Shown: one piece after another, positions 1 to 37,609 of the stretch
Position numbering within the stretch: the first letter of the stretch is position 1
Layout of the letters: the number at the start of each line of letters is the position of its first letter
Virus record (IMG/VR): IMGVR_UViG_3300047496_000347
Coordinates: 1-37,609 of that record
Origin: a virus
Reading direction: 5' to 3' (one strand)
Length of the DNA: 37,609 bases
Program-made: the position numbers and the translations under genes
The notes under the pieces: model-generated
What the model was told of the DNA's origin: nothing
What the model saw: only the letters and a program-made list of their open reading frames with translations
The model's database searches: none

Positions 1-99
1 AGAGCCTTTTTGAAAAAGGGTCATATCGCGTAGTATGATATTGCCCCACTTAGGAATTTTGAGTGAAAACGTTGCGAGAAGTGAATTTTTGTTAATTGG
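1..99. repeat. 99-bp direct terminal repeat, left copy
   Basis: Bases 1-99 are identical to 37492-37590. The SpoVG-like reading frame passes through the repeat without a break. This is what an assembler leaves when a circular or circularly permuted molecule is linearised, though a genuine short terminal redundancy would look the same. Confidence 0.95.
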
Positions 100-120
100 C
101 TTGAAATTTAGGACTTCCAT
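1..120 (-). CDS. SpoVG-like protein, 5' part (gene crosses the contig junction)
   Basis: N-terminal 40 codons of a gene that continues, through the 99-bp terminal repeat, into 37491-37276. The ATG is at 120-118 and is preceded by a GGAGG ribosome-binding site at 131-127. The joined product is 111 residues. It shows the SpoVG plan: a short beta-rich start, a RDMTLFQKG..WISFPSRQ core comparable to the DIRVIDG..VAMPSKR core of SpoVG, and a helical tail. SpoVG proteins are small nucleic-acid-binding regulators. Here it lies downstream of the initiator gene and upstream of the RusA-like gene, so a role in replication or early regulation is inferred. The family call rests on remembered motif similarity only. 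Confidence 0.6.
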   Translation of the reverse strand, partial: MEVLNFKPINKNSLLATFSLKIPKWGNIILRDMTLFQKGS

Positions 121-211
121 TGAAAACCTCCATATTTTGAATAGGACATTATTTTTTCATTTAGCCATCGTTCCATACACCCCCCATCCGGATGATTGAT
201 TGTATTCAATT

Positions 212-475
212 CTAGATGCCTTCATGATGCTTTTCTGTTAATGCCTTAATGTCGTCTTTAGCTTTTAGCAAAATTCCGCTGATTAGTTTTTCAATCATAG
301 GATAATGAACTTCCATAGCATCAAAGGCGTGATCGGTTATGTGTTTATTGATTTCCTCTTCATATTTGCTTAAAATCCATGGAATTTGGGTGTTAAAAGC
401 TTCGTAAATAATTTCTTCAACTTCCGTACTTAACCAAACTTGTTCACCGAATTCCTGCAATTCTTTATCAATCAT
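212..475 (-). CDS. hypothetical protein (87 aa) of the replication operon
   Basis: Unrecognised acidic, largely helical protein without Cys motifs or membrane segment. It starts 8 bp after the end of the initiator gene, and its AGGAG site (485-481) overlaps that gene's stop codon, so the two are co-transcribed and probably coupled. A 91-bp gap separates it from the SpoVG-like gene. Its helical, WxL-type composition resembles the small soluble proteins of the 33-35 kb operon, but no clear alignment can be made by eye. Function unknown. Confidence 0.7.
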   Translation of the reverse strand: MIDKELQEFGEQVWLSTEVEEIIYEAFNTQIPWILSKYEEEINKHITDHAFDAMEVHYPMIEKLISGILLKAKDDIKALTEKHHEGI

Positions 476-483
476 ATTTTCTC

Positions 484-1401
484 CTATTTGATTTTAAGTT
501 TTCTTACTAAACCGTCGAGCTGGTCTTCAAAACCATTTTCGTTTAATTTAACTTCATGGTAACCCTGGCCATGGAGCGCGGTAAAACTAATCGCTTTTTC
601 CGAGATATTACACTCGTATCCGCTGTATTGCTCCCCGTTCTTAAACTTCTCGAGAGCTCTGGTTTTATTATTTGTAAGTCTATCTATTTTAGGGTTTTGT
701 AGCATTTCTGCCAAGAGTTGATTCCATTTAAGTTTCATGTAGGTTGGTTTATGCACGTGTTTCTGCCAAAAATGATGTTTGTGAGCAAATTTAAACATTG
801 CCCGAACTTTGTCTTCCCCGTGATTTTTTAACATAGCACCCATCGCAGATTTCTGCTGTTTGGTGTCTTTTAGCGAATCTTGATCGAGTTCAGGTAAAAT
901 TGAAAGAAGTGAAGATTTAAAATCAGCAAGGAGCGAAGCGACTTGCGGGTCTTCTTGTTCTTTCTTCTTTATTTCTTTATTTCTTGTTCTTTCTTCTTCG
1001 TCGTTGCTCAGTCGTTGTTCAGTCGTTGTTCGGTCGTTGATTCGGTCGTTGATGATGTTTGAATTTATATCGTAAATATCTGAATTTATTAACTTTACCT
1101 TTGTGCCTGAGGTCGTTGATCCAGTCGTTGAATTTTTGCGAGTTCTGTTTGTCTCGACAATATTGATAAAATTCATTTGACACAACTTAGCTTTTGCAGT
1201 GCGATATTCTTGTTCAGTAAATTTTAATGTTTTCCAATCACCAATATAACATTCTCCAATTTGTAAACCATCGGGATTACCATCATATCTTCGAGCGCGG
1301 ATTGAAATTAAAGTTAGTAAAAGAAATGCATTAGGATGTTTTTGAAGTAAATATTCTGTATCTTGAGATCTTTTGAGTTTTATGAAACCATTATCTGACA
1401 T
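484..1401 (-). CDS. phage replication initiator, lambda O type
   Basis: 305 residues. Residues 1-100 look like the winged-helix domain found at the N-terminus of phage initiators: GFIKL start, helices with LLTLISIRARR, a GECYIGDW turn, a recognition-helix-like FTEQEYRTAKAKL and a wing ending in TKVKLINSD. A low-complexity charged linker (about 110-150) follows. A C-terminal domain then has the FWQKHVHKP...KWNQLLAEM signature common to RepO-like proteins. The linker DNA carries the iteron array at 1000-1132, as lambda O carries ori. An in-frame TTG lies 6 bp upstream (1407) with AAGGA close by; the ATG at 1401 is preferred but not certain. It probably melts the origin and recruits the host helicase; no phage helicase or polymerase is visible. 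Confidence 0.75.
   Translation of the reverse strand: MSDNGFIKLKRSQDTEYLLQKHPNAFLLLTLISIRARRYDGNPDGLQIGECYIGDWKTLKFTEQEYRTAKAKLCQMNFINIVETNRTRKNSTTGSTTSGTKVKLINSDIYDINSNIINDRINDRTTTEQRLSNDEEERTRNKEIKKKEQEDPQVASLLADFKSSLLSILPELDQDSLKDTKQQKSAMGAMLKNHGEDKVRAMFKFAHKHHFWQKHVHKPTYMKLKWNQLLAEMLQNPKIDRLTNNKTRALEKFKNGEQYSGYECNISEKAISFTALHGQGYHEVKLNENGFEDQLDGLVRKLKIK
1000..1132. repeat. iteron array in the initiator gene (candidate replication origin)
   Basis: The heptamer GTCGTTG (CAACGAC on the coding strand) starts at 1000, 1011, 1022, 1033, 1045, 1112 and 1124. Spacing is 11, 11, 11, 12, 67 and 12 bp, close to one helical turn. Because 11 is not a multiple of three, the repeats fall in different codon frames, so the repetition is in the DNA and not the protein. 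An AT-rich stretch (1054-1110) separates the two clusters, and a strongly strand-biased pyrimidine/AT tract (about 955-999) flanks the array. This matches the lambda-type origin: initiator-binding iterons inside the initiator gene next to an easily melted segment. Confidence 0.75.
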
Positions 1402-1415
1402 AGGCAACTTTTCCT

Positions 1416-1444
1416 TTGCAAAAAAAGAAAGAGCTGACTACTAT
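1416..1444 (+). promoter_or_regulatory. possible rightward promoter between initiator gene and upstream ORF
   Basis: TTGCAA (1416-1421) and TACTAT (1439-1444) are separated by 17 bp. Transcription would begin near 1451 and end at the terminator at 1476-1507, giving a very short RNA that diverges from the initiator gene. The match is moderate (4/6 in each box). Confidence 0.35.
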
Positions 1445-1450
1445 GAGAAG

Positions 1451-1507
1451 TATTGTGTGGCTTTTCATAGAGTCGAACCCGAGCTTACTACTCGGGTTTC
1501 TTTTTTT
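1451..1507 (+). ncRNA. candidate short RNA, OOP-like in position
   Basis: No coding sequence fits here, yet the plus strand has a putative promoter (1416-1444) and a perfect terminator hairpin ending in seven T (1476-1507). An extra 10-bp stem (1441-1450 with 1461-1470) would be included if the transcript starts earlier. In lambda, the OOP RNA is likewise made from just upstream of O and runs away from it. Here the RNA would run toward, but stop before, the 3' end of the 1547-1846 gene. Entirely inferred. Confidence 0.35.
1476..1507 (+). terminator. intrinsic terminator (plus strand)
   Basis: Eight-base-pair stem AACCCGAG/CTCGGGTT (1476-1483 and 1491-1498) with a 7-nt loop, followed by TC and seven T. 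The minus strand has no T-run after the stem, so the signal is directional. No plus-strand gene lies upstream of it. Confidence 0.8.
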
Positions 1508-1546
1508 CGACACTCTACACTTAAGATTCATTTATCGTCAACTTTT

Positions 1547-1846
1547 TCATTGCAAGTGGTTGCTAAGGCATATGTGGATGTGTTTTTTGTATGGTTTGTT
1601 GGTAATGTAATTCAATCCTAGTGGTATCAGGTGGATTCTTCGCTCATCAATTTCTGTGGAAACGACATAGCCAAGCTCCTCTAATATAGGAATGGCCGCA
1701 TCTTCAGAAAAGATATCGATGAATTCCGCATACTTATCATAGCGGATGTAGTGCTCGCAGATATATTCATACTCAGTTAAGAGATTAGGGTGCTGCTCTC
1801 TTAGATGATCCCTGCAGGCGCTACAATATGTTACGAAGGTTAACAT
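1547..1846 (-). CDS. hypothetical protein (99 aa)
   Basis: Unrecognised protein beginning MLTFVTYCSACRDHL, with a CxxC pair near the N-terminus that could bind a metal, then helical segments and a C-terminal beta-rich stretch. The ATG at 1846 overlaps the stop of the 1840-2142 gene, so the two are translationally coupled. A GAGG site precedes the start. The position directly upstream of the initiator suggests a part in replication or its control; nothing in the sequence proves it. Confidence 0.65.
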   Translation of the reverse strand: MLTFVTYCSACRDHLREQHPNLLTEYEYICEHYIRYDKYAEFIDIFSEDAAIPILEELGYVVSTEIDERRIHLIPLGLNYITNKPYKKHIHICLSNHLQ

Positions 1847-2142
1847 TCAAGAAAGTCCTCATCGGCGCGACAAACAATATCTTCCCAGCCGGTGACTTCG
1901 ATATATATTTTATCCTTTGTCTCTTCAACAGAAATCAAACCTTCCTTGACGAGTAATAAAAGATCGTGACGAAATTTAGTTTTTGATTTAAGATATTCGA
2001 AGTTGATGTCTTTATGAGAGACATATAACTTATTTTCAGAGTTCTTATTACTCCAGAGCTGTACATAGGTTGATCCAGCTGCGGGGCAATGATCGAGAAC
2101 GGCCATTAGATAGAAAGGAGGTGGCAACTTCACTTTGGACAT
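1840..2142 (-). CDS. hypothetical wHTH-like protein (100 aa), first gene of the replication operon
   Basis: Residues 45-85 (helix, KTKFRHDLLLLVKEGLIS, then a beta pair KIYIEVTGWEDI) resemble a winged helix, so DNA binding is plausible but unproven. Begins at ATG 2142 with GAGGAA upstream. It is the first gene of the leftward operon leading to the initiator; no convincing promoter was found between 2143 and 2320. Its stop overlaps the start of the next gene. Confidence 0.65.
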   Translation of the reverse strand: MSKVKLPPPFYLMAVLDHCPAAGSTYVQLWSNKNSENKLYVSHKDINFEYLKSKTKFRHDLLLLVKEGLISVEETKDKIYIEVTGWEDIVCRADEDFLEC

Positions 2143-2180
2143 ATTCCTCGATATTAAAATTTAAATTCTGTGTATTCCTA

Positions 2181-2215
2181 GGGTCACCCAACGATGAATT
2201 GGGTGGCCTGTTTTT
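2181..2215 (+). terminator. intrinsic terminator (plus strand)
   Basis: Ten-base-pair stem GGTCACCCAA/TTGGGTGGCC (2182-2191 and 2199-2208, one G-T pair) with a 7-nt loop, followed by TGTTTTT. It lies just upstream of the leftward replication operon and again has no plus-strand gene feeding it. Confidence 0.7.
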
Positions 2216-2319
2216 ATTTAAGGGGTTTTGCTATTTCCCGCAAGAACGAAATGTTAAAAATATCTCTTTACTGTAAACAGAGGTATGATTACTTTGAAGT
2301 TAGGTAATAATGGAGGGAT

Positions 2320-2430
2320 ATGGATAAAGAATTTCTAGTGTCTGTCTTATCCGTTGCATGTTTTGCAGTAATAAGCACAGTGGGTTTTGTGATAATGATG
2401 GCAGCTATTTTTAGCTGGTATTTAGGATGA
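2320..2430 (+). CDS. small one-TM protein (36 aa)
   Basis: Starts MDKEFLVSVLSV and is almost entirely hydrophobic to the terminal SWYLG: one transmembrane helix (about residues 6-32) with a short acidic/basic N-terminus. GGAGG lies 3 bp before the ATG, a rather tight spacing. Small membrane peptides near a lysogeny-type switch are often superinfection or lysis regulators, but nothing here identifies which. Stops 24 bp before the end of the convergent Cro-like gene. Confidence 0.5.
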   Translation: MDKEFLVSVLSVACFAVISTVGFVIMMAAIFSWYLG

Positions 2431-2454
2431 GCTATATGTTGCGGCCGGAGCCGC

Positions 2455-2661
2455 CTAATGTGATTTGTTCGGTTTTTTTGTCTTTAATAAGTCTCTACAC
2501 TTTACTTCTCCTTTTGTGGTATCTTCTATCCTAAGTGCAATTGACAGGCTTGTGTCAGTTCCGCGAATCAGGTTGCCAATGGTGTTTGGGGTGACTTTTA
2601 TCTGTTTTGCAAACCATGCGTTAGACCTATCATTTTTCTTCAACCAATCTTCTAATTTCAT
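2455..2661 (-). CDS. Cro/Cl-type HTH DNA-binding protein (68 aa)
   Basis: Compact helix-turn-helix protein. WFAKQIKVTPNTIGNLIRG (residues 16-34) is the HTH, followed by a LSIALRIEDTTKGEV helix and turn typical of YdaS/Cro-like repressors. The length fits Cro rather than a full CI repressor, and no protease or dimerisation domain is present. It is transcribed leftward from a shared divergent control region (2662-2777), so it most likely represses the rightward exo-bet operon and/or itself. The ribosome-binding site AAAGG is 4 bp before the start. Confidence 0.85.
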   Translation of the reverse strand: MKLEDWLKKNDRSNAWFAKQIKVTPNTIGNLIRGTDTSLSIALRIEDTTKGEVKCRDLLKTKKPNKSH

Positions 2662-2699
2662 AAAACCTTTATTTTAATTTGTATTTTTCGTGAATTTTA

Positions 2700-2737
2700 T
2701 TGCATTAAATATACAGTTTAATATACGATATACGCAA
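2700..2737. promoter_or_regulatory. divergent overlapping promoters and likely operator
   Basis: Rightward: TTGCAT (2700-2705), 16 bp, TATACG (2722-2727). Leftward: TTGCGT (complement of 2732-2737), 18 bp, TATATT (complement of 2708-2713). The two promoters lie face to face over the same bases, so RNA polymerase can hold only one. Three ATATAC elements (2710, 2721 and 2727 region) lie inside and are natural binding sites for the adjacent HTH protein. Confidence 0.5.
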
Positions 2738-2777
2738 GATGTTACGGATTCCGTGCATTCAAGTCAAGGAGAAGATT

Positions 2778-2954
2778 ATGGAGAATTACATGGAAGAGCT
2801 TGTTTTCTTAGGAAAGCAGAAACAACTAGAGAATTACATTCAAAAAAATACTTATATTGATGTATGTAATGAAGTTGATCATCTAGTCTGGCAACAAGGT
2901 TGTTTAGAATCGGAAATAAATAAGCTTAAGATGGTTCTAGAAGGAGGTAGTTAA
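2778..2954 (+). CDS. hypothetical protein (58 aa), early rightward operon
   Basis: Small helical protein (MENYMEELVFLGKQKQLENY...) with a likely coiled coil at both ends. The start at 2778 is chosen because AAGGAG lies 6 bp upstream. An upstream in-frame ATG at 2739 lacks any ribosome-binding site and falls in the promoter. Function unknown; first gene of the operon that leads to exo and bet. Confidence 0.65.
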   Translation: MENYMEELVFLGKQKQLENYIQKNTYIDVCNEVDHLVWQQGCLESEINKLKMVLEGGS

Positions 2955-2958
2955 GACA

Positions 2959-3147
2959 ATGAATAATTATATAGAAAAGGCTGAGATTCCAACCTTGCAC
3001 GGAGCGGAGATCATCAGCCTAGATAAAACGATATTATCTGCCAGGAAGAATATAGAGGAAGATGATTTTGTGGAAGAACTAAATCCATGTGGATGTAGTT
3101 ATGGCTGCATGGACTGCCTAGGCATGTCCTGGGGGGATTTTATATGA
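2959..3147 (+). CDS. hypothetical Cys-rich protein (62 aa)
   Basis: The C-terminal half holds CGCSYGCMDCLGM, a CxCxxxCxxC cluster that could hold zinc or an Fe-S centre; the N-terminal half is acidic. An AAGGAGG site in the tail of the preceding gene serves it. The stop overlaps the exonuclease start by 4 bp (ATGA), indicating translational coupling with exo. A metal-bound helper of the recombination pair is a guess; the family is not recognised. Confidence 0.65.
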   Translation: MNNYIEKAEIPTLHGAEIISLDKTILSARKNIEEDDFVEELNPCGCSYGCMDCLGMSWGDFI

Positions 3148-3710
3148 ATGATCATGAGACATTTGAAAATTATATCCGGGTTACAGATGTGCTATCTCCC
3201 TTTTCCGGTCTTAGATATGTAGACCCAGAAGTACTTAGGAATGCGGCAGAGAGGGGATCTCGCGTTCATGATATATGCACAGGGCTTTGTAAAAATAATG
3301 AGCCTGTTTTTATGAGTCCTGAGTGGGAAGGATATATAGAGAGCTTTAGAAAATGGCTTCCTGGCAAGGTTTTAGGGCCATTATCTGAAAGGCTTTACTG
3401 CGATAAATACAAGATCACAGGCGAGTTTGATTGTATGTATGTAGAAGAAGGTGGCTATGTCTTGGTAGACTGGAAAACGCCTGCCCAGCCTAGCAAGACG
3501 TGGCCTTTACAAGGTTCTGCATATAGTTACCTAGCTCGGATGGCGGGATATGATATTAAGCGAATTGAGTTTGTGAAGCTTGATAAAACAGGCAAAGAGC
3601 CCAAAGTGTACGCATATCTCGAACACTTCGAAGTATTTTTGAAGTGTTTAGACGTATACAAGATGTTTTTTCACACAGATAAAGAACAGATTAATATAGA
3701 GGACCTATAA
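3144..3710 (+). CDS. PD-(D/E)XK exonuclease (RecB/lambda Exo-like)
   Basis: 188 residues with the PD-(D/E)XK core: GEFD (93-96, acidic ligand D96), then VDWKT (108-112, with D109 and K111), and the helix-borne Q123 in a QGSAYSYL helix, as in phage and Cas4/RecB-like exonucleases. An upstream RGSRVHD helix supplies the His often seen at the mouth of this fold. It is encoded directly before bet, so it should resect double-stranded DNA ends to give 3' overhangs that the annealase coats (a SynExo pair). Shorter than lambda Exo (226 aa), like many phage single-domain versions. Confidence 0.85.
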   Translation: MNDHETFENYIRVTDVLSPFSGLRYVDPEVLRNAAERGSRVHDICTGLCKNNEPVFMSPEWEGYIESFRKWLPGKVLGPLSERLYCDKYKITGEFDCMYVEEGGYVLVDWKTPAQPSKTWPLQGSAYSYLARMAGYDIKRIEFVKLDKTGKEPKVYAYLEHFEVFLKCLDVYKMFFHTDKEQINIEDL

Positions 3711-3739
3711 AAAAAGAGAGCCGGAAGGATAACCGGCTC
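3709..3739 (-). terminator. intrinsic terminator (minus strand) between exo and bet
   Basis: Stem GAGCCGG/CCGGCTC (3718-3724 and 3733-3739) with a 7-nt loop; on the minus strand it is followed by CTC and seven T. It faces against the rightward exo-bet operon, so it would stop antisense transcripts arriving from the leftward genes near 4.5-5.1 kb. It is not a plus-strand terminator because no T-run follows on that strand. Confidence 0.7.
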
Positions 3740-3815
3740 CCCAAAACAAAACTATAAGGTTGCACGAAACAACCTCCTTTTAGAATACGAATAAACATAT
3801 GTCAAGGAGAATTTT

Positions 3816-4553
3816 ATGAGTTTAACATTAAGACAAAACTTTCAATGTATGGAATTTACAGAAGATAAGCTCCAGTTACTAAAAAATACTGTTTGTAAAG
3901 GATCTTCAGATGCTGAATTACAGCTATTTACTCACATTTGTAATCGAACTGGTTTAGATCCTTTTGCTAAGCAAATCTATGCAATTAAACGTGGCGATAC
4001 TATGACCATACAAACATCCATTGATGGTTATAGATTAATTGCTGAGAGAACTAGGGGCTATGCTCCTGGGCGTCAACCAGACTTTGTTATGAGCGATGGG
4101 AAATTAATTTCTGCTACAGCATATATTCGTAAACAAACGGATGATGGCACTTGGCATGAAGTAGCGGCGACAGCTTTTTTTGATGAATATGTGCAAAGAG
4201 ATCGGACAGGTGCTCCTATGCAATTCTGGAAAAAAATGCCTCACACTATGCTTGCGAAGTGTGCAGAAGCGTTAGCTTTGAGAAAAGCATTTCCTGCGGA
4301 CTTTTCGGGTATCTATACTCGAGAAGAAATGGCACAAGCTGAAAATGTTGAAGAGGCTTCTGTAATAGATCTAGAAGGGTATTTACAAACTTGGGGAGAT
4401 GAGAAAGAGCAGTTTCAAAAGTTTATGGAATCAATAATGACTTCATATAAATGGAATGAGACTAAAACGTTACAACAGTTGATGAAAGATCCTGTTTATA
4501 CAAAATCATCTTTTGAGAAGTGGATGCAGAAGCAGATCACGCAGGTAGCTTAA
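3816..4553 (+). CDS. bet: Bet-family single-strand annealing recombinase
   Basis: 245 residues, clear phage recombination protein Bet. LFTHICNRTGLDPFAKQIY (about 36-55), TIQTSIDGYRLIAER and the later WKKMPHTMLAKCAEALALRKAFP helix are the family signatures; length is close to lambda beta (261 aa). It anneals complementary single strands exposed by the neighbouring exonuclease and may help concatemer formation for packaging. A good AAGGAG site lies 8 bp before the ATG. The C-terminal 60 residues, predicted to bind partner proteins, are divergent. Stop codon overlaps the end of the opposing lipoprotein gene. Confidence 0.95.
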   Translation: MSLTLRQNFQCMEFTEDKLQLLKNTVCKGSSDAELQLFTHICNRTGLDPFAKQIYAIKRGDTMTIQTSIDGYRLIAERTRGYAPGRQPDFVMSDGKLISATAYIRKQTDDGTWHEVAATAFFDEYVQRDRTGAPMQFWKKMPHTMLAKCAEALALRKAFPADFSGIYTREEMAQAENVEEASVIDLEGYLQTWGDEKEQFQKFMESIMTSYKWNETKTLQQLMKDPVYTKSSFEKWMQKQITQVA

Positions 4554-4696
4554 GCATGATCTTCGAAATCCTCCAAGGATGTCTCTATTATAAGAGAGTC
4601 CTTGGATATTTCTTCAGCTTCTTCTATGATTGCTGGCATACTCCCACACGCTGTTATTAGCATGAGAAGTACATAAAGAATCATGATGTACATCAT
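4550..4696 (-). CDS. small lipoprotein (48 aa), possible lysis protein
   Basis: Begins MMYIMILYVLLMLITACGS: a hydrophobic signal with lipobox ITAC and the lipidated Cys at residue 17. A 31-residue acidic, helical tail follows. The ATG overlaps the stop of the 4693-4908 gene by 4 bp, and the end overlaps the bet stop on the other strand. Size and plan recall Rz1 outer-membrane spanin lipoproteins and colicin-lysis lipoproteins, though Rz1 is usually Pro-rich and nested in Rz, neither of which is true here. Lysis function is inferred from architecture only. Confidence 0.6.
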   Translation of the reverse strand: MMYIMILYVLLMLITACGSMPAIIEEAEEISKDSLIIETSLEDFEDHA

Positions 4697-4908
4697 TGAG
4701 GGCAAGCTTTTGTTGAGATTCTAGGATCATCGGCAAAATAGCCACCATCTCTTCCTTGGATGCCTTCAATATAATCCACAGTTGCTTTTTTTCGATCTGA
4801 TTGTTCTTTTAAATGTAAGGATTCCTCGAAAGGAGACATCTTCATTGGGTTGCTTCCGAACTGGAATTCTTTATGTCTTTCTAATGCTTTTTTTGGGCTG
4901 TATGACAT
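4693..4908 (-). CDS. hypothetical protein (71 aa)
   Basis: Short, basic and Ser/Pro-containing N-terminus (MSYSPKKALERHKEF), then a polar helix; not recognised. The start shares a base with the upstream gene's stop (TAATG), and the stop overlaps the lipoprotein start (ATGA), so all three leftward genes from 5060 to 4550 form one coupled unit. AAGGAA precedes the start. Confidence 0.6.
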   Translation of the reverse strand: MSYSPKKALERHKEFQFGSNPMKMSPFEESLHLKEQSDRKKATVDYIEGIQGRDGGYFADDPRISTKACPQ

Positions 4909-5060
4909 TATTTCTTTCCTTTCTTTTTAGGAATTTTTGCACCAGCTTTGCGTGCTACGTTTAACGCAATGGCAACGGCTTGTTTCTGAGGATGTGTTTT
5001 AGCTTCTTCTTTAATATTTTTTGATATAGTCTTTTTAGAAGTACCTTTAAGGAGCGGCAT
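4908..5060 (-). CDS. small Lys-rich protein, DUF6496-like (50 aa)
   Basis: Strongly basic: starts MPLLKGTSKKTISKN and contains QKQAVAIALNVARKAGAKIP followed by a KKKGKK tail. The QKQAVAIAL...RKAG signature is shared by many tiny phage and bacterial proteins grouped as DUF6496, function unknown (nucleic-acid binding is plausible from charge). GAGG lies 8 bp before the ATG. The start codon overlaps the start codon of the divergent HNH gene (shared CATG at 5058-5061). Confidence 0.7.
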   Translation of the reverse strand: MPLLKGTSKKTISKNIKEEAKTHPQKQAVAIALNVARKAGAKIPKKKGKK

Positions 5061-5610
5061 GATAAAACCTCATAATGTTAAATGTTTGTATTGCGAAACA
5101 ACTTTGTATGTTCCTAGATTTAGATTGAAAACATTCAAATATTGCTCGCGTAAATGTAAAAATAAATGCAATACAATTAGAATAAAAGCTAATTGTGCAA
5201 TATGTTCTAAAACTTTCACACATATTTCTTCTAGATGCAATAAAGCAAAATATTGTTCTCGAAAGTGTTATCATCGCTCTCAAATCGGACGAGGTTCTAT
5301 TGAAAATTTTTGCAAACATTGCAATAAATCTTTTTATGATAGTCCTTGTAAAAAGCGAATTTATTGTTCTAAATTTTGCGTTAACAAAGAGGAAAAATCT
5401 CTTTTCAAACCCACATATTCTACAGTTCGAAAAATGATGATAAGAAGAAATATGATTCAAAAATGCAATATATGTGGATATGAAGAAGTTAAAGATATTC
5501 TTGGAGTTCATCATAAAGATGGGAATAGAAAAAATAATGAAATTAAAAATTTGATGATTGTTTGTCCGTTGTGTCATTCACTAATCCATCATAAGCATAT
5601 TGTGCATTGA
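5059..5610 (+). CDS. HNH endonuclease with zinc-ribbon repeats
   Basis: 183 residues. The N-terminal two thirds carry repeated Cys pairs (C9/C12, C29/C33, C46/C49, C66/C70, C85/C88, C103/C107) typical of zinc-ribbon DNA-binding homing nucleases. The C-terminal HNH/zinc core has C136-x2-C139, the HH at 151-152, conserved Asn residues after it, and C169-x2-C172. AAGGAG lies 4 bp before the ATG, which overlaps the opposing gene's ATG. More AT-rich than its neighbours and wedged between two coupled gene sets, it looks like a free-standing homing endonuclease insertion. A packaging-associated HNH is less likely because the terminase is far away. Confidence 0.85.
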   Translation: MIKPHNVKCLYCETTLYVPRFRLKTFKYCSRKCKNKCNTIRIKANCAICSKTFTHISSRCNKAKYCSRKCYHRSQIGRGSIENFCKHCNKSFYDSPCKKRIYCSKFCVNKEEKSLFKPTYSTVRKMMIRRNMIQKCNICGYEEVKDILGVHHKDGNRKNNEIKNLMIVCPLCHSLIHHKHIVH

Positions 5611-5635
5611 TAAATGCGTTTTCTCGCAATATAGC
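5607..5635 (+). promoter_or_regulatory. sigma70-like promoter candidate for the 5725 gene
   Basis: TTGATA (5607-5612), 17-bp spacer, TATAGC (5630-5635), overlapping the last codons of the HNH gene. The following 90 bp up to the start of the next gene are extremely AT-rich. Confidence 0.45.
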
Positions 5636-5724
5636 AAAAAAAAATTATGATGCAACTGAAATATAATTATTATTTTAATTTAACATGTTCTATATGTGAC
5701 TTGAAAGGTTAAATGGAGGTAAAT

Positions 5725-6396
5725 ATGAGCAGAGTAAGAAAAGTTACGCATACTGTTAATATAGCGATAGCGGAACCTGTAAATCATCAGCCGATTCCAA
5801 TTGCAGCTCCGCCAATGCCGATTGTGCCGGTCTCAATACCAGAGCCTATCAAAGATACAATAGAAAGTTTATCAAACGTTTCAAAAGGAGAAAATATGTC
5901 ATACGTGGCAAGTGTATTAAGCAAATATGATCCGAGAGTGTTGCGTGGAAGCACATTTACATTCAAAGCAATATGGATGGGAAGAGTTGTTGTAACATGC
6001 GCGATTCTCTATGGTATCTACAAAATTGCTAGAAACTATAAAAGAATCTATGCTGCAGCTCGTGAGGTATATGACAATTATAAAGCGAGGGAAGAAAAAC
6101 ATCCTGTTCGTTTAAATATTACTGTAAGAGCTCCTACTGAATTAAGGCTGTATATGGATCATGCTCCGAATGCTCCTTGCCCCGAACCTTTATCGGGAAG
6201 AGCAGAAGGGGCATCGGGTGGAAGATTAGCACAAGCTGCCAGAGCATCTTCTGCAAGTTCTGAAGCAATTGCACAAACTCTTGCTAAAGGTGGTACTGTA
6301 GCGGATGTCGAAAAATTACCAGGAGCACAAGATGCTTCTAGTACATGGTGGAGTTTTGGTTTTGGTGCACAACCAAGAACGCAACAACATACTTGA
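5725..6396 (+). CDS. predicted membrane protein with dual in-frame starts (223 aa)
   Basis: Residues 1-45 are Pro-rich and hydrophobic. One transmembrane helix (about 82-102, AIWMGRVVVTCAILYGIYKI) is followed by a basic, Tyr/Arg-rich helix and an Ala/Gly/Ser-rich tail. The ATG at 5725 has GGAGG 5 bp upstream, whereas the ATG at 5713 has none. A second in-frame ATG at 5896 (residue 58) has an equally good AAGGAG and would give a 166-residue form that keeps the membrane helix. Unrecognised. Dual starts are known in holin/antiholin genes, but this protein is long for a holin. Confidence 0.6.
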   Translation: MSRVRKVTHTVNIAIAEPVNHQPIPIAAPPMPIVPVSIPEPIKDTIESLSNVSKGENMSYVASVLSKYDPRVLRGSTFTFKAIWMGRVVVTCAILYGIYKIARNYKRIYAAAREVYDNYKAREEKHPVRLNITVRAPTELRLYMDHAPNAPCPEPLSGRAEGASGGRLAQAARASSASSEAIAQTLAKGGTVADVEKLPGAQDASSTWWSFGFGAQPRTQQHT

Positions 6397-6415
6397 TTGA
6401 TTAAAAAATAGGAAT

Positions 6416-6456
6416 CATATATACCTTTGGTGGATTTCTAACCAGAGGTATATATG
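6416..6456 (+). promoter_or_regulatory. stem-loop masking the RBS and start of the 6454 gene
   Basis: Arms 6416-6431 and 6441-6456 pair over 16 bp (15 Watson-Crick plus one T-G), with a 9-nt loop. The right arm contains both the AGAGG ribosome-binding site (6444-6448) and the start codon (6454-6456) of the next gene. No T-run follows, so it is not a terminator. In mRNA that includes the left arm, translation should be blocked; a transcript starting inside the loop would be free. Comparable RBS-masking hairpins delay the T4 lysozyme gene until late transcription. Confidence 0.75.
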
Positions 6457-6696
6457 CTCTATTTACTATTGATATTCTCTTCTATTTTTATTCCTTTACA
6501 AGCCTGTGAGAGTTGCTATCAGATTATTTTGTCTGAAAATGTACATCTAAGAAAAAAATTATTGAAAATGAATCCTGAAAAATTCACACACCCAGATCAA
6601 ATCGCTGATTTTCACCATTTGGATGGACGCGTGAGACAGAATGATTGGATTTTAGGAATAATGAAAAACAATCATCCCGAAGAATCTTGTGAATAA
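6454..6696 (+). CDS. secreted or lipid-anchored small protein (80 aa)
   Basis: Hydrophobic leader MLYLLLIFSSIFIPLQACES ends in a lipobox-like LQAC (C18), with Cys also at 21. The mature part is polar and helical (LRKKLLKM..., DQIADFHHLDGRVRQNDW). Translation appears gated by the hairpin at 6416-6456. No lysozyme, amidase or spanin motif is recognised. A timed envelope role such as lysis or superinfection exclusion would fit the leader and the regulation, but is inference. Ends flush against the last fibre gene on the other strand. Confidence 0.65.
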   Translation: MLYLLLIFSSIFIPLQACESCYQIILSENVHLRKKLLKMNPEKFTHPDQIADFHHLDGRVRQNDWILGIMKNNHPEESCE

Positions 6697-8349
6697 TTAA
6701 GCTATTACATATTCAGTAATCACAACGAAGCCTGCGGCACCATTTCCGCCAGCTGATGCACCTGATGTGCCTGTATTAACAGCACCACTTCCTCCAGAAC
6801 CTGGTGTAGTGGCATTAACTCCGGCAATGGTAGTATTGATTGAGGATGTTCCCACAGGAACCGCGCCAGCACCAAAATACGATGATCCTCCTCCTCCAGA
6901 CCAAACTGGGACAGTGGTAAATCCTATACTTTGACCGCCATTTCCTCCGTAAGCATTGATATCTCCTCCACTTCCAACACCTCCCACAACTACGAAACTC
7001 AAGGTAGCGGTAACATTTCCTCCAAATTGGCCTCCAACACCAGCTGTTGCCGAAACTATTGCACCAACAGAGCTCGCCCCTCCAGTACCACCATTATTTG
7101 CACCCGCAGCACCACCAGCACCCCCTGCACCAATTGTGACAGCTTGTGATCCACCAATAGTAGCAGCAGATACTGTTTTTCTTACATAACCTCCACCACT
7201 TCCACCACCACCACCACCGGTTGTTCCCGCAGCGCTTGCTTGAACGGCACCCCCACCACCACCACCGCCTACACATTCAATGGTGCAATATTTCATTCCA
7301 CTCGTTGGTGTGTAAGTTCCATTTGCATTGAATGTTTGAACTATAACTGAAAACAATCCACTAGCTAGAGATACAAAGCCATTTGTATCTACAGTGAATT
7401 CAGTATTCTTATAATGCGAAACCCCATTTTTTGTAGGGTCTGCGGAAGCAGCTGTTGTGGCTCGTTGGATTTCAATAGTGTATGTATTGGCTGCAAGAGA
7501 GTTAGTTCTAATGACGTCTGTTCCCACCGTCATAGCGGCAACCTGGTTACCTGTAACAGTAATCTGACCGGAAGCATTTGGTACGACAGGACTAGTTCCT
7601 GGGGCTGTGTGGGCATCAACAACTACACCAGAGAGCGCTTGGCCACCACCTTTAAGCTGAACAAAAGCATTGGCATCTACTTGAAAGGCTGCGCTATCGA
7701 AATGAGAAACACCATTATCTGCAAGTGTTGTTGAGGCTACTGCCGTTGATCTTTGAATCTCTACTGTGTATGTGTTGGCAGCTAATGAATCAGTACGAAT
7801 TACATTAGTTCCAACAACCCCTTGGGCTACTTGTGCGCCGGTAATTGTAATATTTCCTGTACCACTTGGAAGAACAGGATTAGTTCCAGGCCCTGTGTGG
7901 GCATCTACGGTGAATTGTTCAATTGGTGCTAAACCACCCATTACATCAAAATTGATTGTATGGTTATTTGGAGATGCAGAAGATCCGGTTATTACAACTG
8001 TTCCTGCTGATGAAGTGAAATTCATTGTACCTGTTGTGTCAGGCACAATTGGGGATGTTCCATTAGGAACGGTAACCATCAGCATAGGTCCAGAAGTGCC
8101 TGAAGATAGTAAAATCCAGTTAGCTAGATTTGCTGTGATCTTCTGCAAAGCCCAGAGATTTCCATTTGTAGAGTTGGTCCAGAACGATCCTGTGGGATAA
8201 TAACCTTGTTGCTCTTTAGGCTTAATATCATTTGAAGCATTAGTAGGAGAATGAGGATCACGCCCACGAATATATCTAGGAGCAAAACTATAATCTTGCC
8301 CCTGATAACGTGTTACATTTCTGAAACTGTCTGACGATGGATTGCTCAT
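6697..8349 (-). CDS. tail fibre protein with glycine-rich tip (550 aa)
   Basis: Last gene of the fibre cluster. Residues 40-85 hold the YPTGSFWTNSTNG...W module also seen in the 12210 protein. About 145-325 contain two tandem copies of an 89-residue beta module, each starting VDAHT.PGT and including RT.SLAANTYT.EIQR. The last 210 residues are a Gly-rich domain that starts TFNANGTYTPTSGMK and CVGGGGGGGA and ends in GFVVITEY. That is the layout of Gly-rich phage fibre tips, where loops between polyglycine helices contact the receptor. Likely the host-recognition end of the adsorption apparatus. Confidence 0.75.
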   Translation of the reverse strand: MSNPSSDSFRNVTRYQGQDYSFAPRYIRGRDPHSPTNASNDIKPKEQQGYYPTGSFWTNSTNGNLWALQKITANLANWILLSSGTSGPMLMVTVPNGTSPIVPDTTGTMNFTSSAGTVVITGSSASPNNHTINFDVMGGLAPIEQFTVDAHTGPGTNPVLPSGTGNITITGAQVAQGVVGTNVIRTDSLAANTYTVEIQRSTAVASTTLADNGVSHFDSAAFQVDANAFVQLKGGGQALSGVVVDAHTAPGTSPVVPNASGQITVTGNQVAAMTVGTDVIRTNSLAANTYTIEIQRATTAASADPTKNGVSHYKNTEFTVDTNGFVSLASGLFSVIVQTFNANGTYTPTSGMKYCTIECVGGGGGGGAVQASAAGTTGGGGGGSGGGYVRKTVSAATIGGSQAVTIGAGGAGGAAGANNGGTGGASSVGAIVSATAGVGGQFGGNVTATLSFVVVGGVGSGGDINAYGGNGGQSIGFTTVPVWSGGGGSSYFGAGAVPVGTSSINTTIAGVNATTPGSGGSGAVNTGTSGASAGGNGAAGFVVITEYVIA

Positions 8350-9261
8350 TTAAGTCCTTGCAGTTGTCAATACTTGGTATAGCGAACAATAATCTACCGA
8401 CATTGTTGTTAATGTTGTTCCAGCAGATTTAATAATAATTAATTCTGGTGCAATACGAGCTGTAGGAATATTAGTTGATAAGGGTGAATTTGTTGCTTGA
8501 ACACCATCTATATAAAAAGCAATACTTGTTGCTGCGGCATTAACAGTTATTCTTAATGTATGCCAGGCAGAAGCTGTTACAGCAATTGCTGAATCTTGAG
8601 TTGTTGTAGATGAGGATGCTGTTGTATTAATTTTCCAATTAGCTGATGCTCCAGTATCAGTGTAACTAAAATAAATTCCATTAGAAGGAGCAGCTGTAGA
8701 ATTAGCATTCGCCATGCCAATTCTTATAGTATATGTATCAGTTCCGTTTGATAAAGCAGAAAGATTTATACTCCAGGACATATCTAAAGCACCACCACCC
8801 AAATTAAATGCATAATCGGTACCAGTATTGTTTCCCATTTTCAACCCGGCTGCGCCATTTGTTGTTGTAGTACAAGAACAAAGAATTACACCAGGATGGT
8901 TTGTATCGGATGCAGCTTGAGTTGTCGTTCCACTATTTGCAGTACTATTAGTCCAAAATTGACCACAAGGTGTATTATTTCCAGCAGGAGTTGGAAATAA
9001 AAGATCATCAAAGAAATAAACATATTTTAAAGGTGTTAAATATATAGGTAATCCTGAATTTACTCCTAAAGGTGTACCATCGCGGGCACCAACGGTTAAA
9101 GCACTAAATGCATTCGTAGTTGAACCATAAATCAGATCACCAGTAGCATTTGTACTGGGATAAGTAGAAGTTGAAAATGCAGAAGCTGTCCCTACACCTT
9201 GTCCTTGAAGAACAGTTCCACTTGCTGCTGTTGGTTCGTTTACCGCATTGTTTGTAGCCAT
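8350..9261 (-). CDS. tail fibre / receptor-binding protein, lectin-like C-terminus (303 aa)
   Basis: The N-terminus (MATNN..N.TAASG.VLQGQGVGTASAFST) is nearly the same as that of the 9269-10228 protein, indicating a common attachment module. After a short linker, the C-terminal 200 residues form a beta-sandwich pattern. It includes DMSWSINLSAL, TYTIRIGMAN and AWHTLRITVN...IAFYIDG, which resembles concanavalin-like (laminin G) lectin domains. Stop and start are adjacent to its neighbours, so it is co-expressed with them. Sugar binding is inferred from fold resemblance. Confidence 0.65.
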   Translation of the reverse strand: MATNNAVNEPTAASGTVLQGQGVGTASAFSTSTYPSTNATGDLIYGSTTNAFSALTVGARDGTPLGVNSGLPIYLTPLKYVYFFDDLLFPTPAGNNTPCGQFWTNSTANSGTTTQAASDTNHPGVILCSCTTTTNGAAGLKMGNNTGTDYAFNLGGGALDMSWSINLSALSNGTDTYTIRIGMANANSTAAPSNGIYFSYTDTGASANWKINTTASSSTTTQDSAIAVTASAWHTLRITVNAAATSIAFYIDGVQATNSPLSTNIPTARIAPELIIIKSAGTTLTTMSVDYCSLYQVLTTART

Positions 9262-9268
9262 AATTCTC

Positions 9269-10228
9269 CTAACACAATAATGTTATCGAAAAAGTACTGA
9301 AGGGACTTGCGTTACCTAGAATACCTACTGTTTTTGTTGAGCCTGAAACGCCCATATTTAATTGGGCTGTATTTGTAGCTGACAATGGAACAACTATCGA
9401 ACTGGTAACCGTCAAATTATTTCCTGTATCTCTTATCACTCCCGGATTTAAAGATTGTACAAGTCCATAATTTGTAGTTGTTGTCACTAAAACAAATGTG
9501 AGACCTGTATGTAAGGCTGATAAACTTCCTAATGTTACAAATGTTGTTACAAGATATCTCCCAGTAACAGGTGCGGTAAAAACCCCAGTACTTGTATTAA
9601 AATTAGAATTTTGGTCGAACTTTGTCGAATCAAAAATAATTGTATATACTGTAGCATCACCTGTAACGTTGTTTATATTGGAGCTAACATAGGCTAAAAC
9701 ACAGGATCTAGTTGTATTAAGTTGATTTCCAAGATTTCCTGTGCTTGTGATATTACCTTGAACCGCTGTTGGGAGGGTTGAGGATATGGAAGGTACACTG
9801 CCAGCACTTGTTACTAAAACTCCATTAGCAGCTGTTGTGATTTCTCCTACTGTGTTCGTTGCACTTGAATAGAGAACTTGATTTGCAGTAGTTGTTCCCG
9901 GGTAGGTGGCTGTAGAAGGAGACCAATTTGTCCCATCAGCCCTTAAGACTGTTCCGGTGGATGTGGCAGTATTTGGATAGGTAGCAGTTGTGGGTGTCCA
10001 GTTAGTTCCATCGGCTCTTAGTACTGTCCCAGTTGATGTTGCAGTGCCAGGATAAGTAGCTGTCGTCGGTGACCAATTTGTCCCATCCGCTCGTAACATT
10101 GTCCCAGTGGATGTAGCTGTAGCGGGATATGTTGCTGTTGAAAATGCAGAGGCTGTCCCCACGCCTTGTCCTTGCAAAACCTTGCCGGAGGCGGCTGTTG
10201 CATTATTTGCTGCATTGTTCGTTGCCAT
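9269..10228 (-). CDS. tail fibre protein with 25-residue repeats and C1q-like tip (319 aa)
   Basis: Shared N-terminal module (residues 1-30), then about three copies of a 25-residue unit built round TSTGT.LRADGTNW.PTTATYP (residues about 30-115). A linker follows, and then a C-terminal domain of about 140 residues whose FNTSTGVFTAPVTGRYLVTT strand pair is characteristic of C1q/TNF-like jelly rolls. The start at 10228 overlaps the stop of the preceding gene (TAATG); an in-frame extension upstream is out of register with any ribosome-binding site. Likely trimeric receptor-binding protein. Confidence 0.7.
   Translation of the reverse strand: MATNNAANNATAASGKVLQGQGVGTASAFSTATYPATATSTGTMLRADGTNWSPTTATYPGTATSTGTVLRADGTNWTPTTATYPNTATSTGTVLRADGTNWSPSTATYPGTTTANQVLYSSATNTVGEITTAANGVLVTSAGSVPSISSTLPTAVQGNITSTGNLGNQLNTTRSCVLAYVSSNINNVTGDATVYTIIFDSTKFDQNSNFNTSTGVFTAPVTGRYLVTTFVTLGSLSALHTGLTFVLVTTTTNYGLVQSLNPGVIRDTGNNLTVTSSIVVPLSATNTAQLNMGVSGSTKTVGILGNASPFSTFSITLLC
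9900..10124. repeat. 75-bp tandem repeat inside the C1q-type fibre gene
   Basis: The marker GGATA (or GGTAG) recurs at 9900, 9975, 10050 and 10125, exactly 75 bp apart, giving three full units with diverged partial units on both sides. Units differ by scattered substitutions, largely silent. Each encodes 25 residues of shaft, so recombination between copies would lengthen or shorten the fibre without breaking frame. Confidence 0.85.
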
Positions 10229-11079
10229 TAAACTACCGTTATATTTCCGATACTTGAGAGAACGTTCCAAGTTAAGTTAGCTACAACACAAACTAATTCA
10301 ATTGAATCACGAATAGCTGTGGAAGTTAAACTACCTCCAGCACCAGCTGTGGTCGATGAAGTACCAAAGAATATTTGCTGTCCTGCAGCCTGTGTTATTT
10401 GCCAACCAGTTGCTGTGTTAATTCCTGTAATGCGTAACATATCACCAACAGCCGAAGTAGTTGGGAGTGCCATAGCAAGCGTACCAGCTTTATTAGCTAT
10501 AACGCCGGTATTTACAGAAAATGTGGCATTAACAGTAACAACAGACCAAGTAAGACCTCCTCCTACGGCATTGACCGTAATGGATCCTGCACCGTTTGCA
10601 ATCGTTACCCCAGTACCAGCGGTTAATGTCGCAAGAGTAGGATCAGCTCCGGTATTTCCAATTGGTAATTGACCGTTTGTAGCAGCACCTAGAGCAACAA
10701 ATGCAGAGTTTCCTTCTGATACAACTAAGCTATGAGCAGTGAGTCCGGAATTGACTCCGATAGCACCAAAAGCAGGATCTGCACCAGTAGATCCTATTAG
10801 GACCTGACCAGTTGTACCTGGTGTCGTTGCTACGATAGATGATGTTCCTTCACCTATCAAAACACCATGGGCAGTATAGGTTGCGGGCGTGTAAGGACCA
10901 ATTAAAGAAATTGTTTCTGTATGTCCCGCTCCAGTTACAGTAACTTGGTTAGCTGTTCCAACAACATTAATATTGTTAGCGCCGTCAGCTGTTATAGGGC
11001 CGCCTGTATTTCCAGTAATGGTTAAAATACCAGTACCACCGCCCCCACCACTTCCACCACCACCATAAATTCCGCTCAT
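10228..11079 (-). CDS. tail fibre protein (283 aa), paralogue of the 12210 protein
   Basis: Gly-rich N-terminus (MSGIYGGGGSGGGGGTG), then a repeat-type shaft with GPYTPATYTAHGVLIGEGTS and STGADPAFG motifs. The C-terminal 110-residue domain (ALPTTSAVGDMLRITG...GWQITQAAGQQIFFG...ELVCV..LTWNVLS) matches, position by position, the end of the 12210 protein. The ATG overlaps the preceding stop (ATGA) and its own stop overlaps the next start. Part of the multi-fibre cluster. Confidence 0.7.
   Translation of the reverse strand: MSGIYGGGGSGGGGGTGILTITGNTGGPITADGANNINVVGTANQVTVTGAGHTETISLIGPYTPATYTAHGVLIGEGTSSIVATTPGTTGQVLIGSTGADPAFGAIGVNSGLTAHSLVVSEGNSAFVALGAATNGQLPIGNTGADPTLATLTAGTGVTIANGAGSITVNAVGGGLTWSVVTVNATFSVNTGVIANKAGTLAMALPTTSAVGDMLRITGINTATGWQITQAAGQQIFFGTSSTTAGAGGSLTSTAIRDSIELVCVVANLTWNVLSSIGNITVV
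10847..10900. repeat. homologous segment shared with 12703-12756
   Basis: 54 bp that match 12703-12756 at 49 positions. They encode the TAHGVLIGEGTS shaft motif in two different fibre genes, in the same orientation, about 1.86 kb apart. This is long and similar enough for recombination by a Bet-type annealase. Confidence 0.8.
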
Positions 11080-11408
11080 GTATATACTCCTGCAACGTAA
11101 ACAGAACCAGATGTTGGTGCAGTGACCTGTTTCACAGCAAACTGCGTTCCTTGATGTAGATATTCATTTTGCTCAATACCATTAGTGGAAACGTCCATAC
11201 TAAGTGTTTGTTTTGTAGGAACCACGAAGTGATCCGTCACACCCCCATTGAGAGAAATGATTACATCTGCATCAGTAGTATTACTTACATAAAATATTTT
11301 CCAGGGATTCGCTGTAACAGTTCCAATAGCTGCGTAGGTTCCAGAGATGGAACCAAACGCAATGCTTCTTAGTGCTTCTGCTTTTATCGAGATAATTAAA
11401 TTAGGCAT
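11076..11408 (-). CDS. predicted small beta-structured virion protein (110 aa)
   Basis: Not recognised at family level. Alternating hydrophobic strands (LRSIAFGSISGTYAAIG, WKIFYVSNTTDADVIISLNG, DHFVVPTKQTLSMDVSTN) suggest a beta-sandwich. The position inside the fibre operon, with an AGGAG site and 4-bp overlap with the next gene, suggests an adaptor or fibre-attachment piece. No shaft repeats. Confidence 0.6.
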   Translation of the reverse strand: MPNLIISIKAEALRSIAFGSISGTYAAIGTVTANPWKIFYVSNTTDADVIISLNGGVTDHFVVPTKQTLSMDVSTNGIEQNEYLHQGTQFAVKQVTAPTSGSVYVAGVYT

Positions 11409-11417
11409 TTTTTCTCC

Positions 11418-12191
11418 TTACAAGAGGCCGCAAGCATATTCCACTAAATCTACTTCGGTATGACTCGTCACAGTTGTGTAAACGATATAGGGCACAACTG
11501 TTACTGCACCGAATGAATAGGCTGCAACTGTTGTTGGAGCAATTAATGGTCCATCACCTGTAACATCAAATAAGTAAGTCACTGCGCCGGCGCTAGAGAC
11601 GTTTACTTGAACTGTAAAGTTTGTAGCAGCAGTAATTGTGTTTGTAGTATCGGTTACTACGTTACCACCAGAAGCTAGCTGTGTTTGAAGTTGAAGTTTA
11701 GCGGCAGCACCATGCACACCAATTGTGGCATAGTCGGTATAGCCTGTAGGCATCGTAGCCTGATAGGTTTGCTGCTTTCTAAAGCCCACATAAAGTTCAG
11801 TTACATTGGCAGTAGTATTCACGTTGAAGGTTGCTCTTACAAAGAACGCAGGGGATGTTCCTGCAACAAATGCATTCTTAATAGAAACTGCATTTCCTTC
11901 CGTGATTTCAATCGTTTTTGCAGCCGCGCCATTAATGTTATCTATATTGATTCCATTATTTGCGATCGTTCCCATGATAGGAACAGCTGCTGTTGAGGCT
12001 GTTGTATTATATTGTTCGAAATAGCAACCATTAACCATCCATTGATTAATTGTATTGATTGTGGTTGCGGGAACTGCTGCAAATGTAGTTCCTGGATTTC
12101 CACCTGTGTTTCCAGCTACTGGAAGGTGGCTAAAGTTACAAAGTGTTGACTTTACGTTTGCTGGCCATGGGCCTGGAAATACTGAAGGCAT
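11418..12191 (-). CDS. predicted adsorption/tail protein, beta-sandwich (257 aa)
   Basis: Starts MPSVFPGPWPANVKSTLCNF. The rest is Ala/Thr/Val-rich with long beta patterns (FFVRATFNVNTTANVTELYVGF, split by TTNTITAATNFTVQVN) and a C-terminal VDLVEYACGLL. The pattern ATFNV..ELYVGF..YATIG...LQLQTQLASGG resembles concanavalin-type jelly rolls used by phage receptor-binding proteins, but the similarity is weak. AAGGA lies 9 bp before the ATG. Lies between two clear fibre genes. Confidence 0.55.
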   Translation of the reverse strand: MPSVFPGPWPANVKSTLCNFSHLPVAGNTGGNPGTTFAAVPATTINTINQWMVNGCYFEQYNTTASTAAVPIMGTIANNGINIDNINGAAAKTIEITEGNAVSIKNAFVAGTSPAFFVRATFNVNTTANVTELYVGFRKQQTYQATMPTGYTDYATIGVHGAAAKLQLQTQLASGGNVVTDTTNTITAATNFTVQVNVSSAGAVTYLFDVTGDGPLIAPTTVAAYSFGAVTVVPYIVYTTVTSHTEVDLVEYACGLL

Positions 12192-12209
12192 ATTTTTTAT
12201 TCCTTAATC

Positions 12210-13115
12210 TTATACAAATGTTAATGATCCAGCGAAACTAGCTACAGTCCATACAGTGCTAGCACCACCTGTAGAGGCAATTAATTCTACGCAATCATTG
12301 GCATTGCTAGATGAAAGTGAGCCCCCGGTACCTGTTGTTGTTACTTGTGTAGTTAAGCGGATTTTCTGGTTCGCATTTTGCGCAATTCTCCAACCACCTG
12401 CCGAACTTCCTACAATTCTGATTGTTGAGCCAAGAGGAGCGGTCGCTGGAAGAGTATAAGTAACCAAAGAAGCGCCGTTATCTGTCATGTACATTGTCTG
12501 AACAGCAAGGGTTGCAGATGAAGTCGTTTGATCAACCACTGCAAAACCGCCTGTAGCTACGTTGATAGCTAATGAGGCAGCACCTGTTGTGAAAGCAATA
12601 CCTGTACTTGTTGTCAATGTACCAAATGCAGGATCAGCGCCTGTAGAACCTAATAATACTTGTCCGTTAGTACCAGCAGCTGTTGCAACAATACTAGAAG
12701 TACCTTCACCTATCAAAACACCATGTGCAGTATATGTTGCAGGTGTATAAGGACCAGCTAGGGAGAATGTTTCGGTTCCAGCAGAACCTGTTATTGTGAT
12801 TTGATTTGAAGTACCAGCTAAGGTAAAATTACCAGCTACAGGTAGCTCTGCACCACCACTATCACCAGTAATCGAGTTGACAGCACCACCTGAGCTTGAT
12901 CCAAAGAGAGACCAGCTTCCTGGAGCACTCGTGAGGATATAAGCTGCATTCGTTGCAGTATTTACCCAGATTGAACCGATAGGATATTTTTTATCATTTG
13001 AAGTCGGAGCTCTTGCTGATTTGATTAATTGCCATCCGCCGATTGGCACAATGACATTTATTCCTTCATAGGATTGTGGCTCTTTGCCATTTCCTAGCGG
13101 ATTTTTCCCTGACAT
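12210..13115 (-). CDS. tail fibre protein, first gene of the fibre operon (301 aa)
   Basis: Residues 1-30 (SGKNPLGNG..PQSYEGINV) may attach it to the virion. KKYPIGSIWVNTATNAAYIL...GSWSLFG (about 40-75) is a module also present in the 6697-8349 protein. A shaft with the GPYTPATYTAHGVLIGEGTS motif and a C-terminal domain homologous to that of the 10228 protein follow. ATG 13115 is preferred over the GTG at 13121, because GAGG sits 5 bp before the ATG and overlaps the GTG. Confidence 0.7.
   Translation of the reverse strand: MSGKNPLGNGKEPQSYEGINVIVPIGGWQLIKSARAPTSNDKKYPIGSIWVNTATNAAYILTSAPGSWSLFGSSSGGAVNSITGDSGGAELPVAGNFTLAGTSNQITITGSAGTETFSLAGPYTPATYTAHGVLIGEGTSSIVATAAGTNGQVLLGSTGADPAFGTLTTSTGIAFTTGAASLAINVATGGFAVVDQTTSSATLAVQTMYMTDNGASLVTYTLPATAPLGSTIRIVGSSAGGWRIAQNANQKIRLTTQVTTTGTGGSLSSSNANDCVELIASTGGASTVWTVASFAGSLTFV
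12703..12756. repeat. homologous segment shared with 10847-10900
   Basis: Partner of the segment at 10847-10900; 49 of 54 positions identical, same orientation. Confidence 0.8.
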
Positions 13116-13218
13116 ATACACCTCGTAGTGTTTATTACCGTTAAACTATTTCTTTAAAAATCAAAGTAGTTGTAAAGTATTTTTTTGTCTAGTGGAAAAA
13201 TAAATATTTCTTTATACG

Positions 13219-14574
13219 ATGCTCATGCCTGATGAAATTGAGATTCCTTATAAGTTTGAATGCCGCCCATACCAAGTTCCCGCATGGGAAGCATTGGAAT
13301 CGGGACAAAAAAGAGTGGTCTGCTGTTGGCATAGAGGAGCTGGAAAAGATCTTTTTGCTTTGAATTATCTTATATATAAAGCGTTAAGAAAAAAAGCGGT
13401 CTATCTACATTGCTTTCCCCAATATGCTCAAGGAAAAAGAGCTATCTGGAAAAGCATCCATAATACAGATGATGGAAGTGCAATGTCTTATTTGGACCAT
13501 TTCCCCCCTGAAATTATTAAGCATAAAAACTCAACAGAAATGAGCATAGAGCTGATCAACGGATCCATTTATTGTATTCTTGGTCTTGATGGTAAGAACG
13601 CTCAACTGGCTCGTGGTATGAATCCAAGCTTCATTATTCTAAGTGAATATGCCTATATGGATAGACAGAGTTGGGAAACCGTAGAGCCACGTATCACCCA
13701 GAATAATGGGACAGCGCTCTTTTTAAGCACTCCAAATGGACAAAATCATTTTTATCAACTCTACAATCATGCTAAGAACAATGATGATCCAGACTATTTT
13801 GCTTCACTATTAACAATCGAAGATACTAAAACGGTTACTGCAAATCAGATTGAAAAACTTCGCCTAGAGGGCACTCCAGAGGACTTTATTCAGCAGGAAT
13901 ATTACTGTTCATTTACTCGAGGAGCTGAAGGATCCTATTATGGAAAACAGATCCAATTGGCCCGTGATGAAGAGCGTTTAAGTGTCATTCGAATTAAAAA
14001 GGATTTGCCTTGCCACACAAGTTGGGATATTGGTATAGGAGACAGCACGGCAATCTGGATTTTCCAGGTGTTACCGAATAGTAATATAAATGTTTTAGAC
14101 TATTATGAAAACCAAGGAGAGCCCTTAGAACACTACCTACGCTATCTTGATAAATGGAAAACTAAGAATGAAGCGATTTTTGGAACCCACTATGTACCAC
14201 ACGATATGCAGAATAGGGAATTCACTTCAGGAGTAGATAGGCTCACATCCGCACGGGAGTTGGGATATATAATGACAATAGTGCCTAGAAAGTCACTCGC
14301 AGAGGGAATTCAGGCTGTCAGAGCAGTGTTAGGTAGTTGTTCGTTTGATTTTGCTAGTTGTAAACATGGATTAAAATGTTTGGAATTCTACCGTAAGAAA
14401 TATAATGAATCACTCAAATGTTACTATGATGAACCATGCCATGACTATACATCACACGGGTCTGATGCATTTAGGATGATGGCAGTAGGGATAAAAGCAA
14501 TTCCTCCCAAAGGTCCAGGAGGATTAAACGCAGAAAAAATCACAGATATGAGGATGAAATTCTATGGCTATTAA
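13219..14574 (+). CDS. terL: terminase large subunit
   Basis: 451 residues, ATPase plus nuclease. Walker A is CWHRGAGKD (36-44, K43). Walker B is FIILSE (138-143, with E143 as catalytic carboxylate). The coupling motif is LFLSTPNG (167-174). Nuclease acidic residues are D270 in SWDIGIGD, D329 in YVPHD and D416 in SHGSDAFRM. It drives DNA into the prohead and cuts the concatemer; no separate packaging signal could be identified. The small subunit is encoded about 21 kb away on the other strand (35389-35790). No clear ribosome-binding site precedes the ATG, and an alternative ATG is at 13225. Confidence 0.95.
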   Translation: MLMPDEIEIPYKFECRPYQVPAWEALESGQKRVVCCWHRGAGKDLFALNYLIYKALRKKAVYLHCFPQYAQGKRAIWKSIHNTDDGSAMSYLDHFPPEIIKHKNSTEMSIELINGSIYCILGLDGKNAQLARGMNPSFIILSEYAYMDRQSWETVEPRITQNNGTALFLSTPNGQNHFYQLYNHAKNNDDPDYFASLLTIEDTKTVTANQIEKLRLEGTPEDFIQQEYYCSFTRGAEGSYYGKQIQLARDEERLSVIRIKKDLPCHTSWDIGIGDSTAIWIFQVLPNSNINVLDYYENQGEPLEHYLRYLDKWKTKNEAIFGTHYVPHDMQNREFTSGVDRLTSARELGYIMTIVPRKSLAEGIQAVRAVLGSCSFDFASCKHGLKCLEFYRKKYNESLKCYYDEPCHDYTSHGSDAFRMMAVGIKAIPPKGPGGLNAEKITDMRMKFYGY

Positions 14575-14740
14575 ATTTGATTCAGAACAGGACATTTCAC
14601 AAATCCGAAGCGAAATCCACAAATATCAATGGCAATTCGATAAGACCGACGATGAACTTGAAATATATAAGTGCCAATTAAGAAAATACAAAGAAGCATT
14701 AGATGAATTAAATCAACCAGAGGAGATATATCATGGATAA
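14564..14740 (+). CDS. small coiled-coil protein (58 aa) between terL and portal
   Basis: Charged helical protein (FDSEQDISQIRSEIHKYQW...ELEIYKCQLRKYKEALDEL) with strong heptad character and no other features. Overlaps the end of terL by 11 bp in another frame, and its own end overlaps the next small gene, so all three are coupled. Could be a terminase or portal helper by position; unproven. Confidence 0.65.
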   Translation: MAIKFDSEQDISQIRSEIHKYQWQFDKTDDELEIYKCQLRKYKEALDELNQPEEIYHG

Positions 14741-14867
14741 ACAGATCAAAAAAGTTAAGAAAGATTTGGATCATGGTGAGAAAGATACAAAAAAACTTCT
14801 TAAAATGGATAAGAAGATGGATAAGAAAATTGAAAAATGCGATATGAAAATGAAGAAAAAGAAATAA
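14733..14867 (+). CDS. very Lys-rich small protein (44 aa)
   Basis: MDKQIKKVKKDLDHGEKD followed by repeated K-K-M-D-K-K; more than 40 percent Lys. GAGGAG lies upstream inside the preceding gene. Likely a nucleic-acid-binding or packaging-associated peptide; similar tiny basic proteins are frequent beside phage portal genes. Function not known. Confidence 0.6.
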   Translation: MDKQIKKVKKDLDHGEKDTKKLLKMDKKMDKKIEKCDMKMKKKK

Positions 14868-14900
14868 ACACTTTACTTTAAATTCAAGGAATTACTATAT

Positions 14901-14928
14901 AAAAGCTCTATATCAATGGAGCTTTTTT
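14901..14928 (+). terminator. terminator/attenuator hairpin immediately before the portal start
   Basis: Stem AAAAGCTC/GAGCTTTT (14901-14908 and 14919-14926), loop of 10 nt, then T to 14928; the portal ATG is at 14930. The only ribosome-binding-site-like sequence (TGGAG, 14917-14921) is inside the stem. The element could therefore both reduce transcription into the portal gene and limit its translation. A half-copy of the TTTACTTTA motif lies 20 bp upstream (14872-14880). Confidence 0.65.
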
Positions 14929-14929
14929 C

Positions 14930-16996
14930 ATGACCTTTCCCGCTAATAATCCCATCGCTCGTGAGCTTGACGATTTTTGGAAAGATACCCAAGCCCTATG
15001 GCAGCAGTGGCAATATGAAGCCGATTTAGATACAAAGATGGCTGCGGGCCAACAGGATTATTGGAACTCCTTTTACAATATAAATTATAGAAATCAGAAA
15101 CAACTTCAATTCAATAAGATTCTTCGTATCATAAATATGATCGATGGATATCAAAGAGATGGACGTCTTGCTACTTCTGTCCAAGCTGCCGATAATGATC
15201 CAGACCAAGGAAAGACCGCTGAGCAGCGCACCAAAGTCCTAAATTGGTGTATGCAGCAAGATGGCACTTATGAAAAGCTTTCTGATTCTTTCAATGCTTC
15301 AAATATCTGCGGAATCAATCTAATTCACACTTGGATGGACTTTAGAGAAGATCCCGAAAGTGGGATGCTCCGCACTGAAAGAATTCCTTTCTCAGGATTT
15401 ATCATGGATAACTACTGGGAAAAACAAGATTTATCCGATTGCAATAGAATCTGGACCAGAAAATATCTTACCGACAAACAGCTTTTTGGCATGATGCCAG
15501 GGCTAAAAAAAGATATCCCTCTTCTTGGAAAAGGCTACGCAATGAAGGATGGAAAATTTCAGTTCCTTCCCCAGAATCAATATCAATATACACAGCAGAT
15601 GTATGCTTATGATGAATATTGGGTAAAAGATTATATGACGGTGCGCAAAATACTAGATACGCGCACAGGCGAAGTGATCGACTGGAAAGGATCTAAAGAG
15701 CAATTTAAGATGCTCAAGCAGTATAATCCGAATATTGAATTAATTAAAACCCAAATGCCAACGATTAAATGGTATGTTCTCGTTAATAATCATCTTGTTT
15801 ATGAGGAACAATCTCCTTGGGGCCTTCACAGGCTGCCTTTTGCTGTGTCTCTCTGTTATCATTTTCCTGAAGTCCAAAATTATGCATACCGATATCAAGG
15901 AATAGTGCGTAATATCCGCGATAGCCAAATTGAGCTAAATCGTCGCCGAAATAGACTTCTGGACGTGTTAGACTCCCAAGTGCAAAGCGGACTCATGGTA
16001 AAAGAAGATGCATTAGTAAATCCAGAAGATGCCTTCTTCCAAGGCCCTGGAAAGGTTTTATTTTTCAAGCAACAGACAAATTTAGCAACAGATGTAGTTC
16101 CTATCCCTGCACCACCAGTTGCTCCTGGTTGGCAAGAGCTGATCTCTTCTATCGAACAAGAAATCATGTCTATAGTAGGCCCTGAAGAGCTTTTTGCACA
16201 GAATATGGGCGCTAAAGAGATGACCGGTATTTTGATGAAATTGAAACAAGGTGCAGGTTTAACCGGTCTACGCAATATCTTCGACAGACTAAATATCACA
16301 CAGAAATGCCTAGGAGAGATCCAGGACGATCTTATCATAAATAATTTCAGTAAAGGAAAAGTTAAACAAATCTTAGGCGAAGAGCCTACGCAACAATTCT
16401 TCGATGAGACATTCTCGAAATATAATTGCATAGTAGAAGAGCAGGAGCTTACAGCCACGCAAAGGCAATTGCAGTTTATGCAAGCATTACAAATGAAGCA
16501 ATTCCTCTCGGATCCTAGCGCAATTGACGACGAATATCTCATCGAGAAGTCTAACTTACAAGGCAAGAAAGATATCATTGATCGCCTTAAACAACGTCAA
16601 CAACAACAACAGCAAATTGAACAAGCGCAAATGCAACAACAAATGCATCATGATCAAGTTCTCACAAGATCACTCGAGGCTAAAGCGCAAAGCGATTTTG
16701 CTGGTGCTGAGGAGAGAAAAGCAAGATCTATCTCAGATATAGCCCTTGCTAAAGAAAGAGCTTCTCAGGCGGCTCAGGATAGGTCTATGGCGGCTCTCAA
16801 CAATGCCAAAGCCCTTCATGAGATCTCGGATATGAGCGATGATCGGTTGATCAAGCTCGCGAATTTCGTCGTAGATATGCAAGCTAAGCAGAAAGATCTA
16901 GCTGGCGGTGAGGAAGAAGATTCTGAAGAAGTTGAAGATCGAGACACTTCAGACATACAACGAGCGGAACAAGAATCTCGTCCCCAAAAATCCTAA
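14930..16996 (+). CDS. portal protein, P22 gp1-like
   Basis: 688 residues, close to P22 portal (725 aa). The N-terminal third, starting ARELDDFWKDTQALW with NKILRIINMIDGYQRDGR, and the middle segment PEVQNYAYRYQGIVRNIRDS followed by ELNRRRNR are typical of P22-like portals. The segment with IVGPEELFAQNMGAKEMTG precedes the helical stem. From about residue 555 a Gln-rich coiled coil (KQRQQQQQQIEQAQ) forms the barrel-like C-terminus, ending in an acidic tail. It is a dodecameric vertex channel for DNA entry and ejection and the docking site of terminase. The gene lies after terL and before scaffold and capsid, the P22 order. Confidence 0.9.
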   Translation: MTFPANNPIARELDDFWKDTQALWQQWQYEADLDTKMAAGQQDYWNSFYNINYRNQKQLQFNKILRIINMIDGYQRDGRLATSVQAADNDPDQGKTAEQRTKVLNWCMQQDGTYEKLSDSFNASNICGINLIHTWMDFREDPESGMLRTERIPFSGFIMDNYWEKQDLSDCNRIWTRKYLTDKQLFGMMPGLKKDIPLLGKGYAMKDGKFQFLPQNQYQYTQQMYAYDEYWVKDYMTVRKILDTRTGEVIDWKGSKEQFKMLKQYNPNIELIKTQMPTIKWYVLVNNHLVYEEQSPWGLHRLPFAVSLCYHFPEVQNYAYRYQGIVRNIRDSQIELNRRRNRLLDVLDSQVQSGLMVKEDALVNPEDAFFQGPGKVLFFKQQTNLATDVVPIPAPPVAPGWQELISSIEQEIMSIVGPEELFAQNMGAKEMTGILMKLKQGAGLTGLRNIFDRLNITQKCLGEIQDDLIINNFSKGKVKQILGEEPTQQFFDETFSKYNCIVEEQELTATQRQLQFMQALQMKQFLSDPSAIDDEYLIEKSNLQGKKDIIDRLKQRQQQQQQIEQAQMQQQMHHDQVLTRSLEAKAQSDFAGAEERKARSISDIALAKERASQAAQDRSMAALNNAKALHEISDMSDDRLIKLANFVVDMQAKQKDLAGGEEEDSEEVEDRDTSDIQRAEQESRPQKS

Positions 16997-17266
16997 GTTC
17001 ATTTAAGGTACAGTTATCCAGACGTGGATGGTTTGCCCATAACCTATCGGTGCCCCGTCGTTGATTCTTCTAGGGGTATAACAGATTTAGAATTAGGTAG
17101 CTTGCAACCTGGTAGCTTCAAAGCAAGCATTTTATCATAAGCCACATTATCAGACTGAGTGATTAAGAGGGGTCGCACTTGTTCCCTAAGTTTACACTTT
17201 ACGGGTTTTAAGTTACGCTATCTCCCTCATTTTCACTCTGAAACCTCTGCACGTTCTGACGGAAGA
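16997..17266. other. 270-bp intergenic region after the portal gene
   Basis: No plausible coding sequence on either strand. It holds small inverted repeats (ATCCA/TGGAT near 17020-17033; TGCCCC/GGGGTA near 17050-17080; GCTTG/CAAGC near 17100-17130) and a direct repeat GGTAGCTT (17096 and 17111 region). Several weak stems without T-runs suggest a structured leader or 3' untranslated region, but none is convincing enough to name. It ends at the stop of the minus-strand membrane-protein cassette. Confidence 0.5.
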
Positions 17267-17464
17267 TTACTTTTTTCTGGCTTCTTCGATAGCACACAGA
17301 CGTCCATGAAAATCTTTCATTTCTTTATTAATTTCATCCTTCCAACCTCTTACTTCAACTTCAAAAGCTTTAATATCCGATCTCAACCAAGAAATAAGTG
17401 CAATATTAGCACCAATTATTGTAACAACAGTTCCTGCCCCTGTTAATATTATTGTTCCATCCAT
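17267..17464 (-). CDS. one-TM coiled-coil protein of the DFHxRLC family (65 aa)
   Basis: A transmembrane helix (about residues 5-27) is followed by a charged coiled coil and the signature DFHGRLCAIEE at the C-terminus. This is the same plan and ending as the 29952, 30205 and 30443 proteins. AGGAG lies 7 bp before the ATG. It stands alone, against transcription, inside the virion gene cluster, so it is a stray member of the 30-35 kb paralogue family (a moron-like cassette). Role unknown: small one-TM phage proteins include holins, antiholins and exclusion proteins. Confidence 0.7.
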   Translation of the reverse strand: MDGTIILTGAGTVVTIIGANIALISWLRSDIKAFEVEVRGWKDEINKEMKDFHGRLCAIEEARKK

Positions 17465-17574
17465 TTATATCTCCTTTTTGCATTCAGTTTAACCTAAATT
17501 GCAGTAGCAGTCAGCTAAAATCATTTCTATAAAGAAATTACTTGATACATTTGAGCCAGCATGATATTTCTTCA

Positions 17575-17597
17575 GTAAAGTAAATATTTTACTTTAC
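17575..17597. promoter_or_regulatory. perfect palindrome GTAAAGTAAA-tat-TTTACTTTAC
   Basis: Ten-base arms (17575-17584, 17588-17597) separated by 3 bases, 17 bp before the start of the 17614 gene. The same half-site recurs at 37264-37273, with 9 of 10 bases at 14872-14881 and 8 of 10 at 13172-13179; shorter GTAAAG...CTTTAC versions are at 21117-21131 and 23222-23236. It may be an operator for a phage regulator of the structural genes, or an mRNA hairpin. Confidence 0.6.
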
Positions 17598-17613
17598 ATA
17601 ATGAGGAGTAGTT

Positions 17614-17847
17614 ATGAAGCATTCAAATCAAAGCCCTAAAAGGAACGACCCAGATCGTGGTCCTCCTATGAATGAAGGGCCACATTACTACAACAAGGGT
17701 TATGTTTCCGATGAAGAGTATTTCTCTCCAGGAACACATGATATCCATGGCGTAGAAAGAGGCAACGATTATATGCCTATGCAGAATGAAATTGTATCGC
17801 GCGATACTAAAAAAATCAAACGAAGCAAATTCAGCAAGATAGCATAG
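17614..17847 (+). CDS. hypothetical virion-region protein (77 aa)
   Basis: Unrecognised, polar and low in hydrophobic residues; Pro/Gly/Asp/Asn-rich in the first half with a basic C-terminus (KKIKRSKFSKIA). TGAGGAG is 6 bp before the ATG, and the 17575 palindrome lies directly upstream. Ends one base before the next gene. Probably a disordered capsid- or DNA-associated protein; not proven. Confidence 0.6.
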   Translation: MKHSNQSPKRNDPDRGPPMNEGPHYYNKGYVSDEEYFSPGTHDIHGVERGNDYMPMQNEIVSRDTKKIKRSKFSKIA

Positions 17848-17848
17848 C

Positions 17849-18247
17849 ATGTCATTATTAGTACCCTACGAAACCTCTGGCCAGCAACTTGGTGAGACTC
17901 GCACAGCGATGACCAAGACGTTGATGAAAGATCTCGAGAGCATCATCAACAAATACTCGGACAAACAAGGTAAATACTATGTTTTAGTGCACGGTAAGCC
18001 TTGGCCGCAGAATCCTAATGTAATCAAACTCAAGTTTATCCCAACCAATATGAAGCCTCCTATGATGTTATCTTGCCTATTATTTGGCATCGACAATGCA
18101 TCTGGAAAGCTTACCTTGGAATGGGCTCTACCTGGAGATTGGCCTACATGGGCAGTAGGAGGAAAAAATGAACCAGTTCCCGAAACGATTGCGTCAATAG
18201 ACCAATCAGGCATCAAGTATCATTACGATAACTTTTTACCAGACTAG
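17849..18247 (+). CDS. conserved-looking phage protein upstream of scaffold (132 aa)
   Basis: Not recognised. N-terminal helix (MTKTLMKDLESIINKYSD) followed by beta-rich stretches (KYYVLVHGKPW, PNVIKLKFIPTNMKPPMML, KLTLEWALPGDWP) suggests a compact alpha/beta fold. One-base separation from the upstream gene suggests coupling. Position between portal and scaffold suggests a virion or assembly role. Confidence 0.65.
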   Translation: MSLLVPYETSGQQLGETRTAMTKTLMKDLESIINKYSDKQGKYYVLVHGKPWPQNPNVIKLKFIPTNMKPPMMLSCLLFGIDNASGKLTLEWALPGDWPTWAVGGKNEPVPETIASIDQSGIKYHYDNFLPD

Positions 18248-18315
18248 TGTCGCCAACTTATGGGCGTAAAACTGTTTAAGGGCGTATGCAGCACGTCGCC
18301 GGTGCAAAGGAAATT

Positions 18316-19035
18316 ATGAGTGAAGAAACTACCGAAGTACAAACCGAAACCCCTCCTCAAGAGGAACAAGTCGGACAAGTCGAATCTAAAGAAAATGTCA
18401 CTCCTGAAAAGATTGAAGAGGCTCCTAAAAAGGCTGTCGATCGTAATTGGGAGGAAGTTCATAAAGTTCTTAAACTTCAAAAACAAAAAATTGAAGAACT
18501 TGAAAGCCGTGTTTCACAGAAACCCGAGCCAATCAAACAAGAAGAGCCAGATGAATTCGCAAGTCTTGATCCAGAAGAATATATCACGGCGGGAAAGGCT
18601 AAGGCATTAGCCGAAAAACTAGCCTCAAAACAGGCTGAGAAAGCTGCCAAACAATATATTGAGCAATACGCTCGTCAACAAAATGTTGATCGTGATGAAA
18701 CAAGAATGCGCTCCAAACATGAAGATTACGACTATGTAGTGAAGAACTATGTACTTCCCATGATCGAAAACGACCCCGCATTAGCATATAAGATTCAGCA
18801 GTCTAAAAACCCTGCTGAGACAGCCTACAAGTTAGGAAAAATTTCCGATGAATACATTGAAGATGCTCAATCCAAGCAAGGTGCTGAAAAGGCCGAGAAG
18901 ATCTTAAAAAACTCTTCTAGACCTGTCAGTAGCTCTGCAACGGGATCATCTTTAAAAGCTCAAGCCGATAATTTTTCCAAGATGTCTCGATCAGATGTCT
19001 GGGCAATGTCACAACAATATGCTAAGGGGGCTTAA
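18316..19035 (+). CDS. scaffolding protein
   Basis: 239 residues, acidic and Gln/Glu/Lys-rich. A disordered N-terminus with repeated PEE/KENV is followed by long coiled coils (about 55-85, EEVHKVLKLQKQKIEELESR) and a C-terminal helical region with a basic, Ser-rich tail. Such proteins template capsid assembly and leave before packaging. Placed between portal and major capsid protein as in P22. Start at 18316 has AAAGGA 5 bp upstream; an in-frame ATG 30 bp earlier has none. Confidence 0.8.
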   Translation: MSEETTEVQTETPPQEEQVGQVESKENVTPEKIEEAPKKAVDRNWEEVHKVLKLQKQKIEELESRVSQKPEPIKQEEPDEFASLDPEEYITAGKAKALAEKLASKQAEKAAKQYIEQYARQQNVDRDETRMRSKHEDYDYVVKNYVLPMIENDPALAYKIQQSKNPAETAYKLGKISDEYIEDAQSKQGAEKAEKILKNSSRPVSSSATGSSLKAQADNFSKMSRSDVWAMSQQYAKGA

Positions 19036-19053
19036 TAAACCGGAGTATGTTGA

Positions 19054-20004
19054 ATGACAATTACCACAACAAACGCCCTTCCAGCTCCAGTTCAACAATG
19101 GTTCGACAACGTATTGTTGTCACGTCCTATGCCAAAGTTGATCCACAAGCAAATGGCGATGAAAAAAGAGCTGCCTCCTAATAGTGGACGTATTGCTAGA
19201 TACAGACGTTACACTAACTTGTTGACAGCTACAGTTCCGCTTCCAGATAGCGGCCTAACGCCTCCAGGACAAGTCCTGAATGCGGTAGATATTGATGCAA
19301 GACTAGACTGGTATGGTACTTATGTAACCATTACTGATCAAGTTATGTTTATCAACCAAGACCCAGTCCTAAACCAAACAGTATCCCTCTTGGCACAATC
19401 CATGAGAGAAACTGAAGATGAACTGATCCGTAACATGTTGGCATCGACAGCATCTGTGATTAACTGCACAGGTGGTGTGAATGGTGATAACCCAACGGAA
19501 CTAGCTCGTAGCGATATTGATGCGACAGTTTTAGCATTGCTTCAAAACAATGCCATGATGATCTCGGATAATATCGAAGGAACATTGAAATTTGGTACAG
19601 CACCAGTTCGTGAAGCGTTCTGGGGTATGATGAATACAGGTGTACTTGATGACTTAGAAGCTGTTACAGGCTTTATTTCACAAGCACAGTATCCATCTAA
19701 TATGAACGTGTTGAATGCTGAATGGGGATCAGTTTCGAATATTCGATTCTTGTACTCTTCAGTTGGTTCTACAAGCACTAATGCATCTCTTAACGGCAAT
19801 ACTGTTTACAATATCTTTGTAACGGGCCAAGAGGCTTATGCGATTGTTGAACTTACACAAGCAACAGCTAGCTTCATTTACACACCTCCAGGTGGACCTA
19901 CCGATCCACTCCGCAGGTTGCAATTAGGTGCATGGAAAATGGCCCAAGTACCACGTTTGATGAACGACGCATGGTTGTTCAATCTACGTGCTACACACTC
20001 ATAA
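19054..20004 (+). CDS. major capsid protein, N4-gp56 family
   Basis: 316 residues. Start TNALPAPVQQWFDNVLL, then ELPPNSGRIARYRRYTNL, PLPDSGLTPPG and a YGTYVTITDQVMFINQDP segment are the hallmarks of N4-gp56 type HK97-fold capsid proteins. The ending DPLRRLQLGAWKMAQVPRLM is the typical C-terminal strand. Forms the icosahedral shell. Follows scaffold by 18 bp. No cleavage domain is seen, consistent with scaffold-dependent, non-protease assembly. Confidence 0.95.
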   Translation: MTITTTNALPAPVQQWFDNVLLSRPMPKLIHKQMAMKKELPPNSGRIARYRRYTNLLTATVPLPDSGLTPPGQVLNAVDIDARLDWYGTYVTITDQVMFINQDPVLNQTVSLLAQSMRETEDELIRNMLASTASVINCTGGVNGDNPTELARSDIDATVLALLQNNAMMISDNIEGTLKFGTAPVREAFWGMMNTGVLDDLEAVTGFISQAQYPSNMNVLNAEWGSVSNIRFLYSSVGSTSTNASLNGNTVYNIFVTGQEAYAIVELTQATASFIYTPPGGPTDPLRRLQLGAWKMAQVPRLMNDAWLFNLRATHS

Positions 20005-20016
20005 GGAGACTTTTTT

Positions 20017-21045
20017 ATGCCTTTTGCAGAAAATTTCATGGTATCAGGAATTACAACAGCTGCTCAAACAGCTACGTTGCCTGCTTCTATTAACATTAAT
20101 TGCGGCTTTCTTCCTTCGAAAGTACAATTAACCAACGTTACAGAATATGGCGTTACGAATACGACAAACTTGAATATCCAGACAATAAACTGGGATTCAA
20201 CTTTTCCTACTCAAACCCAAGTTGTGTATATTAATGGTGCTGGTACTGCTCTTCTTCCAGGAGCTGTAACAACCAATGGTATTAGCCTGTATAATCCTAC
20301 CTCACAAGGAGCGTTAGGAGCTGTTGTTACGGGTGGTGCATTATCAAAAGCTAACCCTGCTCAGTTGACATCAACTGCTCATGGATTGCAAACTGGTGAT
20401 CGCATCTTAATTCACGGACCTTTTACAGCTGCAACTGCTATGAACCAATTAGGTGGCATGGCATTTACAGTAACAGTAACAGGCGCGAATACTGTAACTA
20501 TTCCAATTAATACAAACACAGCAAACTTTACAGCAACTACTGTCACCACATGGCAGAAAGTGTTGTATCCTCCAACATTCTATCCATATCGCGCTATCAT
20601 CACTGGTATAACAGCTGCGAATCCTATTGTAGTAACAACTGCAATTAACCATGGATTAACTGTTGGACAACAAGTTCGCTTGCGTGTTCCGACTATTTTT
20701 GGAATGTCACAAGCAAACAACCTTCAGGGTGTAATTACAGCGGTAACTGCTACTACGTTGACAATCGGTTCGATTGACTCTAGCGCATTTACTGCATTTG
20801 CATGGCCAGCAGTGACTTCACTGCCATTTACTCATGCATATGTAATTCCTGTTGGTTCAGGACCTTCGCCAACAACAGTTGGTGTTGTTACATACAATCA
20901 AGATTTACTTGATGATGCAACAACAAACGAAAACTTCCAAGGCTTCACAATTGGATCCGGACTATTGCAAACATCAACCGCTGGCGTGATTGGTGTGACT
21001 GCAAGTGACGTATTCACTTGGACAGCATGGAGAGCAGACGTTTAG
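20017..21045 (+). CDS. FCCH-domain virion protein (342 aa), probable decoration protein
   Basis: Residues about 5-110 form a beta-rich start; about 105-180 and 190-270 are two E1-FCCH-like modules. Each has the shape SKANPAQLTSTAHGLQTGDR...VTGANTVTIPI and TAANPIVVTTAINHGLTVGQ...ATTLTIGSIDSSAFTAF. Such modules occur in structural proteins of many phages despite the eukaryotic domain name. It follows the capsid gene by 12 bp and probably decorates or stabilises the shell. Its FCCH modules are paralogous to those in the 21133 and 23845 genes. Confidence 0.75.
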   Translation: MPFAENFMVSGITTAAQTATLPASININCGFLPSKVQLTNVTEYGVTNTTNLNIQTINWDSTFPTQTQVVYINGAGTALLPGAVTTNGISLYNPTSQGALGAVVTGGALSKANPAQLTSTAHGLQTGDRILIHGPFTAATAMNQLGGMAFTVTVTGANTVTIPINTNTANFTATTVTTWQKVLYPPTFYPYRAIITGITAANPIVVTTAINHGLTVGQQVRLRVPTIFGMSQANNLQGVITAVTATTLTIGSIDSSAFTAFAWPAVTSLPFTHAYVIPVGSGPSPTTVGVVTYNQDLLDDATTNENFQGFTIGSGLLQTSTAGVIGVTASDVFTWTAWRADV

Positions 21046-21053
21046 TAAATAAG

Positions 21054-21131
21054 ATCACTTTGCGGACATCTGCAAAGTGATAAACCTAGGGCGGTAAGAC
21101 AGAATGCCGCCCTTATGTAAAGCGGCTTTAC
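21054..21131 (+). promoter_or_regulatory. three consecutive hairpins in the intergenic mRNA
   Basis: Hairpin 1: 10-bp stem, 21054-21063 with 21072-21081. Hairpin 2: 7-bp stem AGGGCGG/CCGCCCT, 21088-21094 with 21107-21113. Hairpin 3: GTAAAG-CGG-CTTTAC, 21117-21131, ending one base before the next start. None has a T-run, so they are not intrinsic terminators. They resemble processing or 3'-stabilising elements that would protect the very abundant capsid/decoration mRNA. Confidence 0.7.
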
Positions 21132-21132
21132 A

Positions 21133-21525
21133 ATGTTTACACCAACTAGATTAGAGATATCGAATATAACACAGGCAAATCCTGCTGTTGTGACGACGTC
21201 TACAGATCATAATCTAACAACTGGTCAAGTTGTACGTGTAAATGTTCCGAGAAACTATGGAATGGTTGAATTAAACCATCTAGCATTAATTATTACTGTT
21301 CTTTCAGCTACTACATTTAGTCTACAAACTACCCAAGTACCTCCTTTAGTCAATGTAGATTCTAGGCAATTTACGGCGTTTACCATTCCTTCTGATCCAT
21401 CCTTTGTAGCTGAAATCATTCCTATTGGAGCTGGACCTACTCCTAAAACTAGTCCGGATATTTACCAAATTAACAATGTTTGTGAATCTAAAATAGATGA
21501 TGCAACAAGCAATGTAGAACCATGA
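21133..21525 (+). CDS. small FCCH-domain virion protein (130 aa)
   Basis: A single FCCH-like module (residues 8-85: TQANPAVVTTSTDHNLTTGQ...SATTFSLQTTQ...QFTAFTI) plus a C-terminus whose IPIGAGPTPKT..IYQ..SKIDDATSN parallels the VGSGPSPTTVG..QDLLDDATTN of the preceding protein. It looks like a truncated duplicate of the C-terminal half of that gene. No ribosome-binding site precedes the ATG; a hairpin occupies the place. Probably structural, same layer as its paralogue. Confidence 0.7.
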   Translation: MFTPTRLEISNITQANPAVVTTSTDHNLTTGQVVRVNVPRNYGMVELNHLALIITVLSATTFSLQTTQVPPLVNVDSRQFTAFTIPSDPSFVAEIIPIGAGPTPKTSPDIYQINNVCESKIDDATSNVEP

Positions 21526-21920
21526 ACGAGAAAAAAAGAGGAAAACCTATGACAAAATCAGTTATTAAACCAGAACCCCCAAAAGCCGGATACATACATA
21601 AACGCATCAATAGATCTCCTGTTAATGTAGATTCTATTGAAGCAATTACCCCTGAAACTGATCGTATGGTTACGGGTACATTCTCTAATATTGAATGTCC
21701 AGGTCAACCAGCAAAAATATGCGCAAAACTCTATAGAGATATGGAATATTTTGCTCAAACTTTTGAAGATGGGCAAAATTATACTATTCCTTTATCAGTG
21801 GCTCGTTGGATCAATGAAAGATGTTTTTTCACTCAGAATACACATCTCCTAGATGAGAAAGGACAGCCCATTAAAGGTACTAAAAAGATTCCTAGATATA
21901 AATTTAGCGCTAACTTCTAG
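21522..21920 (+). CDS. hypothetical phage structural protein (132 aa)
   Basis: Unrecognised by name. The segment DGQNYTIPLSVARWINERCF resembles the P/L-x-VVRHLN motif of the protein that follows the capsid gene in other N4-gp56 type phages. ATG 21522 overlaps the previous stop (ATGA). An internal ATG at 21549 with AGAGG upstream is an equally possible start (123 aa, MTKSVIKPEPPKAG). Probably a head-completion or connector-associated protein by position. Confidence 0.6.
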   Translation: MNEKKRGKPMTKSVIKPEPPKAGYIHKRINRSPVNVDSIEAITPETDRMVTGTFSNIECPGQPAKICAKLYRDMEYFAQTFEDGQNYTIPLSVARWINERCFFTQNTHLLDEKGQPIKGTKKIPRYKFSANF

Positions 21921-21928
21921 AGGATAAT

Positions 21929-23041
21929 ATGACAGTTTGGGATCTATCTCGACTGAGATATACTGTAAGAAAGCTTACAGGACAATTTGACATCACCCAG
22001 CTTCCGGATAATAGTCCTGGGGCTGGTCTTGTAACCGTTGATAATCCTCCTGGGATCGATGATTACATTAATGATGTCTATATGTATGACATTCCTGAAA
22101 TCCTACGCACACTTAAGCTTAAGAGGTTTTATGAATTCACTACCCTTCCTAATGTCGGTACTTATAATGTTCCTCAGACGATCTATCAGTTAGAGCCGCC
22201 AATCTACATAGATAATTATCAATTTTGCTGGTATCAATCTCCGGATCAATTTTATCGTATCTGGCCAGAGCTTAACTTTATTGATCAAGCCATTGCCACA
22301 ACAGATGGGGTTTCTCAAACATATACATTTACTGTAACTCAAACTCCAGTTCAACAAGGGACTCTCAGAATAGGTCTTGAGCCTAATTTAGATGGAAATC
22401 CATCACCACAATTTGAGACATTCACAGATCAAGATACACCTGCGCTCCTTGATCAACCCACACAATTAAAGTTCACAAACCCAGGAACTCTCACAGGTAA
22501 TCTAGGAGGAACAGGAACAATTGATTATCTCACCGGAGCTGTGAGTATTACATATAATACAGCGCCTCCTGCTGGTGTGAATATCAATGCACACTATCAT
22601 CCATATGTTGCTAGTCGTCCAAGAGATATTATGTTCTTTCAACAACAGCTGTTCTTGAGACCCATTCCTAACGATGTTTATGCCGTTAAAATGATTGGGT
22701 ACTTCATGCCAACAGCTGTGATTTCTTCTGCAACAAATGCTACAGAGCGTCCTCTTATGGATTCTTCAGGCAACTTGATTGGCGCATTTAATGGTTCAGT
22801 ATCCTTATCTGATCTACCTGAATTCAATGAATGGTGGCAGATGCTAGCCTATGGTGCTGCTATTAAGATTATGATCCAAGAAGGCGATCATGAAGAAGCT
22901 GCAAGACATTCTGTTTACTATGAACAAGAAAAGCTACTAGCACAAAGAAAATGCTTAAAACAACTGGCTAACCAAAGGATTCCATCAGCTTACTCAGAAC
23001 AAGCTGGAGGTCCGCAATGGCCTGTATTCCCATTATATTGA
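21929..23041 (+). CDS. head-to-tail adaptor/connector protein (370 aa)
   Basis: N-terminal helical part (MTVWDLSRLRYTVRKLTG..., DDYINDVYMYDIPEILR) and C-terminal part (DIMFFQQQLFLRPIPNDVY, FNEWWQMLAYGAAIKIM, EAARHSVYYEQEKLLAQRK) match the plan of tail-adaptor proteins (T7 gp11/P22 gp4-like) that sit below the portal. A beta-rich insert (about 135-225, YTFTVTQTPVQQGTLRIG..., DYLTGAVSITYNTAPPAG) looks like an added Ig-like domain. Family call moderate. Confidence 0.6.
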   Translation: MTVWDLSRLRYTVRKLTGQFDITQLPDNSPGAGLVTVDNPPGIDDYINDVYMYDIPEILRTLKLKRFYEFTTLPNVGTYNVPQTIYQLEPPIYIDNYQFCWYQSPDQFYRIWPELNFIDQAIATTDGVSQTYTFTVTQTPVQQGTLRIGLEPNLDGNPSPQFETFTDQDTPALLDQPTQLKFTNPGTLTGNLGGTGTIDYLTGAVSITYNTAPPAGVNINAHYHPYVASRPRDIMFFQQQLFLRPIPNDVYAVKMIGYFMPTAVISSATNATERPLMDSSGNLIGAFNGSVSLSDLPEFNEWWQMLAYGAAIKIMIQEGDHEEAARHSVYYEQEKLLAQRKCLKQLANQRIPSAYSEQAGGPQWPVFPLY

Positions 23042-23048
23042 GGTTAAT

Positions 23049-23225
23049 ATGGCAAAAGCTAAAAATGATACGAACTATATGGATTCAACATCCAGAAAAA
23101 ATAAGCTGATAAACGTACCTAAAGGCACAAATGGTAAACTTACTAAAACGGGAAAAACGTATAAAAACAGCCTTTTAGATACTGATTTTACCAATCAACG
23201 ACAAACCATCAAAAAAGTGAAGTAA
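23049..23225 (+). CDS. small basic protein (58 aa)
   Basis: Basic, polar and Lys/Thr/Asn-rich (VPKGTNGKLTKTGKTYKNSLL) with no recognised domain. GAGG lies 5 bp before the ATG. It sits between the adaptor and the tip protein. The palindrome GTAAAG-CCG-CTTTAC overlaps its stop codon (23222-23236). Likely a minor virion protein; unproven. Confidence 0.6.
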   Translation: MAKAKNDTNYMDSTSRKNKLINVPKGTNGKLTKTGKTYKNSLLDTDFTNQRQTIKKVK

Positions 23226-23236
23226 AGCCGCTTTAC
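23222..23236. promoter_or_regulatory. palindrome GTAAAG-CCG-CTTTAC
   Basis: Six-base arms around CCG, 11 bp before the start of the 23248 gene and overlapping the previous stop codon. Same arms as the hairpin at 21117-21131 (spacer CGG). See the 17575 palindrome. Confidence 0.55.
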
Positions 23237-23247
23237 ATTGGAGAAAT

Positions 23248-23844
23248 ATGGCTACATTTCAAGATAAACCTCTAGCTGGAGACCTTCTTTCGAATAGTCA
23301 AGCAGATCTAAAAGGGAACTTCGATTATTTGCAAGGTGTAATTGGAGGTGCTGTTGCTGTTGGAAGCCCTGCTGCTGGTAAAGATCATCAGATGCAATTT
23401 GGGAGTACAGACTCAACCCCAGCTGAAGGTCGTCATAATAGAGTAGGCTTTATTGATCTCGGCGCGCAAACATTTCCAACAGATGATATCACTGGCGTAG
23501 AGTATGCAACAGCCGGAAATCTATACTTCATTAATTCAACTATAGGCCCTATCCAATTAACAAAGATGGGCACTGGAAATGTGAACAATTCATCCACAAA
23601 TGGCTCAACATTTCTTCCAGGTGGAATGATCATGAAATGGGGTGCCTTTACAATAGCATCTGGCTCAACACAAGTTGTTACTTTCGCTCAAGCATTTCCT
23701 ACAGCTTGTTTTACCGTTTATCTACAACAACAATCGAATAACACGGCTAGCACCACCTCTCAAGTAACGATAAATAATGCAGCTCAATTTACAGCCCAAA
23801 ATATCAAAGCCAATACTTATTATTGGTTTGCAATAGGAAACTAA
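23248..23844 (+). CDS. tail fibre/needle-type protein with gp53-like C-terminus (198 aa)
   Basis: N-terminus FQDKPLAGDLLSNSQADLKGN is a phage motif that often precedes receptor-contacting proteins, and residues 20-40 form a short helix. The C-terminal 70 residues (LPGGMIMKWGAFTIASGST, VTFAQAFPTACFTVYL, ...YYWFAIGN) match the gp53-like fibre C-terminal domain, where PGG..I.WG and F..AFP are conserved. Likely a trimeric spike or tip protein mounted on the tail machine encoded next. Confidence 0.75.
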   Translation: MATFQDKPLAGDLLSNSQADLKGNFDYLQGVIGGAVAVGSPAAGKDHQMQFGSTDSTPAEGRHNRVGFIDLGAQTFPTDDITGVEYATAGNLYFINSTIGPIQLTKMGTGNVNNSSTNGSTFLPGGMIMKWGAFTIASGSTQVVTFAQAFPTACFTVYLQQQSNNTASTTSQVTINNAAQFTAQNIKANTYYWFAIGN

Positions 23845-25791
23845 ATGTACGAGCCATATCTAATAGCACCGTTTGATAGCGAGGGAGCTGGTTTAGTTGA
23901 ATATTATAAGCCTTGGCTTATTGGTAATGATGCATTTCCCATCATCGAAGATGCCTATTGCTGGCGTGGAAACGTGCGAAAAAGAGAAGGTGACATTTTA
24001 TTAGGTACACTTCCCACAACGCCAGTGCAGGGCTTAAGAACGTATTTGGTGCCAAGCACCGGAGATCAACAGTTAATAGCTTTTAGCAAAACCAAATCCT
24101 ATGTGTTTAATACAGGAACACAGGCTTTTGATAATGTAAGCTTTTTTCAAACATCTGGTGCTGCGATATCCTGGACGGGTGGAAATGATGATTTTTTCTG
24201 GTCTTCTAATTTCCAAAATTCTATGTGGGCCACAAATTTTGTAGATCCTCTTCGTTTTTATAATGGAAGCACTACTCAAGGATGGAATAATCAAAGACCT
24301 ACATTAAATGGAGCAAACCTTCTTCTCTCTTGCCTGATGGTCATTCCTTATAAAGGCCGTCTTGTAGTCTTAAATACTACTGAAGGACCAATAGGTGCTC
24401 CTGTAAGTTTTAGACAACGGGCTCGATGGTCTCAAATTGGAACTGCATATGTTCCTGCATCTGGTGGTGATCCGGCTGTTGTTCCTCCTACAGGTTATTC
24501 GACTGACGCAAACGCTTGGAGAGATGATATTCCAGGTCGTGGTGGATTTATCGATGCAGATACTTCCGAGAGAATAGTTTCTGCAGGTATTGTACGCGAT
24601 ACGCTTATTGTATTCTTCCAAAGATCGACATGGCGTCTACGATATACTGGGAATGAGATTTTACCATTTATTTGGGAAAGAATTAACACTCAATATGGTT
24701 CAGAGGCTACTTTCAGCACTATTCCTTTCGATGAAGCATTGCTTACCTTTAGTAGATTTGGATTCATAGCTGCTGACACTAATTCAGTAGCTAGAATTGA
24801 TGAGAAAATACCTGATCAATCTTTTCAGATAGAGACAGGAACTACCCTAGCTAATTTAAACAGAATTCATGGAATTAGAGATTTTTACAGACAAACAGCT
24901 TATTGGGCATATCCCGCGGAAAACACTTCTGTCTATCCTGACAGAGTTTTAGATTACAATTATCTAGAAAAAACCTGGTCTAGATTCAATCAATCATTCC
25001 GCGTATTTGGGTATTATAATACTTTCAATGATAAAACATGGGCAAATGCAGGTACAAATTGGGAAGATTCTGACTTTCCTTGGAGTAGTCCTTGGAATCA
25101 AAATCAGTTTCCTCAAATAGTTGCAGGAGATTCTAGTCTAAACTCGGGCAATATATATATCGTATATGATAATGTGAATATCGATCAAGATGATGTTAGT
25201 TTTGATATAACGAATATTACCGCTGCTAACCCCGCTGTAGTTACTACGTCAACGATAAATACATTTGTGACTGGCCATTCTGTGTTAATCAACAATGTCA
25301 CTGGAACGATGGCCGGTTCTTTAAATAACACCTCGTTTACTATAACAGTTTTATCTCAAACAACATTTTCTATAAATTTTGACACAACAGCCCTCACATA
25401 CACAGGAGGAGGCACTGCTACAAGCACGGTTCCTTACAACTTCAATATTTATACAAAAAGATTTAATCCTTATATTAAACTCGGAACGCGGGCTAAACTT
25501 GCCTATGTAGATATTTATTGCACAGGCAATGTCAACTCACAGATAACCCTTCATCATTATATCGATGATGAGGATGGCTTTCCCACTTTAACTAAAACAG
25601 TAAATTGCTCATCAACTAATCAAGGGCAATATGTCCGGGTTTTTCTAGGATCCATAGGCCGCTTTCATCAATTACAACTTACTTTATCTACTTCACAATT
25701 AGAGGATGCTGAACAAGGAACTGCACAATTTGAGATGCAAGGAATGCTTCTCTGGTTTAGACCTGAGGGTAGAATTAAGGGAGGTAAGTAA
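23845..25791 (+). CDS. tail stabilisation protein, P22 gp10-like with FCCH insert (648 aa)
   Basis: Pattern of repeated W-containing blades (AISWTGGNDDFFWSSNFQNS, DTLIVFFQRSTWRLRYTG, DYNYLEKTWSRFNQSFRV) with the start PYLIAPFDSEGAGLVEYYKPW resembles tail-accessory factor gp10, which plugs the portal-adaptor tube. A FCCH-like module (about 455-530, NITAANPAVVTTSTINTFVTGHS...) is inserted before the C-terminal beta domain. Start codon follows the previous stop directly; stop overlaps the next start. Family assignment moderate, virion role firm. Confidence 0.7.
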   Translation: MYEPYLIAPFDSEGAGLVEYYKPWLIGNDAFPIIEDAYCWRGNVRKREGDILLGTLPTTPVQGLRTYLVPSTGDQQLIAFSKTKSYVFNTGTQAFDNVSFFQTSGAAISWTGGNDDFFWSSNFQNSMWATNFVDPLRFYNGSTTQGWNNQRPTLNGANLLLSCLMVIPYKGRLVVLNTTEGPIGAPVSFRQRARWSQIGTAYVPASGGDPAVVPPTGYSTDANAWRDDIPGRGGFIDADTSERIVSAGIVRDTLIVFFQRSTWRLRYTGNEILPFIWERINTQYGSEATFSTIPFDEALLTFSRFGFIAADTNSVARIDEKIPDQSFQIETGTTLANLNRIHGIRDFYRQTAYWAYPAENTSVYPDRVLDYNYLEKTWSRFNQSFRVFGYYNTFNDKTWANAGTNWEDSDFPWSSPWNQNQFPQIVAGDSSLNSGNIYIVYDNVNIDQDDVSFDITNITAANPAVVTTSTINTFVTGHSVLINNVTGTMAGSLNNTSFTITVLSQTTFSINFDTTALTYTGGGTATSTVPYNFNIYTKRFNPYIKLGTRAKLAYVDIYCTGNVNSQITLHHYIDDEDGFPTLTKTVNCSSTNQGQYVRVFLGSIGRFHQLQLTLSTSQLEDAEQGTAQFEMQGMLLWFRPEGRIKGGK

Positions 25792-26300
25792 TGACTTTTG
25801 GACCTATTAATACAATCTCTAGCTACATTCCTACCGAATTTCAGGTTGAAGGCGATCAGAAATTCTTCCAAGAGCTTATTGCGGAAAGACAAAGGCTTGT
25901 AGCTAGCGTTGTGAATATAAAAGAAAACGGTAACTATGAACTTCGTGAGCTTCTTTCTGCTATGCAATGGTTCTCTACAAACACAGCAGGACAGCCCTAT
26001 AAGGCTCGCTATGGCTTTAGAACTGTTGTTGATGCAGTTGCGTTAAATGGAGGAGTTATTGGAGCAGGCGCGACAGCACTCGTATTAACAACAACCACAA
26101 TTCCTCCTGCCATTGTGGGTTATACCATACCCCTTCCCTCCCACGGAAGCGCAACAGCAACGGATGGGACAAGTATTTTTTTGAATGATCCGCAAGTTTT
26201 CTTTAGATTTAATGGCACAACGAATACATTAACAATTACAAACAACTATGGAGCAAATTTGACTCAGTGCTACATAGATATTGAATATTTAAAACAGTAG
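25791..26300 (+). CDS. hypothetical tail/virion protein (169 aa)
   Basis: Helical first half (QKFFQELIAERQRLVASVVN, YELRELLSAMQWF) and a beta-rich second half (PSHGSATATDGTSIFLNDPQ...TLTITNNYG..TQCYIDIEYLKQ). Its ATG overlaps the previous stop. It sits between the stabilisation protein and the ejection proteins. Not recognised. Confidence 0.65.
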   Translation: MTFGPINTISSYIPTEFQVEGDQKFFQELIAERQRLVASVVNIKENGNYELRELLSAMQWFSTNTAGQPYKARYGFRTVVDAVALNGGVIGAGATALVLTTTTIPPAIVGYTIPLPSHGSATATDGTSIFLNDPQVFFRFNGTTNTLTITNNYGANLTQCYIDIEYLKQ

Positions 26301-26307
26301 GTGAACT

Positions 26308-26853
26308 ATGGCTAGCGGTTTAGGTGAATTCTTCTTCGGAAATAGATCCAAAAGCAAAAGATATAATCTTCTCGCTCCTGAACAACAACAGGCTTTGCAG
26401 GATTATTTCAGCCAAGGTATTCAAACAAATCCTTTATATCAAACTGGGCAGAATTATCTTTCCAACCTACTCTCAAACGATCCACAACAATTCCAACAGT
26501 TTTCACAACCATATCTAAATCAATTTTATCAAGAAACCGCTCCCAGACTTGCGGAAAGATTCGCAGGAGCCGGAACTGGGAGTGGTGCGTTAAGTTCAAG
26601 TGGATTCCAAAACTCGCTTGCACAAGCTGGAGCTAATCTCTCATCTAACCTCGCGGGTATTCGCGGTGGCATGCAGCAGCAAGGTTTATCACAAGCTCTT
26701 GGATACGCTCAGCAGCCAATTTCTAATCAATTAGGTGGTTTAGGTGTAAGATCATTCGAAAACGCTTATTTCCCAAGGCAATCTGGTTTCTATGAAAACT
26801 TAGCAACTTCATTAGCTGCAGGCATAGGCGCTGGCGCAAGAGGAGGATTCTAA
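26308..26853 (+). CDS. probable DNA ejection (pilot) protein 1 (181 aa)
   Basis: Gln/Gly/Ala-rich protein with helices GLGEFFFGNRSKSKRYNLL, QQQALQDYFSQG, FQQFSQPYLNQFYQETAPRL and a Gly-rich centre. Composition and place (first of three after the tail machine) are those of P22 gp7-type internal proteins released with the DNA. Sequence family not certain. Stop overlaps the next ATG. Confidence 0.6.
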   Translation: MASGLGEFFFGNRSKSKRYNLLAPEQQQALQDYFSQGIQTNPLYQTGQNYLSNLLSNDPQQFQQFSQPYLNQFYQETAPRLAERFAGAGTGSGALSSSGFQNSLAQAGANLSSNLAGIRGGMQQQGLSQALGYAQQPISNQLGGLGVRSFENAYFPRQSGFYENLATSLAAGIGAGARGGF

Positions 26854-28088
26854 TGGTACAAGTAATTGATAGAGGGCCATCATTCGGAGGCAATCTAGGA
26901 CAAGCCCTCGGAAATCTAGGCGGTGGACTTATTGCAGGGCAATTTGAGAATAGACGCCAAGAGAAAGAACAGCAAAGACAACAGCAAAATAGACAACAGG
27001 AAGCTAGTCATTTACAAAGCATTTTTCAGAAAGCAGAACAAGGATCTGATCCTCAATCATTGGCGCAAGCTATTTTTGCAGCTCCAATAAGCCCTGAAAT
27101 GAAGAAACTAGGTATTGATTATCTTCAGAATCAACAAAAAATGCAGTTATCTCAACAAAAAGAATCTAATAGACAGTCAAGTTTAAGTAGTATTTTAGGT
27201 TTGGGACAACCAGGACAACAACAAGTTCAACCTCAAGGACAACAAAACGGAACTCAACCACAGCAACAAGCTCCTCAATTTGATCCTTCTAAATTCACAG
27301 ATGCTCAGATAGCCGCAGTTGCTATTCACGATCCCCAATACGCCAAAGTATTACAAGCTCAAAAAGATGCTTCAGAAAGACGTGAAAATGAAAGATCAAA
27401 AGCTCAAGAAAAAAAACTAGCAGCTGTCAGATCGGAAACCGCTCCAGTAAGAAAAGAAATAGCTGACAAAGCTCGTATAGCTGTTGAGAGTATAAAAAAT
27501 AAAGAACAATTATTAGATATTATCGATCGAGGTAATTTAAATGACCCAACATTCGCAGCAACTTTAGAAGCTCTTCCATTTAATTATGGTAAACGATTGC
27601 TTCACCCCGACACAGTGGAATATAAAGCAGGACTAATCGAAGAATTTGGGGATTTGAAGAATATATTTCAAGGTCAAACAAGGATTTCTGAAATAAAATT
27701 ATTCGAACAAAAATTAGCTGATCTTTATCTAACAGATGAGCAAAAAAAACGCATTTTAAAAGCTCGCGTAAAAGCCGAAGAATCTCATTTAGCACGCGCT
27801 GAAGCAGCTGCCGAAGTAGAACAAGAACATCCAGATTTTGGTGTTCTTAAATTTTCAAAAGAAGTCGAAAGACGCACTAAAGAAAAACAAAGAATTCTAG
27901 CAAATCAAGTTTTTGATGATATTAAAAATACATTAAACGAAGCTCAAACAATTAAAGAAAGAACTTTAGATTTTGATAATCCTGAAGATTATGCCCTTGG
28001 AGTTCAAATTCTCAGAGAAGCAAAAAATGATATACAGAAAGCTATAAAAATTGCAGAGAGAAAGGGATATAAATTCCCAAAAGAGTAA
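26853..28088 (+). CDS. probable DNA ejection protein 2 (411 aa)
   Basis: Starts with a Gly-rich, membrane-active-looking segment (GGNLGQALGNLGGGLIAGQF), then Q-rich coiled coil (about 30-60 and 120-150, RQEKEQQRQQQNRQQ) and a long charged helical C-terminus. Internal virion proteins of podoviruses commonly have this mix and form part of the trans-envelope channel. Starts at TAATG with the previous gene. No enzymatic motif seen. Confidence 0.65.
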   Translation: MVQVIDRGPSFGGNLGQALGNLGGGLIAGQFENRRQEKEQQRQQQNRQQEASHLQSIFQKAEQGSDPQSLAQAIFAAPISPEMKKLGIDYLQNQQKMQLSQQKESNRQSSLSSILGLGQPGQQQVQPQGQQNGTQPQQQAPQFDPSKFTDAQIAAVAIHDPQYAKVLQAQKDASERRENERSKAQEKKLAAVRSETAPVRKEIADKARIAVESIKNKEQLLDIIDRGNLNDPTFAATLEALPFNYGKRLLHPDTVEYKAGLIEEFGDLKNIFQGQTRISEIKLFEQKLADLYLTDEQKKRILKARVKAEESHLARAEAAAEVEQEHPDFGVLKFSKEVERRTKEKQRILANQVFDDIKNTLNEAQTIKERTLDFDNPEDYALGVQILREAKNDIQKAIKIAERKGYKFPKE

Positions 28089-28091
28089 ATT

Positions 28092-29867
28092 ATGGCTGGT
28101 TTTTTTCAGCAAATAGCCCAGAATGAGAATCCAAAAGGATTTTTTGAACAAATAGCTAAAAAGGAAGGCGTTAGCAATCCTAAACAATCTTTAGCTCAAA
28201 AAGTCGCTGGTAGTCCTTCCGGTCAATTTGCTTTAGGTCTTGCAAAACGTCTTACTTTTCCAGCTGATATTGCTAAATTACTAGCTCAAGGCGCAAGTCA
28301 AGGAACACTTCAAGAAGCTGAAGAATTCGAGCGCGAACAAGGTTTACCATATAATCCTGAAATAGCACAACAAGCGCAACAAGAAGCATCTCAATATTTT
28401 CCTACTCAAGAAGCTGGAGAACGAGGTATCGAAGCTTTGACTGGGATTAAATTAAAACCAGAAGGAATTCCTCAAGAATTAGCCAGATCTGCCGGAGAAC
28501 TTTTTACAGGTAAAATTCAAGGAACAATTCTTGAAAAAGGAAAACAACTAGCTAAATCGGCATTAGGAGCCTTTTCTGGTGCCGGAACAGAGAAGACTTT
28601 ACAAGCCGTCGGAGTTCCTGAACCTATTGCAAATATTGCAGGAGCAGCTACATCTGCTGCCTTAAGCAAAGGAAAGAAAGCGCCGAAGGAATTGAAAGGC
28701 GAAGCAAAAGAACTAAAAGAAATAGCAGAAAAGCAGGATTTGAAAAAATTTAAAGGCTTGGAAAAAGAAAAAGAAATTAAATCTATTCTTGGAAAACCAA
28801 CAATATCAGAAAGGAAAGCGGAAAAAATAAAAAAAGAACTAGAATCTACAAGCAAAAAAGCAATAGATCAAATAGTTCAAGAACAAATCCCTGTAAAAAG
28901 ACTTAGAGATGAGGGATATGATATTGCCAAGGCCTATAAAGAATCATATTCAAGAGCTCGCAATTTAGCTAAAAACCATCCAACTCCAATCGACACTACT
29001 CAATTGTCAGATCATATAAGCAAAAAAATGCGCGAGATTCGCCAATCTGCTGCTTCATTAAGCAAACCAGATCAAATTATATTAAAACTTTTAAGAAAAG
29101 AACAAAAAGCTTTTGAAAAAAAACCTTTCTCTACCAATGAACAGTTATTTAATCAATATCAAAAATATAACGAAAACATTGCCGGACTTTACAGAAAACC
29201 TGAATTTGCAGGTGCTGAAAAAAGAGTCGCGGATACATATAAAGAACTAAAAGGTATTTTATCGGAAACAATAGAAAAAAAAGGAAATAAAGAAGCGGCT
29301 CAATATTTCAAATTTGCAAATAAACTATACCATGAAAATGAAAAATTATCCCTTGTAGAAAATCTAATATCACCCTCTTTCGAAAACGGGTACGACCCAG
29401 TAAAACTAGATGAATTACTTGCATCTAAAAAAGGAAAATTTATCGAAAGAGATCTTGGAAAACAAGCTACACAAGATATTAAAGATATCGCTAAATATGG
29501 AAAAAAAGCTCAAGAAAAAGTTCTAGATAAAATAAAAGTTTCACCTTCATTTTTAGAAGATCTTGGAAAACACCACAATCTTATAGCAGGAGCTCTTCTA
29601 TTTGCTAAAAAAAGTTTATTACTTCCTCATGCAGTTTTGAATCGTATTAGAGGAAATATGTTAGTTAGTAATGAAAGTCGTAAAGCTTATAAAGATTATC
29701 TAGTAGCTGCAAGCACCGGTAATGATATCATGATGCGACGAGCCGGTGATAAATTAAATAAATTCATCGAGAATCAATACGGATCACAAGATAAATTTAT
29801 TAAAGAAATGTCAAAACCCGTCCATGAATCCGTAGACAATAACAACAAAAATACTGTAAAAAAATAA
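28092..29867 (+). CDS. probable DNA ejection protein 3 (591 aa)
   Basis: Largest ejection candidate. Short amphipathic start (GFFQQIAQNENPKGFFEQIA), an Ala/Gly-rich segment (about 185-235, AGTEKTLQAVGVPEPIANIAGAA) that could enter a membrane, long Lys-rich coiled coils (235-420), and a further hydrophobic patch (HHNLIAGALLFAKKSLLLPH, about 490-515) before a polar tail. No lytic transglycosylase motif is seen, unlike T7 gp16. Last gene of the rightward virion operon. Confidence 0.65.
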   Translation: MAGFFQQIAQNENPKGFFEQIAKKEGVSNPKQSLAQKVAGSPSGQFALGLAKRLTFPADIAKLLAQGASQGTLQEAEEFEREQGLPYNPEIAQQAQQEASQYFPTQEAGERGIEALTGIKLKPEGIPQELARSAGELFTGKIQGTILEKGKQLAKSALGAFSGAGTEKTLQAVGVPEPIANIAGAATSAALSKGKKAPKELKGEAKELKEIAEKQDLKKFKGLEKEKEIKSILGKPTISERKAEKIKKELESTSKKAIDQIVQEQIPVKRLRDEGYDIAKAYKESYSRARNLAKNHPTPIDTTQLSDHISKKMREIRQSAASLSKPDQIILKLLRKEQKAFEKKPFSTNEQLFNQYQKYNENIAGLYRKPEFAGAEKRVADTYKELKGILSETIEKKGNKEAAQYFKFANKLYHENEKLSLVENLISPSFENGYDPVKLDELLASKKGKFIERDLGKQATQDIKDIAKYGKKAQEKVLDKIKVSPSFLEDLGKHHNLIAGALLFAKKSLLLPHAVLNRIRGNMLVSNESRKAYKDYLVAASTGNDIMMRRAGDKLNKFIENQYGSQDKFIKEMSKPVHESVDNNNKNTVKK

Positions 29868-29890
29868 AAATGTTAACATAAAATCCTTTT

Positions 29891-29950
29891 TCAATCAAAA
29901 ACAAGAGATGCAATAATATAAGCAAATACTGCTAAGAAAGCTAGTAACAT
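29891..29950 (-). CDS. tiny hydrophobic peptide (19 aa)
   Basis: MLLAFLAVFAYIIASLVFD: one membrane helix and nothing else. AAGGA lies 9 bp upstream, overlapping the end of the preceding gene. Spacing of 1 bp from that gene and a proper stop suggest it is translated, but such a short ORF could arise by chance. Possible holin-regulating or toxin-like peptide. Confidence 0.4.
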   Translation of the reverse strand: MLLAFLAVFAYIIASLVFD

Positions 29951-29951
29951 A

Positions 29952-30203
29952 TTACTTATCCTTCATGATTTGGAGATATCTTTCTTCCAAAATACATAAA
30001 CGAGCATGAAAATCTTTCATTTCGTTTTTTATTTCATTTAATATAATATTGACAGCTCGAATGTCGGCCCTGGATTCACTTCTATTCCATATGAAGAGAC
30101 CTACAACGGTTCCAAGCATAGCGAGTATTAATCCAATGTTTACACCAGCTAATGTAATAATTTGTGTCCAATCCATACTAGTCACCGCTCCTTCAATAGT
30201 CAT
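29952..30203 (-). CDS. one-TM coiled-coil protein of the DFHxRLC family (83 aa)
   Basis: Membrane helix about residues 12-38 (WTQIITLAGVNIGLILAMLG...), then a charged coiled coil ending in MKDFHARLCILEER, the family signature. The first nine residues may be spurious: an internal start at 30176 gives MDWTQII, matching the MEW/MDW starts of the paralogues and with GAAGGAG 11 bp upstream. Part of the membrane-protein series; co-transcribed with 30205-30866. Confidence 0.7.
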   Translation of the reverse strand: MTIEGAVTSMDWTQIITLAGVNIGLILAMLGTVVGLFIWNRSESRADIRAVNIILNEIKNEMKDFHARLCILEERYLQIMKDK

Positions 30204-30204
30204 A

Positions 30205-30441
30205 TTATTCTGCCTTTTCTTTTCTATGGTCTTTTAACATACAACATTCTTTAGATGAAAATGCTCCCTCAAGTCTGCAAAGACGGCGGTCGATATCTAA
30301 TACCAAGTTTTTTAATTCAGTGTGATCAGTCTTCATATCTTGTTTAAGATTTCGCAAAAACATTCCTATTAAACCTAATAGCGTTATTAACAGACTGACA
30401 AGTGCAATTAATGTATCAGTTTGATTCCATGTAAATTCCAT
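30205..30441 (-). CDS. one-TM coiled-coil protein, divergent family member (78 aa)
   Basis: Starts MEFTWNQTDTLIALVSLLIT with a membrane helix (about 10-28), followed by a coiled coil with DIDRRLCRLEG, a diverged copy of the DFHxRLCxLEE ending, and a basic C-terminus with a Cys pair (SKECC). One base separates it from the neighbours on each side. Same overall plan as the 30443 protein. Confidence 0.7.
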   Translation of the reverse strand: MEFTWNQTDTLIALVSLLITLLGLIGMFLRNLKQDMKTDHTELKNLVLDIDRRLCRLEGAFSSKECCMLKDHRKEKAE

Positions 30442-30442
30442 A

Positions 30443-30694
30443 TTACTTCCTCTTTTCCTCTAATGAATACATACGAGCATGGAAGTCGCTCATCTCAATT
30501 TGAATTGATTTAATGATTTCTTTGGTTTCTTTACGCCATTCATCAATTTTTGTATTTGTTTCCTGACGGTAGCTGTCGATTTTTTTATCAGAACGATTGT
30601 CTATATGTATTACATATGCAACAATTCCACCGAATACTGCGCCAATTAATGCAAAGTTAGCACCAACAATAGCTAAAACATGAGTCCATTCCAT
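30443..30694 (-). CDS. one-TM coiled-coil protein of the DFHxRLC family (83 aa)
   Basis: MEWTHVLAIVGANFALIGAV leads into a membrane helix (about 5-27); a long charged heptad region (DKKIDSYRQETNTKIDEW) follows and the end is MSDFHARMYSLEEKRK, with Tyr in place of the family Cys. The longest coiled coil of the group. Packed one base from its neighbours, in line with one leftward unit. Confidence 0.7.
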   Translation of the reverse strand: MEWTHVLAIVGANFALIGAVFGGIVAYVIHIDNRSDKKIDSYRQETNTKIDEWRKETKEIIKSIQIEMSDFHARMYSLEEKRK

Positions 30695-30695
30695 A

Positions 30696-30866
30696 TCAAT
30701 TCCTTACATTAAATTTGTCATAATAAATCTTATCTATTCTTTGGGATAATTTTAGATCGATTTTATCAATTTTGTCCATAACAAAATAAAACATTACACC
30801 CATAAGAATTAATAATATCAAACCTTCGGGGCTGAAAAGAGGGCTTCTTAACTCTTCTCTCTCCAT
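30696..30866 (-). CDS. small one-TM protein (56 aa)
   Basis: Polar start MEREELRSPLFSPEG, membrane helix LILLILMGVMFYFVM (about 16-30), then a short coiled coil DKIDKIDLKLSQRIDKIYYD. It lacks the DFHxRLC ending, so it is a shorter relative or an independent protein of similar topology. AAGGA is 6 bp before the start. Confidence 0.65.
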   Translation of the reverse strand: MEREELRSPLFSPEGLILLILMGVMFYFVMDKIDKIDLKLSQRIDKIYYDKFNVRN

Positions 30867-30868
30867 AT

Positions 30869-31153
30869 TTAATCCTTATTGTTTTGCACTTTATTAGCTA
30901 ATTTTCTTATAAATTCCATAGCTTCTTCTTCAGTTTTCATGGACGGTCCAATTTCAAAATTACTAGAACCAATTGTTACACTAGGCCAATGATAACCACA
31001 AAAAGAGCTAACATAAAACCCTTTAGCTATAGATAGATTAAATATTTTACCATCATATTCATAGAAATATGGAGTTTGTAAAGCCGAATTGCCATCGTGA
31101 TTTATTGTAGTGGTTGTTAGGAGCATAATAGCTGCGGGTATAACAAAAAACAT
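30869..31153 (-). CDS. secreted or membrane-anchored protein (94 aa)
   Basis: MFFVIPAAIMLLTTTTINHD is a probable signal peptide or N-terminal anchor. The rest has beta-rich segments (FYEYDGKIFNLSIAKGFYVS) and ends in a helix with TEEEAMEFIRKLANKV. This EEA..FIRKL ending resembles that of the 33819 protein (REEAESFYNGI). AAGGA lies close upstream. Function unknown. Confidence 0.6.
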   Translation of the reverse strand: MFFVIPAAIMLLTTTTINHDGNSALQTPYFYEYDGKIFNLSIAKGFYVSSFCGYHWPSVTIGSSNFEIGPSMKTEEEAMEFIRKLANKVQNNKD

Positions 31154-31163
31154 TGTTTTATCC

Positions 31164-31253
31164 TTATTTAAGTAAAATCAAACATGTAGGAATCAATGAA
31201 CAAACTATGGTCAATATAAGAAATATTAATTTAATTAGATCTCCTTTCTTCAT
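31164..31253 (-). CDS. tiny one-TM peptide (29 aa)
   Basis: MKKGDLIKLIFLILTIVCSL then IPTCLILLK: a basic N-terminus and one hydrophobic helix with two Cys. AAGGA is 8 bp upstream, inside the end of the preceding gene. Positional regularity in the operon supports it; small size limits certainty. Confidence 0.45.
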   Translation of the reverse strand: MKKGDLIKLIFLILTIVCSLIPTCLILLK

Positions 31254-31254
31254 A

Positions 31255-31437
31255 TCATTCATCCTTCTCTAACATATCTATGTCGCTCAATATTTCATTA
31301 AACATATCAATAAAAGCTAATTTCTTTAGGTCCGCGGGGTCACCTCTAGTCAAATAAAATTTTCTCACAAGCGCAAGTTTTAAATATAGCTCTTCTTCTA
31401 ATGAACAATCAGTATAGCGATTCTTCTTTTTTTTCAC
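31255..31437 (-). CDS. hypothetical protein (60 aa), GTG start
   Basis: Acidic C-terminus and helical middle (CSLEEELYLKLALVRKFYLT...DMFNEILSDIDMLEKDE). The GTG at 31437 is chosen because AAGGA is 7 bp upstream. Any longer in-frame version would begin inside the tRNA-like gene, which is implausible. Function unknown. Confidence 0.55.
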   Translation of the reverse strand: MKKKKNRYTDCSLEEELYLKLALVRKFYLTRGDPADLKKLAFIDMFNEILSDIDMLEKDE

Positions 31438-31457
31438 AATGCATTCCTTGAAATTAA

Positions 31458-31529
31458 TGCCATGTAAAGGATTCGAACCCACATCCTCTGTTTAATCGAC
31501 AGATGCTCTACCAATTGAGCTAACATGGC
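31458..31529 (-). tRNA. tRNA-like gene, Asn-like with unusual anticodon loop
   Basis: 72 nt fold as a cloverleaf. Acceptor GCCATGT/ACATGGC is perfect (7 bp), D stem GCTC/GAGC perfect with GG in the loop, anticodon stem TCTGT/ACAGA perfect (5 bp), T loop TTCGAAT canonical. Two departures: the anticodon loop is CGATTAA, so position 33 is G rather than the near-universal U, and the putative anticodon would be ATT. The T stem is also weak (GTGGG/CCTTT, one mismatch and two G-T pairs). CCA is not encoded. It could be a decayed tRNA, a tRNA-derived RNA, or a true tRNA with odd decoding. Confidence 0.7.
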
Positions 31530-31563
31530 AAAAAAAGGGGGCTACGCGTTTTAAGCGTGCCCC
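31530..31563 (-). terminator. intrinsic terminator (minus strand) abutting the tRNA-like gene
   Basis: GGGG-C/G-CCCC stem (31538-31542 with 31559-31563) continued by ACGC/GCGT around a T bulge. On the minus strand it is followed by C and seven T (31536-31530), the last T touching the first base of the tRNA-like gene. It ends the operon that comes from 35.3 kb. Confidence 0.75.
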
Positions 31564-31597
31564 AACCCGCACTTCCTAAACACGGTAAATGCGGAAA

Positions 31598-31801
31598 TTA
31601 GTTTGGTGGCCCCGGTATTTCTAGCCAATGTGTAACGTCTAAAAGAAGATTTTCTTTTACATCTGGATTATCATAAAGAAAGAAATTTTTATGCTTATAA
31701 TATATAGCTTGAACTTTATGCATCCAACCTTTACGATTGGTAACTAAAACGCACATATCGTTTTCTGGTAATCTATCGTTTATGCTTATCCATTCACTCA
31801 T
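31598..31801 (-). CDS. DUF551 protein, copy 2 (67 aa)
   Basis: MSEWISINDRLPEN at the start and VTHWLEIPGPPN at the end are the conserved ends of DUF551 proteins, common in phages and prophages with no known function. Overlaps the end of the adjacent DUF551 gene and has GGAGAAG upstream. Last gene before the terminator. Confidence 0.8.
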   Translation of the reverse strand: MSEWISINDRLPENDMCVLVTNRKGWMHKVQAIYYKHKNFFLYDNPDVKENLLLDVTHWLEIPGPPN

Positions 31802-31976
31802 TAGGCTTCTCCGGTAGCGGCATCCAGTATGTGACCCTCAATGGATACCCGTAATCATCAATCCATTTCATGTTATCATGCAAGCTTCCTATGATCATTC
31901 CTTCGTTTTCTAGATAACATATTACCCCTTCAAACTCTTCTGGCAATTTATCCTCAACGCTTATCCATTCGCTCAT
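31794..31976 (-). CDS. DUF551 protein, copy 1 (60 aa)
   Basis: MSEWISVEDKLPEE start and VTYWMPLPEKP end mark it as DUF551, in tandem with a diverged second copy (31598-31801). The middle regions differ strongly, suggesting an old duplication. GAGG 5 bp before the ATG; ATGA overlap with the upstream gene. Confidence 0.8.
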   Translation of the reverse strand: MSEWISVEDKLPEEFEGVICYLENEGMIIGSLHDNMKWIDDYGYPLRVTYWMPLPEKPNE

Positions 31977-32188
31977 TTATGCCTCTTAACTAGCTCATAA
32001 AACATGTGATAAAGCTCATCTGTCCGTTTAGATTGCTCAGCCTGCATTGCAGTCAAATGACGTGTCCAGTCTCTAAGCTCAGCTTCAATATGTTTAAATT
32101 TACTATTTAACCAGCCAATAAAAAATGCTATCAATGTAATCGAAACACCCAAAATTCCGGTAATAGCTCCTATCGTTGACCATTCCAT
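31973..32188 (-). CDS. one-TM coiled-coil protein (71 aa)
   Basis: MEWSTIGAITGILGVSITLI: membrane helix (about 5-27), then an amphipathic coiled coil ending RTDELYHMFYELVKRH. This ending matches RRVDQLYMMFCDLLKEQ of the 35144 protein, making the two a second subfamily beside the DFHxRLC proteins. Overlaps the next gene by 4 bp. Confidence 0.7.
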   Translation of the reverse strand: MEWSTIGAITGILGVSITLIAFFIGWLNSKFKHIEAELRDWTRHLTAMQAEQSKRTDELYHMFYELVKRHK

Positions 32189-32190
32189 AT

Positions 32191-32469
32191 CTACTCCTTA
32201 TTCATTCCAAATTTTTCCAAAATCTTATTACATAAAACGACTTCTTTTTCGCCATTCTTAATATAGTCTTTCATTTTGTTTCGTAACTTCATACACATTG
32301 AACCTAGCTGAAGACATATGTCCGATATTAACTCTTCTATCTGTTTTTCCTCATCATTAGGTTTTTTCTTCTTCATGTATATTTGCAAGCAATCAACGAG
32401 CAATTGTTCACGAATCTTACCTATTTTTGTTTCAAACACAACTAAATAAGTCACATCTTCTTTATTCAT
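32191..32469 (-). CDS. hypothetical helical protein (92 aa)
   Basis: Lys-rich (KKKKPNDEEKQIEELISDI), predicted all-helical, no signal or metal motif. The ATG overlaps the stop of the next upstream gene by 4 bp. No family recognised. Cytoplasmic from composition. Confidence 0.6.
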   Translation of the reverse strand: MNKEDVTYLVVFETKIGKIREQLLVDCLQIYMKKKKPNDEEKQIEELISDICLQLGSMCMKLRNKMKDYIKNGEKEVVLCNKILEKFGMNKE

Positions 32470-32669
32470 TTCCGTTCCCCATCTTCTCGTTTATGCATAG
32501 CCTCTAAATTTCTATTATACATGTATGCATCCAGCCTATCTCTCAATGTGCGATCGCATTTACCCTTCGAACAAAAATACCCCATGGCATTTGCACCTTT
32601 TCCTTCAAGATAATTCATCTGTCTGTGCATCTGTTTATAACATTGGTTACATATATAACTTTCATTCAT
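32466..32669 (-). CDS. small zinc-finger-like protein (67 aa)
   Basis: MNESYICNQCYKQMHRQMNY has a CxxC at 7-10, and CSKGKC supplies a second Cys pair about 25 residues later, a treble-clef-like zinc site. Start at 32669 is chosen because GGAG lies 8 bp upstream; longer in-frame versions run into the previous gene. Overlaps the neighbouring gene by 8 bp. Possible nucleic-acid or protein-binding accessory protein. Confidence 0.6.
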   Translation of the reverse strand: MNESYICNQCYKQMHRQMNYLEGKGANAMGYFCSKGKCDRTLRDRLDAYMYNRNLEAMHKREDGERK

Positions 32670-32880
32670 ATTCTTTCTCCATATCAGGGAAAAAATAAGC
32701 CTTCTTATTCGAAAGTGTGCATAAAACTCCTTCCTTCCCCTCATGAATATATCGCTGCGATTTACCGCGCAAGAGAATAGATATATAATCACGCATCTTT
32801 GGAAGCAGCTTTCTTCGCCATTTAGGCTTGCATCTACAATCTAGCGCATGCTCAAAACAATAATCGCACTCACCGCTCAC
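32662..32880 (-). CDS. hypothetical Cys-motif protein (72 aa), GTG start
   Basis: Starts SGECDYCFEHALDCRCKPKW, with a CxxC and a CxC that could form a metal site, followed by basic stretches (RRKLLPKMRDYISILLRGKS). GTG start overlaps the phosphoesterase stop (GTGA). Unrecognised; by Cys clusters it pairs with the neighbouring 32466 gene. Confidence 0.6.
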   Translation of the reverse strand: MSGECDYCFEHALDCRCKPKWRRKLLPKMRDYISILLRGKSQRYIHEGKEGVLCTLSNKKAYFFPDMEKEYE

Positions 32881-33506
32881 AAAATCACCCTTACAGCTTT
32901 GTTTATCGGGTCATAGCATTCATCCACATGGCTTGCATTGACATAAAGCGTTGGAGTCATATCAATTTGATGCCCACCCCACTCATGAATATGGCCAAAC
33001 ACATGCAGTTTTGGAGCTATCGCCGTGCTTCTATTACGCAATGATATAGAACCAGAAGAATGACCACTCTGCAATCCATCTAATATTCCATTCGGCGGGC
33101 AGTGAGTGATCAAAATATCAATATCATCGGGTATCAAAGCCCACTTCTTAGCAATCTCCTCTTCACTATCCACCGTAAAGGCTTTGCATTTAGGATTCAT
33201 CCCTTGAAATGTCTTAGTCCAGGGTGAGCCCCAAATCTTTAAACCTTCAAACTCAACTCCTGAATCACATAAATATGATATATCCTTAAGTTTAGAGTAA
33301 AAATTAACATTATTTTGTAAAAGATTGTCGTGATTGCCCGCTACAACTATTTTTCGCGTATACTTTTGCTCTGAAATCCATGATGCTATGTCATAATGCT
33401 CATTTAAACCATCTGCATCACTCAAATCACCCGCAACAATCAAAAGATCTCCGCCTTCAAGCTCCGGGGAGTAGCCATGTAAGTCCGAAATACAATCAAT
33501 TATCAT
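32877..33506 (-). CDS. calcineurin-like metallophosphoesterase (209 aa)
   Basis: Motifs in order: SDLHG (D8, H10), VAGDLSD (D27), VAGNHDNL (N58, H59), LITHCPPNG and FGHIHEWGG, the five metal-binding blocks of the calcineurin-like superfamily, closest to MPPED-type proteins. It would hydrolyse phosphodiester bonds; substrate unknown (nucleotide signals and RNA ends are possible). The start at ATG 33506 overlaps the preceding gene's end by 11 bp; an upstream TTG has no ribosome-binding site. An accessory enzyme in an otherwise small-protein operon, possibly against a cyclic-nucleotide defence, which is inference only. Confidence 0.85.
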   Translation of the reverse strand: MIIDCISDLHGYSPELEGGDLLIVAGDLSDADGLNEHYDIASWISEQKYTRKIVVAGNHDNLLQNNVNFYSKLKDISYLCDSGVEFEGLKIWGSPWTKTFQGMNPKCKAFTVDSEEEIAKKWALIPDDIDILITHCPPNGILDGLQSGHSSGSISLRNRSTAIAPKLHVFGHIHEWGGHQIDMTPTLYVNASHVDECYDPINKAVRVIL

Positions 33507-33819
33507 CTTTTTTACCAAGTTCAATTAGTTCATTTACCTTATCATATATTGCACATGGAAATTTATGGTTTTGTCTAGCTACAGATACATTCAAACATAC
33601 ACAATTCAAAGAACGATACCATATAGCCTCTGAACAACAACATTGCTTCAATGCAATAATAAGCATATGCGTTGCAACTGATAAGCAATCCATTGTCCCT
33701 TCATCGTCCGGTTTAAGGGAATGAGCCCTATTCAACATTTCACGTATAAAAAAAAGAAATTCCTCTTCGAAATACTCTTGATTATCTCTCACCGCAGCTA
33801 AAAATTTATCTTCTTTCAT
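33496..33819 (-). CDS. hypothetical helical protein (107 aa)
   Basis: Helical; the core SLKPDDEGTMDCLSVATHML with a later CCCSE and VCLNVSVARQ recalls, in rhythm, the 34317 and 34849 proteins (Asp-rich turn, hydrophobic helix, short linker, helix), but identity is too low to call paralogy. TAATG junction with the upstream gene. Unknown function. Confidence 0.6.
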   Translation of the reverse strand: MKEDKFLAAVRDNQEYFEEEFLFFIREMLNRAHSLKPDDEGTMDCLSVATHMLIIALKQCCCSEAIWYRSLNCVCLNVSVARQNHKFPCAIYDKVNELIELGKKDDN

Positions 33820-34022
33820 TACAAATTCCCTATTCCATTGTAAAAACTCTCCGCTTCTTCTCGTGTCGGAAAACGATGAGTCGAATATTGTGTTTCAGAG
33901 AAATATAACTTAACTATATTATCCTCTAGAACCATATATGTGATAGCATGCACATTAATTAAAAACTTCTCTCCGTTCTTACTTTGTGTTGGATACCACT
34001 TCATTTTATTGTCAATCTTCAT
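33819..34022 (-). CDS. small hypothetical protein (67 aa)
   Basis: Alpha/beta pattern with KFLINVHAITYMVLEDNIVK and a C-terminal TREEAESFYNGIG helix. A related REEA/EEEA..F helix occurs in the 30869 protein, so the two may share this domain. Overlaps the next gene by 4 bp. Unknown function. Confidence 0.6.
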   Translation of the reverse strand: MKIDNKMKWYPTQSKNGEKFLINVHAITYMVLEDNIVKLYFSETQYSTHRFPTREEAESFYNGIGNL

Positions 34023-34312
34023 TTCTCATCCATGTTATGTATGACAAATTGCTTATAGCGATTGCATTTACTTTCAACAAATTCCATTAATTTATCCTTG
34101 TCGGACATTTGTATAGAAAAATAACTTAGCAAATGAATAAAAATATCTATAACTATTTCACATAAAATAACATTAGTTTCAACATATTTTAAATCGTATT
34201 TAATCAATTCTTCTAATACTTCTTTATGCAAATCAAAGAAAAGCTTTTCATGTCTTTCCATCAATGTGTTGTGCACTTCTTTCATTATTTTATACATTTC
34301 TTCTTCGTTCAT
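34019..34312 (-). CDS. hypothetical helical protein (97 aa)
   Basis: Glu/Lys-rich helical protein (MKEVHNTLMERHEKLFFDLH...) with a hydrophobic central helix (NVILCEIVIDIFIHLLSYF). Start 34312 has AAGGA 7 bp upstream; an in-frame ATG 15 bp earlier overlaps that site and is less likely. Resembles the 34317/34849 pair in layout only. Confidence 0.6.
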   Translation of the reverse strand: MNEEEMYKIMKEVHNTLMERHEKLFFDLHKEVLEELIKYDLKYVETNVILCEIVIDIFIHLLSYFSIQMSDKDKLMEFVESKCNRYKQFVIHNMDEK

Positions 34313-34316
34313 TTCT

Positions 34317-34622
34317 TTATCCTTCATCCTTTAATGCATTTCTTAGCTTCATATATTCAAGAAATTGCTCAGTAAATTCATTCAGAAGCAATTCTATATC
34401 CTCTATTCCCATGTTATAGCCTTGAGCCAATGTATCAAATTGCTTTCCAATCAGAGACAACCAACACCCAATATGAATTATTTCGGCATCGGTTTGATTG
34501 AATTTTCTATCAGCAATTTCATTTAACAAAAGTTCATTAATAGCTGAGCTATGTTGAACAATCATCTCTGAGTCTTCTTTTAGGATTTCAAGAACCGCTT
34601 TAGACCAGATTTGTTTGTTCAA
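34317..34622 (-). CDS. hypothetical protein, paralogue of 34849-35142 (101 aa)
   Basis: EILKEDSEMIV near the start, an IIHIGCWLSLIGKQFDTLA centre, then GIEDIELLLNEFTEQFLEYM. These align with EILAKNSKIIV, CFTLLGMQFERTF and TDIEHLEIILEGFFKQI of the 34849 protein in the same order and spacing. A duplicated gene pair separated by a membrane-protein gene. Helical, cytoplasmic, function unknown. Confidence 0.65.
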   Translation of the reverse strand: MNKQIWSKAVLEILKEDSEMIVQHSSAINELLLNEIADRKFNQTDAEIIHIGCWLSLIGKQFDTLAQGYNMGIEDIELLLNEFTEQFLEYMKLRNALKDEG

Positions 34623-34625
34623 AAT

Positions 34626-34847
34626 CTATCTCTTCCGCTCTTTATCATATTCATGAAGCATCTCGTTTGCTCGGCGTTTATTTTCTCTTTCAAGGATTCG
34701 AGCTACGATAACGCTTGGCAATAGCTTAAAGGCTTCCGCCATATTATTATCCAGATCTTTGATATCTCTTCTGATATATTTGATTTGTGCTACAACATAG
34801 CCGGCAATTGCCCCAATAATTGAAAAGCAAATAAGACCCCAATCCAT
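34626..34847 (-). CDS. one-TM protein with basic coiled coil (73 aa)
   Basis: MDWGLICFSIIGAIAGYVVA forms a membrane helix (about 4-22), then charged helices (RRDIKDLDNNMAEAFKLL, ARILERENKRRANEML) and a KER-rich end. The same topology as the MEW-starting proteins, without their C-terminal signature. It sits between the two members of the 34317/34849 paralogue pair. Confidence 0.7.
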   Translation of the reverse strand: MDWGLICFSIIGAIAGYVVAQIKYIRRDIKDLDNNMAEAFKLLPSVIVARILERENKRRANEMLHEYDKERKR

Positions 34848-34848
34848 G

Positions 34849-35142
34849 CTATTCTCGTGCCTTCATTTTTATATTTTCAATAATTTGTTTAAAAAATCCT
34901 TCGAGTATAATTTCTAGATGCTCAATATCTGTTCCCGCGTATTTAAATGTTCTTTCGAATTGCATTCCAAGCAATGTAAAGCAACAATCATTGTATATAA
35001 CCCACCTATCATCTATTCCGAGATCTATTTTCCATACTTCATCCTTAATCGAATTATCGATTCTATTTAAACATTCAACGATAATTTTGGAGTTCTTGGC
35101 GAGGATTTCATCAATTAATTCCCCTCGTGTTTCCATATCCAT
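34849..35142 (-). CDS. hypothetical protein, paralogue of 34317-34622 (97 aa)
   Basis: Central LGIDDRWVIYNDCCFTLLGM and a helical C-terminus TDIEHLEIILEGFFKQIIEN. It pairs with the 34317 gene (see there). GAGG precedes the ATG at 8 bp and its ATG is 1 bp after the upstream gene's stop. No domain recognised. Confidence 0.65.
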   Translation of the reverse strand: MDMETRGELIDEILAKNSKIIVECLNRIDNSIKDEVWKIDLGIDDRWVIYNDCCFTLLGMQFERTFKYAGTDIEHLEIILEGFFKQIIENIKMKARE

Positions 35143-35143
35143 A

Positions 35144-35320
35144 TTATTTCCTCTGCTCCTTGAGTAGGTCGCAGAACATCATATAGAGCTGGTCTACACG
35201 CCTGTTTGTGTCTTTATTAGTCTCTCGAATCTCTTTGATCTCATTATCGACACGTGCCGCGTGCCACAATGTAAAGCCGCCAAGCACGCCAATGATGGTT
35301 AAAACTTGAATCCATTCCAT
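35144..35320 (-). CDS. one-TM coiled-coil protein (58 aa), first gene of the accessory operon
   Basis: MEWIQVLTIIGVLGGFTLWH gives a membrane helix (about 4-20), followed by a charged coiled coil (DNEIKEIRETNKDTNRRVDQ) and LYMMFCDLLKEQRK, which matches the end of the 31973 protein. GAGG lies 7 bp before the ATG. A promoter candidate is just upstream (35345-35373). Confidence 0.7.
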   Translation of the reverse strand: MEWIQVLTIIGVLGGFTLWHAARVDNEIKEIRETNKDTNRRVDQLYMMFCDLLKEQRK

Positions 35321-35344
35321 ACAAATACCTCGTTGTTTCGTGTA

Positions 35345-35373
35345 ATTAAATCAGATAGATAAATAGCATGCAA
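35345..35373 (-). promoter_or_regulatory. promoter candidate for the accessory operon
   Basis: On the minus strand TTGCAT (complement of 35368-35373), 17 bp, TTTAAT (complement of 35345-35350). It shares the TTGC(A/G)T -35 box with the promoters at 2700, 2732 and 35984. It would drive the leftward series from 35320 to the terminator at 31530. Confidence 0.45.
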
Positions 35374-35388
35374 GAAAAATAATTGCCC

Positions 35389-35790
35389 TTAAGAGGGGTC
35401 TTGAACGGCTTGTTCAAGCATCTGCTGAAATGGCTTTGAATTTAGATTGATCTGGATATTTTGGTTCTGACCCTGCTTGTCATTCCATCCAGAGAGGCTT
35501 TTCAGCGTGAACAGGGTAGCTACAACGTCTCGCTTCTGCAAAAGATCTTCAATCGACTGGTAGGATAGCTCACGAAGCCTTTCGTTCTCATGAATACGCC
35601 TCTTATCGTTCTCAATACGAGCAAGACGGAGTACTTCTTCAAGCTCAGGATATTTCTTGAGGCTCTCATAGACTGTATCTTTATGACATCCAAGCTTCTC
35701 TGCTGCATGTGCAATGATCCCACGACACTCTTTCAACGCTTCGGATATATCGTTTTTAGTTAATGCTAATGGTACGCCTTGAATTCCCAA
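35389..35790 (-). CDS. terminase small subunit-like DNA-binding protein (133 aa), TTG start
   Basis: N-terminal helix-turn-helix, ISEALKECRGIIAHAAEKLG then CHKDTVYESLKKYPELEEVL (about 14-55), matches the DNA-recognition domain of many phage small terminase subunits. A helical oligomerisation part (ENDKRRIHENERLRELSYQS) and the typical DVVATLFTLKSLSGWND segment follow. No in-frame ATG fits; TTG at 35790 has GAGAGG 6 bp upstream. It is on the opposite strand and far from terL. A transcription regulator with the same HTH is possible. Confidence 0.65.
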   Translation of the reverse strand: MGIQGVPLALTKNDISEALKECRGIIAHAAEKLGCHKDTVYESLKKYPELEEVLRLARIENDKRRIHENERLRELSYQSIEDLLQKRDVVATLFTLKSLSGWNDKQGQNQNIQINLNSKPFQQMLEQAVQDPS

Positions 35791-35849
35791 ACAAACCTCT
35801 CGTATAATCGTTTAAAATAATATCTACAACACAACGAAATTTAAGGCAA

Positions 35850-35880
35850 GAAAAAGCCCGCACTTTGCTAATACGGGCTA
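35850..35880 (-). terminator. intrinsic terminator (minus strand) upstream of terS
   Basis: AGCCCG/CGGGCT (35855-35860 with 35874-35879) and a 13-nt loop; on the minus strand five T follow. It sits upstream of the TerS-like gene and would stop leftward transcripts arriving from 37 kb, so TerS must have its own promoter within 35791-35850. The plus strand lacks a T-run. Confidence 0.6.
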
Positions 35881-35983
35881 GTCTTATCAACCCAGATATC
35901 AATGAGACTGTGGTGAATATATGATAAATAAGGATTTTAGGCAATATCAAGTTTCTTTTTGTAAAATTTAAGAAAGGTTGTGT

Positions 35984-36012
35984 TTGCGTTAAATTTGCTA
36001 ATTTGCTATATT
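35984..36012 (+). promoter_or_regulatory. promoter candidate for the 36055-36833 genes
   Basis: TTGCGT (35984-35989), 17 bp, TATATT (36007-36012), in the AT-rich gap before the first plus-strand gene. Same -35 box as in the other early promoters. Confidence 0.5.
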
Positions 36013-36054
36013 TATATAAAAGCAGCAAAAAGCTGAATAACAAAAAGGAAGAAT

Positions 36055-36246
36055 ATGGATGAAGAATTAATCAAAAACACTATAAATTATTTTAATGATG
36101 CTGTTAAGGAAACTTTCGATGGTTTAATGAATGCTGGGTATTCTCGTGATGAGGCGTGGGCTTTCATAAATGAGTTTGTTTTGCCTTATGAAAAAATAAA
36201 TGAAAATTATATAGAATATCTGAAACGTAATAAACCATCCTGTTAA
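36055..36246 (+). CDS. hypothetical acidic helical protein (63 aa)
   Basis: Acidic, helical (NTINYFNDAVKETFDGLMNA, EAWAFINEFVLPYEKINENY), no recognised domain. Strong AAGGAAG site 5 bp before the ATG, in a leader that recurs before the mini-ORF at 36429 (ACAAAAAGGAAGAATATG). First of a set of small rightward genes with a nearby RHH regulator, a layout typical of early host-interaction genes or anti-defence genes; function inferred only. Confidence 0.65.
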   Translation: MDEELIKNTINYFNDAVKETFDGLMNAGYSRDEAWAFINEFVLPYEKINENYIEYLKRNKPSC

Positions 36247-36269
36247 GAAGACTTATTTTAGGAGAAAAT

Positions 36270-36404
36270 ATGAACGATAAAGAAGCAGAAGAATTTATTA
36301 AATTTGTGCATGAATTGTGTGCATCAACAGAAGAAAAGATTAGCCTTTTGGTTGAGCATGTTGGAGTACAGTTTGACGAAGCGTTAGATATGTTGGGTTA
36401 TTAA
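36270..36404 (+). CDS. small acidic protein (44 aa)
   Basis: NDKEAEEFIKFVHELCASTE followed by KISLLVEHVGVQFDEALDML: two amphipathic helices with several acidic residues. AGGAG is 5 bp upstream. Not recognised. The RDEAWAFINE and FDEALDML segments of this and the preceding protein are similar in rhythm, so an ancient duplication is possible. Confidence 0.6.
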   Translation: MNDKEAEEFIKFVHELCASTEEKISLLVEHVGVQFDEALDMLGY

Positions 36405-36428
36405 ATTATATAAACAAAAAGGAAGAAT

Positions 36429-36449
36429 ATGAAGAAGGAGTTGGGTTAA
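36429..36449 (+). promoter_or_regulatory. six-codon leader ORF (MKKELG) ahead of the 36451 gene
   Basis: Good AAGGAAG site, ATG, six codons and TAA; the stop is one base before the next start. The next gene's ribosome-binding site (GAAGGAG) lies inside it, so translating the leader affects initiation on the gene. Its leader duplicates the one before the 36055 gene, so it may be the remnant of a duplicated gene start. Confidence 0.45.
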
Positions 36450-36450
36450 T

Positions 36451-36687
36451 ATGAGCTGTCACGATAATGAATTATTTATTAAGAATACGAGAGAGGAGTT
36501 TGCAAAGGAATTTGCAATCTTGGATGATGTTAGTTTATGTGCTGAAGATAAACCACAATTATTGATAAAATTATTAGGAAACATAGATTCATTACATGAG
36601 GATATTGTTAATGTATTGGGTTTTGAGAATAGGTGGGAAGAGCTTTACGCGATAGCAACATTAGTTTTTAAGGAATATAAAATATGA
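36451..36687 (+). CDS. hypothetical acidic protein (78 aa)
   Basis: Helical and acidic (EEFAKEFAILDDVSLCAEDK, LLIKLLGNIDSLHEDIVNVL) with an ending WEELYAIATLVFKEYKI. No domain recognised. ATGA overlap couples it to the RHH gene. Together they could be a toxin-antitoxin-like pair, but no toxin motif is visible. Confidence 0.65.
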   Translation: MSCHDNELFIKNTREEFAKEFAILDDVSLCAEDKPQLLIKLLGNIDSLHEDIVNVLGFENRWEELYAIATLVFKEYKI

Positions 36688-36833
36688 ATAAAGAGAAGCA
36701 AAAATCATTATTTTTCAGAGTGGATGAGGCATTGTATAAGCGCCTCAAAATTCTTGCTATTAACAAGCTGGTGACTGTTAATACATTGATGAAGGAGATT
36801 ATTGATGAATATTTTAAGCGGACTGATCGTTGA
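36684..36833 (+). CDS. ribbon-helix-helix (Arc/CopG-type) regulator (49 aa)
   Basis: KSLFFRVDEALYKRLKILAI forms the strand and first helix, with a loop and TVNTLMKEIIDEYFKR as second helix: the classic minimal RHH DNA-binding fold. Such proteins act as dimers on palindromic operators and might read the GTAAAG/CTTTAC palindromes of this genome (inference). Its end overlaps the end of the convergent RusA-like gene by 20 bp. Confidence 0.75.
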   Translation: MNKEKQKSLFFRVDEALYKRLKILAINKLVTVNTLMKEIIDEYFKRTDR

Positions 36834-37233
36834 ATGTGTCTAGAGGGGGTAACTGATAGATTTCGATACGAATTGCGTAGTCTTTAGATTTCTCTTGAGC
36901 GTAGAGCCATCCGATGCGTTCGTCGTTATCGGCATGTCCGCGGGCTTTGTTCTTGATGATCTGTTCGGAGACTGCATCACGAATCCATTTGAAGGAGAAC
37001 TGGAGATTGTCTGTGTCTAGCTTACGTGGGGCGAGTCTTATGAGTTTGACGGCGCATGGTAGGGGTATTTGAGTTCCTGCATTACGAAATGTGAGCCAAA
37101 CGGCTTCGTGTTGTCGTTTGTGTCTGCTGCTTGATATACCCCAATGCTCGCGAAGATTGGCTTCTGAGACAGTTCTTAGTGGGATTGTTTGGTTAAAGAT
37201 GCACGGAAGCTTCTTAAGATCTACATAAAGCAT
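36814..37233 (-). CDS. RusA-like Holliday junction resolvase (139 aa)
   Basis: KLDTDNLQFSFKWIRDAVSE (about 72-92) gives the D.DN...K..D motif of RusA. HADNDERIGWLYAQEKSK supplies the following DD/E-type acidic pair and conserved Lys, and YAIRIEIYQL the final strand. RusA enzymes cut four-way junctions symmetrically; here that would resolve recombination intermediates made by Exo and Bet before packaging. It is the last gene of the leftward replication operon that begins at 2142 and crosses the junction. Length fits RusA (about 120 aa). Confidence 0.7.
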   Translation of the reverse strand: MLYVDLKKLPCIFNQTIPLRTVSEANLREHWGISSSRHKRQHEAVWLTFRNAGTQIPLPCAVKLIRLAPRKLDTDNLQFSFKWIRDAVSEQIIKNKARGHADNDERIGWLYAQEKSKDYAIRIEIYQLPPLDTFNDQSA

Positions 37234-37275
37234 TCCGTGCTAATAGAATTTATTTTAATTTTTGTAAAGTAAAAT

Positions 37276-37590
37276 TTAGAATGGAAGAGGTTCGACCTCG
37301 ATTTGCTCAAAAGCATCTAATTGTTTAAATTCTGGTTCTTTGGGTAGGGTGGCTATGTAAGATTCGAGGGCTTCGAGGACTTTCTTATCAAAGATGTCCT
37401 TTGTTTGTTTTTCTTCGAATTGCATGTAAGCAAAATATTTCTTTTGGCCGCCATCTTCATATTGGCGTGAAGGGAAGCTTATCCAGCGATGAGAGCCTTT
37501 TTGAAAAAGGGTCATATCGCGTAGTATGATATTGCCCCACTTAGGAATTTTGAGTGAAAACGTTGCGAGAAGTGAATTTTTGTTAATTGG
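37276..37590 (-). CDS. SpoVG-like protein, 3' part (gene crosses the contig junction)
   Basis: C-terminal part of the gene that begins at 120-118 (see the entry at 1-120). Residues through the SPS/PSR core (WISFPSRQYEDGGQKKYFAY) and the helical tail (EKQTKDIFDKKVLEALESYI) up to EPLPF are here. A start at the internal ATG (37513-37515) would remove the first strands of the fold and has no ribosome-binding site. The frame leaves the repeat in the artefactual last 19 bases. Confidence 0.6.
   Translation of the reverse strand, partial: PINKNSLLATFSLKIPKWGNIILRDMTLFQKGSHRWISFPSRQYEDGGQKKYFAYMQFEEKQTKDIFDKKVLEALESYIATLPKEPEFKQLDAFEQIEVEPLPF
37492..37590. repeat. 99-bp direct terminal repeat, right copy
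   Basis: Identical to 1-99; see that entry. The two copies show the sequence closes on itself. Confidence 0.95.
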
Positions 37591-37609
37591 GGCAATATCA
37601 TACTACGCG
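37588..37609. repeat. 22-nt fold-back of the terminal repeat
   Basis: The reverse complement of 37588-37609 is identical to 27-48 and to 37518-37539. The end would form a hairpin with a 48-nt loop. It breaks the SpoVG-like frame and is not present at the left end, so it is most likely an assembly or library inversion artefact, not a telomere. Confidence 0.85.

Follow-up and report, generated by a model that had tools for sequence, protein, structure and literature searches.

Can repeats that lie within the coding sequence of a viral gene form the origin at which that virus replicates, and is it the protein encoded by the same gene that recognizes them? This question is raised by an O-like gene in the DNA analyzed here (hereafter the window, an IMG/VR virus record in its entirety, 37,609 bp), where copies of the heptamer GTCGTTG are found beside AT-rich DNA and where a first-pass annotation had placed a lambda-type origin with a specificity of its own. 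To our knowledge, the origins of most phages have not been mapped.

The genome and its predicted initiator

Because bases 1-97 recur at 37492-37588 as a 97-bp terminal repeat, the molecule is, to judge by its ends, either a circle or terminally redundant, its unit being ~37.5 kb. At the very end of the record, 21 bases form the reverse complement of a stretch close to the start of the record, and this inverted end is probably an assembly end or artefact. The cumulative GC-skew has its minimum near 35.5-36 kb (35500-36000), which is ~2.6 kb from the repeat array round the circle. The window also encodes small proteins that look like paralogues of one another, at least six in number and all on the minus strand; they have a hydrophobic N-terminal helix, and several of them also have a tail like EMKDFHARLCxLEE (Table 1).

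Of the two candidate start codons of the O-like gene, the ATG is more likely than the TTG, given the Shine-Dalgarno-like AAAGGA at 1412-1417 ahead of it. The gene product is predicted to be a winged-helix replication initiator. Specifically, the AlphaFold model of its N-terminal domain (residues 1-113; pLDDT 79.7, pTM 0.74) is a winged helix, and the best viral fold matches of this domain include phage proteins annotated "Replisome organizer"; the fold matches in the PDB are mostly winged-helix regulators, all of them weak (E 0.12 or worse), and a sequence search of the PDB returned no relative of the protein. The C-terminal helical region, a putative helicase or loader contact, has weak matches to PHROG 2357 (E 8.5e-4) and PHROG 391 (E 0.017); a relative, that in L271, matches both strongly. 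The protein as a whole matches the O-like/DnaD-like PHROGs 391, 277, and 2514 weakly (E 0.006-0.02), and the relative in L271 matches the same three at 1e-28 to 2e-34. The window protein has no match to Pfam Phage_rep_O (PF04492), a family that lambda O hits at 5.7e-36. Over its N-terminal part it shares 47% identity with gp71 of Vibrio phage 1.177.O; gp71 has a hit to PHROG 678 ("replication initiation O-like", 1e-13), and its gene overlaps, and lies directly before, that of a DnaB-type helicase. In the window itself no match to DnaB or DnaC was found anywhere, and the gene next to the initiator, where lambda has P (the helicase loader), encodes an 87-aa protein without family match.

Table 1. 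Coordinates of the features in the window.
Feature	Position	Strand	Remarks
Iteron 1 (CAACGAC in gene sense)	1124-1130	minus	wing codons; synonymous-codon covariation at this site
Iteron 2	1112-1118	minus	wing codons
Iteron 3	1045-1051	minus	exact GTCGTTG
Iteron 4	1033-1039	minus	exact GTCGTTG
Iteron 5	1022-1028	minus	exact GTCGTTG
Iteron 6	1011-1017	minus	exact GTCGTTG
Iteron 7	1000-1006	minus	exact GTCGTTG
AT-rich spacer	1052-1111		73% AT; separates iterons 3-7 from iterons 1-2
Candidate unwinding element	946-995	minus	70% AT; 86% purine on the gene strand; 18-nt repeat inside
Initiator gene (O-like), 307 aa	484-1407 (open frame)	minus	ATG at 1401, TTG at 1407
N-terminal winged-helix DNA-binding domain (predicted), residues 1-113	1063-1401	minus	AlphaFold, fold matches
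Predicted recognition helix, residues 63-75, starting E63-Q64	1177-1215	minus	AlphaFold
C-terminal helical region	664-813	minus	resembles C-terminal part of O-like/DnaD-like initiators
Next gene, 87 aa	212-475	minus	without family match
Small paralogous-looking proteins	17267-17464, 29952-30203, 30205-30441, 30443-30694, 31973-32188, 34626-34847	minus	

An array of 11-bp units within the gene

The seven copies of GTCGTTG that the first-pass annotation reported in the O-like gene are indeed there, all of them exact, spanning 1000-1130 with steps of 11, 11, 11, 12, 67, and 12 bp. They read CAACGAC in the sense of the gene and occupy all three of its reading frames. The whole window holds 10 copies of the heptamer versus 2.0 expected, a number reached in 0 of 100 shuffles. 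When the protein is held fixed and its synonymous codons are permuted, a mean of 0.43 copies is obtained and none of 5,000 permutations exceeds 4; under either codon null, no other 7-mer gets seven copies within 150 bp. Elsewhere in the window, an equal repeat density is seen only in simple CCACCAC runs, and there is no second array in the genome. Apart from the 67-bp step, the reported steps of 11-12 bp hold. The true repeat unit is ~11 bp (CAACGACYGA-N in gene sense) rather than 7 bp.

Could the repeats be a by-product of a low-complexity, N/T/D/R-rich linker, with no function at the level of DNA? The linkers do share NDR/TT/QRP-like peptides, and an 11-residue period in the protein is what an 11-bp unit produces when all three frames of it are read. 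The earlier argument that the step is not a multiple of three applies to the 11- and 67-bp steps and fails for the two 12-bp steps; protein repetition is thus excluded by step length only for the former. It is the codon permutations, which preserve the protein and never yield the array, that count against such an origin of the repeats, together with two further tests given below.

AT-rich DNA had been noted beside the repeats and is found on both sides of the main group, namely in the spacer and in the candidate unwinding element of Table 1. In 32 of 34 genes the AT content after the array is above the synonymous-shuffle mean. Purine bias was considered as a signature of the AT-rich tract and dropped, as at 0.75 versus a codon null of 0.72 it is barely higher.

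Conservation in relatives

Relatives were sought from both directions. Viral contigs were scanned for three spaced heptamers, on DNA only and blind to protein, and this returned contigs that encode homologues of the window protein with an array in the same place, as well as arrays in other initiator types. In the reverse direction, a search with the single full-length protein gave no relatives and alignments of the N-domain were required; the genes fetched with these were retrieved blind to the iterons. The positions of the repeats in the gene, whose conservation among relatives the first-pass annotation had wanted searched, are identical to the base in close relatives (gene positions 269, 281, 348, 360, 371, 382, and 393), which also keep the 67-bp step between the two groups of iterons. 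Genes that keep the amino acids of the linker and lose the repeats were looked for among the iteron-blind relatives and did not occur.

Among lags of 5-22, 11 bp is the best self-match lag in all 25 iteron-blind genes (mean identity 0.59), and in each of the 25 it lies above the synonymous nulls (p≤0.03), which is the second result against the repeats arising from the linker peptide. Distant relatives retain an 11-bp array with a different unit, changed in most copies of one phage. The C-terminal part varies between relatives, and hence the N-domain, linker, and array travel as a unit. The gene after the initiator encodes a DnaC-like loader in L246, L258, L304, and L295, DnaB in L265, and a primase in L263. 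In two relatives (L251:2-1069 and L262:3998-4930) the segment coding for the wing and the iterons looks tandemly duplicated within the initiator gene.

Two residues track two bases of the iteron

The iteron unit of a given gene tracks the first residues of its recognition helix, in the motif T-63-64-x-Y-R-T-A. Residue 64 goes with the first base, Q64 being found with AAC in 29/29 genes and R64 with GAC in 6/6 (35/35 overall), and residue 63 goes with the fourth, R63 being found with AACC in 12/12 and E63 with a fourth base that is G or A (35/35 overall). By helix type, EQ is found with AACG in 16/17, the exception being L270 with AACA, ER with GACG or GACA in 6/6, and RQ with AACC in 12/12. 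The RQ gene of L304 and the EQ gene of L248 illustrate this in one comparison, as they have the same array with mainly a G to C change in every copy. Among all columns of the N-domain, only residue 64 is a perfect predictor of the first base and only residue 63 of the fourth. The retrieval patterns restricted these columns to E/R and Q/R and did not select their pairing with the bases; for the tree and column tests, the bases were read from aligned arrays and the register was inferred.

The first iteron lies in the codons for the wing and offers a view of the same covariation at synonymous positions. It is mostly TCA-ACG (Ser-Thr) in EQ genes and mostly TCA-ACC in RQ genes, and in ER genes of the same wing type it is TCG-ACG. 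In the 34 genes compared, the base before ACN is A in 28/28 with Q64 and G in 6/6 with R64 (Fisher 7e-7, inflated by relatedness), and the third base of the Thr codon is G in 21/22 with E63 and in 0/12 with R63 (Fisher 2e-8, likewise inflated by relatedness). The switches are thus between Ser TCA and TCG and between Thr ACG and ACC. Codon preference was considered as their cause and rejected, as it runs in the opposite direction (in R64 genes NNG elsewhere is 0.18 versus 0.42). That the bases switch at synonymous positions along with recognition-helix residues is the third result against a mere linker by-product, and barring alignment error that explanation is refuted by the permutation, lag, and synonymous tests; we give it virtually no weight.

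On a tree built with the specificity residues masked and the wing omitted, the helix type changes at least 10 times. Independent pairs on well-supported branches are consistent in 5/5 and 3/3 cases, which makes 8 pairs with neither test alone reaching p<0.05. The one oddity in the core family is L270:3165-3929, which has an EQ helix, iterons of the form GCAACAGGCCA (AACA, not AACG), and a wing site GCA-ACG. Outside the core family, L079 has an ER helix with CAACGAC, against the rule. Since many of these changes leave the protein unaltered, the covariation is most simply read as selection acting on the DNA site, and there is strong computational evidence that the N-domain of the initiator reads the repeats.

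The wider family of initiators

A wider set comprises 66 further distinct phage initiators of the "LSEQ-VRT" winged-helix kind. Among lags of 8-25, lag 11 is the best in 50 of the 66, and 43 of these have p≤0.05. Among resolved cases, AAC accompanies Q64 in 50/50, and GAC is the majority form in 11/15 with R64, the other four holding both (Fisher 1.5e-9 for the Q/R rule). When applied to this set, the residue-63 rule did not hold. Named phages with 11-bp arrays of CAACGAC or TAACGAC include Pseudomonas phage UFJF_PfDIW6 and Moraxella phages.

Such arrays, again at 11-bp steps, are also seen in DUF1376 (PF07120) genes (L274:3644-4444 and L273:3623-4450), namely those of UFJF_PfDIW6, between cII and dnaC, and of Moraxella phage Mcat13. 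This suggests that DUF1376 may be an origin-binding initiator domain. Initiators like the Lin1244/Lin1753 N-domain type with 11-bp GTCGTTG arrays were seen in L105, L078, L081, L065, L040, and L032. A repeat-pattern scan of genome contigs was set aside, as it gave mostly 12- or 13-bp coding repeats that are unrelated, and an extension to TP901-1 rep was dropped, its best lag being 15, within the null range, with no 11-bp array.

The CAACGAC unit is also present in initiator genes whose N-domains are of other kinds, DUF1376 among them, and this could mean that a different factor, from the host or another phage protein, recognizes the sites and that the initiator merely contains them. We consider this very improbable, because exactly two columns of the N-domain follow the bases over repeated independent changes and these are the two with which the recognition helix begins, and a host factor is not expected to follow those residues. 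We think there is a reasonable case, on balance a favorable one, that a large class of phage initiators (the core family, the "LSEQ-VRT" kind, and perhaps DUF1376) shares a single type of origin, in which 11-bp iterons, one to each turn of the helix, are encoded in the linker together with a readable residue code. In this code Gln or Arg at residue 64 would correspond to A or G and, in the core family, Glu or Arg at residue 63 to G or C, such that the origin sequence would be predictable from that of the protein and both would change specificity jointly.

A proposed origin and mechanism of initiation

We propose that the array at 1000-1130 and its AT-rich flanks are, with high probability, the replication origin of the phage, located inside its own initiator gene; the region 946-1130 is the most likely origin because the covariation indicates that the N-domain reads the repeats. 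The idea of an origin with its own specificity, put forward in the first-pass annotation, is supported by the position and geometry of the array, by the loader and helicase neighbors of the gene in relatives, and by the AT-rich tract, and its main support comes from the way in which iteron and recognition helix covary.

Alternatively, the repeats bound by the initiator might serve mainly as an operator for autoregulation or copy control, and replication might begin at another place. Covariation indicates binding and not the firing of an origin, the GC-skew minimum lies away from the array, and plasmid iterons also function in copy control. However, the array is in the middle of the gene, far from the position of a promoter, the adjoining AT-rich tract persists in relatives to a degree that the amino acids do not call for, and the genome is without a second array. 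Moreover, the origins of lambda and SPP1 are at the same place in the gene (PMC6316719, PMC7466680). An operator as the chief role is, in our judgment, unlikely, at a small fraction of the probability that we assign to an origin.

In the mechanism that we propose for such an origin, winged-helix monomers would line up along the major groove, one for each turn of the helix, where Gln64 would read A or Arg64 would read G and where Glu63 or Arg63 would set the base three positions on. Gln-A and Arg-G are the usual protein-DNA contacts. The resulting nucleoprotein complex would strain and open the AT-rich tract at 946-995, and the C-terminal region would recruit the helicase, which we assume to be host DnaB (and the loader likewise to be that of the host) since neither DnaB nor DnaC was found in this phage. 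Because the linker-coding DNA doubles as the binding array, the initiator and the origin would be inherited together and would be able to switch specificity together.

Should the code hold, the initiator gene by itself would be enough to read off the origin and its specificity in many phages that have not been isolated, and replication incompatibility between phages could be predicted. A change of specificity in a self-contained pair of initiator and origin, with sites that overlap coding sequence, would be directly testable, and a natural series of protein and site pairs, few residues and few bases apart, is already at hand.

Comparison with known systems

Searches of the open-access literature yielded no account of a class of 11-bp iterons or of a two-residue code, which is weak evidence of absence. 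The origin of Francisella phage KIRK is putative, being a prediction only, and it is compared here by description; no specificity code is given in the description consulted. The likeness to lambda ori/O is that the iterons are in the middle of the initiator gene, between the DNA-binding and C-terminal parts, beside an AT-rich tract, and that loader or helicase genes follow the initiator, here in relatives only. The difference lies in the iterons, of which lambda has four, each of 18 bp and spaced at 20-24 bp, whereas the units here are 11 bp and in tandem. Hence, of the term "lambda-type" we retain the layout and the probable mechanism, and not membership of PF04492 or the 18-bp iterons. Lambda O is a dimer (PMC7466680).

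Salmonella phage P22 is similar in that its annotated origin is within an O-like gene, gene 18, and a DnaB-type gene comes next, but the best repeat lag in gene 18 is 24 bp and the repeat sequence is unrelated. In SPP1, oriL consists of direct repeats within gene 38 and an AT-rich unwinding element, and is bound by gp38 (PMC6316719). The layout and the probable logic are shared with the present locus, the repeats of SPP1 being compared by description, and the likeness to SPP1/DnaD-like replisome organizers extends to the "Replisome organizer" fold matches of the N-domain; SPP1 differs in having a second origin, with no second array here. The closest named relative of the N-domain is gp71 of Vibrio phage 1.177.O, which has an 11-bp array in the same place and differs in its iteron, ACAGGCAAGCG, matching the ER helix of gp71.

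Follow-up and report, generated by a model that had tools for sequence, protein, structure and literature searches.

A leader hairpin over the ribosome-binding site and start codon of a putative secreted-protein gene in an environmental podovirus-like phage

Background

Does a hairpin that covers both the ribosome-binding site and the start codon of a phage gene serve to control that gene, or does the start codon lie incidentally within a structure of another kind? The question is raised by a locus in a 37,609-base virus record obtained from environmental DNA (the whole of which is hereafter referred to as the window), where a 16-bp stem-loop precedes the gene of a putative 80-aa secreted protein. 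An initial annotation of the sequence had proposed that the stem gates the translation of a secreted or lipid-anchored protein with a possible part in lysis or exclusion.

The gene content of the window is podovirus-like, with the following landmarks:

3144, + strand: exonuclease
3816, + strand: annealing protein
up to 13121, - strand: tail fibres
13219, + strand: terminase (profile match)
14930, + strand: portal (profile match)
19054, + strand: capsid-type gene, at least 90% identical in the closer relatives

Judged by the relatives of its terminase and portal, the phage is a member of a group unrelated to T4, with no known link to it. The only lead to a host is a 5.3-kb MAG contig (L127) labelled Syntrophaceae UBA7544, which carries the capsid-type gene at 92% identity; it is too little for a host assignment and may reflect mis-binning.

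Other features of the window were also observed. A hairpin at 14901-14926 (AAAAGCTC-N10-GAGCTTTT) followed by a T-run is terminator-like and overlaps a Shine-Dalgarno (SD) sequence, the GGAG that precedes the portal gene (14930) being part of its 3' arm. A family of small proteins, all encoded on the - strand (17267-17464, 29952-30694, 31973-32188, 34626-34847 and 35144-35320), is present in multiple copies in the window and in its relatives; its members have a single membrane segment, a coiled-coil-like character, an MEW/MDW start and a '...DFHGRLCALEE' end, and are possibly holin-like or envelope proteins. A tRNA-Asn gene (31457-31530, - strand) has the unusual anticodon ATT. At the end of the record, a 26-bp inverted repeat of 96% identity (37518-37543 and 37584-37609, 40 nt between) stops exactly at the last base, just upstream of a - strand gene (37276-37515), and may be a true element or a fold-back produced by the assembly.

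Methods

Relatives of the window were recruited via the terminase, the exonuclease and the annealing protein, and their synteny was compared. The number of SD-burying hairpins expected in the phage group was obtained from shuffled upstream sequence. Lipoproteins were recognised by a lipobox of the form [LVI][ASTVI][GAS]C after a basic n-region and a hydrophobic stretch.

Results and discussion

The hairpin and its significance

The elements of the hairpin and its immediate surroundings are given below:

6403 to 6408, - strand: six consecutive U in the RNA of the opposite strand, at a distance of 7 nt from the stem
6406 to 6412, + strand: 5' side of an outer helix in the predicted fold, partner 6458-6464
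6416 to 6431, + strand: 5' arm of the hairpin, CATATATACCTTTGGT
6432 to 6440, + strand: loop of 9 nt, GGATTTCTA
6441 to 6456, + strand: 3' arm, ACCAGAGGTATATATG, containing the ribosome-binding site and the start codon
6444 to 6448, + strand: SD sequence AGAGG, 5 nt before the ATG, fully paired in the read-through RNA
6458 to 6464, + strand: 3' side of the outer helix in the predicted fold, partner 6406-6412

The arms pair at 16 positions, 15 of them Watson-Crick and one a U6427.G6445 wobble, and the ATG (6454-6456) lies inside the 3' arm together with the AGAGG. The initial annotation had placed a 16-bp stem-loop at exactly 6416-6456, with both of these elements in its 3' arm, and both are found to be paired; it had also reported the absence of a terminator T-run, and none follows the stem on the + strand (CTCTATTTACTATTG). 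It did not mention the outer helix or the opposite-strand run of six U.

Compared with shuffled sequences, the fold of the + strand has a z of -5.2, with no shuffle as good, against -2.5 for the - strand, on which the fold is weaker because the U.G wobble turns into an A.C mismatch. The hairpin scores 35.5; when the whole window (37.6 kb) was dinucleotide-shuffled 40 times, the best maximum was 33.5 and no shuffle yielded a hairpin of equal score. The hairpin is thus confirmed as real and beyond chance. The search of Rfam with the hairpin returned a chance-level match only.

A structure with such long arms and a 9-bp spacer could also function as DNA, as the operator of a repressor dimer or as a recombination site, overlapping the start of the gene only by virtue of the promoter position, and a promoter-like element (see below) does overlap it. 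We regard this as improbable: no second copy of the palindrome occurs in the window, IMG/VR or the related loci compared, and across the phage group other strong palindromes at gene starts appear only when the G.U pairs of the mRNA strand are allowed, a dependence which is predicted by RNA pairing and not by DNA symmetry. A repeat or mobile-end interpretation was rejected for the same lack of copies.

Burial of the start

On read-through RNA, which includes the 5' arm, the SD sequence is computed to be unpaired about 0.1% of the time, and opening the stretch from the SD to the AUG costs about 18 kcal/mol. At 17.8 kcal/mol against a median of 5.2 kcal/mol, this is the highest opening cost among the 64 putative gene starts in the window. 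For an RNA starting at 6427-6430 the cost falls to about 4 kcal/mol. Computation thus supports the sequestration of the start proposed in the initial annotation, with the SD and the start codon held in a stable stem on the longer RNA and the site open once the RNA lacks the 5' strand. Within the host, the hairpin would be expected to lower translation. A leader peptide that melts the stem was considered and discarded, as no ATG, GTG or TTG opens a frame across the 5' arm.

The position of the SD and the AUG in the 3' arm would equally fit a translational operator or switch that responds to a trans-acting factor (a phage protein, antisense fibre RNA or RNase III) or to temperature, and tail-fibre transcripts continuing beyond their stop would yield antisense RNA covering both the entire gene and the hairpin. 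Yet the hairpin shows neither a bulge nor a loop motif known from operators and has no Rfam match above chance, and the stability of its stem, about 18 kcal/mol, greatly exceeds that of typical RNA thermometers; a switch of this kind is given a low probability here.

The gene and its slot beside the tail fibres

The genes around the hairpin are arranged as follows:

5059 to 5610, + strand: HNH endonuclease gene (phrog_1271, E=1.4e-19)
5713 to 6396, + strand: gene of a 227-aa protein with one likely membrane segment and no relatives found; its stop is 20 nt before the hairpin
6454 to 6696, + strand: putative gene of an 80-aa secreted protein, start buried (open reading frame, slot in relatives, model, weak coding signal)
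6697 to 8349, - strand: tail-fibre gene, convergent, its stop abutting that of the 80-aa gene (phrog_863, E=2e-42)

The 80-aa reading frame has a signal-like N-terminus, as have the genes found at the corresponding place in relatives, and codon preference lends it mild support; its stop codon and that of the fibre gene are immediately adjacent. No homolog of either the 80-aa or the 227-aa protein was found in PHROGs, Pfam, IMG/VR, the phage collection or the 31 related records, the Pfam matches of both being sub-threshold and at chance level. An AlphaFold model of the 80-aa protein (window and five relative proteins) is a confident helical hairpin with a pLDDT of 82.8, the mean exceeding 90 over residues 21-70. 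The fold search with this model gave nothing below E = 0.5, as is expected since the model is a two-helix hairpin.

In about ten related phages (L005, L008, L017, L025/G024, L022/G021, L087, L103, L110, L132 and L135) a signal-peptide gene is found in the corresponding slot, in convergent orientation to the last of the tail-fibre genes, and the two stops lie between 3 nt apart and 18 nt overlapping (-3 to +18). The slot is one fixed place filled with variable, unrelated or weakly related genes for secreted proteins of 58-303 aa, and in L008 it holds four tandem genes. The L008 slot protein with a CxxC...HLxG pattern bears a weak resemblance to the 80-aa protein which is not significant (E ~0.8). 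Two relatives carry in the slot a secreted gene resembling glycosyltransferase family 92, beside the tail fibres (L110:9892-10713 and L103:9048-9911), assigned through Pfam for L110 only and by resemblance for L103. A further secreted gene resembling this family is located beside the tail-fibre genes of L092 (G028 region), on the fibre strand. Such genes possibly encode modifiers of the host surface.

The slot shared with these relatives indicates that the 80-aa gene is probably real, and upholds that part of the initial annotation which recognised a secreted-protein gene. The proposed lipid anchor is unsupported: read from the sequence, the protein has L-Q-A-C as the sole lipobox candidate, with Q at -2, there is no basic residue in its n-region, and a lipobox is missing from the corresponding place in the relatives. 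The suggested part in lysis or exclusion is likewise unsupported, and from its gene content the slot looks like a place for accessory envelope genes, not a lysis cassette.

The surroundings of the slot are also informative. In L005, L008, L022 and L025 a - strand neighbour, DUF6496-like in several, is transcribed away from it at a distance of 15-70 bp. Where relatives thus have hardly any sequence separating the secreted gene from the DUF6496 gene, the window has the HNH and the 227-aa genes. These two are co-directional with the 80-aa gene, and no canonical terminator is found in between; read-through would therefore be a problem particular to the arrangement in the window. Exceptions are seen in L087 and L110, which have co-directional upstream genes yet no hairpin.

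A rival view is that the hairpin ends or attenuates transcription, whether of the 227-aa gene (+ strand), of the fibre operon (- strand) or of both, and that the start codon is in its arm incidentally. The hairpin begins where a terminator of the upstream gene would sit, and none is seen between the two convergent stops. Taken together with its outer helix and run of U, the - strand form has d = +2.2, which is just above the usual threshold. However, no canonical site, with a GC-rich stem and a direct U-tract, exists at the hairpin on either strand: the + strand U-tail is poor (nT 2.6, d = -18.8), the core stem on the - strand has d = -27.8, and canonical terminators do occur elsewhere in the phage, such as the one on the - strand near 3716 (d = 47). 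The U.G wobble, too, favours the + strand RNA, and termination leaves unexplained both the exact inclusion of the SD and the AUG within the arm and the group-wide enrichment described below. We consider termination unlikely, while leaving it an appreciable share of probability because the group uses long-stem, weak-U-tract hairpins at gene ends, as after the annealing-protein gene of the window (4572-4606), in G004, G031 and G007, and in G028, where one lies between convergent genes. The terminator and the sequestration readings agree in that RNA from upstream would not express the 80-aa gene.

Candidate promoter

Two elements upstream of the gene resemble a promoter:

6393 to 6398, + strand: putative -35-like TTGATT (match to L008)
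6416 to 6423, + strand: putative -10-like CATATATA in the 5' arm (match to L008), transcription start expected near 6427-6430

The combination TTGATT-N17-CATATATA recurs upstream of the L008 slot gene with all 14 of 14 positions and the spacing identical, and these two are its only exact occurrences among the related loci compared. When the upstream region was shuffled, one of 60 shuffles matched some relative equally well. The element departs from the sigma-70 consensus in sequence and spacing, CATATA being a poor -10 and TATATA lying at a spacing of 15 or 19 bp. The other candidate promoters of the window resemble, as read by eye, TTGCNT-N17-TATATT, and therefore a promoter at CATATATA would be weak. 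The 5' arm is moreover AT-rich automatically, because it pairs with the SD, the spacer and the ATG. In view of the weak consensus, the shuffling result and this composition, the promoter is only plausible. A TTGATT-N16-CATAAA match in G004 was set aside, because it coincides with the beginning of the coding sequence of the adjacent DUF6496 gene.

Hairpins at other starts in the phage group

A comparable hairpin is absent from all other slot genes, whose starts have opening costs of 3-11 kcal/mol, the next highest being 11.4 (G021) and 8.0 (L132) kcal/mol. A close relative of the 80-aa gene itself was not found in IMG/VR, the phage collection or the related records.

Among 1170 SD-ATG starts of the phage group, SD-burying hairpins with a score of at least 30 are present at 4 independent genes as against 0.1 expected, an enrichment that consists of four genes, with the L029 hairpin missing from the minimum-energy fold of a longer context. 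The four are the 80-aa gene of the window, replication-type genes in L005 and L029, and an HNH gene in L013. In the relatives, the SD/ATG-burying hairpins are located at L005:6590-6636, L029:5892-5944 and L013:3920-3980. At a score of at least 28, 5 starts are obtained with G.U pairs counted against 1 with A.C counted instead, a strand bias that would be expected of structures acting on the mRNA strand. On a wider view, such hairpins would be a general switch on secreted accessory, replication and homing endonuclease genes of this podovirus-like environmental clade, having arisen separately from the T4 group and anew at each gene, and with promoters built into the 5' arm; this generalisation is doubtful, and we are inclined to think it does not hold.

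Proposed mechanism

We lean, with modest confidence, towards the hairpin being a leader element which sequesters the ribosome-binding site and acts as an insulator or gate for the 80-aa gene. Transcription entering from the HNH and the 227-aa genes would produce RNA with both arms, on which the SD and the AUG would be locked in the 16-bp stem and the 80-aa gene would remain untranslated. The protein would be made only from RNA without the 5' arm, which would most likely originate at a promoter with its -10 in that arm and its start near 6427-6430; alternatively, the hairpin might be cut or opened. The net effect would be to insulate an accessory ('moron'-type) envelope gene from read-through of the co-directional insertion upstream, and the hairpin may in this way determine when the gene is expressed. 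If this is true, a non-T4 phage group joins the short list of those that time or insulate genes by hairpins burying the ribosome-binding site and by internal starts. The variable slot next to the tail fibres, filled with small secreted proteins, is a place in which to seek envelope-modifying or exclusion genes.

Comparison with known systems

The replicase operator hairpin of the MS2 type also covers the SD and the AUG, and is short, bulged and bound by the coat protein. The window hairpin has the cover of SD and AUG in common with it, while the short, bulged, coat-bound form is not seen here. The slot gene would resemble the moron genes of temperate phages, being an additional gene for an envelope or secreted protein that is placed in a variable slot and predicted to be transcribed as a unit of its own.

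Experiments have established the architecture proposed here for T4 e, soc, 49 and I-TevI as well as for mobE of the Aeromonas phage Aeh1, and T4 segB uses the same design, with the SD and the AUG in a helix on the long RNA and a promoter in or next to its 5' strand (PMC3014915, PMC2988022). In the leader of the T4 lysozyme gene e, as in the window hairpin, the SD and/or the AUG are helical on the long, early RNA; the promoter, the RNA structure and a repression of about 100-fold were measured for gene e, whereas they are predicted in the window. The gene e leader is common to close relatives, while the phage group of the window is unrelated and the gene encodes a putative secreted accessory protein. 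In I-TevI, I-TevII, I-TevIII, T4 segB and Aeh1 mobE the ribosome-binding site is sequestered on polycistronic RNA and a promoter lies immediately upstream (PMC2988022), as is proposed for the 80-aa gene. An HNH gene lies two genes upstream of the window hairpin, and the related phage L013 has a similar hairpin on its HNH gene; the hairpins of I-TevI, segB and mobE are on the endonuclease gene itself, whereas that of the window is on the gene downstream of the HNH insertion. On paper, therefore, the window hairpin would be a T4-style control device of a known kind, carried by phages for which no link to T4 is known.
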